Position numbers and translations under genes: made by a program. This document shows, in pieces, positions 1 to 41,738 of a stretch of 41,738 nucleotides of DNA. How positions within the stretch are numbered: position 1 is the first letter of the stretch; each line of letters opens with the position of its first letter. Source of the stretch: a virus. A model generated the notes under the pieces. That model was not told where the DNA came from. It worked only from the letters and a program-made list of their open reading frames with translations, and searched no databases. Where the stretch lies: IMG/VR virus record IMGVR_UViG_3300009285_002867, positions 1 through 41,738 of that record. One strand, 5' to 3'.

Positions 1-515
1 GTGAGCACCACCGCCTCGTTCCAGGCCTCGTTCTTGACCCACACCTTGTTCCCGGCCACGAGCGAATCAGAGATGTCGTTGGTCGCCGGTCCTTCAAAAC
101 TCGCCCCGGCCCCCCCCACAGCCCCTGTGCCGCCGGAACAATTGGCGGTGCTGCACGCCGTCCGGTCCAGTGTCACGGTGTTGGTGTTGGTGAAAGCTGT
201 AATTTCATAGTAAGCCAGGGTGAAAGGACCGGTCCCTTCGGCGGAAATGCGAATGCAGTTGTCCACCATGGCGGACGTAAACCCGCCCGTGGCCGAGGTG
301 AGCGTAGTCGAGGAGAGGGTTTGAGCGAGGTCGGTCAGGGACAGCTCCGCGCCGTTCTGCTTGGAATAGTCGGTTCCAGCGCCACCCGTGTCATAGCATG
401 CCCCGTTCGTGTCCGCGCCGTTCGCGGGACGAATCTCCCAGGCCGTGTCTGCTTGCAAGGCTGCCCAAGCCGATGGAGAGCACAGGAGCCAGGCGAATGC
501 CAGCCACCGTCTCAT
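1..515 (-). CDS. Exported right-handed beta-helix protein, N-terminal part (runs off the left edge)
   Basis: The frame opens at 515 with an ATGA overlap to the upstream gene and stays open to position 1. Residues 1-18 form a Sec signal peptide (MRRWLAFAWLLCSPSAWA). The next 150 residues contain TGGAGTDYS, LTSATGGFTSAMV, TNTVTLDRT and AGNKVWVKNEAW, an N-terminal domain commonly seen before pectate-lyase-like beta-helix repeats in phage and bacterial surface proteins. A matching C-terminal part lies at 41334-41738 on the same strand. The likely role is a tailspike or host-surface-binding protein. The repeats themselves are absent from this window. The fold call is by pattern recognition. Confidence 0.75.
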   Translation of the reverse strand, partial: MRRWLAFAWLLCSPSAWAALQADTAWEIRPANGADTNGACYDTGGAGTDYSKQNGAELSLTDLAQTLSSTTLTSATGGFTSAMVDNCIRISAEGTGPFTLAYYEITAFTNTNTVTLDRTACSTANCSGGTGAVGGAGASFEGPATNDISDSLVAGNKVWVKNEAWNEAVVL

Positions 516-1090
516 TCGATCACCCCGGCAGGTTTCAGGCGCAACGGGTCAACGGATTTGGCGTTCGGTCCCAGATACACGCTTGCCTCATCCTCGATGA
601 CGACCGCATCGGGAGTCGCCAGTGACCCGACGCGGTCGATCTGCGCGGTGTTGGAATGGATGATCGTCCAGTCGTCGTGGGTCTGCACGTTCACCAAGTT
701 GCACTCAATGAAGGTCAGGTTGCGCCCCACGATGGCCTCGGTGAGAGGAGCAATCTGCGAAAAGTTGCTCTTCGTCACCGTCGTTCCGTCGGGAATCCTC
801 ACCGTGTGGTAGCTATAGTTGCGCCAGGACGGGTCGAACTCAATCGTCCCTCGGTGCACATCATTGCGGTAATCAGCGGGACGCACGAGCCGACTCACGG
901 GAGGCCGACGTTCCCCTGGGCGTCGATCCCGCCATCCCCGTGTAGAGAGTTGCGCGGTTTCAGCAGTGGACAGGCCGGCCTCTCCCCGTTCCGCGACGAG
1001 GGCGTTGGCGCGATCCACGTCACCCTGACCGGCAGAAGCGCTCGGCATCAGCCAAACAATCAACACGAGGCTCCACCCTATGGCCGACAT
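512..1090 (-). CDS. Exported protein of unknown function in the late operon
   Basis: 192 residues with an N-terminal signal peptide ending near SASA (residues 1-20). The rest is soluble. The segment around GTTVTKSNFSQIAP, GRNLTFIECNLVNV and THDDWTIIHSN resembles a short beta-helical stretch, as in small companions of tailspikes. It overlaps the upstream fibre-like gene by 13 bases and the beta-helix gene by ATGA, so it is probably co-translated with both. It may be a chaperone or accessory protein of the beta-helix protein. No family was recognised. Confidence 0.7.
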   Translation of the reverse strand: MSAIGWSLVLIVWLMPSASAGQGDVDRANALVAERGEAGLSTAETAQLSTRGWRDRRPGERRPPVSRLVRPADYRNDVHRGTIEFDPSWRNYSYHTVRIPDGTTVTKSNFSQIAPLTEAIVGRNLTFIECNLVNVQTHDDWTIIHSNTAQIDRVGSLATPDAVVIEDEASVYLGPNAKSVDPLRLKPAGVIE

Positions 1091-2226
1091 GTCACCGTCA
1101 CCGTGGTGTTGCTCCCTGCCACCGTTGACCCGACTTGATCGATGTCGATGCTGAGATAATTTCCTGACGCGAGCACGGTATCGTCAAAGCTCGTCTGCGA
1201 TCCCGTCGAGGCCGCCGCCGCGCACTGGACTCGATTGGCCTGCGTCGCATTCCAAATGCTCGTGCACGTCCCTGGAACCGTGCACTCATTCACGTCCACG
1301 ATGAGGGCCTGTCCGGTCGGGGCAGTCAAGCAGGAGAGATCGACGCGCTGGATCGTGCAGCTCTGGGGGATGCGCGGACGCACACTCTCGCACGGCATCG
1401 CCGTGGACATCGTACCGCCGCAGAACATACCCGCCGTGCGGTCAAGCGAAAAGCAACTGACTCTCCCTTCACCACTCGATGTCTGGAGGAACGTGCATCC
1501 TGTATTCTGCGGCAGGTAGAAGTTCCCCGCGCCATCCGCTTGCCAGAACCGTCGGCCGCTATCTGTCGCGTTGCCCCACCACGACGTTCCTCCACTCGGC
1601 CCGCTCTCCGCGTGGAGTCCCCAGGCGTCGCCACCCGTCGGCGTCAGGTTCAATTGCGTCCCAGCAAACCCACCAATCGTCACATCACCGGCGAAGGTGA
1701 CTTCTGCTCCTGAGACCGAGGAACTGGTCACCGCCCCGAAGGTCGTGGCGTCGGAGCGGAACTGGAGTTCAGAGCCGGAGCCGCCAGGGTTGCTGCCTCC
1801 GCCGGAGTCCGCCGCACACGCCCACGCCGTGTCCCCGGCGTTGCGTTTCATGATCTCATTGGCGGCGCAGTCGATAGTCGTGATGTCAATGGTATCCGTC
1901 CCCGCCGTTCCTGTGATGATGAGGGGGGTATCGGTTTCCGTGATCGTGAGTGTGTCGGTGGAGGAATCCGCGACCGGGTTGGTGCCCGCGGGGACGCTGA
2001 TCGTCTCGAAGGAGTTGCCGCTTCCTCCAGAAACGGTAATCGTCCCCGTGATGCCGGATTGCGAACAACTAATCCCCGCGCCGACGCAATCAAGTCGGAA
2101 CACAGGTTTGGTTTCCGTGCCCCCTTCATCCTGGATACCAACTGGCGGGTCAAACATCCCGCCGGAGGACGATGGCACCCAGGCCAGGAAACTCCACAGC
2201 GCCAGCACGATCCTGAGCTTAGGCAA
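1078..2226 (-). CDS. Exported, cysteine-rich tail-fibre-like protein
   Basis: 382 residues. The start appears to be TTG at 2226, overlapping the end of the upstream gene by 8 bases. Residues 1-22 form a signal peptide (MPKLRIVLALWSFLAWVPSS). The body is Gly/Ser/Thr-rich with low-complexity linkers (GGGSNPGGSGSELQFRSD, then GDVTIGGFAGTQLNLTPTGG), typical of phage fibres and appendages. It has roughly fourteen cysteines, mostly in the last 170 residues, which fits disulphide bonding outside the cytoplasm. A receptor-binding fibre is the likeliest role, but no defined domain was recognised. Confidence 0.7.
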   Translation of the reverse strand: MPKLRIVLALWSFLAWVPSSSGGMFDPPVGIQDEGGTETKPVFRLDCVGAGISCSQSGITGTITVSGGSGNSFETISVPAGTNPVADSSTDTLTITETDTPLIITGTAGTDTIDITTIDCAANEIMKRNAGDTAWACAADSGGGSNPGGSGSELQFRSDATTFGAVTSSSVSGAEVTFAGDVTIGGFAGTQLNLTPTGGDAWGLHAESGPSGGTSWWGNATDSGRRFWQADGAGNFYLPQNTGCTFLQTSSGEGRVSCFSLDRTAGMFCGGTMSTAMPCESVRPRIPQSCTIQRVDLSCLTAPTGQALIVDVNECTVPGTCTSIWNATQANRVQCAAAASTGSQTSFDDTVLASGNYLSIDIDQVGSTVAGSNTTVTVTCRP

Positions 2227-2542
2227 CGGTGAACTCCCAAATTATCACCGTAATTGTCGCCCCCGCACGCCCATACAGCGTCAGCTCATCCGTCATGGGG
2301 AAGGGAATAGAGGCCCCTGGGAAAATCTCGGCATTGTTCGTGCCCGTGATGTCCGAGCCACCTACATAGAGTGTTTGGCCGCTCGCAGACGGGTTGAAGA
2401 CCCAGAGTCCCTTCCGGTTCGCCAAGGCGGTGGTTGGCAACGCGGTGGCAGAGGTCGTCACTGAGACAGCAGTAATGCGGAGTGTCGCCCAGGAGGCCAC
2501 CCCCAGCAAGACGCCAGCGTTATAGTCCAACCCTCGACTCAT
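2219..2542 (-). CDS. Small virion-associated protein, unknown
   Basis: 107 residues with no signal peptide and little charge. It is beta-rich, with alternating small and aliphatic residues (ALANRKGLWVFNPSASGQTLYVGGSDI). The motif RKGLWVFNPSASGQTLYVGG resembles small phage proteins that decorate capsids or cap appendages, but this is only an impression. It shares ATGA with the coiled-coil gene upstream and overlaps the fibre gene downstream. Confidence 0.65.
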   Translation of the reverse strand: MSRGLDYNAGVLLGVASWATLRITAVSVTTSATALPTTALANRKGLWVFNPSASGQTLYVGGSDITGTNNAEIFPGASIPFPMTDELTLYGRAGATITVIIWEFTVA

Positions 2543-3450
2543 GCGGGAGGTTCCTCAGCCTTCACGGGAAACTCGCTCACGGTCAACCCGGCAGCTTTGG
2601 CCTGTTGCGCCTTGATCCGCAGTTCCGCTTCGAACTGCTTCATCCGGATGTCATGCTCGGTTAACGCCTCGGCCTTCGCCTGCAACTGGCTGGACAGGAT
2701 GGCCAGGTCGGTGCGCTGTTTCTCCACGTCCGCCTGTTGCGCGGTGATGGCTTCTTGAATGGTCTTGGCTTGGGTCAAATCATGCTCGGCCTGCTGTTGG
2801 AGCTTCGTCACCTCGGCCAGCTTGGGGTCGATGGTGGTCTTCAAAGCGGTTAGGTTCTCCAGTTGGGTCGCAATGTCTTTGGCCTGCTTGTCCAAGACCT
2901 GTTGGCGGATCTCCTGCTCCTGAAGTTGGGCGACGGCTTTGGCCTCACGCCCCTTGACGTGCTGATCCAATTGGCGGAGGGCTTCCTGGGAGGTCTCAAT
3001 GGACACCTGCAACTGCTCATTCGCCTGCTGCAACTCGACGTTCCGCATCCGCTGTTGTTCCACCGCCAAGCGTTCATCAGCCAACTGGTTGAGGGCCTGG
3101 CGAACCGGTTCGGCCTTGGCCTCAAGGATTTCCAACTCTTTCTTCTGCCCTTCCAACTCAAGGCTGAGCCCCTCCATCCCACGGCGTTCGGCCTGGGTGG
3201 CCTCGGATTGGGCACGCAACCCATCCTGAAACTTCATCTGTTCTACGTCCCTGTCATACTTGGCCTGGATGCGCTCCTGACGACACTGCTCTTTCGTACT
3301 GGCCAATTCGATCTGGGCTGCCGCTACCTCTTTGCCCAACGTGGCAAGTTGCGCCTTCTTATAGGCGATCAACTCATCAAGCTGGGCCTTCATGGTCATG
3401 GACTCTTCCGGCACCGCTTCCAATTTCGCCATCCGACTATCGCCTCCCAT
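2539..3450 (-). CDS. Long coiled-coil protein of the late operon
   Basis: About 303 residues, nearly all predicted alpha-helical coiled coil from residue 15 to 275 (runs of E/K/Q/L heptads such as EGQKKELEILEAKAEPVRQA). There are no signal peptide or membrane segments. The start at 3450 overlaps the stop of the polymerase-like gene as TGATG; an alternative start is 3432 (MAKLEAVPEE), which has a GGAGG about 10 bases upstream. It could be a structural rod, a scaffold or a cytoplasmic partner of the upstream membrane protein. Function is unknown. Confidence 0.7.
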   Translation of the reverse strand: MGGDSRMAKLEAVPEESMTMKAQLDELIAYKKAQLATLGKEVAAAQIELASTKEQCRQERIQAKYDRDVEQMKFQDGLRAQSEATQAERRGMEGLSLELEGQKKELEILEAKAEPVRQALNQLADERLAVEQQRMRNVELQQANEQLQVSIETSQEALRQLDQHVKGREAKAVAQLQEQEIRQQVLDKQAKDIATQLENLTALKTTIDPKLAEVTKLQQQAEHDLTQAKTIQEAITAQQADVEKQRTDLAILSSQLQAKAEALTEHDIRMKQFEAELRIKAQQAKAAGLTVSEFPVKAEEPPA

Positions 3451-4619
3451 CAAAGGACTCCTTCCAGTTCCGGTTGCTCCATGACTGCCCACGCGCATAA
3501 CCCTACCCAGGCCAACGGCGCGAGATGCCCTGGGAAATGGAAGAGGCTGATGACCAGGAAGGCGACCCACGTCCCGAACCACCCTGACACCAGGAGGGAA
3601 CGCGTCGCCGCCTGCCAGCCTCGCCAGGTGCTCCACGCCACCATCCCCGCAAGGAGGACTGTGCCCACGACCCCGATCTCAACGAGCATCTGTACCCACT
3701 CGTTGTGAGCCCAATGGTGGGCGTCTCCCATCAGAATTGGGAAGGACTCCAACCCATAGCCCGTCATGCTGGGGACACCTTTCCAGATGGTGCTGCGGAG
3801 CTTGTCCAGCGCCGCCATCCAGAGCGGCCAACGGGTCTCATCAGCGAGGAGCGCCGGCCATCCCTTAAGGCTTAGGCTCAGGAGACCCACGCCCAGCAGA
3901 CTCATCGCCCCCACACGCTGCCAGCGCTTCATCCGTAGCCACCACCGAGCGAGCAAGGAAGCCGTGACCCCTCCCACGGCTGCTACCCACGCATAGCGAG
4001 CCTGGGTCAACCAGAGTGCCACAATGGCGAGCAGGGCTCCGACGAAATACCGCTTACTGGAGAAGAGGAGGAATAAGGGAAGCAGGAGCGCCAGGTAGAT
4101 GCCGAGGTAACCCGCATTGCCGAACCCCGCCATGACGACTGCGGGTTGGAGCGCGGCGTTCGTCTGCACATACCACTGGTCAAGCCCCAGCCATTGGCCA
4201 AGCCCATAGCAGGCCGCCAGCCCGGCTGAGACGCACATCCACTGCGTCACGCGCTGAATGGAAAATGGGTGACGGAAATAGGCCGTCGCCAAGCTGTGGG
4301 CAAGGAGCACGGCCATGACGACCATGCCACACGCCGACCACACGTACCAGTTGAAGATGAGTTCCGACTGACCGGGTGAGCGGTAGAGGTAGTGCCACTG
4401 GAACTTCCAGCAGCTCACCCCGACCACCCACCCGATTAGCCACACCGTCCAAGGATTGCGCCACCCCGTCGAGACCATCGGCAACCGAAAGTGATGCCAG
4501 AGGATCAACCCCCACCCTCCCGCCGTCAGCAACAACGCTTTCGGCTCAAGGTAGGGATTTTCCACCCCTGGCACCACCACCCACGGGAGCCCCAACGTCA
4601 ACAGCGCAACCCCCCACAT
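3450..4619 (-). CDS. O-antigen ligase/polymerase-like (Wzy) membrane protein
   Basis: About 389 residues with roughly ten membrane segments. A large loop before the last segments carries HHWAHNEWVQMLVEIGVVG (roughly residues 300-320), the H-N-x-x-x-x-x-x-x-E-x-G pattern of the Wzy_C/O-antigen ligase family. That family polymerises or transfers lipopolysaccharide O-units at the periplasmic face of the inner membrane. A phage copy may alter the O-antigen (seroconversion, superinfection exclusion) or help release progeny. It sits unusually inside the virion-structure operon, between a secreted protein and a coiled-coil protein. The start at 4619 is a choice; an in-frame ATG at 4691 would overlap the upstream gene. 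Confidence 0.75.
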   Translation of the reverse strand: MWGVALLTLGLPWVVVPGVENPYLEPKALLLTAGGWGLILWHHFRLPMVSTGWRNPWTVWLIGWVVGVSCWKFQWHYLYRSPGQSELIFNWYVWSACGMVVMAVLLAHSLATAYFRHPFSIQRVTQWMCVSAGLAACYGLGQWLGLDQWYVQTNAALQPAVVMAGFGNAGYLGIYLALLLPLFLLFSSKRYFVGALLAIVALWLTQARYAWVAAVGGVTASLLARWWLRMKRWQRVGAMSLLGVGLLSLSLKGWPALLADETRWPLWMAALDKLRSTIWKGVPSMTGYGLESFPILMGDAHHWAHNEWVQMLVEIGVVGTVLLAGMVAWSTWRGWQAATRSLLVSGWFGTWVAFLVISLFHFPGHLAPLAWVGLCAWAVMEQPELEGVL

Positions 4620-4657
4620 TGCTCTCTCAGCTTCACTGTTAGATGAGCTGTGGTCTC

Positions 4658-5233
4658 TTAGTCGGAGTTGGCCGGTGCCACCCAAATCCACCGCATCTCG
4701 TTGTTCGCTTGGCCGTTCTGCTCACCGGCGGTCGTGCCGACCGTGTCGGCCCCATAGCCAGGTTGAGCGAGCGTCAAGGACATCGTGAGACCGGCGTTCG
4801 TGCCACTCCCCAGGTTGCCAGCGACGCTGGACGTACCGACCGTCGCCATCCGAGTATTTGTGTTGTCGGATGACCCAGCCCACTTGCAGATCGCAGGCCC
4901 CCAGGTCACGACCCTGACCAACCCGTCGTCCACCACCGTGTCATCCAACTGACACCCGACGAACGTGTTGACATCGTCGGTCGTGGTAGTCGTGACATCC
5001 AACCCTAAGGAACCCTCGTTCCCGAAGGTTTGAGCGACGAGTACGTTGGCGTCGGTGCTGTTATCCTGCAAGACGTAGGCCGTCCCAGAGACTTGCGTCG
5101 CCCCTGAGACGTTGCGGAAAATCTTGATGCTCCGCACGTTCGTCGCGTCCGCAGGCAACACCTCCGCCCATGCCTGTCCAGCGAACCCTGCCAGTACAGC
5201 CACTCCCAGGAGACACTTCTGTAGGGTGTTCAT
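4658..5233 (-). CDS. Exported protein directly downstream of the major capsid gene
   Basis: 191 residues. The start at 5233 shares ATGA with the capsid stop. Residues 1-23 form a textbook signal peptide (MNTLQKCLLGVAVLAGFAGQAWA). The mature part has patterns such as VRSIKIFRNVSGATQVSGTAYVL and beta-rich Thr/Val stretches, with few charged residues. The slot after the capsid gene is usually occupied by a decoration or head-tail protein, so a secreted protein here is unexpected. Function is unknown. Confidence 0.72.
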   Translation of the reverse strand: MNTLQKCLLGVAVLAGFAGQAWAEVLPADATNVRSIKIFRNVSGATQVSGTAYVLQDNSTDANVLVAQTFGNEGSLGLDVTTTTTDDVNTFVGCQLDDTVVDDGLVRVVTWGPAICKWAGSSDNTNTRMATVGTSSVAGNLGSGTNAGLTMSLTLAQPGYGADTVGTTAGEQNGQANNEMRWIWVAPANSD

Positions 5234-6213
5234 GCGGCGTCTCCTCCTGTCACGAACGCCTGCCGCGCAATGTCCACGCAACGCATGTTGCCGGTAAAGC
5301 GCAACCGCAGCACGGTGTCATCCTTGTCGATGTCCCCCATCGGCGGCGAGAAGGCGAGATAGTCGCCTTCCAACAGCGCCAGCTTGAGGTACTCGGTGTT
5401 GATGAACCGTGCCACATTCGCATCGGCATTGTCGTCAGGGAACATCCGCAACCCGTGCAGGCTGACATCCGGCACCCCGATGTCAAACCGCTCCCCGCTA
5501 ATGGGCATGTTCAACCGGACGGTCGTGAACAGCGCCATGTAGTTGAGGAACTGCGCTTGGTTGGTGATCCCAACGTCGGGGAAGTCCGCGCCCCGCTTGC
5601 CGTTCATCAAGGCGCTGCGATAGCCCGCGATGCCATTAGTGGCAAAGCTGGTAATCGCGGTGCCGCTGGCGTTCTGCCACCAGGTATTGCTCCGGGCAAT
5701 CCTCCCGGTTGTCCCGGTCGTGTTCCCGGTGGACTTGATGAGCGAGGGCAGCCCGGTCATCTTGGTCGCCTCGGTCTCATCATTGGAGTTCGCTGTCCAC
5801 ACGCCCCGCGTGCTGCCCCCCAGCGAGGAAATCATGCTGCGGATCATCACCGCCATCGCGTCCTTCACCAAGTCAAAGACCTGGTTCGGGCCGGAGTTGA
5901 GGATGATCTGCTGGTTGGGCAGACGTAACGGCACGTAGATGAACTTCGGGGCGTACTCCCCCACCGTCCACGGCGAGGCGTAGCTGGCGACCACATCCTG
6001 GGTCGGGCCTGCGCCTGTCGAGGCAATCTCTTCCTTATAGACCCGGAACCTCCACTTATCCCCTGCGGACAACTCTTCCTTCGCTTCCTCCAAGAACAGA
6101 TGCACAGTCGGGATGTTCGAGGTGATGACATCGAACAGCCCCGGAATCTTGGACGGATCGGTTGCCGTTTCGAGGATGTTGTAAGTCCGGGAAATGGCGG
6201 TTTCACCGGCCAT
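5230..6213 (-). CDS. Major capsid protein (candidate)
   Basis: 327 residues counted from the ATG at 6213; an earlier in-frame start at 6222 is also possible. GGAGTGTGGAGA precedes the ATG. Position (directly after a scaffold-like gene, downstream of terminase and portal), length and lack of signal or membrane segments point to the main shell protein. Features include an N-terminal helical region (LFLEEAKEELSAGDKWRFRVYKEE) and a C-terminal beta-rich part ending DDTVLRLRFTGNMRCVDIARQAFVTGG. An HK97-type fold is expected from the order terminase, portal, scaffold, capsid, but is not shown by sequence alone. Confidence 0.78.
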   Translation of the reverse strand: MAGETAISRTYNILETATDPSKIPGLFDVITSNIPTVHLFLEEAKEELSAGDKWRFRVYKEEIASTGAGPTQDVVASYASPWTVGEYAPKFIYVPLRLPNQQIILNSGPNQVFDLVKDAMAVMIRSMISSLGGSTRGVWTANSNDETEATKMTGLPSLIKSTGNTTGTTGRIARSNTWWQNASGTAITSFATNGIAGYRSALMNGKRGADFPDVGITNQAQFLNYMALFTTVRLNMPISGERFDIGVPDVSLHGLRMFPDDNADANVARFINTEYLKLALLEGDYLAFSPPMGDIDKDDTVLRLRFTGNMRCVDIARQAFVTGGDAA

Positions 6214-6231
6214 TCTCCACACTCCTCGGTC

Positions 6232-7206
6232 TTACTTGCTGGGTTTCAGAAAGATATCCAGCGCTCTGGAGATGGAAATGCCCCCGCCCTTGCGTCGGGG
6301 AAGTTCCTCGGTTGCGGTCCCTGGGCGCTTGATGACCGGCGCATGGGGTCGTAAGGGATTGGGGGATGTCTTGTCCTTCCCCTCTCCCTCCCCTGCCTGC
6401 ATCTTGAGCATCGCAGCCTTGACCGTCGAGAAGCCCGCCGCCCTCACCAGCAGGTCTTCTGCTGAGAGCTTGGGTTCCCGCAGGCCTAGGTTGAGCATCT
6501 GCTGGCGGTAGGTTTCCACCAAACTGCCAGGGTAGCCCAACGTATCTTCCAAGGCGTTGATCTCGGCTTCCAGTCCTTGCGCCCGCTGGTTCACCGACTC
6601 GCGGTCAGTGTAATCGAGCCGATCCCGCAACGGCTTCACTTCCCGTTGCACAATGGAGGCGACGACATCTTCCACCACCTCGCGCACCACCTGCTCGGCG
6701 TCCCGCAAGGCTTCCCGTTCCTCCGAGGTCTTGGCCTGCTCCATCCAACGGGTATAGCCACGCTTGCCGCCGCCATTCGTGGCCGCATCGACCACGGTTT
6801 GCGCCTCGGCCTTCGTGCCACCCCGCTTGTCTTGGACCAGTTTCACCAAGTCCTCGTTGGTAATCCCCGCATCCCGCAACGCGCCGACGGCCTTACGAAG
6901 CGTCCCCAGTTCCGTCATGGACTTCGCGTTGCGACGGTACTGTTTCTTCATAAAGGCCAGGGCTTGCTTGCGGGCCTCAGGGCTGCCTTGCTCGAAGACC
7001 GCCTTGTCCTCTTCGTCCAACTCCCCGATCAGCTCCTGCTCGAAGGCCGTCAGCTCCTCAGATGATTCCTGCGAATCCGCTGCGGACTGACGTTCCTTCT
7101 CAGACGTGTCTGATGCGGGAGTCTCCGTGGAGGCCGTCTCTTTAGGAGCCGCATCCTCCAACATCTCCTTCACCGCACCCTCCACGCTGGTAGGGGTCTC
7201 TGCCAT
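6232..7206 (-). CDS. Capsid scaffold-like protein
   Basis: 324 residues, strongly acidic at the N-terminus (Glu/Ser/Thr-rich, residues 1-55) with helical coiled-coil segments in the middle (EALRDAEQVVREVVEDVVASIVQREVKPLRDRL) and a basic C-terminal tail (RRKGGGISISRALDIFLKPSK). This acidic-helical-basic-tail layout just before the capsid gene is typical of scaffolding proteins, which template the procapsid and bind coat through the basic end. The start at ATG 7206 has AAGGAGG upstream; an in-frame GTG precedes it by one codon. Confidence 0.75.
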   Translation of the reverse strand: MAETPTSVEGAVKEMLEDAAPKETASTETPASDTSEKERQSAADSQESSEELTAFEQELIGELDEEDKAVFEQGSPEARKQALAFMKKQYRRNAKSMTELGTLRKAVGALRDAGITNEDLVKLVQDKRGGTKAEAQTVVDAATNGGGKRGYTRWMEQAKTSEEREALRDAEQVVREVVEDVVASIVQREVKPLRDRLDYTDRESVNQRAQGLEAEINALEDTLGYPGSLVETYRQQMLNLGLREPKLSAEDLLVRAAGFSTVKAAMLKMQAGEGEGKDKTSPNPLRPHAPVIKRPGTATEELPRRKGGGISISRALDIFLKPSK

Positions 7207-7230
7207 CACTGTGCCTCCTTACTTCTTGCC

Positions 7231-7281
7231 CTTGTAAATCTCCACCTTCCCTCTCTTACTTCTTCCGCTTGTAAATCTCCC
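7231..7281 (-). repeat. Imperfect direct repeat at the end of a small gene
   Basis: On the leftward strand, GGAGATTTACAAG followed by six bases and AAGTAAG occurs twice, at 7281 downwards and at 7243 downwards. The first copy encodes EIYKRKK-stop, the end of the 50-residue gene. The second would encode EIYKGKK-stop just before the scaffold ribosome-binding site. It looks like a local duplication of the 3' end of the gene. Confidence 0.7.
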
Positions 7282-7408
7282 GCTCCCCAGGCGTGAAGTT
7301 CACGCCCTTCAGCGAGCCGCCAGCCATTCCGCTCCCGCGAGTGCTGGCTTTCTTGGACGCGGCTTCCACCCGCGCCAACGACTTGTCTTGCGCCACTTCA
7401 CGAGGCAT
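7256..7408 (-). CDS. Small basic protein between portal and scaffold
   Basis: 50 residues, Lys/Arg-rich, starting at 7408 after a strong AGAGGAGGAACC ribosome-binding site. It contains LKGVNFTPGEREIYKRKK at the C-terminus. There are no cysteines or hydrophobic segments. It may be a minor assembly protein. No family was recognised. Confidence 0.6.
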   Translation of the reverse strand: MPREVAQDKSLARVEAASKKASTRGSGMAGGSLKGVNFTPGEREIYKRKK

Positions 7409-7423
7409 CGGTTCCTCCTCTAG

Positions 7424-7822
7424 TTAGCCTCTCTGACACACCCGTTCCACACTGGCATACAGTTGGCGTTGCTGCTCGCTCTGGATAGGTCTGCCCTCCT
7501 GGATGGCACGAAGGCACGCCTCTCGAACGCGCTCCGTCACCCGCTGAATCCCCTGCTCGCGCACCCGCTCCCGATAACTGGTATTGGTTACCATCTTGGC
7601 GATCTCCCGCGTCGGCACGTCATCGGTCAACCCCTTGCGCTTGAGGAGCCGTTGGTATTGGCGGTAGGTGCGAACCCCACGAACCCCTGGCTCAACCGAC
7701 TGTGCCATCGGCTCGTACTCAAACTTCAACCGATCATTCTTGACATTGGCAGCCCCATCACCGCTAAAGAGACACCCGTTCTGCTGGCCTCGATTGCAGG
7801 CGGCATGGCGGGTGCAGCGCAT
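7424..7822 (-). CDS. Small protein with an N-terminal cysteine cluster, after the portal gene
   Basis: 132 residues. Residues 1-20 carry C3, C9 and C17 near a histidine, a possible zinc-binding site (MRCTRHAACNRGQQNGCLF). The remainder is helical and basic (TYRQYQRLLKRKGLTDD, then RVREQGIQRVTERVREACLRA). The start at 7822 overlaps the portal stop as TAATG, so it is coupled to portal synthesis. Function is unknown. Confidence 0.7.
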   Translation of the reverse strand: MRCTRHAACNRGQQNGCLFSGDGAANVKNDRLKFEYEPMAQSVEPGVRGVRTYRQYQRLLKRKGLTDDVPTREIAKMVTNTSYRERVREQGIQRVTERVREACLRAIQEGRPIQSEQQRQLYASVERVCQRG

Positions 7823-9915
7823 TAGCCCCCGGACTCCGCAAAGGCGCGCTGGCCAGTGGCTTTAGGACGCAGGCTGACCCCTTGGAGGTCCATGCCTCGT
7901 GTGGCTCCGCCCTGGCGTACCTCTGCTGCCGAGGGAGCCGCTGCCTTCTGCCTGACCCCTTGTCCTACCGACTTCTGGGCGACTGCGGCCTCCTGTATCC
8001 GCACCTGGTGGGCTTGGATATGAGCCGCCACCACGGGATGCTGGGCGGCTTGTTGATGGATCACCAGATGGGTCTGATGATCCTGGTGGGGACTGACCAC
8101 TTGGAGCATCCCCTGTTGGAGCAGTTGGTTCTCCATCATGGCTGTCTCTTGCTCCTCTTGATCCATCGCCGACAAGATGATCGCCTCCAACGCTGGCTCA
8201 TTGAACTTCCTGACGAGGACTGCCACCATCTGGCGCTGAACACTGGCAAAGATGCCGGGTGCCACCTGCTGGATGATCGCCAAGCTCTCCATGAAGTTAC
8301 TGCGTTCCAGGACATCCACGGTCAGGGGTTTCGTGCTGCCGGCTTCCGTGGTCAGCTTTAACTCTTCCCGCACCCACCGCTTCGCCAACTCCACGTTGTC
8401 CGGCAGCGCGATCCACTCCTCCGGTGTTGGGAGGCGACCGAGGCGTTCCCCCACCTCATCTGCTGTCAGGAATTGCCAGAAGTTGCCCACTTGGTAGCGG
8501 CCAAGCTCCTTGACCCACGACTCAATCCTGTCCACCTTGTAGGAGGACTTGGAGGCGGTACTTTGCTGGGCGTAGTTGGCGACCGTGGCGCGGTCAATCT
8601 TGCCGAGCTGGGTGGCATCGGCCAGCAGGATGTTCATGTTGGAGTCGCGGGAGAGGTCGCTGTCAATGCGGTCTTCATACTGGAGGACAGCCGGGGGCAT
8701 CTGGATGGGAGGTGAGATGACGATCTGCGTGATGTTGGGTACAGGGATGACCTCAATATCGGGGGATTGCAACTTGGCAAGGGTGGACTCGTTGGCACTA
8801 CCCTGCTGGACAAAGACCTTCACGATGGCGCGTCGGCGGATGCTCCCCTGCTGCGTGCGAAGACTGGACTTCTCCATGACCTGCGACTCGATGGGGTCGA
8901 GGTCTGAGAAGCCGTAGAAGTTGTCCTCTTCATCCGGGATTTCCGGGACGTAGTTGAATTGCAGCGGTTTCTGGGGGAAGCCCTCGGCAAAATACGGCCA
9001 CTCCTGCGGCTCTTTGTGCGGGGCATCCGCCGTCTGGCTGATGGTGAAGACTTGGTTCTCACGGCGATCCCAGCAGGTGAAGACTTCCACAGGGCGGTCA
9101 GGGTCATGGCCTGCCAGGGAGGCTGAGGGGGCCTTGGGGTTGTACATCGCCTCTGACATGTAGGGGCTGGTCGTGACGCGCCCGCTGATCTTCCGCATAG
9201 AGGGGGGGATTGGCAGCACCCCGATGCGGTCTTGGTTGATGAGGTCAGGCCGCTTGAGGAAGTCGCCGTAGGTCATCCGCTCCCGCACCCACAGGTAGGG
9301 GAGCGATTCATACTCGTAGGCATCGGCGGGCTTGATGACATCCCAGGGGGAGCGGCGCACGAGGTAGAAGCTGCCTGGACGCTTCTGCTGGAACAACTCG
9401 CCTCGCTCCGCCGGTTCCTCATCCTGTGGCTCCGTGGTGAGCTGCTTGAACAACATGCCCATCCGCCGGATCATCCCCGGCTCATCGCTGCCGGTTTCCG
9501 GGGCGGGGAGCGACTGTTCCAGACTGGCGTAGTAACCCACTTCCATCCAGCCGATGTTGCAGGTGGCGGCATCCACGACACAGCGAATGGCTAGCTCCTT
9601 CAACTTGGCTTCCTCTTTGAACTGCTCCATCAAGACGCCCATCGTCTCGGCGAACTTGTAGAAGCGGCCTGGACGCTTGGCCTCGATGCGCCACTTCGGG
9701 GCGCGGGCAAACACGGCGGAGACGAGGGTGGTGATGAAGGTGGTGGAGTAGTTGACCTCGACCAGCTCGGAGTTGGCCGCCTTGAGATCATCCCAGTAGG
9801 TCGTATCGAAGAGGCGGATGGCCCGCTTCCAGCGGTCGTGGTGGAGGGCTTGGGCGTTGAGGTCGTTGGAGAGGCGGCGCTTCCAAAGCCGGAGGTCGTC
9901 TTGGGCTAGGGGCAT
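7822..9915 (-). CDS. Portal protein
   Basis: 697 residues from ATG 9915; an upstream in-frame TTG at 9942 is less likely. It is the dodecameric channel at the capsid vertex through which DNA is packaged and ejected. Support comes from position directly after the terminase, the size (podovirus portals are about 500-725 residues) and portal-like segments, for example NFYGFSDLDPIESQVMEKSS and the long helical region around residues 460-520. The C-terminal 110 residues are Gln/His/Ala-rich and low in complexity (the HQDHQTHLVIHQQAAQHP area), which could form the barrel seen in P22-like portals. Confidence 0.85.
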   Translation of the reverse strand: MPLAQDDLRLWKRRLSNDLNAQALHHDRWKRAIRLFDTTYWDDLKAANSELVEVNYSTTFITTLVSAVFARAPKWRIEAKRPGRFYKFAETMGVLMEQFKEEAKLKELAIRCVVDAATCNIGWMEVGYYASLEQSLPAPETGSDEPGMIRRMGMLFKQLTTEPQDEEPAERGELFQQKRPGSFYLVRRSPWDVIKPADAYEYESLPYLWVRERMTYGDFLKRPDLINQDRIGVLPIPPSMRKISGRVTTSPYMSEAMYNPKAPSASLAGHDPDRPVEVFTCWDRRENQVFTISQTADAPHKEPQEWPYFAEGFPQKPLQFNYVPEIPDEEDNFYGFSDLDPIESQVMEKSSLRTQQGSIRRRAIVKVFVQQGSANESTLAKLQSPDIEVIPVPNITQIVISPPIQMPPAVLQYEDRIDSDLSRDSNMNILLADATQLGKIDRATVANYAQQSTASKSSYKVDRIESWVKELGRYQVGNFWQFLTADEVGERLGRLPTPEEWIALPDNVELAKRWVREELKLTTEAGSTKPLTVDVLERSNFMESLAIIQQVAPGIFASVQRQMVAVLVRKFNEPALEAIILSAMDQEEQETAMMENQLLQQGMLQVVSPHQDHQTHLVIHQQAAQHPVVAAHIQAHQVRIQEAAVAQKSVGQGVRQKAAAPSAAEVRQGGATRGMDLQGVSLRPKATGQRAFAESGG

Positions 9916-10283
9916 CGGTTCAAGTCGTAGCCTTTGCGCCAATAGGATCGCTGAAGGAGATCAGTCAATTCATGCCAGCGGTACATCCACACCATCTGTC
10001 TCAACCTCATCCACCAGGATTGATCTCTCTCAAGAAAGACTGTCCCTTGATAGGTCACGAAATAGCCACGCCGAGCCATCCGAAGAAAATACCAGAGGTT
10101 TCCCGCGTGATAGCGAGTTCGCCACCAGGTGCCCTTGATTCGTTGACTGATCCACCGCACAGGCTCCATCAGATGTTTCAGAAGCGCCTTCAGTAGCCCT
10201 CGGAGCACTAGCAACAAGCCATGCCGCCAGAACCATAGACGGTTGCGCTGCCACGCGTAGCGAAGCGTCCACACTCCATCCAT
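9906..10283 (-). CDS. Basic tryptophan-rich small protein between terminase and portal
   Basis: 125 residues from the ATG at 10283. Very rich in Trp and Arg (RLWFWRHGLLLVLRGLLKALLKHLM; WWMRLRQMVWMYRWHEL). The segment around residues 20-40 is amphipathic and could lie on a membrane. The start lies in one of three repeated coupling cassettes, and the gene ends overlapping the portal start by 10 bases. No family was recognised. Confidence 0.6.
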   Translation of the reverse strand: MDGVWTLRYAWQRNRLWFWRHGLLLVLRGLLKALLKHLMEPVRWISQRIKGTWWRTRYHAGNLWYFLRMARRGYFVTYQGTVFLERDQSWWMRLRQMVWMYRWHELTDLLQRSYWRKGYDLNRCP

Positions 10284-10540
10284 CAATTCCTCGCCACCAT
10301 CTTGGATTCCATCAGCGGTCACCCCTTACTCGCACGTACTCTTTCCAATCTCCGCTCAAGGCGAGCCGTCGGCAGGCGTCAGCATATTTCCAATGCGCAG
10401 GGTTGAGTTGTCGTTGCTCCGCTTCCCATGTGGGATACTCTCGCTGCCATTGACATTGGGATTCTTGCCGCATATCACCCATCAATGCCTCGCCGCCATC
10501 GCTGAATTGTCAGCAGTCAGCATCAGTTCCTTGCTGCCAT
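10281..10540 (-). repeat. Three copies of a 20-bp start/stop coupling cassette
   Basis: Copies at 10521-10540, 10480-10499 and 10281-10300. Read leftwards, each is ATGGYRGCRAGGMAYTGATG (20 bases). Each contains an AGG Shine-Dalgarno core and encodes M-A/V-A-R-N/H-stop overlapping the next ATG. The first is the C-terminus of the terminase; the second and third end tiny reading frames (12 and 8 codons) that lead into the genes starting at 10482 and 10283. Confidence 0.75.
10312..10482 (-). CDS. Small protein downstream of the terminase
   Basis: 56 residues, MGDMRQESQC at the start and ALSGDWKEYVRVRGDR at the end. Polar and helical with four Trp residues. It starts in the second copy of the coupling cassette, so translation probably depends on the 12-codon frame that follows the terminase. 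Function is unknown. Confidence 0.6.
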   Translation of the reverse strand: MGDMRQESQCQWQREYPTWEAEQRQLNPAHWKYADACRRLALSGDWKEYVRVRGDR

Positions 10541-11983
10541 CAACGTCCAAGCTAAGTCGTTCGGGTGCATCGGAGGTCGGTGGTGCGGGAAGCGGGTGCG
10601 GAAGGCACGGTGCTCTTTCTCATACGCCAGCCACTCCCACGGGTCATTCCGCTCCCACCAGTGGGGCGTGATGACTTCCTTAGCCTGGGGGGTGCGCCAT
10701 TGTCCCGCCAGTCCCCAGGCGGCGAGCATCAGGGCGGTCACGCCATCATCGTGCTTGCCCTCCGGCGCTCCATAGCGGATCGCGCCGCTTGGCATCCTGG
10801 TGGATTCGTACTGCTGCAACTCCGCGATCAGCCACTCCGTCGCCTGCTCCCTGGGGATGCCCAAGTAGGCCTGCTCGATGGCGAGGGTCAGGTTCTCCAC
10901 TAACTCCGATTTGGTCTTGGGCGTGAAGAGGACATCGATGACCTCGACCCCTGCCCGTCGCAAGTCCTGGGCGATGGGATCGCCGACCCCCGTGCTGTCA
11001 ACGTAGGCGAGGCTTGTGGGGTAGCGGTCGAGCAGGGCGAGGCTGGCCGCTTTCTGCATCGCCCAATCCTGGTGGCGGCTGCGGGTCAGGGCAACCATCT
11101 GCTGGGATTCCACCTCAATGATGATGGTGGCCATCCAGTCCTCTTTCCTCGCCACATCAATCCCCGCAACGTAGTGGCGGCTTGGCACGGCCTCTCGCAA
11201 GTTTCCCCGCCACAGCTCGTCCTTGAGGGTGAAGTGCTGGCCTTCGTGCTGGAGGAACTCGGCTAGATACTCTTCCCGGAACTTCGCGGCGGAGGTAGTA
11301 CGCTGGATGAATGCCCACTCCTCTTCCATCTTCGCCAAGTGGTCAGGCGTGTTGGCAAACCGGCTGCGCCAGCAGTCCAGGGTCGAGGCGTGGCACACGC
11401 TGATGTCGGGGTCGCCCTCCACCCCGCGCTGGTAGAGGTCGTAGAAGAGGCTATCGAGGCCATTAGGGGTGCTGATGAGCAGGCTGCGGCCTCTCGTATC
11501 CGCCAAGGCGGGGCGGATGTCGGCTTCGTAGGCGTCTTTGGGGGTGCGACTGGCCTCATCGATGACCGCCCAGTGATAGCCGCCGCCACGCCCAGCGCCC
11601 CCCTGGGACTCGGTGGAGCGGAAGTCGATCTGACCCAGCGGCCCCAGGTCCATCCGCAGCTCGGAGATGATGGGCTGGACAATGGCGTGCTTGAGGACAT
11701 GGCTGGCCGTCCACCAGTTCTCCCGCAGCATTTGGTTGGTGGGGGCTGTGATGATGCCGCGCGGGCGCTCCACCCCCGCACGGTGGGCGTCATAACTCAT
11801 GCAGAAGCCTTCGATGATGGCGAGCAGCGACTTGCCACCCCGCCGCCCCCAGCGCACTACGCGGATGCGGTGCTGATCCTCATGGACGCGCTGTTGGAGG
11901 GGGAAGGCGCGGTAGGGAATCTCGATGCGCTGGGCTTGGGGGGGGATGGCTTGCGGTGGAGGCGCTTCTGCGACGGCACTCAT
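10523..11983 (-). CDS. terL: Terminase large subunit
   Basis: 486 residues. Packaging ATPase and nuclease that docks on the portal and cuts concatemeric DNA. The N-terminal ATPase carries RWGRRGGKS (Walker A variant, about residues 45-55) and HWAVIDEASR (Walker B with catalytic Glu, about 140-150). The C-terminal RNase H-like nuclease shows YVAGIDVARKEDW, LAYVDSTGVGDP and GKHDDGVTALMLAAW with the expected Asp residues. The start at 11983 has GAGGAACCAG upstream; an in-frame ATG 12 bases earlier is less well placed. It resembles Terminase_6-type enzymes. Confidence 0.93.
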   Translation of the reverse strand: MSAVAEAPPPQAIPPQAQRIEIPYRAFPLQQRVHEDQHRIRVVRWGRRGGKSLLAIIEGFCMSYDAHRAGVERPRGIITAPTNQMLRENWWTASHVLKHAIVQPIISELRMDLGPLGQIDFRSTESQGGAGRGGGYHWAVIDEASRTPKDAYEADIRPALADTRGRSLLISTPNGLDSLFYDLYQRGVEGDPDISVCHASTLDCWRSRFANTPDHLAKMEEEWAFIQRTTSAAKFREEYLAEFLQHEGQHFTLKDELWRGNLREAVPSRHYVAGIDVARKEDWMATIIIEVESQQMVALTRSRHQDWAMQKAASLALLDRYPTSLAYVDSTGVGDPIAQDLRRAGVEVIDVLFTPKTKSELVENLTLAIEQAYLGIPREQATEWLIAELQQYESTRMPSGAIRYGAPEGKHDDGVTALMLAAWGLAGQWRTPQAKEVITPHWWERNDPWEWLAYEKEHRAFRTRFPHHRPPMHPNDLAWTLMAARN

Positions 11984-12054
11984 CTGGTTCCTCAAACAGT
12001 CAGGGCGACCCCCCGTGAGGGAGATCGCCCTTAGTCTAGTCGGGTGACGGAAAA

Positions 12055-12168
12055 CTAGATTGTCAGATCAACTGATTTGATCGTTCCTTGATACCATCGT
12101 GTCTTGGAGAAATCTACTGGCAGATAATAGAGCGTGCCTTCAGGACAATCTTTTCGTAAGAGGCACAT
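12055..12168 (-). CDS. Very small protein upstream of the terminase
   Basis: 37 residues, MCLLRKDCPEGTLYYLPVD at the N-terminus. The start overlaps the stop of the preceding gene as TAATG, the same coupling used elsewhere in this operon, which is the main reason to accept it. No domain is visible. Confidence 0.5.
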   Translation of the reverse strand: MCLLRKDCPEGTLYYLPVDFSKTRWYQGTIKSVDLTI

Positions 12169-12356
12169 TACTCTACCGCCAGAAACGCTTCTGGCTGTAT
12201 GGCAAGCTTCAAATACGGTGTCGGTTCCAGTTGGAGGTAACTCCCTTCCTTGCGGGCGTGGTAGGTCAGCGTCAGCTTCCATTCCCGACTCTGCTGGGAC
12301 AAGCGGCGCATCTGGGCAATAACCTGGCGCTCGGCATGGCTGAGCGTGTCCTCCAC
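12168..12356 (-). CDS. Small helical protein
   Basis: 62 residues starting at GTG 12356. The N-terminal half is a charged helix (EDTLSHAERQVIAQMRRLSQQ) and the second half is beta-rich (WKLTLTYHARKEGSYLQLEPTPYL). There is no clear Shine-Dalgarno site. Unknown function. Confidence 0.55.
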   Translation of the reverse strand: MEDTLSHAERQVIAQMRRLSQQSREWKLTLTYHARKEGSYLQLEPTPYLKLAIQPEAFLAVE

Positions 12357-12368
12357 ACGGTTAGCCTT

Positions 12369-12506
12369 TCATCGAGGTTTCTTCCCCTCCACGCCCTTCA
12401 GCTTGCCCTTACTGACCGACTTCCAGAAGTTGGCGGTGCCTTCCTTTGTCCCATACTGCTTGCGGAAGTTCTTGAGAATCTTTGAACCCTTCGGCGTAAA
12501 TGGCAT
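12369..12506 (-). CDS. Small lysine-rich protein
   Basis: 45 residues with 11 Lys, MPFTPKGSKILKNFRKQYG. It begins right after the stop of the gene at 12507-12755. Short Lys-rich proteins starting MPFTPKG are common in phage genomes but have no assigned function as far as I can tell. Confidence 0.6.
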   Translation of the reverse strand: MPFTPKGSKILKNFRKQYGTKEGTANFWKSVSKGKLKGVEGKKPR

Positions 12507-12755
12507 CTAGCGCCTCCCCATTTTGTGCAACATATCCGAGACGAAGCCATTGCCGTGTGGCGACTGGATGATCGGTTTGCCAGGTTCCATCGCCGCCTTG
12601 ACGCCCCCCATCAGCAAGGCCAGCACCAAAAAGGCGTCTGGCAGATTCGACTGCACCCGACAACCGGTCTCGGTCTTGAACACTAGGACAAATGGAGGGA
12701 GGAGTTGTTCTGACGTGGCTTCTGCGGCGGGTGTGCTTACCGGCGTGTCTGACAT
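12507..12755 (-). CDS. Small protein of unknown function
   Basis: 82 residues. Segment 20-50 (LLPPFVLVFKTETGCRVQSNLPDAFLVLALLMGGVK) is hydrophobic, but the Thr/Glu/Arg residues make a membrane span unlikely until residues 43-52. It is tightly packed between neighbours (stop at 12507, next ATG at 12506). Confidence 0.6.
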   Translation of the reverse strand: MSDTPVSTPAAEATSEQLLPPFVLVFKTETGCRVQSNLPDAFLVLALLMGGVKAAMEPGKPIIQSPHGNGFVSDMLHKMGRR

Positions 12756-12756
12756 A

Positions 12757-12951
12757 CTACGTTGTGTTAGATTCCCGACGAACTTTATGAAGATAGTTCA
12801 GGAGCTTCACTTTGGCTTGCTCTTTACGCGCACAATAGCCTTTGAGGTCATTGTGCTCCAAGGCATCACCAAGAGACTCTGTAAAGATGGCGTCTGTTGG
12901 AAATCCCTTATCGCTACAGTCAGGATCACGCCTATTTTGCACATCTCGCAT
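12757..12951 (-). CDS. Small charged protein
   Basis: 64 residues, rich in Asp, Arg and Lys (MRDVQNRRDPDCSDKGFPTD), followed by a helical part (KGYCARKEQAKVKLLNYLHKV). It overlaps the lipoprotein gene upstream by 20 bases. No recognised family. Confidence 0.55.
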   Translation of the reverse strand: MRDVQNRRDPDCSDKGFPTDAIFTESLGDALEHNDLKGYCARKEQAKVKLLNYLHKVRRESNTT

Positions 12952-13138
12952 TGATTTCCTCTACGGAAAGTCCCCACACCTTCAAACGTGTCATCGCCCG
13001 CTGCTCGGCGTAGCTGATCTCCATGCCCGCCACGAAGGGGGCGTTGATGCAGAGGGTATGCCAGTCATGGCGCGTCTGACGTTGCTGCGGCGTCGCGCAG
13101 CCGGAGAGCAGCAGCAGGCCCAGGCACCCGCGCGCCAT
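12932..13138 (-). CDS. Small lipoprotein, first of a pair
   Basis: 68 residues. MARGCLGLLLLSGC is a short lipoprotein signal with lipobox LLSGC, giving a mature protein that begins at Cys14. It continues ATPQQRQTRHDWHTL, nearly the same as the mature start of the lipoprotein at 13352-13462. Possible roles are an outer-membrane spanin-like lysis protein or a superinfection-exclusion lipoprotein; neither is shown. The start at 13138 lies inside the 3' part of the gene at 13065-13355. Confidence 0.68.
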   Translation of the reverse strand: MARGCLGLLLLSGCATPQQRQTRHDWHTLCINAPFVAGMEISYAEQRAMTRLKVWGLSVEEINARCAK

Positions 13139-13355
13139 CCTTCGCAAACCAAGCCGTCGGAATCTGCTCCACGGAAGCATACCTGTTGATCCTCGTCAAT
13201 TCAGCTTCACGGATCGACGCATTCGAAGAACAGAGGGGACAGACAGCCGACTGGCGAAGATCGTAGAGGAGGCCGTTGAGTTCTCCTGCTGGCCGATGAC
13301 AACACATCCATTCCCATCCTTCGTCGGGTGGGTGTTTTGACCAACGGCGTCTCAT
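13065..13355 (-). CDS. Small putative zinc-ribbon protein
   Basis: 96 residues. Cys/His ligands CCH near residue 18 and CPLC near residue 39 suggest one zinc site (WMCCHRPAGELNGLLYDL, then SAVCPLCSSN). The C-terminal 30 residues are Ala/Arg-rich and overlap the lipoprotein gene, so they may be under little constraint. It starts by an ATGA overlap with the lipoprotein gene upstream. Confidence 0.6.
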   Translation of the reverse strand: MRRRWSKHPPDEGWEWMCCHRPAGELNGLLYDLRQSAVCPLCSSNASIREAELTRINRYASVEQIPTAWFAKDGARVPGPAAALRLRDAAATSDAP

Positions 13356-13462
13356 GCGACGCGGTTGAGGGCCTGCCAGTCATGGCGAATCGTCCGCTGT
13401 TGCTGGATGACGCAGCCCCCGACGACGATCAATGCGACCAGAAGTAATACCGCTTGGGCCAT
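13352..13462 (-). CDS. Very small lipoprotein, second of a pair
   Basis: 36 residues. MAQAVLLLVALIVVGGC is a lipoprotein signal (lipobox VGGC). The mature part is only 20 residues: VIQQQRTIRHDWQALNRVA after the Cys. The QQR-x-x-RHDW-x-x-L core is shared with the lipoprotein at 12932-13138. The start overlaps the preceding lipoprotein-like frame in another phase. Its size resembles Rz1-type outer-membrane spanins, but it lacks their proline-rich part. Confidence 0.62.
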   Translation of the reverse strand: MAQAVLLLVALIVVGGCVIQQQRTIRHDWQALNRVA

Positions 13463-13662
13463 CGCGCTTCCCACTCCTGATAGGCCGCATTCTTGTTGAG
13501 GACATTGTCTGAAGGGACCACGAGGACGGGAAGCACCTGCGCGCCGTCCGGCAGCGAGGCGGTGAGGCTGGGGGCGACGACGAGGGAATGGTGCGGCACC
13601 GAAGCGCAACCGAGTGGGAAGAAAGTGAAAAGGAGAACGGCTGTGAGGGGGAGGGGAAAAAT
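13429..13662 (-). CDS. Lipoprotein-like frame lacking a normal start codon
   Basis: The open frame runs from about 13826 to the stop at 13429. From 13662 it reads IFPLPLTAVLLFTFFPLGC, then ASVPHHSLVVAPSLTASLP and a tail LNKNAAYQEWEARWPKRYYF. This is a lipoprotein signal followed by a conserved-looking mature part. No ATG, GTG or TTG precedes the signal in this frame. An ATT at 13662-13660 lies three bases after AGGGG and could be a rare start. Otherwise a frameshift in the G/C-rich run just upstream has removed the start. The overlapping frames in the other phases look like shadows. The start is uncertain. Confidence 0.5.
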   Translation of the reverse strand: MFPLPLTAVLLFTFFPLGCASVPHHSLVVAPSLTASLPDGAQVLPVLVVPSDNVLNKNAAYQEWEARWPKRYYFWSH

Positions 13663-13805
13663 AAACCCCTCCCCCCTCCCCGCGATGCCTCCACCCTTGT
13701 TGGCTTCGACGCTGCACGCTGGATCAACGGCTTGCTTGCCCGCTGCCTCACGCTCCTGCTGCCGACGCTGGCACCACGCGAGCGCATGCGCGAGCCGATC
13801 CGGGG

Positions 13806-13835
13806 AGTGTATCCTCAGTGTATCCTCAGTGTATC
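13806..13835. repeat. 11-bp tandem repeat, 2.7 copies
   Basis: AGTGTATCCTC is repeated with period 11 at 13806, 13817 and 13828 (the last copy partial). It lies in the 186-base gap between the first late gene and the lipoprotein-like frame. It may be a protein-binding site or slippage product. Nothing else is visible in this gap. Confidence 0.75.
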
Positions 13836-13848
13836 ATTTCAGAATGTC

Positions 13849-14241
13849 TTATAATACAGCTTCTGTTAAAGAAGGGTGAGTAGATAGTGTCTCGATGACA
13901 CGATCATGCTGGCGGGGAAGCGAACCATCGCCGATGAAGACGACGATGCGATCCGTCGACGCTGAGCGGCCATCTTCATCGACGGGGACAAACACCTTGC
14001 GGCTATCAACAAGGAGGGTGGCGTTACCTTTGAGGGCGTGCTTGACATAAGCACGGGCGAGCTTCGGCGCTGCGCTCGTCAACGCTTTCTCGTAACTGAC
14101 ACTCCCCTTAGATCGGCCCGGCCCGCCCCTATACGCATGGGTGAACTGGCCTTTTGCATTCCGCTCTTCCGGGGAGAGCGACGGAAACTCCGAGCCTATT
14201 TCAGCCTTTACCGGCTCAGCCTCGGCTACAGCAGCAGGCAT
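13849..14241 (-). CDS. First gene of the leftward operon; possible small terminase or DNA-binding protein
   Basis: 130 residues from ATG 14241 (GGGAGCGT upstream). It contains EERNAKGQFTHAYRGGPGRS and then KGS, an AT-hook-like basic patch, followed by a helical part (KLARAYVKHALKGNATLLVD) and a beta strand end. Its position, at the head of the operon that leads to the terminase, would suit a small terminase subunit. The sequence does not show the usual helix-turn-helix clearly, so this is a weak inference. Confidence 0.55.
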   Translation of the reverse strand: MPAAVAEAEPVKAEIGSEFPSLSPEERNAKGQFTHAYRGGPGRSKGSVSYEKALTSAAPKLARAYVKHALKGNATLLVDSRKVFVPVDEDGRSASTDRIVVFIGDGSLPRQHDRVIETLSTHPSLTEAVL

Positions 14242-14494
14242 ACGCTCCCAGACACGCAAAACCCAGCCCACACCGGCGATCCGGCACAGGCTGGGAGACC
14301 CACGAGGAAAACCAGCGCAACAGTACCTCTACTACGCTACGCCCCCGCAAACCGCAAAATCAACCACAATCGGCGTTACAGCAAAGGTCATAGCTAAAAA
14401 TATAGCCCCTAGCAGAGGCTACAGGGCACGATCTCCCCGGCTGACGTGTCCTACCACGGCATGGGTTGAGCACAAACTATATTTTCTGCGCCTA
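14242..14494. other. Divergent control region without a convincing gene
   Basis: This stretch separates the leftward and rightward operons. The rightward promoter lies at its right edge. On the leftward strand I found AT-rich segments (around 14399-14405 and 14479-14485) but no well-spaced consensus promoter. A short leftward frame near 14252-14345 encodes VALVFLVGLPAC, reminiscent of a lipoprotein signal, but has no start codon. Confidence 0.5.
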
Positions 14495-14523
14495 TTGACA
14501 TTGACTATAATGAAGCGTATACT
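14495..14523 (+). promoter_or_regulatory. Sigma70-type promoter with an overlapping operator-like palindrome
   Basis: TTGACA at 14495-14500, 17-base spacer, TATACT at 14518-14523. The -10 box overlaps the inverted repeat ATACT-TTTG-AGTAT (14519-14532). Transcription would begin around 14529-14531, at the ATG of the regulator gene (14531), so the message is probably leaderless. The segment 14513-14528 is almost the same as the one at the second rightward promoter (20968-20983). Confidence 0.8.
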
Positions 14524-14530
14524 TTTGAGT

Positions 14531-14716
14531 ATGAAACCGATCAACGGCGCAAAGCTCCGGGCGTGGCGGCACACCCAACGACGCAGCATCGAGAGCATGG
14601 CGCACGAGCTGGGGATCAGTTACGCAACCTGGCAGAAGTGGGAGAAGGGCAAGCGCAAGGAAGGCATCCTGCCGGTAAGCTATCAAGCACTAGTGAAATT
14701 AGGCTATTCGGAGTGA
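14531..14716 (+). CDS. Small XRE-family (Cro/CI-like) regulator
   Basis: 61 residues. INGAKLRAWRHTQRRSIESMA and ELGISYATWQKWEKGKR match the helix-turn-helix of the Xre/Cro family (residues 4-45): first helix, turn, then recognition helix with SYATWQKWE. It probably controls the divergent region by binding the palindrome in its own promoter. The in-frame ATG at 14510 lies upstream of the -10 box and would not be transcribed, so 14531 is chosen. Confidence 0.8.
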   Translation: MKPINGAKLRAWRHTQRRSIESMAHELGISYATWQKWEKGKRKEGILPVSYQALVKLGYSE

Positions 14717-14783
14717 TCTTTTCATGCCTGAGAATGTAGTGAAGATTATAATTGATGATGGAGCAACCAACAGGGAGGATGGA

Positions 14784-14981
14784 ATGACACGACAAGAGGC
14801 ACGTCAGGCGATTGGTCGAATCATCAGCTGGCCGGCGATGGATGCACGAATTGACCAAACCCAAACCATCCTTGAGCGAATAGGAACGTATGGAGTAGCC
14901 ACCATTTCCTACACGGTGGAACATCGGAATGACCGGTTCGTCACCTATAAGCATATCTCTGAACTTAGCCGGGAAACATGA
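14784..14981 (+). CDS. Small early protein
   Basis: 65 residues, MTRQEARQAIGRIISWPAMD at the start and a C-terminal beta-rich half (YGVATISYTVEHRNDRFVTY). The start is chosen because of the repeated ribosome-binding cassette just upstream. The frame extends upstream to 14724, but that part translates the cassette itself. Unknown function. Confidence 0.65.
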   Translation: MTRQEARQAIGRIISWPAMDARIDQTQTILERIGTYGVATISYTVEHRNDRFVTYKHISELSRET

Positions 14982-15071
14982 CAGTAGAAGCGGTCTGTCA
15001 AACGTGCAATTTTAGACGTGGATGAGCAAGTGGGAAATAGACATGGAGCAGCCAACAGGAGGGGTAAGAAC

Positions 15072-15257
15072 ATGGTAATACGTAGGAAAACTCGAAAACT
15101 GGTGGATCAGGTGTTCGTCAAAAACCGAGGCTGGATCGAAATCACACCTACGGCCCTGCGTCGTTTGTGGTGGCAGGATCGGAAACCGTTGATGCAATTT
15201 GCGGAATCTATCCACCTCGTCGATTTCGGGGACTACCGGATCAGTGAGCTCTCGTGA
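15072..15257 (+). CDS. Small basic early protein
   Basis: 61 residues, MVIRRKTRKLVDQVFVKNRG, then WIEITPTALRRLWWQ. The basic N-terminus suggests nucleic-acid or protein binding. The start is fixed by the exact 20-bp cassette at 15045-15064. No family was recognised. Confidence 0.65.
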   Translation: MVIRRKTRKLVDQVFVKNRGWIEITPTALRRLWWQDRKPLMQFAESIHLVDFGDYRISELS

Positions 15258-15335
15258 ATTCCGTGGAACTCAGGATTGTATGTGTGGGACTATCCGAGAG
15301 TGAAGCGTAGAGCGACCAACAGGAGGGGCGGGAAG

Positions 15336-15518
15336 ATGAATAGCTACGATCGGATCGAGGGAATGATACGCACCGCAGAAACCCATCGGCAAGCGGCCGC
15401 GCGAAAGCGATCTGGGGGCGACCTGAATGGAGCCGCGATCAATGAGCGGTATGCAGCGGCCATCGAACAAAATATCGAGCACGTGATGGCCGCCGCTGTT
15501 GCCGGTGGCAAAATCTGA
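15336..15518 (+). CDS. Small helical early protein
   Basis: 60 residues, Ala-rich and helical (MNSYDRIEGMIRTAETHRQA, then AAINERYAAAIEQNIEHVMA). It follows the third copy of the cassette. Unknown function. Confidence 0.65.
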   Translation: MNSYDRIEGMIRTAETHRQAAARKRSGGDLNGAAINERYAAAIEQNIEHVMAAAVAGGKI

Positions 15519-15547
15519 GTGGAGCAGCCAACAGGAGGGGAGCAAGG

Positions 15548-15850
15548 ATGACCAGCACTTGGAAGGGCTCACTGGGCACAGCCTCGAACATCGCCCGGCA
15601 GATTGCCGAACGGTACGGGCCCGAAGCAGCCAAGCAGTATGACCCCACCGTGAACTGCTTCACGTATCGAGGCTGGCGGGAGCGCGGGTATCAAGTGAAG
15701 CGCGGCGAAAAGGCGATGCACTCCATCACCTTTGTCCCGATGCTGGAAAAGCCGAAGGAAGGCACCACGACGAAGGAAGTCGCCGTGCATAGTGTGCCAC
15801 GCCCGGTGTATCTCTTCTGGAAGGAGCAAGTGGAGGCACGAGCAGCGTAA
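15548..15850 (+). CDS. Small protein resembling an ArdC N-terminal ssDNA-binding domain
   Basis: 100 residues. NCFTYRGWRERGYQVKRGEK and AMHSITFVPM (residues 37-65) resemble the ArdC/DUF1738 N-terminal domain (pattern: Asn-rich start, W-x-x-x-G-x-x-V-K-x-G-E-K-A, then a beta strand). That domain binds single-stranded DNA in plasmid antirestriction proteins. The metalloprotease part is absent. The function would be inferred only from similarity of pattern. Confidence 0.65.
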   Translation: MTSTWKGSLGTASNIARQIAERYGPEAAKQYDPTVNCFTYRGWRERGYQVKRGEKAMHSITFVPMLEKPKEGTTTKEVAVHSVPRPVYLFWKEQVEARAA

Positions 15851-15881
15851 CACAGCCAACCACAAGAGGAGGTGATTGTTC

Positions 15882-15992
15882 ATGCGGATCGAACGCTATG
15901 GCCGGTACTGGGCGGTCTACGACGGTGACATACTCATCTGCCTGACGGTATACCGCAAAGGTGCAGTTGAGGTTATACGACGATTGACATAA
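15882..15992 (+). CDS. 36-residue early protein ending in VEVIRRLT
   Basis: MRIERYGRYWAVYDGDILIC, then LTVYRKGAVEVIRRLT. Compact and beta-rich at first, helical at the end. It follows AGAGGAGG. Its last 12 codons are repeated at the ends of two neighbouring frames (16144-16182 and 16895-16933) and, decayed, at 16564-16596. This appears to be the complete form of the family. Confidence 0.7.
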   Translation: MRIERYGRYWAVYDGDILICLTVYRKGAVEVIRRLT

Positions 15993-16005
15993 TCAAGGAG
16001 ACCAC

Positions 16006-16182
16006 ATGTCAAAATGTGCTCAATGTAGAAAACCGCTAGTGGCAAAAAAGCCGTGGACGTGGTGCTATCAACACAATTCCTACCAAAGGGTGTGTCCGGC
16101 CTGCAGCCTGAGAGCATCAGTTGAATGGCCAGTGACGACATCCCGAAAAGACGCAGTTGAAGTCGTGCGGCGGTTGACGTAA
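16006..16182 (+). CDS. Small zinc-ribbon protein carrying the repeated C-terminal tail
   Basis: 58 residues: MSKCAQCRKPLVAKKPWTWC, then YQRVCPACSLRASVEW. CxxC (residues 4-7) and CxxC (residues 32-35) would bind one zinc. The last 12 residues are the RKDAVEVVRRLT tail shared with the preceding gene. It starts after CAAGGAG. It looks like a fusion of a zinc ribbon and the tail. Confidence 0.7.
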   Translation: MSKCAQCRKPLVAKKPWTWCYQHNSYQRVCPACSLRASVEWPVTTSRKDAVEVVRRLT

Positions 16183-16215
16183 GCAAGCAGTTGCCACTCC
16201 ACAACAGGAGGCATA

Positions 16216-16383
16216 ATGACCCAACGTACGCAAGCTATTATCTCTTACCTGACCAACATGATTGAAGCCCTAGATGGCAACGGACTAGTCGTCACTGACG
16301 AGACGATGATTCGAGAATGGATTGAAGCGTGTGGGGATTTTCAAGGGTTGCGAAATCTCACACAACAGGAGACCCGACGATAA
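16216..16383 (+). CDS. Small early protein
   Basis: 55 residues, MTQRTQAIISYLTNMIEALD, then TMIREWIEACGDFQGLRNLT. Helical. ACAGGAGG precedes the start. The stop overlaps a fragment duplicated from the gene at 16962. Unknown function. Confidence 0.6.
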   Translation: MTQRTQAIISYLTNMIEALDGNGLVVTDETMIREWIEACGDFQGLRNLTQQETRR

Positions 16384-16399
16384 GCGCCTCTCTCGTCAG

Positions 16400-16477
16400 C
16401 GCGGAGCGGACTATACGGAGTATGTTGATCTGGTCAAGATTGCCTCAGCACCAACCTACCAGGAGGTCGCACAATGA
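16400..16477 (+). pseudogene. Duplicated 3' fragment of the gene at 16962-17405
   Basis: The frame reads RGADYTEYVDLVKIASAP and ends at TGA 16475-16477. It matches SGADYTGYVDLVKVVAAH at the end of the later gene. About 42 bases (16401-16442 against 17335-17376) agree at most positions. The frame has no start of its own. Confidence 0.7.
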
Positions 16478-16563
16478 CGCTTGAGACGTGCTTGCAAGAA
16501 CTCTTAGATCAGTTTGACCATCGGGAAGCAACCGAAGAAGAAGCCTTTGATGGGATCTCATAA
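16474..16563 (+). CDS. 29-residue early peptide
   Basis: MTLETCLQELLDQFDHREAT and a short acidic end. It is preceded by AGGAGG and overlaps the duplicated fragment by ATGA. Immediately after its stop, in the same frame, come the remains of the repeated C-terminal tail, interrupted by another stop, so the protein may once have been longer. Confidence 0.5.
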   Translation: MTLETCLQELLDQFDHREATEEEAFDGIS

Positions 16564-16623
16564 AATACGCTCGACGTCATACGGTAATTGACATAGTGAC
16601 GAGACCATCACAGGAGGATTCGG

Positions 16624-16863
16624 ATGAAAAGTAAAACGGGAAGTTTTTGTAATAGTTGCACAGCGGATGAATATGAGGATGAAGGAGGAAACAAAACAAC
16701 CCAGCATCACCTTATCGAGTGTATTTATTGTGAGTCAAAAAATCGGTGCCCCGGGGACGGAGTTGATCCGGCAGACAGTACCGATGATGAGAGCTGGAAT
16801 CATCTGAGAAGATCCCATCACCCTGGGTGTGAGTGGGTGGACACACGAGCCTTTAGGCTTTAA
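16624..16863 (+). CDS. Small cysteine/histidine-rich protein
   Basis: 79 residues with two possible zinc sites: CNSC near residue 9 and CIYC near 33 with several His residues (HHLIECIYCESKNRC). Acidic in the middle. ACAGGAGG lies upstream. The frame stops just before a hairpin, and a further tail copy follows in a different frame, which suggests a past frameshift near 16860. Confidence 0.65.
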   Translation: MKSKTGSFCNSCTADEYEDEGGNKTTQHHLIECIYCESKNRCPGDGVDPADSTDDESWNHLRRSHHPGCEWVDTRAFRL

Positions 16864-16867
16864 TCCG

Positions 16868-16889
16868 CTCCCCGTCTCACGACGGGGAG
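16868..16889 (+). terminator. Stem-loop after the small gene (no U-tract)
   Basis: CTCCCCGTC (16868-16876), loop TCAC, GACGGGGAG (16881-16889): a perfect 9-bp stem directly after the stop codon at 16863. No run of T follows, so it is not a classical intrinsic terminator. It may slow polymerase, protect the mRNA or act as an attenuator. Confidence 0.6.
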
Positions 16890-16961
16890 AAACCCGTAAG
16901 GGCGCACTCGAAGTCGTGCGGCGGTTGACGTAAACGGGAGCTTCCATAGGAGGGCGGAAGG

Positions 16962-17405
16962 ATGCATACCATCATTGTCACCCCAGCAGAAGTCGCACAG
17001 CGCCAAGCGGAGTTGCGGCGGCTGGGCATTGCCAGCTATCATCAGGCCGATAGCACCAGAGAGAAAACCGAAGTCGAAAGCATCAAGTCGGACGTGCGGG
17101 CGTCGTGGTCAAGTAAGTATGCGGCCGTGCTTGATCCCTACTCGAAAGCGAAAGCGCGGCGCTTCCGCATCTTCCAGCTTGACCCCGAAGACCCGTCTAT
17201 CCCGATGGGATATGTCGGGATGCCTACTGTTGTCTTTGAGTGCATCGGCACTGATCCACGGGACGCGGCGCTGGCGGCGATTCTGTCGAAACTCAAGCCC
17301 GAAACGGCGGCCAAGTGGAAAGGCCGCAAGCCGAGCGGGGCGGACTATACGGGGTATGTCGATCTCGTCAAGGTTGTGGCAGCCCATGCGGAGGGCCAGC
17401 CATGA
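16962..17405 (+). CDS. Early protein of unknown function
   Basis: 147 residues. Starts MHTIIVTPAEVAQRQAELRR after AGGAGGG. The C-terminal part (IPMGYVGMPTVVFECIGTD, then KPSGADYTGYVDLVKVVAAH) seems compact. A duplicated fragment of its end lies at 16400-16477. It overlaps the next gene by ATGA. No family was recognised. Confidence 0.7.
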   Translation: MHTIIVTPAEVAQRQAELRRLGIASYHQADSTREKTEVESIKSDVRASWSSKYAAVLDPYSKAKARRFRIFQLDPEDPSIPMGYVGMPTVVFECIGTDPRDAALAAILSKLKPETAAKWKGRKPSGADYTGYVDLVKVVAAHAEGQP

Positions 17406-17599
17406 ACTCCCTAGCCTTACCAAGAACGACGCTCTACACTCACTGGGCGACTGAGACACCCCTTATACTAGACGGGGTTGCCTATCGCGTCGGACATATG
17501 AGCTATGGCGAGTACTTCCTTGAGCCGGGCCTCCCACAAGGAGAGCAGACAGGGTTTAATGTCGGTACGCTCTGGCCAGACATCGAGAGGGCACCATGA
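17402..17599 (+). CDS. Small early protein
   Basis: 65 residues, MNSLALPRTTLYTHWATETP, then GYRVGHMSYGEYF-like beta-rich sequence. Linked by ATGA to both neighbours. Unknown function. Confidence 0.6.
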   Translation: MNSLALPRTTLYTHWATETPLILDGVAYRVGHMSYGEYFLEPGLPQGEQTGFNVGTLWPDIERAP

Positions 17600-17817
17600 C
17601 TCGCTGGAACCTCGCCTTGCTCGCTACCGATTACCTCAACTTCCGCCGCCGACAACTTGGCCGGGAGCCGAACGAGTGGGAGATCCGAGGGATCAACGGG
17701 TTTGCAGAGTACCTCATTCTCCTAGAAGCGATGGGGGAACGGAAGGAGTGGAGGCACCCTACCCAGCCGTGCCTAGACGCCACAGATATGCAGGAGCGTC
17801 CCCAGGAGAACCCATGA
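17596..17817 (+). CDS. Small early protein
   Basis: 73 residues, MTRWNLALLATDYLNFRRRQ, then NEWEIRGINGFAEYLILLEA. Helical and charged. Overlaps by ATGA on both sides. Unknown function. Confidence 0.6.
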   Translation: MTRWNLALLATDYLNFRRRQLGREPNEWEIRGINGFAEYLILLEAMGERKEWRHPTQPCLDATDMQERPQENP

Positions 17818-18017
17818 CCGAATGCCCGAAGTGCCGCAAGATGATCCACGAGGCCGCCTGGGAAGTCCACCACGAGCTCAACCACCTGAAACGGCACCGG
17901 GGAAACCTGGACGCCTTAGCGCAGGCGCGGCTCGTCCTAGCCACCAAGCGGGCGGAGCGACGAATCAGAACCCACGCGCTTGAAACACGCTGGAACGGCC
18001 AGCAGGGGGAAATATGA
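17814..18017 (+). CDS. Small zinc-finger-like protein
   Basis: 67 residues with CPKC (residues 4-7) and two His (HHELNH) giving a C2H2-like site, followed by a long basic helix (ALAQARLVLATKRAERRIRT). May bind nucleic acid. Overlaps by ATGA on both sides. Confidence 0.65.
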   Translation: MTECPKCRKMIHEAAWEVHHELNHLKRHRGNLDALAQARLVLATKRAERRIRTHALETRWNGQQGEI

Positions 18018-18403
18018 GATTGGCAACCGCTACCCTGCTAGGCGTTTTTTGCGCCCTGTGCTACCTAGAAGGCACGAACGCTGCCGAGAACGCCCCCTAC
18101 CACGGCACAGCGAGTTTTTACGGTCTGGAGGCCTGCCAATTCAACCCCGATCCGCGCTGCCCTACTGCCTCAGGCCGCAGTCTCTACGCCCTCGCCGACC
18201 GCCCCTACATGGCCGCGTGGTTCGGGATGTTCGGCAGTCGGTGGCGGGTCTGCGGGCCTGCGGGGTGTGCCGTCGCCGAGCTCTGGGATCGAGGACCAAA
18301 CCAGCGGCTGCATCGCCTTGCCGACCTCAGTCCCAGGGTGTTTGAGCGTGTGTGTGGCCCACTGAGCTTGGGGGTGTGCCAGGTGAGCGTAGAACCCAAA
18401 TGA
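18014..18403 (+). CDS. Secreted RlpA-like double-psi beta-barrel protein
   Basis: 129 residues. Signal peptide residues 1-23 (MRLATATLLGVFCALCYLEG). The mature part matches the RlpA/DPBB pattern: GTASFYGLEAC near 30, CPTASGRSLY near 50, CGPAGCAVAELWDRGP near 82-96 and LADLSPRVFE near 103. RlpA-type domains cleave or bind glycan strands of peptidoglycan lacking stem peptides, or form expansin-like folds. Here it may act as a periplasmic endolysin or wall-remodelling enzyme. Six Cys suggest disulphides. It is co-translated with early genes, not with a recognised holin. Confidence 0.8.
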   Translation: MRLATATLLGVFCALCYLEGTNAAENAPYHGTASFYGLEACQFNPDPRCPTASGRSLYALADRPYMAAWFGMFGSRWRVCGPAGCAVAELWDRGPNQRLHRLADLSPRVFERVCGPLSLGVCQVSVEPK

Positions 18404-18417
18404 CCACCTCGTAGACA

Positions 18418-18669
18418 ATGCCCCCTACAAAGTTAAGCCTACTTAAGGCGTACTGGAAGCGCGGGGATAGACGGGGGGCGCTTCGGCTTGCCGCACGGTT
18501 CCCACGATTAGGGCGGGAGAAAGAAGCAATTACGCGGGCGTGGGCGGCGTTGCAGAACCCATGTCTGTATGAACAGATGGGCTACCGAGTGGGGGAGACA
18601 GTTGAGGCGGGCTACCGTGCCCTCCGCCATCGTTATCACCTCCCACCCGCCCCGCCTGGCACACCTTAG
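18418..18669 (+). CDS. Small conserved-looking helical protein
   Basis: 83 residues: MPPTKLSLLKAYWKRGDRRG, then ALRLAARFPRLGREKEAITR. This pattern (K-x-x-L-L-x-A-W-x-x-G-D-x-x-x-A-L-R-I-A-A-x-F-P-x-L-G) is familiar from many phages and bacterial islands, with no known function. Its 3' 140 bases overlap the end of the leftward methyltransferase gene. Confidence 0.7.
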   Translation: MPPTKLSLLKAYWKRGDRRGALRLAARFPRLGREKEAITRAWAALQNPCLYEQMGYRVGETVEAGYRALRHRYHLPPAPPGTP

Positions 18670-19507
18670 TCGCTACCCGCCAGTCCCCTTTGACAAAGAC
18701 CAAGACGTTCTGGTGCGTTTTCCCCAACTTCCGCCCTGATGTAAATTGAGAGCCAACACGGACGGGGAGGGAACCGATAGCGGTAATGAGGATAGCCTCG
18801 TTATACAACTTCAGGCCGAGGAGGTCACGGCAGATGAGGACGGTATCGGCCACAAAGCCCCTGTATTCCCCCGACGGGGCACGGTAGTCCCCGACGACGA
18901 GGCAGAGGAACCGGTCAGGTTTTAACCGTTTAACGGCTTGCTGTAAGACCACTTTGTAACCATAGAGAAACTGGTTATAGGGGAGGGTGCTAAGATCGCG
19001 TGGGTCATCACTATACCGTTCTAAGTCCCCGTAAGGGGGGCAAGTGAACACAAAATCAGCTAACGGGGCGTCCGCAAGGGTCTGACGGCTATCACCGCAA
19101 ACCCAGACGGGGGGGAAAGTTGCCCCGTCGCAAATTGGCCGTTGGCTTTCATTTGCCACTACCTGTTCAGCCCGCAGCTCACACCCCCAGTAGCGGTAGC
19201 CGAGGTAAGCGGCTACAATACCCCTAACGCTCCCCCCTGCAAAGGGGTCTACTACCTGCCCGGCGGGGGGGCAGAACCACAGATACATGAGTTCACAGAG
19301 GACGGGGTCGAAAACGGAAGTCCCGCTTCCCTCAACTTGGGCAGCCTCCCCTGTTGCGTAAGAACCGTCTGGTTGCCGGAACATATAGGCGCTATTCTCC
19401 CCCATCCCCACCCCAGGGATAGCCCTATTCACCTTACCCCCCCCAGCCATTTCGTGCTCACCACGCATGAGGTCTTGGCCGAACACACGCCCAAAGGGTT
19501 TAGCCAT
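18530..19507 (-). CDS. DNA methyltransferase, catalytic part of a split gene
   Basis: 325 residues. DPFAGGSVRGIVAAYLG (residues 87-103) is the S-adenosylmethionine motif I, TCPPYGDLERYSD (155-167) is the catalytic motif IV (the SPPY/NPPY family of N4-cytosine or N6-adenine amino-methyltransferases), and FVKGD appears near the end. Phage versions protect DNA from host restriction. The last 45 residues are low-complexity Gly/Pro/Ser and overlap an antisense gene. It starts as ATGGCTAA, overlapping the stop of the upstream part by 8 bases. See the split described for 19500-19772. Confidence 0.82.
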   Translation of the reverse strand: MAKPFGRVFGQDLMRGEHEMAGGGKVNRAIPGVGMGENSAYMFRQPDGSYATGEAAQVEGSGTSVFDPVLCELMYLWFCPPAGQVVDPFAGGSVRGIVAAYLGYRYWGCELRAEQVVANESQRPICDGATFPPVWVCGDSRQTLADAPLADFVFTCPPYGDLERYSDDPRDLSTLPYNQFLYGYKVVLQQAVKRLKPDRFLCLVVGDYRAPSGEYRGFVADTVLICRDLLGLKLYNEAILITAIGSLPVRVGSQFTSGRKLGKTHQNVLVFVKGDWRVATKVCQAGRVGGDNDGGGHGSPPQLSPPLGSPSVHTDMGSATPPTPA

Positions 19508-19772
19508 TACCAGACGAGGGGGGTGGGTTTAAAGGCCATGTACTTGTGGTGGGGGCATCCTGTACTTGTTGTGCTGTCGTGAGAAGCCCCCCCCCGCGCC
19601 CGACTTCCGACTTGATGCCGAGTGCTAACCACGCGGCCTTGCGTTCTTGCCACCACCCCTCCCGCGCATTGAGGACGCTAAACGGGGGGTAGGTAAACTG
19701 TGCGGAGAGGGCCCCGCCCTTCGGGTTCTCTATCGGCTCCCCGAAGAGGTCAGTGCCATAAAGCGCTTCCAT
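19500..19772 (-). CDS. N-terminal part of the split DNA methyltransferase
   Basis: 90 residues from ATG 19772 (GGAGG eight bases upstream). QFTYPPFSVLNAREGWWQER and then KAAWLALGIKSEVGRGGG (residues 25-62) match the N-terminal region that precedes FGQDLMRGEH in undivided phage methyltransferases of this type. After a G9 run the frame changes to an unlikely tail (TTAQQVQDAPTTST) and stops at 19500. Either the enzyme is made as two coupled chains or the gene is frame-disrupted. Confidence 0.72.
   Translation of the reverse strand: MEALYGTDLFGEPIENPKGGALSAQFTYPPFSVLNAREGWWQERKAAWLALGIKSEVGRGGGLLTTAQQVQDAPTTSTWPLNPPPSSGNG
19587..19595. repeat. Homopolymer of nine (C on +, G on coding strand) inside the methyltransferase
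   Basis: Nine consecutive C on the plus strand. A change to ten opens a frame that reads SHDSTTSTGCPHHKYMAFKP, closer to a natural linker, before it hits another C6 run at about 19526-19531. Such tracts are typical sites of slipped-strand phase variation, and also of sequencing or assembly error. Confidence 0.75.
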
Positions 19773-19805
19773 GCAATTTCCTCCGTTTACCAGCACGAGA
19801 CCGAC

Positions 19806-19938
19806 TGCACACTAGTGAAAATTAGTGTGCAATTATCGAGTGCAATAGCCTATACTATAGGTACCCATTGCACAGTAACCCAACTTAGTGTGCAAGGTTG
19901 GGCGGTGGAGCCTCACTAGCTGGTTGCACAGTAACCCA
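19806..19938. promoter_or_regulatory. Cluster of palindromic sites (TTGCACASTAA half-sites)
   Basis: Palindrome A: TGCACACTA (19806-19814), 8-base spacer, TAGTGTGCA (19823-19831). Palindrome B: TTGCACAGTAA (19868-19878), 6-base spacer, TTAGTGTGCAA (19885-19895), 10 of 11 positions matching. A 15-bp direct repeat TTGCACAGTAACCCA occurs at 19868 and 19924 (period 56). A further GTGCAA lies at 19840. The cluster lies between the ATPase stop and the methyltransferase start. It could be an operator or an iteron-type replication origin. Confidence 0.75.
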
Positions 19939-20898
19939 CTGGCTAGGCCGTTCTATGGGACTTACCTGCCTTATTAAACCCTCAGTCTTAAGTCGGCTCA
20001 GGCAATTCCAGACGGAGCGGGTAGAGTAGCCTGACTGCTGGGCGAGGTCAGCTACAGTCAGGGCTCCTTCCTGGTGGGTCCGTAAGACTTCGAGCACCTT
20101 GGTTGTGGAGCCAGGACGGTCTACCTTCACCTGGTAGTATAGGGATTGGTCATCCACTAACTCCAAGTTCACGAGGTCAATCGCCTTCCCCATCCGCTGG
20201 GTATCACAGCTAAAGCGACGGTCTTTCATCGCTACCTTCGGGCTGGTCTTCTCCAAGAGGTAGACCTCATCCGGGTAGGCTTTCCAGATGAAGCTCCCAA
20301 AGAGGCTGTCGTCCCCTTCATCCATGATGCGCCCCGTCTTCGCCTCCCGCAATGGGCGGTGGGCATGGTGGCTAATGACCACCGTTGCCTGGAAGTGTTC
20401 GGCGAGGTAGCGTAGGTGGGCAACCATGCGGCGGGCATCGGCATTTTCAATCAAGTCCCCTTGCATAAAGGCATAGAGGGGGTCAATCAGGATCACGTCT
20501 GGCCGCGTATGTTGCTCTAGGGCGCTGGTAACGGTCTTCAAGCCTTCCTGCGTATCGAGGGCGATTGCGGGGTAGTAGAGGATATGGAAGCGGCTCGGCT
20601 CACAATCAATGGCCTGGCGCATCCGGCGCAGATTGGCTTGGGTATCGGAGAGCTTCCCTTCCCCCTGGCAGTATGCCACAGAGAGAGGTCGTGGAACCTC
20701 ATAGACCCCGAAGACAGCGCTGCCACTCGTCAGGTGGCAAAGGAGTTGGAGGAAGAAAATGGACTTCCCCGACTTCTCCTTCCCGATGAGCAAGGCATGG
20801 TCGCGCTCCCACAGCACAGACTCGATCAACGGCGCAGAACCGGGGAGGTCGTCACGGAGGAAGGTTGTGCCGTCATAAATGCCTTCAAAGCGAGCCAT
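19885..20898 (-). CDS. RepA/DnaB-like AAA ATPase (putative replicative helicase)
   Basis: 337 residues. Walker A GKEKSGKS (residues 39-46), Walker B DVILIDPLYAF (134-144) and VVISHHAHRP (173-182) fit the hexameric RecA-like RepA family (AAA_25), which unwinds DNA at plasmid and phage origins. Residues 270-320 (ALTVADLAQQSGYSTRSVWN) look like a winged helix-turn-helix for DNA binding. The promoter at 20911-20939 places the start site about six bases before ATG 20898, so it is nearly leaderless and has no Shine-Dalgarno site. Its stop lies within the palindrome cluster. It may also act as a primase-loading or copy-control protein. Confidence 0.82.
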   Translation of the reverse strand: MARFEGIYDGTTFLRDDLPGSAPLIESVLWERDHALLIGKEKSGKSIFFLQLLCHLTSGSAVFGVYEVPRPLSVAYCQGEGKLSDTQANLRRMRQAIDCEPSRFHILYYPAIALDTQEGLKTVTSALEQHTRPDVILIDPLYAFMQGDLIENADARRMVAHLRYLAEHFQATVVISHHAHRPLREAKTGRIMDEGDDSLFGSFIWKAYPDEVYLLEKTSPKVAMKDRRFSCDTQRMGKAIDLVNLELVDDQSLYYQVKVDRPGSTTKVLEVLRTHQEGALTVADLAQQSGYSTRSVWNCLSRLKTEGLIRQVSPIERPSQWVTVQPASEAPPPNLAH

Positions 20899-20910
20899 CG
20901 GGGATAGCCT

Positions 20911-20939
20911 ACTGTAACAGACCCCTAGGGAGTTGTCAA
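20911..20939 (-). promoter_or_regulatory. Leftward sigma70-type promoter
   Basis: On the leftward strand TTGACA (20939-20934), 17-base spacer, TACAGT (20916-20911). It would start transcription near 20904, six bases before the ATPase ATG. Its -35 box faces the -35 box of the rightward promoter at a distance of 10 bases. Confidence 0.75.
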
Positions 20940-20949
20940 GAAATAACTC

Positions 20950-20978
20950 TTGACACTGGCAATTTAGAAGCGTACACT
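20950..20978 (+). promoter_or_regulatory. Rightward sigma70-type promoter
   Basis: TTGACA (20950-20955), 17-base spacer, TACACT (20973-20978). AAGCGTACACTTTTGG (20968-20983) agrees at 14 of 16 bases with the -10 region of the promoter at 14495. The Shine-Dalgarno site AAGGAGG follows at about 20985 and the start codon at 21001. Confidence 0.8.
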
Positions 20979-21000
20979 TTTGGCAAGGAGGATAGCTACA

Positions 21001-21216
21001 ATGATTGTACCAACGGATAAGCTTAGGCAGTTCGCAGAGTTATATGAGAACCGACGAGTGCTATGTGAGAAACTTGAAGTGGATGAATCGGTACTTTCTC
21101 GGATGTTGAAAGGCCATCGAGGAGCAAGTGCGAGTGTCATCGAGAAAGTGTGCCGGTTTACTGGATGGCAACTTCAAGATGCCTTTGAAATTGTAGACGG
21201 GGAAACAAGCGAGTAA
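21001..21216 (+). CDS. Small helix-turn-helix regulator, second control gene
   Basis: 71 residues. LCEKLEVDESVLSRMLKGHR and GASASVIEKVCRFTGWQL match an Xre-type helix-turn-helix (residues 15-58). It starts at 21001 because AAGGAGG lies 8-9 bases upstream; an in-frame start at 20980 lies only two bases after the -10 box. It probably controls the divergent promoter pair, perhaps as the partner of the first regulator at 14531. Confidence 0.8.
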   Translation: MIVPTDKLRQFAELYENRRVLCEKLEVDESVLSRMLKGHRGASASVIEKVCRFTGWQLQDAFEIVDGETSE

Positions 21217-21223
21217 GACGGCC

Positions 21224-21415
21224 ATGAGCTACGATCCGGTGGACGATAACCGTCTGACCTCTGACGACATTCTTCTTGCCGATCCCCGCTTGGGACGTTG
21301 CCACCTTTGCCCCAACATTCTCCTCATTGAACACCTTACGCAAGTCCAACTGGATGAGCCGAAGAATTGGGTCAGTCTGTGTCCCGTGTGCCTAGAGAAG
21401 GAAATGCTACGATGA
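21224..21415 (+). CDS. Small zinc-ribbon protein
   Basis: 63 residues with CHLC (residues 26-29) and CPVC (53-56), a typical two-knuckle zinc ribbon (GRCHLCPNILLIEHL, then WVSLCPVCLEKEMLR). Linked by ATGA to the next gene. May bind DNA or a protein partner. Confidence 0.7.
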   Translation: MSYDPVDDNRLTSDDILLADPRLGRCHLCPNILLIEHLTQVQLDEPKNWVSLCPVCLEKEMLR

Positions 21416-21705
21416 AATACTGTGCCTCGACCGCTTGCAAGCAAGACCGGTACTTCTCGGAGGACGAGGACTTCTGCTCAGTCTGTCGGGAGGAACTAAC
21501 CCCCTGCATCCGGTGTCTCTGCGGCCAACAAGAGTTTAGCCCAAAGAATCGACATGAGGATAAAGCCTGCCGGAAGTGCGGGGAACGGCTGACACCGGAC
21601 TATCTCGGCCAGTGCATGAGTCGGCAGCTCAAGGGGATGGTCGAAGAGATCAAGGGGAAGCAAGCTAGTGCCGCGATTGCGATTGCGCCATTCTATGTCA
21701 ACTAA
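21412..21705 (+). CDS. Zinc-finger protein with multiple CxxC motifs
   Basis: 97 residues. CSVC (22-25), CIRCLC (32-37) and CRKC (53-56) suggest two or more zinc ribbons, followed by a basic helix (QLKGMVEEIKGKQASAAIAI). Its 3' end overlaps the nuclease gene by 11 bases. Confidence 0.68.
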   Translation: MKYCASTACKQDRYFSEDEDFCSVCREELTPCIRCLCGQQEFSPKNRHEDKACRKCGERLTPDYLGQCMSRQLKGMVEEIKGKQASAAIAIAPFYVN

Positions 21706-22327
21706 TCTGCCGTATTATGAAGTAGAGGGACGCCAGTATCCCCGCGTCACTAGCATCCTCTCAATCCTCCGTGACCCTGACCTGGAGGTGTGGGCGGAGA
21801 AGGTTGGACCTGTCGCTGCCAAACGGAAGGCCACCCATGCGGCCAAGGTGGGGACGACCCTTGACCGGATGATTAAGCAACAAGTGGCAGGGGAGAAGGT
21901 GACATGGCCGAGGCCCGCCTCAGCCGAAGTCCGGCAAGGGTGGAAGGCGTGGGAAGAATACCGTCGCTTGCATGAGGTCGACTATCAGATTGGCAAACCC
22001 CTTGTCAGCCCTCTGTACGGCTATGGGGGGGAGCCAGACCTCTACAAGGAAGAGGAGATTGTGGACATTAAAGCGACGACGCGGTTGCGGGAGAAACACT
22101 GGATACAGCTTCACGCTTATGCCCCCCTCTTGTTCCCAGCATGGAAACCCCATCGACAATGGAGTGACGTAATGCTTAAACTCATCCGCCTTGATACCTT
22201 CCTCGGCACCTATGAGGTCAAAATGCGACGGTGGGATCGACAGATATGGGAAACCTTCTTGAAGCTCAAGGATGTCTATGCCACGTGGTATCAACCGCAG
22301 GAGGAGGCCCATGTCAGCCGTCAGTGA
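21695..22327 (+). CDS. PD-(D/E)XK nuclease of the Cas4/RecB type
   Basis: 210 residues. GGEPDLYKEEEIVDIKATTR (residues 111-130) holds Asp115 and the D124-x-K126 motif, and QLHAYA (138-143) is the conserved QxxxY-like helix. This is the family of phage exonucleases that resect DNA ends for recombination. The N-terminal VEGRQYPRVTSILSIL is also typical. It stands directly before a Sak4-like ATPase, which supports a recombination role. Confidence 0.82.
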   Translation: MSTNLPYYEVEGRQYPRVTSILSILRDPDLEVWAEKVGPVAAKRKATHAAKVGTTLDRMIKQQVAGEKVTWPRPASAEVRQGWKAWEEYRRLHEVDYQIGKPLVSPLYGYGGEPDLYKEEEIVDIKATTRLREKHWIQLHAYAPLLFPAWKPHRQWSDVMLKLIRLDTFLGTYEVKMRRWDRQIWETFLKLKDVYATWYQPQEEAHVSRQ

Positions 22328-23081
22328 GAAAGCCCCGCGGCTCGTGTTACCGGTGGTCCCATCAGTCCCCACCAAGGTGTGGGAGGAACAACGTGTCCTT
22401 CTCATCGGCCAGGCGGGGACAGGGAAGTCGACGTTCCTCTCCAATGACCCTGATGCCCTCTTCATCGACACGGAGGGCAACCTGAGCCACTTGGGGGTCA
22501 AGAAAGTCCCCTGCCGCAGTTGGGACGACTTCCGAGCCATCTATGAGGCACTGTATGCGAAAGCAGCCGAGGGAGCGTTCCCCTACAAGACCCTCGTCAT
22601 TGACACCGCTGACCGTTGGCTCGCCCTGGCTGAGGAGGAGGTCATTGGCCGCGCGAGGGAGAAGTATAACCCGACTGTTGCGGCGAAGATTTTCACCATC
22701 GGGGACATTCCTGAAGGAAACGGCTGGGCACAGACCACCAAGCTCATCATGGTGGCGTTAGATAAGTTGGATCAGTTGCCGGCCGCCTTGGTGCTCATTG
22801 CCCATGTCAAGCAGGTCAAGGTGGAGGAACCTACGTCAAAGTATGACAAGGAGACCATCAGCTTATGGGGCGGGGTCGGCAGCAACGTCTTGGGGTGGGT
22901 GAAGCACACCCTTCATTTACAAGCATTTTGGACAGGAGATGTGCTCCACCGATACGTTCGGACGCTTCCACAAAAGGGTTTGGAGGCAAAGAGCCACGGG
23001 GCCATTGTCCAAGATCGCCTAGAGTGGACAACGCAGGACTTGAGGAAAGAATGGGAAACATTCAGAAAGCTCTTCGATTGA
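22311..23081 (+). CDS. Sak4-like RecA-fold ATPase
   Basis: 256 residues. GQAGTGKS (residues 33-40) is Walker A, KTLVIDTAD (93-101) is Walker B, and AALVLIAHVKQVKVEE (155-175 region) carries the sensor segment. This short RecA-like family (AAA_24) promotes strand annealing and recombination in phages, usually with an SSB. The start at 22311 has GGAGG eight bases upstream. Neighbours are an exonuclease and an SSB-like gene. Confidence 0.82.
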   Translation: MSAVSEKAPRLVLPVVPSVPTKVWEEQRVLLIGQAGTGKSTFLSNDPDALFIDTEGNLSHLGVKKVPCRSWDDFRAIYEALYAKAAEGAFPYKTLVIDTADRWLALAEEEVIGRAREKYNPTVAAKIFTIGDIPEGNGWAQTTKLIMVALDKLDQLPAALVLIAHVKQVKVEEPTSKYDKETISLWGGVGSNVLGWVKHTLHLQAFWTGDVLHRYVRTLPQKGLEAKSHGAIVQDRLEWTTQDLRKEWETFRKLFD

Positions 23082-23112
23082 AAGTGTGTAGTAGCAACTG
23101 GAACAGTAGCAG

Positions 23113-23280
23113 ATGGAACAGCAACTGACTATCCCTCTCGTGAGGCGCACCCACCAGGAGACCCGCTACCTCTTGGAAGTCAGCGGCTTGACCGCCGAGG
23201 TCGTGGAGGATCTCATGCGGAAGCTCGTCAAGGCAGGACTTGTGGAGCCAGTGGCAACGGAGGAGCACGGACATGGATGA
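23113..23280 (+). CDS. Small protein between Sak4-like and SSB-like genes
   Basis: 55 residues, MEQQLTIPLVRRTHQETRYL, then LTAEVVEDLMRKLVKAGLVE. The second half resembles part of a winged helix. The gene overlaps the next by 8 bases. Unknown function. Confidence 0.6.
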   Translation: MEQQLTIPLVRRTHQETRYLLEVSGLTAEVVEDLMRKLVKAGLVEPVATEEHGHG

Positions 23281-23800
23281 TGTGCTGAAGGCATTGGGGG
23301 AAGCGGGGTTTACGCCAGTGGCGAATAACGATGAGGACTTCCCGCCACTGAAGGGAGAGTATGCGGCCACCTGCACCGTGCTGAGGCCCTTTGAGGACAA
23401 GGAGACGGGGGAGAAGACCGCCTACCTGGCCAACTTCAAGATTGGGCAGACCCTGAGTGGCGACCCTGCCGATGGCCGCGTCCTCTCCCGCTTCTACCGC
23501 ATTGCAGGCAAGGATTTCCAGGGCAACCCCATTAATGGGGAAGCTACGCGGGAGGCCATCAAGCAACTCTGCAATGACGCGTTCACCGCTGGGGTGCAGC
23601 TTGACCTCGGCAGCACCGCAGCGTTCGAGGGGAGCTTTGCCATGATGATTGACCGTCCCTGCTTCGTCCGGGCGTGGCACTTCTCCCCGAAGGATGAGCC
23701 GGAGCGCAAGATTCAGCAATTTGTCATCAAACAGGAGAAGCAGTTGCGGAAGGGATCGAAGGAAGGCGCGGCAGGTCGGACAGACCGAGCGCCGTTCTAA
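23273..23800 (+). CDS. Putative single-stranded DNA-binding protein
   Basis: 175 residues. Beta-rich OB-fold-like centre (EYAATCTVLRPFEDKETGEK, then GRVLSRFYRIAGKDFQGNPI), and it ends DRAPF, reminiscent of the D-x-x-P-F tail by which SSBs contact partners. This is inferred from the pairing with a Sak4-like ATPase and from size, not from a clear motif. It may also be of the DUF669 type. Confidence 0.65.
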   Translation: MDDVLKALGEAGFTPVANNDEDFPPLKGEYAATCTVLRPFEDKETGEKTAYLANFKIGQTLSGDPADGRVLSRFYRIAGKDFQGNPINGEATREAIKQLCNDAFTAGVQLDLGSTAAFEGSFAMMIDRPCFVRAWHFSPKDEPERKIQQFVIKQEKQLRKGSKEGAAGRTDRAPF

Positions 23801-23933
23801 CCTGAGTCAGTGGACTCCTCCGTCGATTTGTCTGTTTCCTTAGAGACAGGTTTTCGTGTTGTTCTGCGACGTAGCGAGCGCGTTCTGGTTCTTGTTTTTG
23901 CGCGAGCGGTCGGAGCAGCGTCACGAGAGTGTG

Positions 23934-24365
23934 ATGGTGGTACTTGTGGATACCAGAGAACAACTCGCCGTGACGTTTCCCAAGGCGGTTAAGGTGAGAC
24001 GCGTGACCCTCCCCTTTGGGGACTACGCAGCCGAGACAGATGCTGGACAACGGTTTCCTGTGGTTTGGGAGCGCAAGAGTCTCCCTGACCTCTTTAGCAC
24101 CATGACGAGCAACTACCCACGCTTTAAGATGGAACTTCTCGCCGCCCAGGAAGCCAATGTCCAACTCCTCCTCGGCATCGAGGGGACACTCACCGATGTG
24201 CTAGAAGGGGTCCCCTACTCGGACTTTGCTGGGGAGTCGTGTGTCAGGAAGGTGATGACCCTCTGGGTACGGTATGGGTTGCGGCCAGTCTTCTGCTGCA
24301 ACCGCCGCGAGTTGGCCCAGCAGATTGTAGGACTGTTTGCGGCAATTGAACGAGGGTATCAATGA
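23934..24365 (+). CDS. ERCC4-type (XPF/Mus81) nuclease
   Basis: 143 residues. MVVLVDTREQ (catalytic Asp6), VTLPFGDYAAET (Asp30) and WERKSLPDLFSTM (E46-R47-K48) make the GDxnERKxxxD pattern of the ERCC4 domain, a structure-specific DNA endonuclease. The single domain without the helix-hairpin-helix part is usual in phages. It probably resolves branched recombination intermediates with the genes just upstream. It overlaps the next gene by ATGA. The 133-base gap before it holds no other gene. Confidence 0.85.
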   Translation: MVVLVDTREQLAVTFPKAVKVRRVTLPFGDYAAETDAGQRFPVVWERKSLPDLFSTMTSNYPRFKMELLAAQEANVQLLLGIEGTLTDVLEGVPYSDFAGESCVRKVMTLWVRYGLRPVFCCNRRELAQQIVGLFAAIERGYQ

Positions 24366-24670
24366 CCCACTGGGTTCTTCTCTCACTCCTCAGCCTTAGC
24401 TTGCTGGGAGCAACCTATGCCATGGAGACCGATGGGAAGTATCGGGTCTTTATTGGACCTGATCACCGTACCGATTGGGTTGATGTCTGTTGTCGCTACA
24501 CTGACCAGTTGCAATTGGAGTTCGCTGACTATACCCCCATTGAACGACTGGTGATAGAACGAAAAGGGGGAGTCACCCGTTACGAGATTACCAAGAAGTA
24601 TTCTCGATGGGTACTCATGGGACGAGTGGAAGACCCCCTGAGTTGGTCTCTGCGGCAGGAGGTGCCATGA
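24362..24670 (+). CDS. Small secreted protein
   Basis: 102 residues. Signal peptide MTHWVLLSLLSLSLLGATYA (residues 1-20), then a soluble beta-rich part with WVDVCCRYTDQLQLEFADY and a C-terminal helix-poor end. Two adjacent Cys. Function is unknown; it may alter the cell envelope. Confidence 0.7.
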   Translation: MTHWVLLSLLSLSLLGATYAMETDGKYRVFIGPDHRTDWVDVCCRYTDQLQLEFADYTPIERLVIERKGGVTRYEITKKYSRWVLMGRVEDPLSWSLRQEVP

Positions 24671-24702
24671 TGACCTACCTTCGCCAAGGGGAGGAGAGTT
24701 AG

Positions 24703-24846
24703 GTGCTCGGCGACTGGCTCCTGAAGCTGCTGATCGTTGAGTACGTCGGGATCGCTCTCGCCTACGCCTATCAAGGGGACGGGTGGCGATTCCTCTACTT
24801 TGTAAGTGCGGCGGGGATCAGCGTGGCGGTGGTGGGGATGCGATGA
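24703..24846 (+). CDS. Small membrane protein (GTG start)
   Basis: 47 residues, VLGDWLLKLLIVEYVGIALA, then DGWRFLYFVSAAGISVAVVG. Two hydrophobic segments form a hairpin. A tiny frame (24668-24703) carries GGGGAGGAG and stops directly at the GTG, so initiation is coupled. It may act as a small holin-like or envelope protein. Confidence 0.6.
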   Translation: MLGDWLLKLLIVEYVGIALAYAYQGDGWRFLYFVSAAGISVAVVGMR

Positions 24847-25040
24847 GACGCCGACTGGTCTCCACGTTAGACTGCCCGCATCTTGCCCTCACCGGAGTGG
24901 ATCGGTTGCATCCGTCACAGCCTGAGAAACTCTGGCGCTGTGATGGGTGTGGCTTTTTGGCGGTGCCGGATGGGACGGCCTTGCTGGTGCATTCGCCTGA
25001 CGAAGGCTATGTCTATCGGCGCATCTGGGTGAACGCATGA
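24843..25040 (+). CDS. Small zinc-binding protein
   Basis: 65 residues. CPHL near 11 and CDGCGFLAV (38-46) with His suggest a zinc knuckle (LHPSQPEKLWRCDGCGFLAV). ATGA overlaps with both neighbours. Confidence 0.62.
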   Translation: MRRRLVSTLDCPHLALTGVDRLHPSQPEKLWRCDGCGFLAVPDGTALLVHSPDEGYVYRRIWVNA

Positions 25041-25144
25041 GCTTCCCTCGTGAGCGTGTTGTGGATGCGATGACGTGGGAAGTTCAGCAGGGGCATGTGG
25101 TGGAGTTGCTGCGAGCCAATTTGGCAGAGGAAGAGGCGGACTGA
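25037..25144 (+). CDS. 35-residue acidic peptide
   Basis: MSFPRERVVDAMTWEVQQGH, helical and acidic at the end (LLRANLAEEEAD). The main support is the ATGA overlap with the preceding gene. Confidence 0.5.
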   Translation: MSFPRERVVDAMTWEVQQGHVVELLRANLAEEEAD

Positions 25145-25175
25145 TGAGAGTCTATGAGAAATCGGGGATAGCGCG

Positions 25176-25604
25176 GTGGAATATATGACGCTGCGCGACC
25201 AGGTGACTCAGGTTTTGGTGAGAAAAGGAGTTCGGCCACGTGAAATCCACGATAAATGGTACGAAAACCTTGTGAATGATCTCTGCACGCTCTTTACACC
25301 TCCGACGCCGGATCGGGAGGCGTTAGACAGAACGGTTGAAATCGCGTACCAAGACGGGTACTTCATGGTTGGCCACCTGAATAAATTGAAGGAGGCGCTG
25401 ATGGCCTGGGCGTCTGGCCAGCCAGCGAAGCCGGAAGAGTGGTGTCCGCATATTGAACAGGCCGTGGATGGCAACAATATCCCACGGTTTTGGATGAAGG
25501 GCGTTCTTCCTCCTGTAGCGGATAAGTGGACAGTGTGCCCCATCTGCGCTGTGCCGAAACCTGAGATGTCAAGGTATGTCAAGGGGACAACACAAGCAGA
25601 GTAA
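25176..25604 (+). CDS. Early protein of unknown function
   Basis: 142 residues. It probably starts at GTG 25176 or ATG 25185; no strong Shine-Dalgarno site is present. EEWCPHIEQAVDG and WTVCPICAVPKPEM give two pairs of possible zinc ligands. The N-terminal half is helical. No family was recognised. Confidence 0.6.
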   Translation: MEYMTLRDQVTQVLVRKGVRPREIHDKWYENLVNDLCTLFTPPTPDREALDRTVEIAYQDGYFMVGHLNKLKEALMAWASGQPAKPEEWCPHIEQAVDGNNIPRFWMKGVLPPVADKWTVCPICAVPKPEMSRYVKGTTQAE

Positions 25605-25867
25605 TTTCCATCCAAAAAGTTCTCGTGGTGGCCGCCTCTTGAACAAGCTGGGGCACCGAGGCAGGCGGACGCCGCTCTGGAAGTTGCGGAAAGCGTTGGT
25701 GAAGCGATGAGGGGGCGTGGCTCGGCATCCACTAAACAGCAGCTTTGACCGGCCTTTGACGAGCCGAGTAGGAAGGCCGGTCGAGATACCACCGTGGGGC
25801 CCTCTCCAGCTGCGGGAACGAATGCGAGGGCTGCCCCCTATATTTTCTTGGTCGATAAAGGAGACTG
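25605..25867. other. Gap of about 260 bases with a hairpin
   Basis: No convincing gene. A 10-bp perfect stem GACCGGCCTT (25747-25756) and AAGGCCGGTC (25773-25782) with a 16-base loop lies in the middle. No T-run follows, so it is not an intrinsic terminator. The 14-mer AACAAGCTGGGGCA at about 25642 recurs at about 26758. Confidence 0.6.
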
Positions 25868-26137
25868 ATGAGAAAGGCAACGATGCCTTACCTGAACCCC
25901 TCCCCCACCCGCCTGGAGCGATTGGCGCGAGTGGGGCAAGAGGTTGTTGATGCGGTACTCCCACTCATCTGTTCTCACGACCCGCAGACATTAATAGGTA
26001 AGCCGATTGGGATGTATCACTGTCCCGACTGTGCCCAGATGCAGATCGCTGGGACTCCCCACGTTGCAGATATGGAGAGTCTTCGGGACGCCCTTGCCAA
26101 CTGGCAGGCGGCGGTGGAAGAGATGGTGCAACCATGA
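25868..26137 (+). CDS. Small zinc-ribbon-like protein
   Basis: 89 residues. C35-x-H, then CPDC near 52 (HCPDCAQMQIAG), and a C-terminal helix ending LANWQAAVEEMVQP. A similar helix (LTRWQAAVQEVEVEK) ends the protein at 27959-28192, so the two may be paralogues. AAAGGAGAC precedes the ATG. Confidence 0.62.
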   Translation: MRKATMPYLNPSPTRLERLARVGQEVVDAVLPLICSHDPQTLIGKPIGMYHCPDCAQMQIAGTPHVADMESLRDALANWQAAVEEMVQP

Positions 26138-26598
26138 GAACCGTTCAGTCCTATCGACACACCACTGTGCATTGGGGTAAGAGCCAGGCCGATACACTCC
26201 GGATGCTCGCCAAACATGGCGTCCGAGACGTGCGGTTCACCATGCTTGACAGTCAACAAATCATCATTTGCGAATTCAGCTATCCGACGAAGCTGGAGGG
26301 GAAAGAGGTCTTGCTGGGTGTGCGGATTCAGATAAAGCTCCCTCCACAAGGACGGTTGACGGAGACAGACCGGACGAAAAATCAGGCGCATCGAGCCCTG
26401 TTCTACTACCTCAAGACGAAGTTTGAGGCGTTGCAATTCGGCCTCGTGGAGTTCGTCGAAGAGTTCTTGCCTCATCTTACGCTGATCGACAAGCAAGGCC
26501 ATTCCTCAACGGTATTTCAGATGATCGGTCAGAAGGTGAAGCACGGCTACATCACCGGACAACAAAGCGGACAACTCCTCTTGCCAGAGTTGAAATGA
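26134..26598 (+). CDS. Early protein of unknown function
   Basis: 154 residues, soluble, mixed alpha/beta. Contains KSQADTLRMLAKHGVRDVRF and the basic/helical NQAHRALFYYLKTKFEALQF. The sequence has the look of a conserved phage protein, but I cannot assign a family. ATGA overlap upstream. Confidence 0.65.
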   Translation: MRTVQSYRHTTVHWGKSQADTLRMLAKHGVRDVRFTMLDSQQIIICEFSYPTKLEGKEVLLGVRIQIKLPPQGRLTETDRTKNQAHRALFYYLKTKFEALQFGLVEFVEEFLPHLTLIDKQGHSSTVFQMIGQKVKHGYITGQQSGQLLLPELK

Positions 26599-26747
26599 AC
26601 AGGCGTCGAGCGAGCGCGGCGTGGCGAGCAGCGAGACTTGCGCTATTATTTGAGGCGAGCCAAAGACGCTGGCAACCAGATGACACGCAGGCTGGAGCGC
26701 AGAGAGGTTGGATTAAGACCGTGGCGATACGGCCCGTTGCCAAGTAA
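26595..26747 (+). CDS. 50-residue arginine-rich protein
   Basis: MNRRRASAAWRAARLALLFE, about one fifth Arg. It overlaps the preceding gene by ATGA. An inverted repeat of 13 bp surrounds most of it (26604-26616 and 26781-26793). It may bind nucleic acid or be spurious. Confidence 0.45.
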   Translation: MNRRRASAAWRAARLALLFEASQRRWQPDDTQAGAQRGWIKTVAIRPVAK

Positions 26748-26793
26748 CGGCAGCATCCAACAAGCTGGGGCAGGACTAGCCGCTCGCTCGACG
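26604..26793. repeat. 13-bp inverted repeat flanking the small Arg-rich gene
   Basis: CGTCGAGCGAGCG (26604-26616) and its reverse complement CGCTCGCTCGACG (26781-26793). The spacing of 164 bases is too long for a simple terminator. It could be a fold-back RNA or the trace of a mobile insertion. Confidence 0.55.
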
Positions 26794-26818
26794 TCTCTTC
26801 ACATCACAAGGGGAGGGC

Positions 26819-27181
26819 ATGATGCTTGACCTCGACGACTTGGAACGGCTGGCGAAGGCGGCGACGCCTGGACACAGAACAATACATGGATTAGATGGAT
26901 TTCGGTATAGCCTCCAAAATAATAACTCAGGATTAGCCCTTGCTGAACTGAGTGACATATCGCCAGCAGATGCAAATTTCATCGCCACCTGCTCTCCCGA
27001 CGTAGTATTGGAGTTGGTGGCGCGGGTGCGGAAAGCAGAAATGCAATTAACCAACCTCTGCACGTGCATGGACCGTTATCCGGATCATCCTCATCCAGAG
27101 TATAGTCGGCAACGCTGTCCTGTTCACCGAGACCATTGCGCTTCTTCTGTCACCCCGCATTCTGAGCCACCCCATGCCTGA
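26819..27181 (+). CDS. Ead/Ea22-like protein
   Basis: 120 residues. DLERLAKAATPG near the start and ADANFIATCSPDVVLELVARVRKAEM (residues 50-78) follow the pattern of the Ead/Ea22 family seen in lambdoid phages and other early regions. Its function is unknown. The Cys/His-rich C-terminus (LCTCMDRYPDHPHPEYSRQRC) could hold a zinc ion. It starts after AAGGGGAGGG. Confidence 0.65.
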   Translation: MMLDLDDLERLAKAATPGHRTIHGLDGFRYSLQNNNSGLALAELSDISPADANFIATCSPDVVLELVARVRKAEMQLTNLCTCMDRYPDHPHPEYSRQRCPVHRDHCASSVTPHSEPPHA

Positions 27182-27243
27182 CATGACCCCCCACGACGCG
27201 GCGCGGCAGGGAGGGATGGGATGAGCATAACAAGGAGATCATT

Positions 27244-27513
27244 ATGCCTATGAGTTTCCCGGATTACGATTCGCTCAAACAAATTGGACGGATTCATAAG
27301 TTCCGTGATCCTCACAAAAATGAACCTGAAGCCAAGTACCGACAGGCGCTTGCGAACTACGTCGAACCCATTGACCGTATCGAGTCACATGAGATTCGTA
27401 CAGGCAAGGGATGGGACATGTGGAACGACGCCGAGCAGATGGAAATGTTGCAACGATCTATTATTCAAGGCGATCCACACCACCCCGCTTGTCACGGAGG
27501 GAGGGACACCTGA
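27244..27513 (+). CDS. Small early protein
   Basis: 89 residues, highly charged, MPMSFPDYDSLKQIGRIHKF. Starts after AAGGAG; the stop overlaps the next ATG. Unknown function. Confidence 0.6.
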   Translation: MPMSFPDYDSLKQIGRIHKFRDPHKNEPEAKYRQALANYVEPIDRIESHEIRTGKGWDMWNDAEQMEMLQRSIIQGDPHHPACHGGRDT

Positions 27514-27689
27514 TGCCTGAAGAAATTGACCACTGGGAGCATTGTTGTACGAGAGAATGTGTTGAGGAACATATCATTCATTGCTCAGCATGTACGGTAA
27601 CTCGTCGCGGCGAGTATTATCTCTGTCGTGCTGGGGCTATACTCAATCAGAAATATCTTAAGGATAGGATGATGACCTATGCCCCCTGA
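27513..27689 (+). CDS. Small cysteine-rich protein
   Basis: 58 residues with Cys at CC (11-12), C16, CSAC (24-27) and C38, a possible zinc-binding set. Its start overlaps the upstream stop. Confidence 0.6.
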   Translation: MPEEIDHWEHCCTRECVEEHIIHCSACTVTRRGEYYLCRAGAILNQKYLKDRMMTYAP

Positions 27690-27867
27690 CTGCCCGCGCG
27701 CGCACCTGCCGGACTGCTCGCGGTGCCATCGACCACTGACCCAACTCGGCGCGATCTCCGTCAGTTCGCCCATCGAAGTCCCTGGGTGGGGCGTCATGCA
27801 TCGCAAGCCGCATCTCTGCGTGTCCTGCGAACAGGCGTTCCTTGCCTGGATGGACAGTTATGCCTGA
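27679..27867 (+). CDS. Small zinc-finger-like protein
   Basis: 62 residues. CSRCHRPLTQLG (13-24) and LCVSCEQAF (47-55) form two CxxC knuckles, typical of a small treble-clef or zinc ribbon. It overlaps the preceding frame by 11 bases and the next by 8. Confidence 0.65.
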   Translation: MPPDCPRAHLPDCSRCHRPLTQLGAISVSSPIEVPGWGVMHRKPHLCVSCEQAFLAWMDSYA

Positions 27868-27928
27868 CCTGACCTTCGTGTGTCGCTGCCGTGGCTCGGC
27901 GGCGAAGCGCTGCGCATGCCAGCGGTAG
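27860..27928 (+). CDS. 22-residue cysteine-rich peptide
   Basis: MPDLTFVCRCRGSAAKRCAC and two more residues. Support is only an overlap with the gene before. Low certainty. Confidence 0.35.
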   Translation: MPDLTFVCRCRGSAAKRCACQR

Positions 27929-27958
27929 TACGACACGATCTTGCAATGCGTTATAAAG

Positions 27959-28192
27959 ATGCGTAGGGCATTACAGCAATGCAGCGAGGTCTTTGAGTAT
28001 GTGGAGCATGATCGAACCTGCATTTTAACACGATTTGAGTGCGGAGAACCGACGGCAGACGGCGGGTATCAAGTAAAATATGCCGGACGGTGGTATGCGA
28101 ATCAGGACGATGTCCCCTGTGCATGCGGGTTAAGGGATGTGTTGACTCGCTGGCAGGCGGCGGTGCAGGAAGTAGAAGTTGAGAAGACTTGA
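27959..28192 (+). CDS. Small protein of unknown function
   Basis: 77 residues from ATG 27959; an alternative TTG at 27941 adds six residues. Cys at CILTRFEC and CACG may bind metal. The C-terminal helix LTRWQAAVQEVEVEK resembles that of the protein at 25868. No clear ribosome-binding site. Confidence 0.55.
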   Translation: MRRALQQCSEVFEYVEHDRTCILTRFECGEPTADGGYQVKYAGRWYANQDDVPCACGLRDVLTRWQAAVQEVEVEKT

Positions 28193-28195
28193 TCG

Positions 28196-28393
28196 ATGAG
28201 GGACTTACAAAAGATCGATGAAGGGTGGTATCAGGATATCGCAGGACACGTCTATTATCAACGCTGGTGGAGAGCGCTGGGAAGTCCATTGAAGAAAGCA
28301 GGATGGTACGTCTGGAGTTCGAGGGGGTCGTCCCTCATCGGTGTGTTCCCCACATTGGCTAAGGCTAGAAAGGTAGGAGCACACGATGCCTGA
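28196..28393 (+). CDS. Small tryptophan-rich protein
   Basis: 65 residues, MRDLQKIDEGWYQDIAGHVY, then WWRALGSPLKKAGWYVWSSR. Beta-rich. Overlaps the next gene by 8 bases. Unknown function. Confidence 0.58.
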   Translation: MRDLQKIDEGWYQDIAGHVYYQRWWRALGSPLKKAGWYVWSSRGSSLIGVFPTLAKARKVGAHDA

Positions 28394-28550
28394 CCCCCTG
28401 ACGCTCTTCCGCCTCACGACGCCCACCCAGGAAGCGGCGCGGCAAGCTGAGCGATTCTATGAGGAATGGACGTGGTGGCACCTGGCGATCCTCGTGGGAA
28501 TTGTGCTAGCGACCTGGTTGGTGGCGGAGCTCACGGATCGGAGGAAATAA
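28386..28550 (+). CDS. Small single-span membrane protein
   Basis: 54 residues. Residues 31-47 (WHLAILVGIVLATWLVA) are one membrane segment after an acidic helix. Located between soluble small proteins and the coiled-coil membrane protein that follows. Confidence 0.6.
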   Translation: MPDPLTLFRLTTPTQEAARQAERFYEEWTWWHLAILVGIVLATWLVAELTDRRK

Positions 28551-28553
28551 GCG

Positions 28554-29021
28554 ATGGTTGAGATTGAACGGTTCGTCCGTGAAGCCGACGTCAAGCCGAC
28601 GTGCGAGTGCGCTGGACGCAAATGCGGGCCGCATCGATGCTGGCCGAGCGTCTGGGGATGGGTGGCGACAGGAAGCCTACTGCTCTACGCCATCCTCATG
28701 CACAGCTTTCAGATGGGGGAACGAGCCCAACTGCGCGGGGCGATGGCGGCGAAGATCGAAGAGCGCGTCGTGGGAGAGGCCAGGGAGACCCAACAGCGGG
28801 CACTCGAAGAGTGGCAGGCGCAAATCCAGACTCTCCTCGTGTCTGCTGACAAAGAAGTGGGCCTTCGACTCCAGCAACACCGGCAGGAGTTCGAGCGACG
28901 ACTCGAAGCCATCCAGTCGATCACGGAGCGTCTCAAACGATTGAACTGGGCGCTAGCGACCCCAGACCTTGAGCGAGATATCCAACTCAAGCAGAAACTT
29001 GAGGAGTTGCAGACACGATGA
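28554..29021 (+). CDS. Membrane protein with a long coiled coil
   Basis: 155 residues. CECAGRKCGPHRC (18-30) is a possible zinc site. Residues 33-50 (WGWVATGSLLLYAILMHS) are a membrane segment, and residues 56-155 are a helix-forming charged region (QQRALEEWQAQIQTLLVSAD). The layout of one span plus a coiled coil resembles inner-membrane spanins (Rz type), but the zinc site and the early-gene location argue against that. Overlaps the next by ATGA. Confidence 0.6.
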   Translation: MVEIERFVREADVKPTCECAGRKCGPHRCWPSVWGWVATGSLLLYAILMHSFQMGERAQLRGAMAAKIEERVVGEARETQQRALEEWQAQIQTLLVSADKEVGLRLQQHRQEFERRLEAIQSITERLKRLNWALATPDLERDIQLKQKLEELQTR

Positions 29022-29227
29022 CCCTCTGGCTCTGGGCGGGACTAGGGACACTGGCCTATGTCCTGCTGTTTGTTGGGTGGCTAGATCGTCGCACCGACTC
29101 CCCCTGGGTAGTGCGGGATAACTACCGGCTCCTGAGCATGGGATTGGTGTTTGTGCTGATCCTCGTGTTGTTGAAAGCCATCTCCTGGCGCACGGAGTTG
29201 ACGACGCTGATGCCGTATTGTAAATAG
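29018..29227 (+). CDS. Small two-span membrane protein
   Basis: 69 residues, two membrane segments (residues 3-20 WLWAGLGTLAYVLLFVGW and 40-58 MGLVFVLILVLLKAI), with RRTDS between. Holin-like shape, but not a known class. ATGA overlap with the gene before. Confidence 0.6.
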   Translation: MTLWLWAGLGTLAYVLLFVGWLDRRTDSPWVVRDNYRLLSMGLVFVLILVLLKAISWRTELTTLMPYCK

Positions 29228-29239
29228 AGGAGGAGCAGC

Positions 29240-29908
29240 ATGAAGAAGATAAGGGTCAACAGTCCTGCGGTGATCTTGGGGGTGGTGGTGTTGCTGGGGA
29301 TAGGAGCGGTCTTCTCCAGCGTGAATATCCTCGTCGCAGTATACAACACCATGGTGAGCTCCAAGATGGGAGCCGAACAAGCCTTGAGCGATTTGGAGAG
29401 CGTCTATCAGCGTCGGTATGCGCTGGTAGAAAACTTAGTGGGTCTTGTGAAGGAGACGAAGGGATTTGAGCAGTATCAAATTGAGATTGAGAAAGAGTTG
29501 TACCCCCGTGTCGCCGAAGCCAAAGCGCAAGCGACTAAATTGAACTTGACGTTCCCGAAGGAATCTGCACAACGGATGGGACAGGAAACCACCTTGCATA
29601 ACGTCCTTCTGCAAACGCTGGACAAGCTGTTAGTAATGGCACAGCACTACCCGACCATCACTGATCCGGTACTCAAGGATCGCACAGCAACCTTTGAGGC
29701 GTTGGCAGGGTTAAAGACCTCATTGCAAGACTTGGAAGTAAGCGTCCAGACACACCGGCAAAACTTCAATGCGTCAGTCCGAAGCTATAACCAAAACATT
29801 CGCATCTTCCCTGCGAACCTGTTCGCGGCCTCTTGGGGGTTTGCCCCATTGAGCGGGTTTGAAGTCCTGTCGGATGCAGCGAGGGAAGATGTTCGGATCG
29901 CGTGGTAA
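29240..29908 (+). CDS. lemA: LemA-family membrane-anchored protein
   Basis: 222 residues. One membrane segment near the N-terminus (residues 9-33), followed by YNTMVSSKMGAEQALSDLES and VYQRRYALVENLVGLVKETKG. The latter matches the LemA core (YN-x-L-V-x-x-x-x-x-V-x-x-A-W-x-x-x-x-x-x-x-x-R-x-x-L-x-x-N-L-V), and there is a long helical region and a C-terminal YNQNIRIFPANLFA. LemA-like proteins occur in many bacteria, often near proteases; their function is unclear. A phage copy is unusual. It starts after GAGGAGGAG. Confidence 0.82.
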   Translation: MKKIRVNSPAVILGVVVLLGIGAVFSSVNILVAVYNTMVSSKMGAEQALSDLESVYQRRYALVENLVGLVKETKGFEQYQIEIEKELYPRVAEAKAQATKLNLTFPKESAQRMGQETTLHNVLLQTLDKLLVMAQHYPTITDPVLKDRTATFEALAGLKTSLQDLEVSVQTHRQNFNASVRSYNQNIRIFPANLFAASWGFAPLSGFEVLSDAAREDVRIAW

Positions 29909-30149
29909 GTGGGTGGTCATCCTCCTTTTGGTGAATGGGGTATTGCTGGAGGTGGATCACGGGTACAAAACGGCGATGCATGTCCCGACGATTATCATGC
30001 CCAACACCCCCGTCCGCTTCCGCTTACCGTCGGCAGCGCACAATTCGCCGTTGGCTGAGACGCCCTTCGTGCAAGCGTTCGACAGAGTGACGATAACGAG
30101 CGGCACCATGATGGTTTTTGACGAAGCCATCTATTCGGAGTTCAACTGA
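29889..30149 (+). CDS. Small exported or membrane-anchored protein
   Basis: 86 residues. Residues 8-21 (WVVILLLVNGVLLE) are a short hydrophobic anchor, followed by a soluble beta-rich part (IIMPNTPVRFRLPS, then VQAFDRVTITSGTMMVFDEA). It overlaps the LemA gene by 20 bases, so the two are probably linked in function. Confidence 0.6.
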   Translation: MFGSRGKWVVILLLVNGVLLEVDHGYKTAMHVPTIIMPNTPVRFRLPSAAHNSPLAETPFVQAFDRVTITSGTMMVFDEAIYSEFN

Positions 30150-30250
30150 TGGAATGGCTCCGGCTCATTCTCATTAGCTTGTTCACGGGACTCTCGTTGG
30201 GGATCGGGTTTTGGGTGGCGTACTTTGTCTGCCGACGGTGGATACGATGA
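30149..30250 (+). CDS. 33-residue membrane peptide
   Basis: MEWLRLILISLFTGLSLGIG, then FWVAYFVCRRWIR. One membrane span with a basic end. The start overlaps the preceding stop. Confidence 0.5.
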   Translation: MEWLRLILISLFTGLSLGIGFWVAYFVCRRWIR

Positions 30251-30263
30251 CAGCTATTGCCTA

Positions 30264-30428
30264 ATGGAATGGGACGCCACCCTCGAACGCCTCCTTGCCC
30301 TTCTCCACGACCTCAAGGAGCGGCAGGTCATGGCAGATGTGGTGATCCTGTTCCGGCCTACGCAGCAGCCGAGGGTCGAGGTCAGGCTACGGGAGTTTAC
30401 GCAGCAGCAGTATCGGCGGGTGATCTAA
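30264..30428 (+). CDS. Small protein of unknown function
   Basis: 54 residues from ATG 30264 (a TTG 13 codons upstream, at 30225, is the alternative). Helical start, then beta strand (DVVILFRPTQQPRVEVRL). No clear ribosome-binding site. Confidence 0.5.
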   Translation: MEWDATLERLLALLHDLKERQVMADVVILFRPTQQPRVEVRLREFTQQQYRRVI

Positions 30429-30465
30429 ACGGTGGGAAAACGGTTGTCAGAGGAGGAGGGATAGA

Positions 30466-30555
30466 ATGTGGCACTTACTATTCATCAGTCTTGCAGTGTT
30501 TCTATTAATCGCTTCGTCAATAACGGCTCACTCATCGTGGCCTCCGTCCAAGTAA
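30466..30555 (+). CDS. 29-residue exported or membrane peptide at the end of the early operon
   Basis: MWHLLFISLAVFLLIASSIT and a short polar tail. Strong AGGAGGAGGG site. It overlaps the end of the oppositely directed late gene by 24 bases. No terminator hairpin is visible at this convergent point. Confidence 0.5.
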   Translation: MWHLLFISLAVFLLIASSITAHSSWPPSK

Positions 30556-31947
30556 GTAATCTAAAGCTGCGAGTCCTGTTCCTCCAGCAAGGAGTTTCCT
30601 AGTCGTTCCACCTGCCTGAGAAAGTTTTGTCGCTTTCTCCGCCTGTCCAATCCGTTGCGTTAATACCTGCTGTAACTCAGGAAACTGTTCTGTGAGGCGT
30701 TGCAAGAAGTCCTTTTCAGCTTCTGTCGCATCACCCTTAGCGACTCGTTGCACGAAGTCTACCCCAGCCTTCGTCTCGACTTCCTTTGCAGCCCCAGGTT
30801 TGAAGATGTCAAAGAGTTTGCCTTGATCGGCTTTATAGCTTCCCCATTGCCGTTTAGCTTGGCTCACCGCACCTTTCAGCGACTCAGGCGCTCGTTGCTC
30901 CAGAACTTCGGCAATGGCACTTCGGGCATCGCTCTTGAACTGCTGAAGTTGTCGGGCAGCTCCCCGTCCACTCAGCACATTCTTCGGAAGACGTTGCCCG
31001 ATCTGCGAGGAGAGGTCAACAAGTTCAGGCCCACTAAAGGCAGTTTGTTTCTTGGCTAATGCTCTCAGTACCCCAGTCACCTGTTTGACTCGTATTGGGT
31101 CGTCAGGAAACATCTGATGAACGGTTGAGACCACATCATTCAGTTGGACAGGTTCTTCAATTGACCGAGCCACTCGACGCATGGGTTCCCAGGCTTCATC
31201 AGCTAGTTCACCGAGCCGCTGGAAGAAGGGTTCGTGCCGTGTGCCACCCTGACGAACACTAAGAATTAAGTCGTGCGTGGCGCGATTAGCTTGGGTAATA
31301 CGCTTGGGACTTCCACGAAGAAACTCAATCGGGTGAGTGATAGCTTCTCTGGATACTTCACCAATCCGCCCAACTGCCCGTCCTGCTTTCGTTGTTGCAA
31401 CCGCCCTTCCCCCCGCCCGCAAGCCCCGCAACCCGAACTTCGCAAGGTTCACCGCCCCCTGTGCTCCCCCAGGTGTCAGGGCGATCTCAGTGCCTACCCC
31501 AGCCACGTCTGCGACGCCTTCTGGGATACCTGCCCCTACAAACACATCCCCTGCCGTTGCCTCCCGCTCCCCTGCTAGACCCTTCAGCACGTCAGGAAGC
31601 ACCCGCCCTGGCTGGCCGCGTTGGAGGGCGAGCACCGCGTTGGAGGCTGCCGTATAGGGCACCCCCACCGCTGCAGCAACTGGCAATGTCAACCCGCGCA
31701 TCTGTCGGTTAATGTAGTCAATGGGATTGAACACATCAGAGAGCCCTGGGGGAGCCAGACTCTCGATGCTTGCGCGGGCGGCGACGGGAAGAAGCGACTC
31801 GCGCCCGCTGATGCGTTGTTCAATGCGTTCTGGGGCACCAGACACGCGCTGGGCGAACGTCTGAGGAGCTTCATCCAAGAAACGAATCCGACTTCGAGTC
31901 GTGAAAGGAGATTCGACAGGTTCCTCGTCCAGGAATCGGATGGGCAT
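30532..31947 (-). CDS. Large internal virion/ejection protein candidate (last late gene)
   Basis: 471 residues. Begins with a repeated IRFLDE motif (residues 3-8 and 21-26). Ala/Gly-rich amphipathic parts (residues 75-110 and 140-200), then a helical domain. Position at the end of the late operon and the Ala-rich helices fit podovirus ejection proteins (compare P22 gp16 and T7 internal proteins), which form a channel through the envelope. No lysozyme motif was seen. The start overlaps the previous gene as TAATG. Confidence 0.65.
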   Translation of the reverse strand: MPIRFLDEEPVESPFTTRSRIRFLDEAPQTFAQRVSGAPERIEQRISGRESLLPVAARASIESLAPPGLSDVFNPIDYINRQMRGLTLPVAAAVGVPYTAASNAVLALQRGQPGRVLPDVLKGLAGEREATAGDVFVGAGIPEGVADVAGVGTEIALTPGGAQGAVNLAKFGLRGLRAGGRAVATTKAGRAVGRIGEVSREAITHPIEFLRGSPKRITQANRATHDLILSVRQGGTRHEPFFQRLGELADEAWEPMRRVARSIEEPVQLNDVVSTVHQMFPDDPIRVKQVTGVLRALAKKQTAFSGPELVDLSSQIGQRLPKNVLSGRGAARQLQQFKSDARSAIAEVLEQRAPESLKGAVSQAKRQWGSYKADQGKLFDIFKPGAAKEVETKAGVDFVQRVAKGDATEAEKDFLQRLTEQFPELQQVLTQRIGQAEKATKLSQAGGTTRKLLAGGTGLAALDYLLGRRPR

Positions 31948-33050
31948 TATTCCACCACTGCGGAGCGATTTCCAATCAACACCTTCGTCCCCTTTGGCAA
32001 GCCTGCATCCTCAGCTTCTTCGACGGTTGAGAAACTCACTATCCGTTCTTTCCCCAATTGCTGCACGTTCCAAACACCAGCCTCAGGAAAGACCAGATCA
32101 AACCCTTTAAGCGCCACAACCGTATTGAGGGTTCGCTTCCTTTTTGTCCGTCCTGTGTCGTTTAAGAACGGCAATTGATTGAGAATCTCAGCGACCCGAT
32201 CAATATCCTGATCGGTCAGTCGACCTCCTTCACGGCTGATGACCTTGGCCATTTGACCAAGGATGGACTTCACGAAGGTATTGTACTCGTTCAAATCTTG
32301 CTCAAAGCCTAACTTCGTCAAACGATTCCGAAGCTGCGAGGTGGTAAATCCAACGACTTGTGAATCAGGAGCGGGGATATTCGCCAACAACGCGCCAGCC
32401 GTGTCAAATGCCGCTTTGACATTCTTAAACTCAACTTTTTCGGCTGTGAGGGCTTTCGATTGTTCTCGTGCCGCCGTAATGATGGCTTCCCGTCGGCCAA
32501 CTTCTTCTGCGGGAGGCTCGAATGTGGCTCCGCCGATTCGACGGGACGTCATTTCCAACGGGCCAGCAGGAGTTTCTAGAGTTCCTGGTGCGCCTGATGT
32601 TGCTCCCAAAGCTGATAGTTCTCCCGCAATACGTCCACCAGCTTGAGCTTCTGACTTCGCAAAAACGTCCCTTAAGTCTAATGGAGCTTTCGGGAGCAAT
32701 CCGTGCTGTTGCATGGCATCTAAGACTCGTTGACTACGACTTCGCCTGGCTTCTTCAAGGCGTTGCCCCATCTGAGCACGTTGCTCTGGCGAGGCGGTCA
32801 GAGCCATCGTCAATTTCGGTTCAGGATTCAATCGATTGATAAGTTCTCCAGCTTGAAGGCGAGCTTGCGCCTCAGGGTTAAACTGCTCCTTCGCCAGCGC
32901 CTCGGCAAAGATTTTCTCCAGCGCGAGCCTCCGTTCGACCTCCGTTTGGCGTCGGCGCTGAATCTCCGCTATCGTGGTTCCCGTTAGAGCCGAGAGGAAG
33001 TTCGCCCCAAACCCTGCCTGGCCTTCTGGTCGTCGTTGTCCTTCAGCCAT
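31947..33050 (-). CDS. Internal virion/ejection protein candidate
   Basis: 367 residues, helical and charged, Gln/Ala/Arg-rich. GLPKGTKVLIGNRSAVV at the end resembles a short beta module. Linked by TAATG to the preceding and following genes. No catalytic motif was recognised. Assignment is by position. Confidence 0.62.
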   Translation of the reverse strand: MAEGQRRPEGQAGFGANFLSALTGTTIAEIQRRRQTEVERRLALEKIFAEALAKEQFNPEAQARLQAGELINRLNPEPKLTMALTASPEQRAQMGQRLEEARRSRSQRVLDAMQQHGLLPKAPLDLRDVFAKSEAQAGGRIAGELSALGATSGAPGTLETPAGPLEMTSRRIGGATFEPPAEEVGRREAIITAAREQSKALTAEKVEFKNVKAAFDTAGALLANIPAPDSQVVGFTTSQLRNRLTKLGFEQDLNEYNTFVKSILGQMAKVISREGGRLTDQDIDRVAEILNQLPFLNDTGRTKRKRTLNTVVALKGFDLVFPEAGVWNVQQLGKERIVSFSTVEEAEDAGLPKGTKVLIGNRSAVVE

Positions 33051-34531
33051 TAGAGTCCCGCCGCTCGTAAGCGGGAGCTGAAATCTGCTGAGGAGCCCCC
33101 GCTGCCAATTTGTCTGAGGAGTTCAGCAAAATCCTCCGCGCTGAGCTGTTCTCCTGGTCTTCGACTGAGAGCAGGAAGGGTTGGGCCGCCTCCTGTTGGA
33201 GTGCCTGCTCGTTGGGCTCCGAGCAACTCCGTTGCGGTCTGGGGAGTGCTAGCGGGAGCTGTGGAAGTGCGTGCTTGCGGAGCAAGCGCTTTTCCTAAGT
33301 TTCCTCCAAGAACTGTTCCTACTGGCCCAAAGAGCGAGCCAATAAGTTGTCCACCCGTTGAACCAAGCGCCTGCCCAATGGCTGCCCGTCGAGCCATAGC
33401 ATCAGCTTCCTGCTGCAACCGATCTGCCGTCGACTGCCCCGTCTGTCGTTCCAGCAGGTCACCCTGCTCCGTCGTCCGTAGCGAGGTCTCGCCTGCTGTC
33501 AGTCTGGTCAAGTCCGTTTCCCGTCCAAGTTGCAATTCGGTCAGGTACTGTTCCAACCCAATGTCCCTGCCCCGCAGCCCTTCCCCGACGTTGAACAGGT
33601 TGGCAAGCCGGTTCGCCAGGGTCGCTGAACCCGCCTGGGCTGTGCCGAAGAGTCCCGTCACGTTTTGGAACGCTTCCTGTTGGAGCCGGTTGCGCTCTTG
33701 GATCAGCTGGTTTTCCTCACCCCGCAGGGTATCTTGCCGAAGCGCCTCGCTGACGGCGGCCTCCGTTCCTGCTCGGCCAAGTTGTTCCAAGCGAAGCCCC
33801 CCGCCAAGAATCCCTCGCCCAGCGGCCTCCTGGTTGACGCGATCCTCCACCAACTTGAGGGCGTTGCGGAAGACCTCATCGTTTACGACCCCCTGACCTG
33901 CCGGAATGAACTCTCTGGTTGGCTCTTTCGCAAGGGCAAACGGCTTAGCGAACACGTCAGCCGTTGGCGTGGTCGTCGGACGACCTTCTAGAGCAGCGGT
34001 CAACTCCCGTTCCAGCAAGGTCGGATCAAGGGTGGTGGAAATCCGACGGCCAAACTCCGTGGTCGGAGTAGTGCCTGTCAAGACGCTAAAGATGTCCTCC
34101 TCAAATGGCACCCGCTGGGTCTCTGCTCGCAGCTGCCGTTCCCGCGCCATCGTCGCCGCTTGTTGCGCGGTGGCAGGTTCTCCTGCGGCAATCCGCGCTT
34201 GCTGCTGCTGGACGAGCTGTGGAGCCCTGGCCAAGAAGGCATCACGCTGGTTGGAATCCCCGACTCCAAGACGGGACAGCTCTTGGGCCTCTTGGTATTC
34301 CGCTGACCCAGGGATGAGCTGGGCGAGGAGCTGATTCGATGCGTTCTGAAATTGCTCGCGTTGCCTGGCGACATCTTCTTGCCGACGGGATTCTTTCTCC
34401 TCACCCTTCCCTCCTGCGATCCGTGGAGCGAAGAATGGCGCGAGGAAGGCGAGGTTAAGCGGAGACCAGATGAGGAGCCGCCACCCGACGTGCCGCAGAT
34501 GGTTCCCTGTGATGCCCATCAAGGTGTTCAT
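33050..34531 (-). CDS. Internal virion/ejection protein candidate
   Basis: 493 residues. The first 35 residues contain a hydrophobic segment (LLIWSPLNLAFLAPFFAP). After that comes a long Gln/Glu/Ala/Arg-rich helical part and a Gly-rich hydrophobic stretch near residues 395-425 (ALGSTGGQLIGSLFGPVGTV), like the membrane-inserting region of some ejection proteins. The start overlaps the preceding gene by ATGA. Confidence 0.65.
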   Translation of the reverse strand: MNTLMGITGNHLRHVGWRLLIWSPLNLAFLAPFFAPRIAGGKGEEKESRRQEDVARQREQFQNASNQLLAQLIPGSAEYQEAQELSRLGVGDSNQRDAFLARAPQLVQQQQARIAAGEPATAQQAATMARERQLRAETQRVPFEEDIFSVLTGTTPTTEFGRRISTTLDPTLLERELTAALEGRPTTTPTADVFAKPFALAKEPTREFIPAGQGVVNDEVFRNALKLVEDRVNQEAAGRGILGGGLRLEQLGRAGTEAAVSEALRQDTLRGEENQLIQERNRLQQEAFQNVTGLFGTAQAGSATLANRLANLFNVGEGLRGRDIGLEQYLTELQLGRETDLTRLTAGETSLRTTEQGDLLERQTGQSTADRLQQEADAMARRAAIGQALGSTGGQLIGSLFGPVGTVLGGNLGKALAPQARTSTAPASTPQTATELLGAQRAGTPTGGGPTLPALSRRPGEQLSAEDFAELLRQIGSGGSSADFSSRLRAAGL

Positions 34532-34752
34532 ACCCTGTCCTCCACCAGTGATGCCATATCCGTGTTTGCCTCCGTTGGTACAGCAACGTTGTCCACGGCA
34601 GATTCCAGACCAACCATTTCATCCAGCGGGCTGCACAAGGACTTAGATTGATTACAGTCAGCACATGGAGAATTGTCGGCGTCACCCAGCGGTAGACGAT
34701 CAGCCCAACTCGCTTGCGGCCTTCCCAACACTCGGCGCGGTAGTCCATTCAT
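34528..34752 (-). CDS. Small protein with a CxxC motif
   Basis: 74 residues, MNGLPRRVLGRPQASWADRL, then SPCADCNQSKSLCSPL. ATGA overlaps at both ends favour it over a competing frame at 34455-34748. Unknown function. Confidence 0.6.
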   Translation of the reverse strand: MNGLPRRVLGRPQASWADRLPLGDADNSPCADCNQSKSLCSPLDEMVGLESAVDNVAVPTEANTDMASLVEDRV

Positions 34753-35141
34753 GCGGGCGGAGCTTTCTTCTTCCGCACTCGGACGACAAAACCTCGCCCG
34801 GCCAACACCGCAAGGGCTCCCGCTGCGCCTGCGCCAAACTCCCCAAGGGGAATCTCTTGCTCTTCTTCCTCTGCCTTCCGTCTCGCCTCGCGCTTGGCAC
34901 GGATGTCCGGGTCATGCGCCGTCACCACCGCGTCCAGCGCGATCCGATCCGCCTCCGTGATCTCGCCCGCACACGCAATCGTCCCCCAGGTGTCGGCACA
35001 GACCCCGATGGAGGGCACCGCGCGTTGCAGTTCATTCATCAGTTCCCTCGCGTCCATCTGCGTCGGCGTCACCTGGTACGTCTCCGCCCAGACCACCGGC
35101 GGAACCACGACCAGGCACCCGACGATCATCAGCATCCGCAT
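34749..35141 (-). CDS. Exported protein with a C-terminal hydrophobic and basic end
   Basis: 130 residues from ATG 35141 (AAGGAGATCACG). Signal peptide MRMLMIVGCLVVVPPVVWA (1-19). The middle contains PSIGVCADTWGTIACAG and a charged helix with RRKAEEEEQE. The end is GEFGAGAAGALAVLAGRGFV followed by RKKK, which looks like a stop-transfer or sorting-like tail. Function is unknown. Confidence 0.65.
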   Translation of the reverse strand: MRMLMIVGCLVVVPPVVWAETYQVTPTQMDARELMNELQRAVPSIGVCADTWGTIACAGEITEADRIALDAVVTAHDPDIRAKREARRKAEEEEQEIPLGEFGAGAAGALAVLAGRGFVVRVRKKKAPPA

Positions 35142-35155
35142 CGTGATCTCCTTGG

Positions 35156-36055
35156 TTAGTCCACGACTTCCAAGACTGACATGGTGCACGGAGTGGCGCT
35201 GTTGCATAAGACTGTGCCCTCTCCGGACGCCTCGGCTGCCTGGATCACAATCGTGTGGCTGGCCGCCGTCAGCGCAGCCGTTTGGTGGCAGAAGCTCAAG
35301 TTCACGTCATCGCTGGCGGCGCTGCTTTCCACAGGGATGCCGGTGGTGCCCAACTCAAGTGCCCCATCCACATCGACGTTCACTCGAATGCTCCCGCCCA
35401 ACGAGGTATTCGCTCCCGCCCCGACAAAGCATACCTGCACAGGATTGGCGGCCGTGATCCGCGTGATCGACATGCCGGTGATGGTCGCCAGGGAAGTCGT
35501 GAGCGCCACATCCCCCGCCGTCCGTTGGGCGCGGGCGGCATTGGTGCCGCCGACATCGGCTGAGATAGTCGTCCACGTCGGAAGAGACCCTCCTTGATGA
35601 GTTAACACTTGTCCAGATGTTCCTCCAGAGGTCGCTTTTAAGGAACTCGTCCCATCGGCAATTACGACTTGGTTCGCCGTCAACCCAGCCGTCCCTGAGA
35701 TCGTCACCACCTGGGAATAGGTGCCAGGCGTGGGATTATCCACCAATATTAAGTTGGCCGTGTCGTCAAACCGGAAGCAGCTATCGGTCGTATCGGCGGC
35801 ATCGAAGCAGAGGCTCTTATTGCCAGCCGCGCCATCGCCGATACTGGTGGTGTTGGCTAGGCTGTGGACGTGGGTATTGCCCCAGTTCGACGTATCATTG
35901 CTTCGGTCATTCACATCGGCTGCGGCAATGGTCGCTCCCGACGTCGCCGAGGGGTCAATGGTGAGCGTGGTGGTGGAATCCTCCGTGTTGCCTGCCCATG
36001 CCACCGGCAGACAGGCGCAGCAGACGAGCAACAGGCTAAGGAGCCGTGAGCGCAT
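35156..36055 (-). CDS. Exported tail-fibre-like protein
   Basis: 299 residues from ATG 36055 (GGAGGTGCTCTGCGA). Signal peptide MRSRLLSLLLVCCACLPVAWA (1-21). The mature part is Thr/Ser/Gly-rich with patterns typical of phage fibre shafts, such as QVVIADGTSSLKATSGGTSG near residue 150 and a C-terminal beta-domain with four Cys (VCFVG, SFCHQ, LCNSATPC). It may be a receptor-binding fibre. No catalytic motif. Confidence 0.68.
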   Translation of the reverse strand: MRSRLLSLLLVCCACLPVAWAGNTEDSTTTLTIDPSATSGATIAAADVNDRSNDTSNWGNTHVHSLANTTSIGDGAAGNKSLCFDAADTTDSCFRFDDTANLILVDNPTPGTYSQVVTISGTAGLTANQVVIADGTSSLKATSGGTSGQVLTHQGGSLPTWTTISADVGGTNAARAQRTAGDVALTTSLATITGMSITRITAANPVQVCFVGAGANTSLGGSIRVNVDVDGALELGTTGIPVESSAASDDVNLSFCHQTAALTAASHTIVIQAAEASGEGTVLCNSATPCTMSVLEVVD

Positions 36056-36335
36056 TCGCAGAGCACCTCCAAGTCGTCGGAAGCGTGATACAGAAACAGA
36101 GTTTGTAACTTCCTCCATTATTGTAAATGAGCAGATCGCCCACCTGATCGGCGCGAATGGCCCCGTTAGGATTGGTCGTTGTCACCACCAAGCTATTCCA
36201 CTCCCTTGAAACCTTTCGCATCCATAGTTCATCTGCGACGGGGCGATCCTTGCGAGGAGTCGGGGGAGGCAACTCCCCTCCAACAGCTACTTGGACGATC
36301 AGAATCACCAAGCCAAGTACCAAGAAGCCTCTCAT
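36036..36335 (-). CDS. Small exported protein
   Basis: 99 residues from ATG 36335, overlapping the tail-hub gene by ATGA. Signal peptide MRGFLVLGLVILIVQVAVGG (1-20). The mature part includes WMRKVSREWNSLVVTTTNPN and YKLCFCITLPTTWRC. It may be a partner of the fibre that follows. Confidence 0.6.
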   Translation of the reverse strand: MRGFLVLGLVILIVQVAVGGELPPPTPRKDRPVADELWMRKVSREWNSLVVTTTNPNGAIRADQVGDLLIYNNGGSYKLCFCITLPTTWRCSANALTAP

Positions 36336-37969
36336 TCCCGTAACGTTTGCTCTAGCCATAACCGCAACCCCTTCACCACGAACGGCTCTGAGGCATTCGC
36401 ATTGGCGACCCGCCATTGGAAGAAGTAGTCGCCATCGTTGATTTCCACCCGTCCAATCGTTGTTGTCAGGTCGGCATACACATCAGCATCGTAGATCGCG
36501 GTGTCGTAGAGCGCCCCGCTCCCCGCCAAGCTGATACTGGTAGACGTTCCCGTCCCCTCAAAGTCAAGGCGTCGGGTGAACGTCAGGTTGTAGCTACCGC
36601 TTTGCTCCACGTAGAGTTGTGCCACTCGGAAGACCTTGCGGAGGGGGAACTCTGGGAACCGGTACTGCCCCGATTGCCAGTAGGCGTTAATGGCGCTGCC
36701 CGCATCGGCATTGGTGTTGGGGTAGCGGTTGACAAACCCCACATAGTCGCCAAAGGCGATGGCCGGCTCAAATGTCCCGATCTCATACGACCAGAGGGCA
36801 TTGCAGTTGATGCCGGTGAACTTCGTCCAGGCACGGTGGAAGGTATCGAAGACGAGCACGCGGTTGTGGAGAACTGACCCGCTCGCCGTCTCGCACGCAT
36901 AGTAGTCCTGGTCACCCGTCCCATCATCAAAGGCCGTAGCTCGCACGGCATCCATCCGGTTGAGGTTGAGGGCATTCAGCGTCCCCTCAATCTTCGTGCT
37001 GAGGATTTCCACATTGATACCCCCGTCATAGCGGGCATAGTCTCCAAGGTGAGTCTTAAAGAGAAACTGGTTGTTGATGACCACGACGCTGCTGTTGGAG
37101 CGCGTCCCGATGTCCCGCACCATCTGTTCCTGGGTGAAGGTATCACGGCTGCTCCCGCAGATGCGCCAGATGCTACCCGTCTTCCAGGCATAGAGGCAGT
37201 CCAACCCCGACTTGATCGCCGTGACCACCTGCCCGTCATTGGTGTCGAGTTCAAAGAAGTCAGTAGCAGTGTAGGTTTCAATGCAGGAGGCTGCGGTGGT
37301 ACAGATGTTGGAGAAATTGACGCGGGAGGGATTGGTGTTGTTGCCTGCCGACCAGAGGTGGTTCTTGTGGTACTCGACCATCGTGGCGTTCGGGGGGCTG
37401 CCACCCAGATCAGCCGCATTGCCCGTACCTGTCCACTTGAACGGGGCGGTGGTGTTGACCCCATCCTCAATGACGAGGGTATCGAAGGCTTGGGCGAAGT
37501 CTCCCTGGTTGTCGTCCCCGACGCTGAAGGTGACGCTTCCTGTGATGTTGTCCCACGTCCCATCGGGGCCAGCCGTGCCTGCCCCGTAGTCCATCGCTTG
37601 GATGCGGTCGCTCCCGCCATCGTTGACGAGGCGGATGAGGAAGCGGTCGCCATCCGACTGCCGGTACATGGTGCCGCCGATGGTGGCAGCCGTCGCGCTC
37701 GGATTGGCGGTGGAGTTAATGCGGCTGAATCCTTCCCGCTTCTGGATGGCGCTACTGGTCGTGAAGACGACGTTCTGCAAGTCGGAGGCTTCGCCAAGTT
37801 GCAAGGACGTGGGGTCTCCGCCATCATTCAGCCCTGGGGAGAAGTCGAAGATTTCCACCGCCTGCCACGGAAACCCGCTTTGGGCTTCAGCCAATGAGAC
37901 AACCGGCCTCGCCCTCCCTGCCAACAGCAGGAGGATGGCGGGAATGAAGCAGAGTGGTATGCGTCTCAT
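36332..37969 (-). CDS. Tail-hub / tail-stabilisation protein with a signal-peptide-like start
   Basis: 545 residues from ATG 37969 (ATGA overlap). Residues 1-24 (MRRIPLCFIPAILLLLAGRA) look like a Sec signal. The body contains IFDFSPGLNDGGDPTSLQLG and EASDLQNVVFTTSSAIQKREGF, typical of podovirus tail proteins that bind the end of the connector (P22 gp10 or T7 gp12-like beta-propeller). Later segments with YHKNHLWSAGNN, FFELDTNDGQVVTAIKSG and WKTGSIWRICGSS repeat in propeller fashion. The signal is unexpected in a hub protein. Confidence 0.75.
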   Translation of the reverse strand: MRRIPLCFIPAILLLLAGRARPVVSLAEAQSGFPWQAVEIFDFSPGLNDGGDPTSLQLGEASDLQNVVFTTSSAIQKREGFSRINSTANPSATAATIGGTMYRQSDGDRFLIRLVNDGGSDRIQAMDYGAGTAGPDGTWDNITGSVTFSVGDDNQGDFAQAFDTLVIEDGVNTTAPFKWTGTGNAADLGGSPPNATMVEYHKNHLWSAGNNTNPSRVNFSNICTTAASCIETYTATDFFELDTNDGQVVTAIKSGLDCLYAWKTGSIWRICGSSRDTFTQEQMVRDIGTRSNSSVVVINNQFLFKTHLGDYARYDGGINVEILSTKIEGTLNALNLNRMDAVRATAFDDGTGDQDYYACETASGSVLHNRVLVFDTFHRAWTKFTGINCNALWSYEIGTFEPAIAFGDYVGFVNRYPNTNADAGSAINAYWQSGQYRFPEFPLRKVFRVAQLYVEQSGSYNLTFTRRLDFEGTGTSTSISLAGSGALYDTAIYDADVYADLTTTIGRVEINDGDYFFQWRVANANASEPFVVKGLRLWLEQTLRE

Positions 37970-39090
37970 CGAATCAATGGCACCCCGATGCCAGACTCCC
38001 ACCGCGCCTCTCGAATCTTCTGACGGAGGGTAAACGGGTGGAGAGGGTAGCGGCGATCCAACACCGGCAGGTTATACTTGGCTAACCACTCCTGTACCTG
38101 CTTGTCGAACGTCGCCTCATCCGCGATGGCGCGGTCGGTGTTCCCTCGGTGCCGCCAGAGCGTCGGGAGCATCCCCAACCGCACCAGCGGGTGCATGGGA
38201 TAGGGCAAATCCGGCACATCGTTGTCGGCATCCATCACCGCCGGGATGCGCTGGAAGCGGTAGTAGAGGGTCAGCACCGAGTCAGGGATGGAATGGAGTT
38301 GAACCACAGGGTTGTTCAGGAGTGCGACATAGGCCGTCCCAGACGCAATCGCTGCGGTAGGGACTTCATAGACTTCAATGGAGGTGTCGGAATCCACGGT
38401 GTTGACCGTAAAGAGGAGCGTCCCGATCTGGAGTTTGGTGCCTTTCGTCAACCCCTCAGCCGTCAGCCATGCCGGGCTACTCGCCCCCGTCAGCGTCCGA
38501 TCCCCTGAGGAGGCTGAGACCGTCCCCGTCGAGTAGGTCTTGACGGCCCGCCCGATGGCAATGTCCAAGCTGGGCACACCTTGACCCGTGGGGATGGGAT
38601 AGAGGCTGTCCAGTTCGGTCGCAGAGAGGCTAAAGAGGGCAATCCCATTCTCCGCTTCCCGTATGCGCTTCTGCACATCGACATCCGCACGCAGGAGGTA
38701 TTCATCCTTGTAGAGGCTGAAGGTGGCGGCTGTGTTGGTGGTGCCGGAGTAATTCTGATCCAGCTCAATTTCGGTGGCAGAGGTGCGGGACTTGATGGTG
38801 TAGTAGGCGGTCTCTGAACTGAAGCGAATCTTCCGACCGACCATCGCGGCGGTGATAATGGAACTGCTGAAGGTTACGGTTGCGTCAGTATCGGTAATGG
38901 AGGCCGTGCCGGTGGTCACGGGGGCAATAGTCTGGAAGAAATCCGTCGTCCAGAGGTGCTGCCACTCGGCAATCCCGCAGATATGGGCGACGACATCATT
39001 GGCGAGTCGTTTGACCACCGCGCGGATGCTGTCAACTTGGGTGATCTTCTCCGCGTCCGTCACCAGGTCGATATAGCGGATGCCAGCCAT
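37966..39090 (-). CDS. Head-tail connector / adaptor protein
   Basis: 374 residues from ATG 39090. Helical N-terminus with RYIDLVTDAEKITQVDSIRA and VVKRLANDVVAHICGIAEWQHL, resembling phage adaptor proteins that ring the portal (P22 gp4 or T7 gp11-like). A beta-domain with TDTDATVTFSSSIITAAMVG, and a helical C-terminus (RHRGNTDRAIADEATFDKQV). Located just upstream of the tail-hub gene. No signal peptide. Confidence 0.72.
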   Translation of the reverse strand: MAGIRYIDLVTDAEKITQVDSIRAVVKRLANDVVAHICGIAEWQHLWTTDFFQTIAPVTTGTASITDTDATVTFSSSIITAAMVGRKIRFSSETAYYTIKSRTSATEIELDQNYSGTTNTAATFSLYKDEYLLRADVDVQKRIREAENGIALFSLSATELDSLYPIPTGQGVPSLDIAIGRAVKTYSTGTVSASSGDRTLTGASSPAWLTAEGLTKGTKLQIGTLLFTVNTVDSDTSIEVYEVPTAAIASGTAYVALLNNPVVQLHSIPDSVLTLYYRFQRIPAVMDADNDVPDLPYPMHPLVRLGMLPTLWRHRGNTDRAIADEATFDKQVQEWLAKYNLPVLDRRYPLHPFTLRQKIREARWESGIGVPLIR

Positions 39091-39112
39091 CGGGTATCCT
39101 CTGCTACGTTAC

Positions 39113-39298
39113 CTACGGGGCAGGTTTATGCACCGCCGCCGTCAAGAGTCCAATCGACGTTAAGAACCCAATAATCCCCGCATAGGTCTTTTGGTCAACC
39201 CACCCCATGTTCAGCGCAAGGGTCAAGAGGGCGATCACCACCGCCGCGATCTGCGTCCTCTTCCCGCGCAGGAACTCCAGTTTCAAGAAGTCGAGCAT
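39113..39298 (-). CDS. Small holin-like membrane protein
   Basis: 61 residues from ATG 39298 (GGGAGGCGACTG). Two membrane segments: residues 16-31 (TQIAAVVIALLTLALN) and 42-56 (GIIGFLTSIGLLTAA). KxxRGKR precedes the first. An in-frame GTG at 39346 overlaps the upstream stop and would add 16 residues. Among the small membrane proteins here this is the best holin candidate by size and topology, but this is unproven. Confidence 0.62.
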   Translation of the reverse strand: MLDFLKLEFLRGKRTQIAAVVIALLTLALNMGWVDQKTYAGIIGFLTSIGLLTAAVHKPAP

Positions 39299-39342
39299 CA
39301 GTCGCCTCCCTGTTCTGACGAGCACCCACCGCTCCAGCCAGT

Positions 39343-39465
39343 TCACGGCAAGGTCAACGTCTTGCTCGCTCCTTCAGTCAATTGGCAGATCGTGTGTGCG
39401 ACCGTCGGCGCCACGCTGACCACGAAGTTCCACGCGCCGACCACAAATCCCCAGACTGCGCCCAT
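39343..39465 (-). CDS. 40-residue membrane peptide
   Basis: MGAVWGFVVGAWNFVVSVAP, then a short polar tail. AGAAGGAGGGACG precedes the ATG. It overlaps the zinc protein upstream by 88 bases in another frame. One hydrophobic segment. Confidence 0.5.
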   Translation of the reverse strand: MGAVWGFVVGAWNFVVSVAPTVAHTICQLTEGASKTLTLP

Positions 39466-39608
39466 CGTCCCTCCTTCTGGTTGCGATTCCACTCCCGCTC
39501 GACGATCGCCTCATGGCACGGACACCCGCAGTTCAACGACCAGCAGTTCGTGTGCTTGCCCTTCTGACACATGACGCTCAACTGTCCTGTGACAATTCGC
39601 GCCATCAT
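39378..39608 (-). CDS. Small cysteine-rich zinc protein
   Basis: 76 residues. CQKGKHTNCWSLNCGCPCHE (residues 14-33) has six Cys/His ligands and matches a short zinc motif common in phages and actinobacteria. ATGA overlap upstream. The C-terminal part is probably unconstrained because it shares DNA with the next gene. Confidence 0.6.
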   Translation of the reverse strand: MMARIVTGQLSVMCQKGKHTNCWSLNCGCPCHEAIVEREWNRNQKEGRWAQSGDLWSARGTSWSAWRRRSHTRSAN

Positions 39609-39784
39609 ACTTCCTCGTGCGGATCATAGCCGATGGGTTCCCAATAGTCGCAATGGGAACACTCCCAGCGGATCCGCGGCTTGGTGGACTCCATTGATTC
39701 CACGTCCACCCGGATCATCAACCGCCCGCAGCGACGGCAGTAGATCGTCTGCAAGGGGAGAGGATTCAGTGAGTCGCCAGCCAT
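39605..39784 (-). CDS. Small zinc-ribbon protein
   Basis: 59 residues. CRRC (residues 16-19) and CSHC (42-45) form a classic two-knuckle ribbon (TIYCRRCGRLMIRVDVE, then RIRWECSHCDYWEP). The start lies inside the end of the broken membrane-protein gene. Confidence 0.68.
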   Translation of the reverse strand: MAGDSLNPLPLQTIYCRRCGRLMIRVDVESMESTKPRIRWECSHCDYWEPIGYDPHEEV

Positions 39785-40277
39785 ACCACCGCTCCGCTAT
39801 GCCATCCACCCAAAATCCCTTCGCAGAGCTTCCAGGTGAGTGCGTTCCATCGTCTGCTCGCCCACACCAAGCCGACAAGTAATGCAGCGGAAATTGGGAT
39901 CAGGAGCCACGATGTCACGGATGACGCCGCACCCGCCAGCGGCAACAGCCGACAAGTAATGCAGCGGAAATTGGGATCAGGAGCCACGATGTCACGGATG
40001 ACGCCGCACCCGCCAGCGGCAACAGCGAACACGCATAGCAGCATCCGATGAACCACCGCTTGGCCCAGGTGGCGCGGTCGCCCCACCCTAGGTGGGCGGT
40101 GAAGGAAATCCAACCAGCCACCCAGCACCATTTCCACCAGACAATCCCCAAGACAGCCAAGGCAATGGAGAGGAGCGCCGGATAAACGTAGCGCCTGACC
40201 CACTTCGCGCCAGTTCCGCCGATGGCCCAGCAGAGCCAGCCCATCGGGACGACCAGTATCCACGCCCATTCAGTCAT
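39766..40277 (-). pseudogene. Membrane-protein gene broken by a 77-bp tandem duplication
   Basis: The first part (from ATG 40277) reads MTEWAWILVVPMGWLCWAIG and shows about three membrane segments up to the duplication. The frame then runs into the first copy in one phase and stops at 39915. The natural C-terminus (LLVGLVWASRRWNALTWKL) follows only in another phase and ends at 39766. Removing one copy of the repeat restores a single frame of about 145 residues. The gene is therefore either truncated in nature or damaged by assembly. Confidence 0.75.
39870..40026. repeat. 77-bp perfect tandem duplication
   Basis: The unit beginning GCCGACAAGTAATGCAGCGG at 39871 recurs at 39948; the second copy runs to 40024 and the match continues by chance to 40026. 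Both copies are identical. The period (77) is not a multiple of three and breaks the gene at 39766-40277. 77 is also a standard k-mer length of a common assembler. Confidence 0.95.
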
Positions 40278-40452
40278 ACAAGAGGTGGTATATCGCCTCT
40301 GGTTTCCTCAAGCCCCGCTGTCGCAACTGCTCATAGGCTGCGAAGGTCTGCACGGTCCGAGGGAAGCTCACCTTCGGCCATTCAATCCACCTGAACTCCA
40401 GAACGGAGACCATGTAGCGCAATAGCTTCTCCTCCGCCTGGGAGTGGTGCAT
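40270..40452 (-). CDS. Small soluble protein
   Basis: 60 residues, MHHSQAEEKLLRYMVSVLEF, then WPKVSFPRTVQTFAAYEQLR. The stop overlaps the next ATG (ATGACTGA). Unknown function. Confidence 0.6.
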   Translation of the reverse strand: MHHSQAEEKLLRYMVSVLEFRWIEWPKVSFPRTVQTFAAYEQLRQRGLRKPEAIYHLLYD

Positions 40453-40455
40453 GCC

Positions 40456-40710
40456 TCATCCCTTCGCGCCAGCCATCCGATCAATTCGTTCATGCGCTTT
40501 CTGGACAATGGCGCAGAGGTTCTTGATCTGCTCATCCGTCCTCGCAAACCCGCCCTCATGGACGCTCGCAGTCGTGACGTGGGTGAAGAACTTCCCGTTG
40601 AGCGCCTCCAGGTGGGTCTGAATGACCGTCAGCTTGTTGACCGCCATCCCGACCATCGTGGAGAGGACGATACCGAAGCCGGAGACGAGGTAAGGCATGA
40701 GACCATCCAT
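40456..40710 (-). CDS. Small membrane-associated protein
   Basis: 84 residues from ATG 40710 (TGATG overlap). One hydrophobic N-terminal segment (MDGLMPYLVSGFGIVLSTMV), then a helical coiled part (KLTVIQTHLEALNGKFFTHV). Resembles small proteins with one span plus helix in phage lysis cassettes, such as hemolysin XhlA-like or inner-spanin-like. Not certain. Confidence 0.6.
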   Translation of the reverse strand: MDGLMPYLVSGFGIVLSTMVGMAVNKLTVIQTHLEALNGKFFTHVTTASVHEGGFARTDEQIKNLCAIVQKAHERIDRMAGAKG

Positions 40711-40886
40711 CACTTCAACCACGCGCCGATCTTCTTGCGGAAGATAAAGACCAGGCCCACCCCCGCCGCCACCAAAAATGTCTGCCACCCAACTACCTCT
40801 GCGATCTGGTGGGCGAACCGATGCCACACGCCCCCCTGTTCCGCTATTTGTTGAACCTGCTCCGGCATCCCTGCCCAGGCGTTCAT
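40710..40886 (-). CDS. Small single-span membrane protein
   Basis: 58 residues. MNAWAGMPEQVQQIAEQGGV, then WQTFLVAAGVGLVFIFRKKI: one membrane segment (36-49) with a basic end inside. Coupled by ATGA upstream and TGATG downstream. It could be a holin-type or assembly peptide. Confidence 0.6.
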   Translation of the reverse strand: MNAWAGMPEQVQQIAEQGGVWHRFAHQIAEVVGWQTFLVAAGVGLVFIFRKKIGAWLK

Positions 40887-41008
40887 GGACTCCCCACCAC
40901 AGGCGCCGGTGGCGTCATCGCCTTCGTCCCGTCCACCGGATCATCGACATAGTGACAGCGCAGTCCGTCTTGGCACGGGCAGAGGGGATCACCGAAGGGA
41001 CACGGCAT
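40883..41008 (-). CDS. 41-residue cysteine-rich peptide
   Basis: MPCPFGDPLCPCQDGLRCHY, then a Pro-rich end. Four Cys and a His suggest a zinc knuckle. TGATG and ATGA overlaps at its ends support it. Confidence 0.5.
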   Translation of the reverse strand: MPCPFGDPLCPCQDGLRCHYVDDPVDGTKAMTPPAPVVGSP

Positions 41009-41334
41009 CAACTCTCCACGCACACGAGCAGCACGTCATCCTGCGGGTTCAGGCTGACCTCCGCGCAGTAGCCTTGCGCCAACTGGCCGAGCTTCTCCAC
41101 CAACGCCGGCCACTTCCCATCGTAGCGCCAGGGGTAGATCGCCTGGAGCATCTTCGGATCTAACTTGACCTCGCCGTGTCCATTCCCCGCCGTGCAGCCG
41201 TAGGCCTCAACCGTCCCGCCCGCTTCGAGGTGCCGATACGCCGCCTTCAACCGATCCCGGCTCACCCCGCCGCTAAGCAGCGTGAGGGCGAGCGCGGCCA
41301 CGCAGAGCGGCGGGACGGTCAGGGTGTAGAGCAT
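41008..41334 (-). CDS. Exported protein after the beta-helix gene
   Basis: 108 residues. Signal-peptide-like start MLYTLTVPPLCVAALALTLL (1-20). The mature part contains YGCTAGNGHGEVKLDPKMLQ and GYCAEVSLNPQDDVLLVCVE with three Cys. It starts by TGATG overlap with the beta-helix gene, so it may work with that protein. Unknown function. Confidence 0.62.
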   Translation of the reverse strand: MLYTLTVPPLCVAALALTLLSGGVSRDRLKAAYRHLEAGGTVEAYGCTAGNGHGEVKLDPKMLQAIYPWRYDGKWPALVEKLGQLAQGYCAEVSLNPQDDVLLVCVES

Positions 41335-41738
41335 CAGAAGCCCCAGACTCCAGCATCCGATTCCTGCCGCTGCACCGCGCCGATGTCCGTGTACCCCACG
41401 CTGAGTCCACCCGGAAACGTCCCCGGAAATCCCAGCCCCTTCAAGTTCGTCCCGATGGAGAAGTCCCCGCTCCCTCGAAGCGTGAATTGCGAGGCAAGCG
41501 CCTGATCATTCGGGCCTGTCGGGAAGTTGTTGCGCGCCCCCGACGTGTTGGAGTCATAGTTATTATAGTCAGCCCAGACGGAATCTCCGTCTGTGGCATT
41601 CACACCGTAGTTGCCGTTGTTGGAGAAGATGTTGTTTATCCACACGGACACACCACCCGCCGGAGTGGTACAGGCGAGGCCGTCCGTTGCCGCTCCGGTG
41701 TTGCCATCAACGGTGTTCCCCACTATCTCACCCATGGC
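41334..41738 (-). CDS. Beta-helix protein, C-terminal part (runs in from the right edge)
   Basis: 134 residues, open at the right edge. GNTVDGNTG, GVSVWINNIFSNNGNYGV and SVWADYNNYDSNTSGARNNF are typical turns of a right-handed beta-helix. The end, FSIGTNLKGLGFPGTFPG then YTDIGAVQRQE, is a familiar C-terminus of such proteins (compare pectate-lyase-like phage proteins). It matches the N-terminal part at 1-515 in type and strand. The reading frames of the two parts do not join directly (one base out of phase), so material is missing between them. Confidence 0.75.
   Translation of the reverse strand, partial: AMGEIVGNTVDGNTGAATDGLACTTPAGGVSVWINNIFSNNGNYGVNATDGDSVWADYNNYDSNTSGARNNFPTGPNDQALASQFTLRGSGDFSIGTNLKGLGFPGTFPGGLSVGYTDIGAVQRQESDAGVWGF

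Follow-up and report, generated by a model that had tools for sequence, protein, structure and literature searches.

What is a gene for a predicted O-antigen polymerase- or ligase-like membrane protein doing among the virion genes of a phage, and on what would its product act? Phage enzymes that rewrite the surface sugars of the host are known as the products of lysogenic-conversion genes. Such a gene (here called wzy) built into an operon of virion genes would place surface remodelling, or the glycosylation of virions, in the late programme of infection. The gene considered here lies in the 41.7-kb IMG/VR virus record IMGVR_UViG_3300009285_002867, which is classed as linear and was analysed over its whole length (the window). 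Judging from profile comparisons, its product truly belongs to the Wzy_C superfamily and the gene sits in an unusual place; the probable substrates are surface sugars of the host, with exported phage proteins as a less likely alternative.

Position of wzy in the late gene run

The source virus is an uncultured short-tailed phage. Terminase, capsid, adaptor-like and tail genes occupy the minus strand at both ends of the window, and between them lies a different block of small genes, mostly on the plus strand. The gene for the terminase large subunit (TerL; 10523..11995, minus strand; Pfam Terminase_6N/6C, PHROG 2) heads a same-strand gene run, and the major capsid protein (MCP) gene (5230..6222, minus strand) was recognised by the podovirus-type model NCBIfam NF033394 (98.2 bits) and by PHROG 9953. 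A leader-bearing, spike-like gene is apparently split over the contig ends (1-515 and 41334-41738, minus strand). By ORF-list arithmetic its frames leave two bases over at one end and a codon start at the other, so that reading does not continue from one part straight into the other; a piece of sequence has probably been lost, and the record is unlikely to be complete. Scans of the window proteins, in which the small ORFs were covered only in part, revealed no integrase, and among the genes scanned wzy is the only one recognised as serving glycan synthesis. Elsewhere in the window, a LemA-family protein with a hydrophobic N-terminus (29240-29908, plus strand; Pfam 4.5e-23) represents uncommon cargo, there is a brief similarity at 15548-15850 (plus strand) to the N-terminal domain of ArdC, an anti-restriction factor, and two ORFs overlapping in different frames at 39766-40277 (minus strand), one of which has a lipoprotein-like leader, resemble a nested pair of spanin genes.

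The wzy ORF (3450..4619, minus strand) starts with ATG at 4619 and stops with TGA at 3452-3450, its frame being open to 4691. It encodes a glycosyltransferase-like, polytopic membrane protein of 389 aa, with about 10-12 spans according to hydropathy and low-confidence helix assignments. Directly upstream is the gene for a 191-aa protein with a Sec-type leader (4658..5233, minus strand), whose ATG overlaps the MCP stop codon (ATGA). Downstream, the gene for a 303-aa coiled-coil protein (2539..3450, minus strand) has an ATG that shares the last base (A) of the wzy stop codon, giving a TGATG junction with a one-base overlap (TTTGATGGG). The initial annotation had described a polytopic ORF at 3450-4619, set between a secreted capsid-adjacent protein and a coiled-coil protein and coupled by overlap to the latter, and the ORF check, the leader and the two junctions bear this out in full.

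The 303-aa coiled-coil protein has no membrane span (hydropathy maximum 0.58), which rules out a Wzz-like role, and gave only weak coiled-coil-type family matches. In a defence-system library it had a weak JetC2 match, which looks like generic SMC-type similarity; the wzy product matched nothing in this library. The GC3 of wzy is 0.79 as against 0.75-0.83 in the neighbouring late genes, with GC also similar, so that nothing in its composition marks wzy as foreign or chimeric, and an assembly chimera is unlikely given GC3 and the overlapping junctions.

Assignment to the Wzy_C superfamily

Compared with the Pfam model Wzy_C (PF04932), the isolated wzy product reached 28.1 bits (E 2.1e-6), slightly under the cutoff of 31.7; in a six-frame search the wzy region scored 30.4 bits, or 32.2, over this cutoff, when in-frame neighbours were counted in. 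The characterised Wzy-beta of phage D3 obtains only 21.9 bits on the same model, and the reversed wzy product had no Pfam match. Moreover, hhalign aligned the wzy product with an alignment of Sphingomonas-type O-antigen ligase-family proteins over 240 columns with a score of 59.4 and a probability of 93.6%. The maximum score of 20 hydropathy-preserving block shuffles was 25.6 and that of the reversed sequence 16.3, all with probabilities of at most 2.7%. Since the Sphingomonas-type relatives had themselves been picked for similarity to the wzy product, the Pfam match is the more independent result. A hydrophobicity artefact behind the Wzy_C match is ruled out by the reversal and shuffle controls. 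The profile score is thus borderline, and together with hhalign and its controls it identifies the wzy product as a predicted member of the Wzy_C (O-antigen ligase/polymerase) superfamily.

Searches for closer relatives and for structural matches returned little. AlphaFold models built from 8- and 1-sequence inputs had low pLDDT values (50.7 and 47.7), and Foldseek found no significant match with them; phmmer matched the wzy product to none of the PDB sequences. Single-protein scans found no close homologue in phage, viral or genome collections, a scan of viral contigs with an alignment of the wzy product and its bacterial relatives yielded no relative, and neither did a search at E<=1e-6 in 398 genomes from the phylum to which G052 belongs, a negative that carries no weight because a positive control was lacking.

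Candidate catalytic residues and predicted topology

Candidates for a catalytic Arg/Arg/His set are R208 (TQARYAW), R263 (ETRWPLW...TGYGLESF) and H305 (WAHNEW), of which R263 was assigned by motif, MAFFT and hhalign placing R275 or its vicinity there instead. The published sets are R215, R288 and H338 in E. coli WaaL and R224, R298 and H349 in N. meningitidis PglL (PMC3643930) and, from a structure cited by PMC10920833, R191, R265 and H313 in O-Lig. The spacings in the wzy product are 55 and 42 residues, compared with 73-74 and 48-51 in WaaL and PglL. Its basic loops (SSKRY, ARWWLRMKRWQR and WRGWQAATR), read by the positive-inside rule, put R208, R263 and H305 on the periplasmic side, so that the catalytic face is predicted to be periplasmic. 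With this set on the predicted periplasmic face, where the initial annotation had advised looking for conserved Arg/His residues, and with the Pfam and controlled hhalign matches, its Wzy/WaaL-like family call stands.

Phage Wzy genes and the capsid-adaptor region of related phages

D3-type Wzy genes, VarioGold p25 among them, are present in 12 phage records. In the four of these that were inspected (D3, FBPa19, Marin and VarioGold) the Wzy gene runs antiparallel to its late-gene neighbours and adjoins integrase, lysis or tail-fibre genes, in line with the earlier statement that such genes usually occupy moron positions. The wzy gene of the window differs from these in being co-directional within the late gene run. 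Among 50 virus records, many of them fragments, that had been selected because of a related TerL or MCP, a search with Wzy_C gave no match, which agrees with the late-operon placement being unusual, as had been proposed. No polytopic protein occurs in the capsid-adaptor gap of relatives of the window's head/tail module, and a scan with a TerL alignment reached nothing closer than distant terminases, set among genes unlike those of the window. In the Tunturiibacter phage Tunturi_4 a glycosyltransferase is annotated between the terminase and portal genes (L003:1567-2565), another case of a glycan enzyme within a head module.

Predicted export signals and Cys content of the late proteins

Sec-type leaders were found in 7/24 late minus-strand ORFs as opposed to 33/1733 (1.9%) same-strand ORFs in related loci, for which Fisher's test gives p=5e-7, a value that serves only as a guide because the leader heuristic is our own simple script, tuned on the window. 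Late genes with such leaders, recognised by the script or by eye, lie on the minus strand at 3-515, 1078-2226, 4658-5233, 34749-35141, 35156-36055, 36036-36335 and 36332-37969. The mature leader-bearing set is six-fold enriched in Cys (41/1926 residues versus 15/4236 in the other late proteins, p=1e-10), in a comparison that is not fully blind, as it takes in p192, p130 and p108, which were picked by eye or in the first scan. Among these proteins are fibre-like proteins of 382 aa (1078..2226, minus strand), with 14 Cys, and of 299 aa (35156..36055, minus strand). The tail protein encoded at 36332..37969 (minus strand), whose start is ATGA-coupled, is homologous to podovirus proteins of the stabilization/nozzle type and appears to have gained its leader at the N-terminus: alignment with the proteins of L117 and L005 and with other relatives places the leader before the segment where the relatives begin, and it is absent in most homologues (L181-L190, L005, L117), those of L184 and L185 being ambiguous, with a longer hydrophobic N-terminus and an internal Met.

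We infer that the leader-bearing late proteins are exported via Sec. Such a share of leaders and Cys in virion-type proteins is unexpected, and no precedent for exported virion proteins was found in the literature searched, which does not prove that there is none. Tailed phages are usually pictured as assembling wholly in the cytoplasm, a picture that leader-bearing, Cys-rich tail-type proteins would challenge if the export is real.

A proposed late role at the host surface and its alternatives

The strand, the spacing and the TGATG junction make wzy part of the head/tail run, and its product should therefore be made late. It would be a GT-C-type membrane glycosyltransferase of the Wzy_C superfamily; such periplasm-facing enzymes take a glycan from undecaprenyl-diphosphate to an acceptor. 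Several neighbouring tail-type proteins carry export signals, which makes a site of action beyond the inner membrane, at a late stage of infection, probable. The likeliest acceptor would be a lipid-linked or surface glycan of the host, and a change in linkage, chain length or ligation may leave the cell surface and cell debris less able to bind progeny. What the sequence shows is the family, the conserved residues and the placement of the gene; the topology, the timing, the glycan donor, the acceptor and the benefit to the phage are all deduced indirectly, and the prevention of progeny readsorption, suggested by the initial annotation, remains an inference only. To a late, periplasm-facing glycan polymerase or ligase that alters the host surface glycan we give roughly an even chance. 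The co-directional placement, the junction, GC3, the catalytic equivalents and the Wzy_C and profile matches are consistent with it, the D3 and VarioGold Wzy_C proteins provide a precedent, that of D3 being a characterised surface-glycan polymerase, and the polysaccharide export locus around a plasmid-borne relative points the same way. The lack of a close homologue, of any other recognised glycan-synthesis gene and of a confident model (pLDDT only 51 and 48) counts against it, and the adjacent exported proteins fit a role in protein glycosylation at least as well.

Indeed, the main rival, which the initial annotation had omitted, is that the wzy product is a protein O-oligosaccharyltransferase that glycosylates the exported proteins of the phage in the periplasm with a lipid-linked glycan of the host. 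We consider this unlikely; what keeps it live are the leader-bearing, Cys-enriched neighbours, to which can be added the superfamily and catalytic residues held in common with PglL/PglS and the exported-protein gene directly upstream of wzy, 21/31 PglL genes adjoining their target gene (PMC3643930). Its targets, on an equally doubtful assignment, would be the adjacent 191-aa protein, the fibre-like proteins and the leader-bearing tail protein. However, the wzy product matches neither PglL_A (PF15864) nor Wzy_C_2 at E<=1, and in a hand alignment F166, I357 and H361 replace the PglL-only residues Q178, H400 and E404 (PMC3643930), the last of which is conserved in PglS too; membership of the PglL family therefore fails. 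That tail and fibre proteins are exported by Sec, disulfide-folded and glycosylated in the periplasm by the phage Wzy_C transferase, and joined to filled heads no earlier than lysis, is a still bolder scheme that we regard as quite improbable.

The absence of Wzy_C from the 50 related records and of a comparable gene from the capsid-adaptor gap, as well as the moron nature of the inspected phage Wzy genes, could also mean that wzy is a recent passenger in the late operon, kept for lysogenic conversion or useless in the lytic cycle. This seems doubtful to us in view of the one-base overlap, the neighbour-like composition and the co-directional orientation, unlike that of the antiparallel morons, and of the failure to recognise an integrase among the proteins scanned, which took in only part of the small ORFs. 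The sub-cutoff score of the isolated protein, the missing close homologues and the unproductive structure predictions would suit a merely superficial resemblance of some other polytopic membrane protein to Wzy_C, which is very improbable given the controls, the R208, G-x-G and AHN features held in common with Wzy_C proteins and the lower score of a characterised Wzy, that of D3, on the same model.

Comparison with known systems

The wzy product has several known counterparts. The D3 Wzy-beta group consists of phage-encoded Wzy_C proteins about as long as the wzy product, in which Arg, Arg and HN motifs can be made out by eye, and its hhalign score with the wzy product is 13.4, inside the range of the shuffled controls; with no similarity above shuffles and no moron position, the wzy product does not classify as a D3-type seroconversion polymerase. 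PglL and PglS have in common with wzy the arrangement of the gene beside that of an exported protein. WaaL transfers O-antigen to the lipid A core, and Wzy joins lipid-linked repeat units into a polymer, as a rule together with a Wzz co-polymerase. WaaL (CAZy GT121) has the same Arg/Arg/His set and a longer periplasmic loop than the wzy product, and its His is replaced by Asp or Glu in most related polymerase families (PMC10920833). The Sphingomonas-type O-antigen ligase-family proteins (WP_252575059.1 on NZ_CP098764.1; loci L172-L179) are about 20-25% identical to the wzy product and share with it the Wzy_C domain, the first Arg (R208), G-x-G and the AHN motif, the wzy product having shorter loops between the catalytic residues. 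They are encoded by bacterial genes, and the nearest, on a Sphingomonas plasmid, belongs to a polysaccharide export locus, where its neighbours encode a tyrosine autokinase and a polysaccharide export protein, as is typical of loci for Wzy-dependent exopolysaccharide synthesis. Sequence alone separates neither ligase from polymerase, and this plasmid context leans slightly towards a polymerase for the wzy product.
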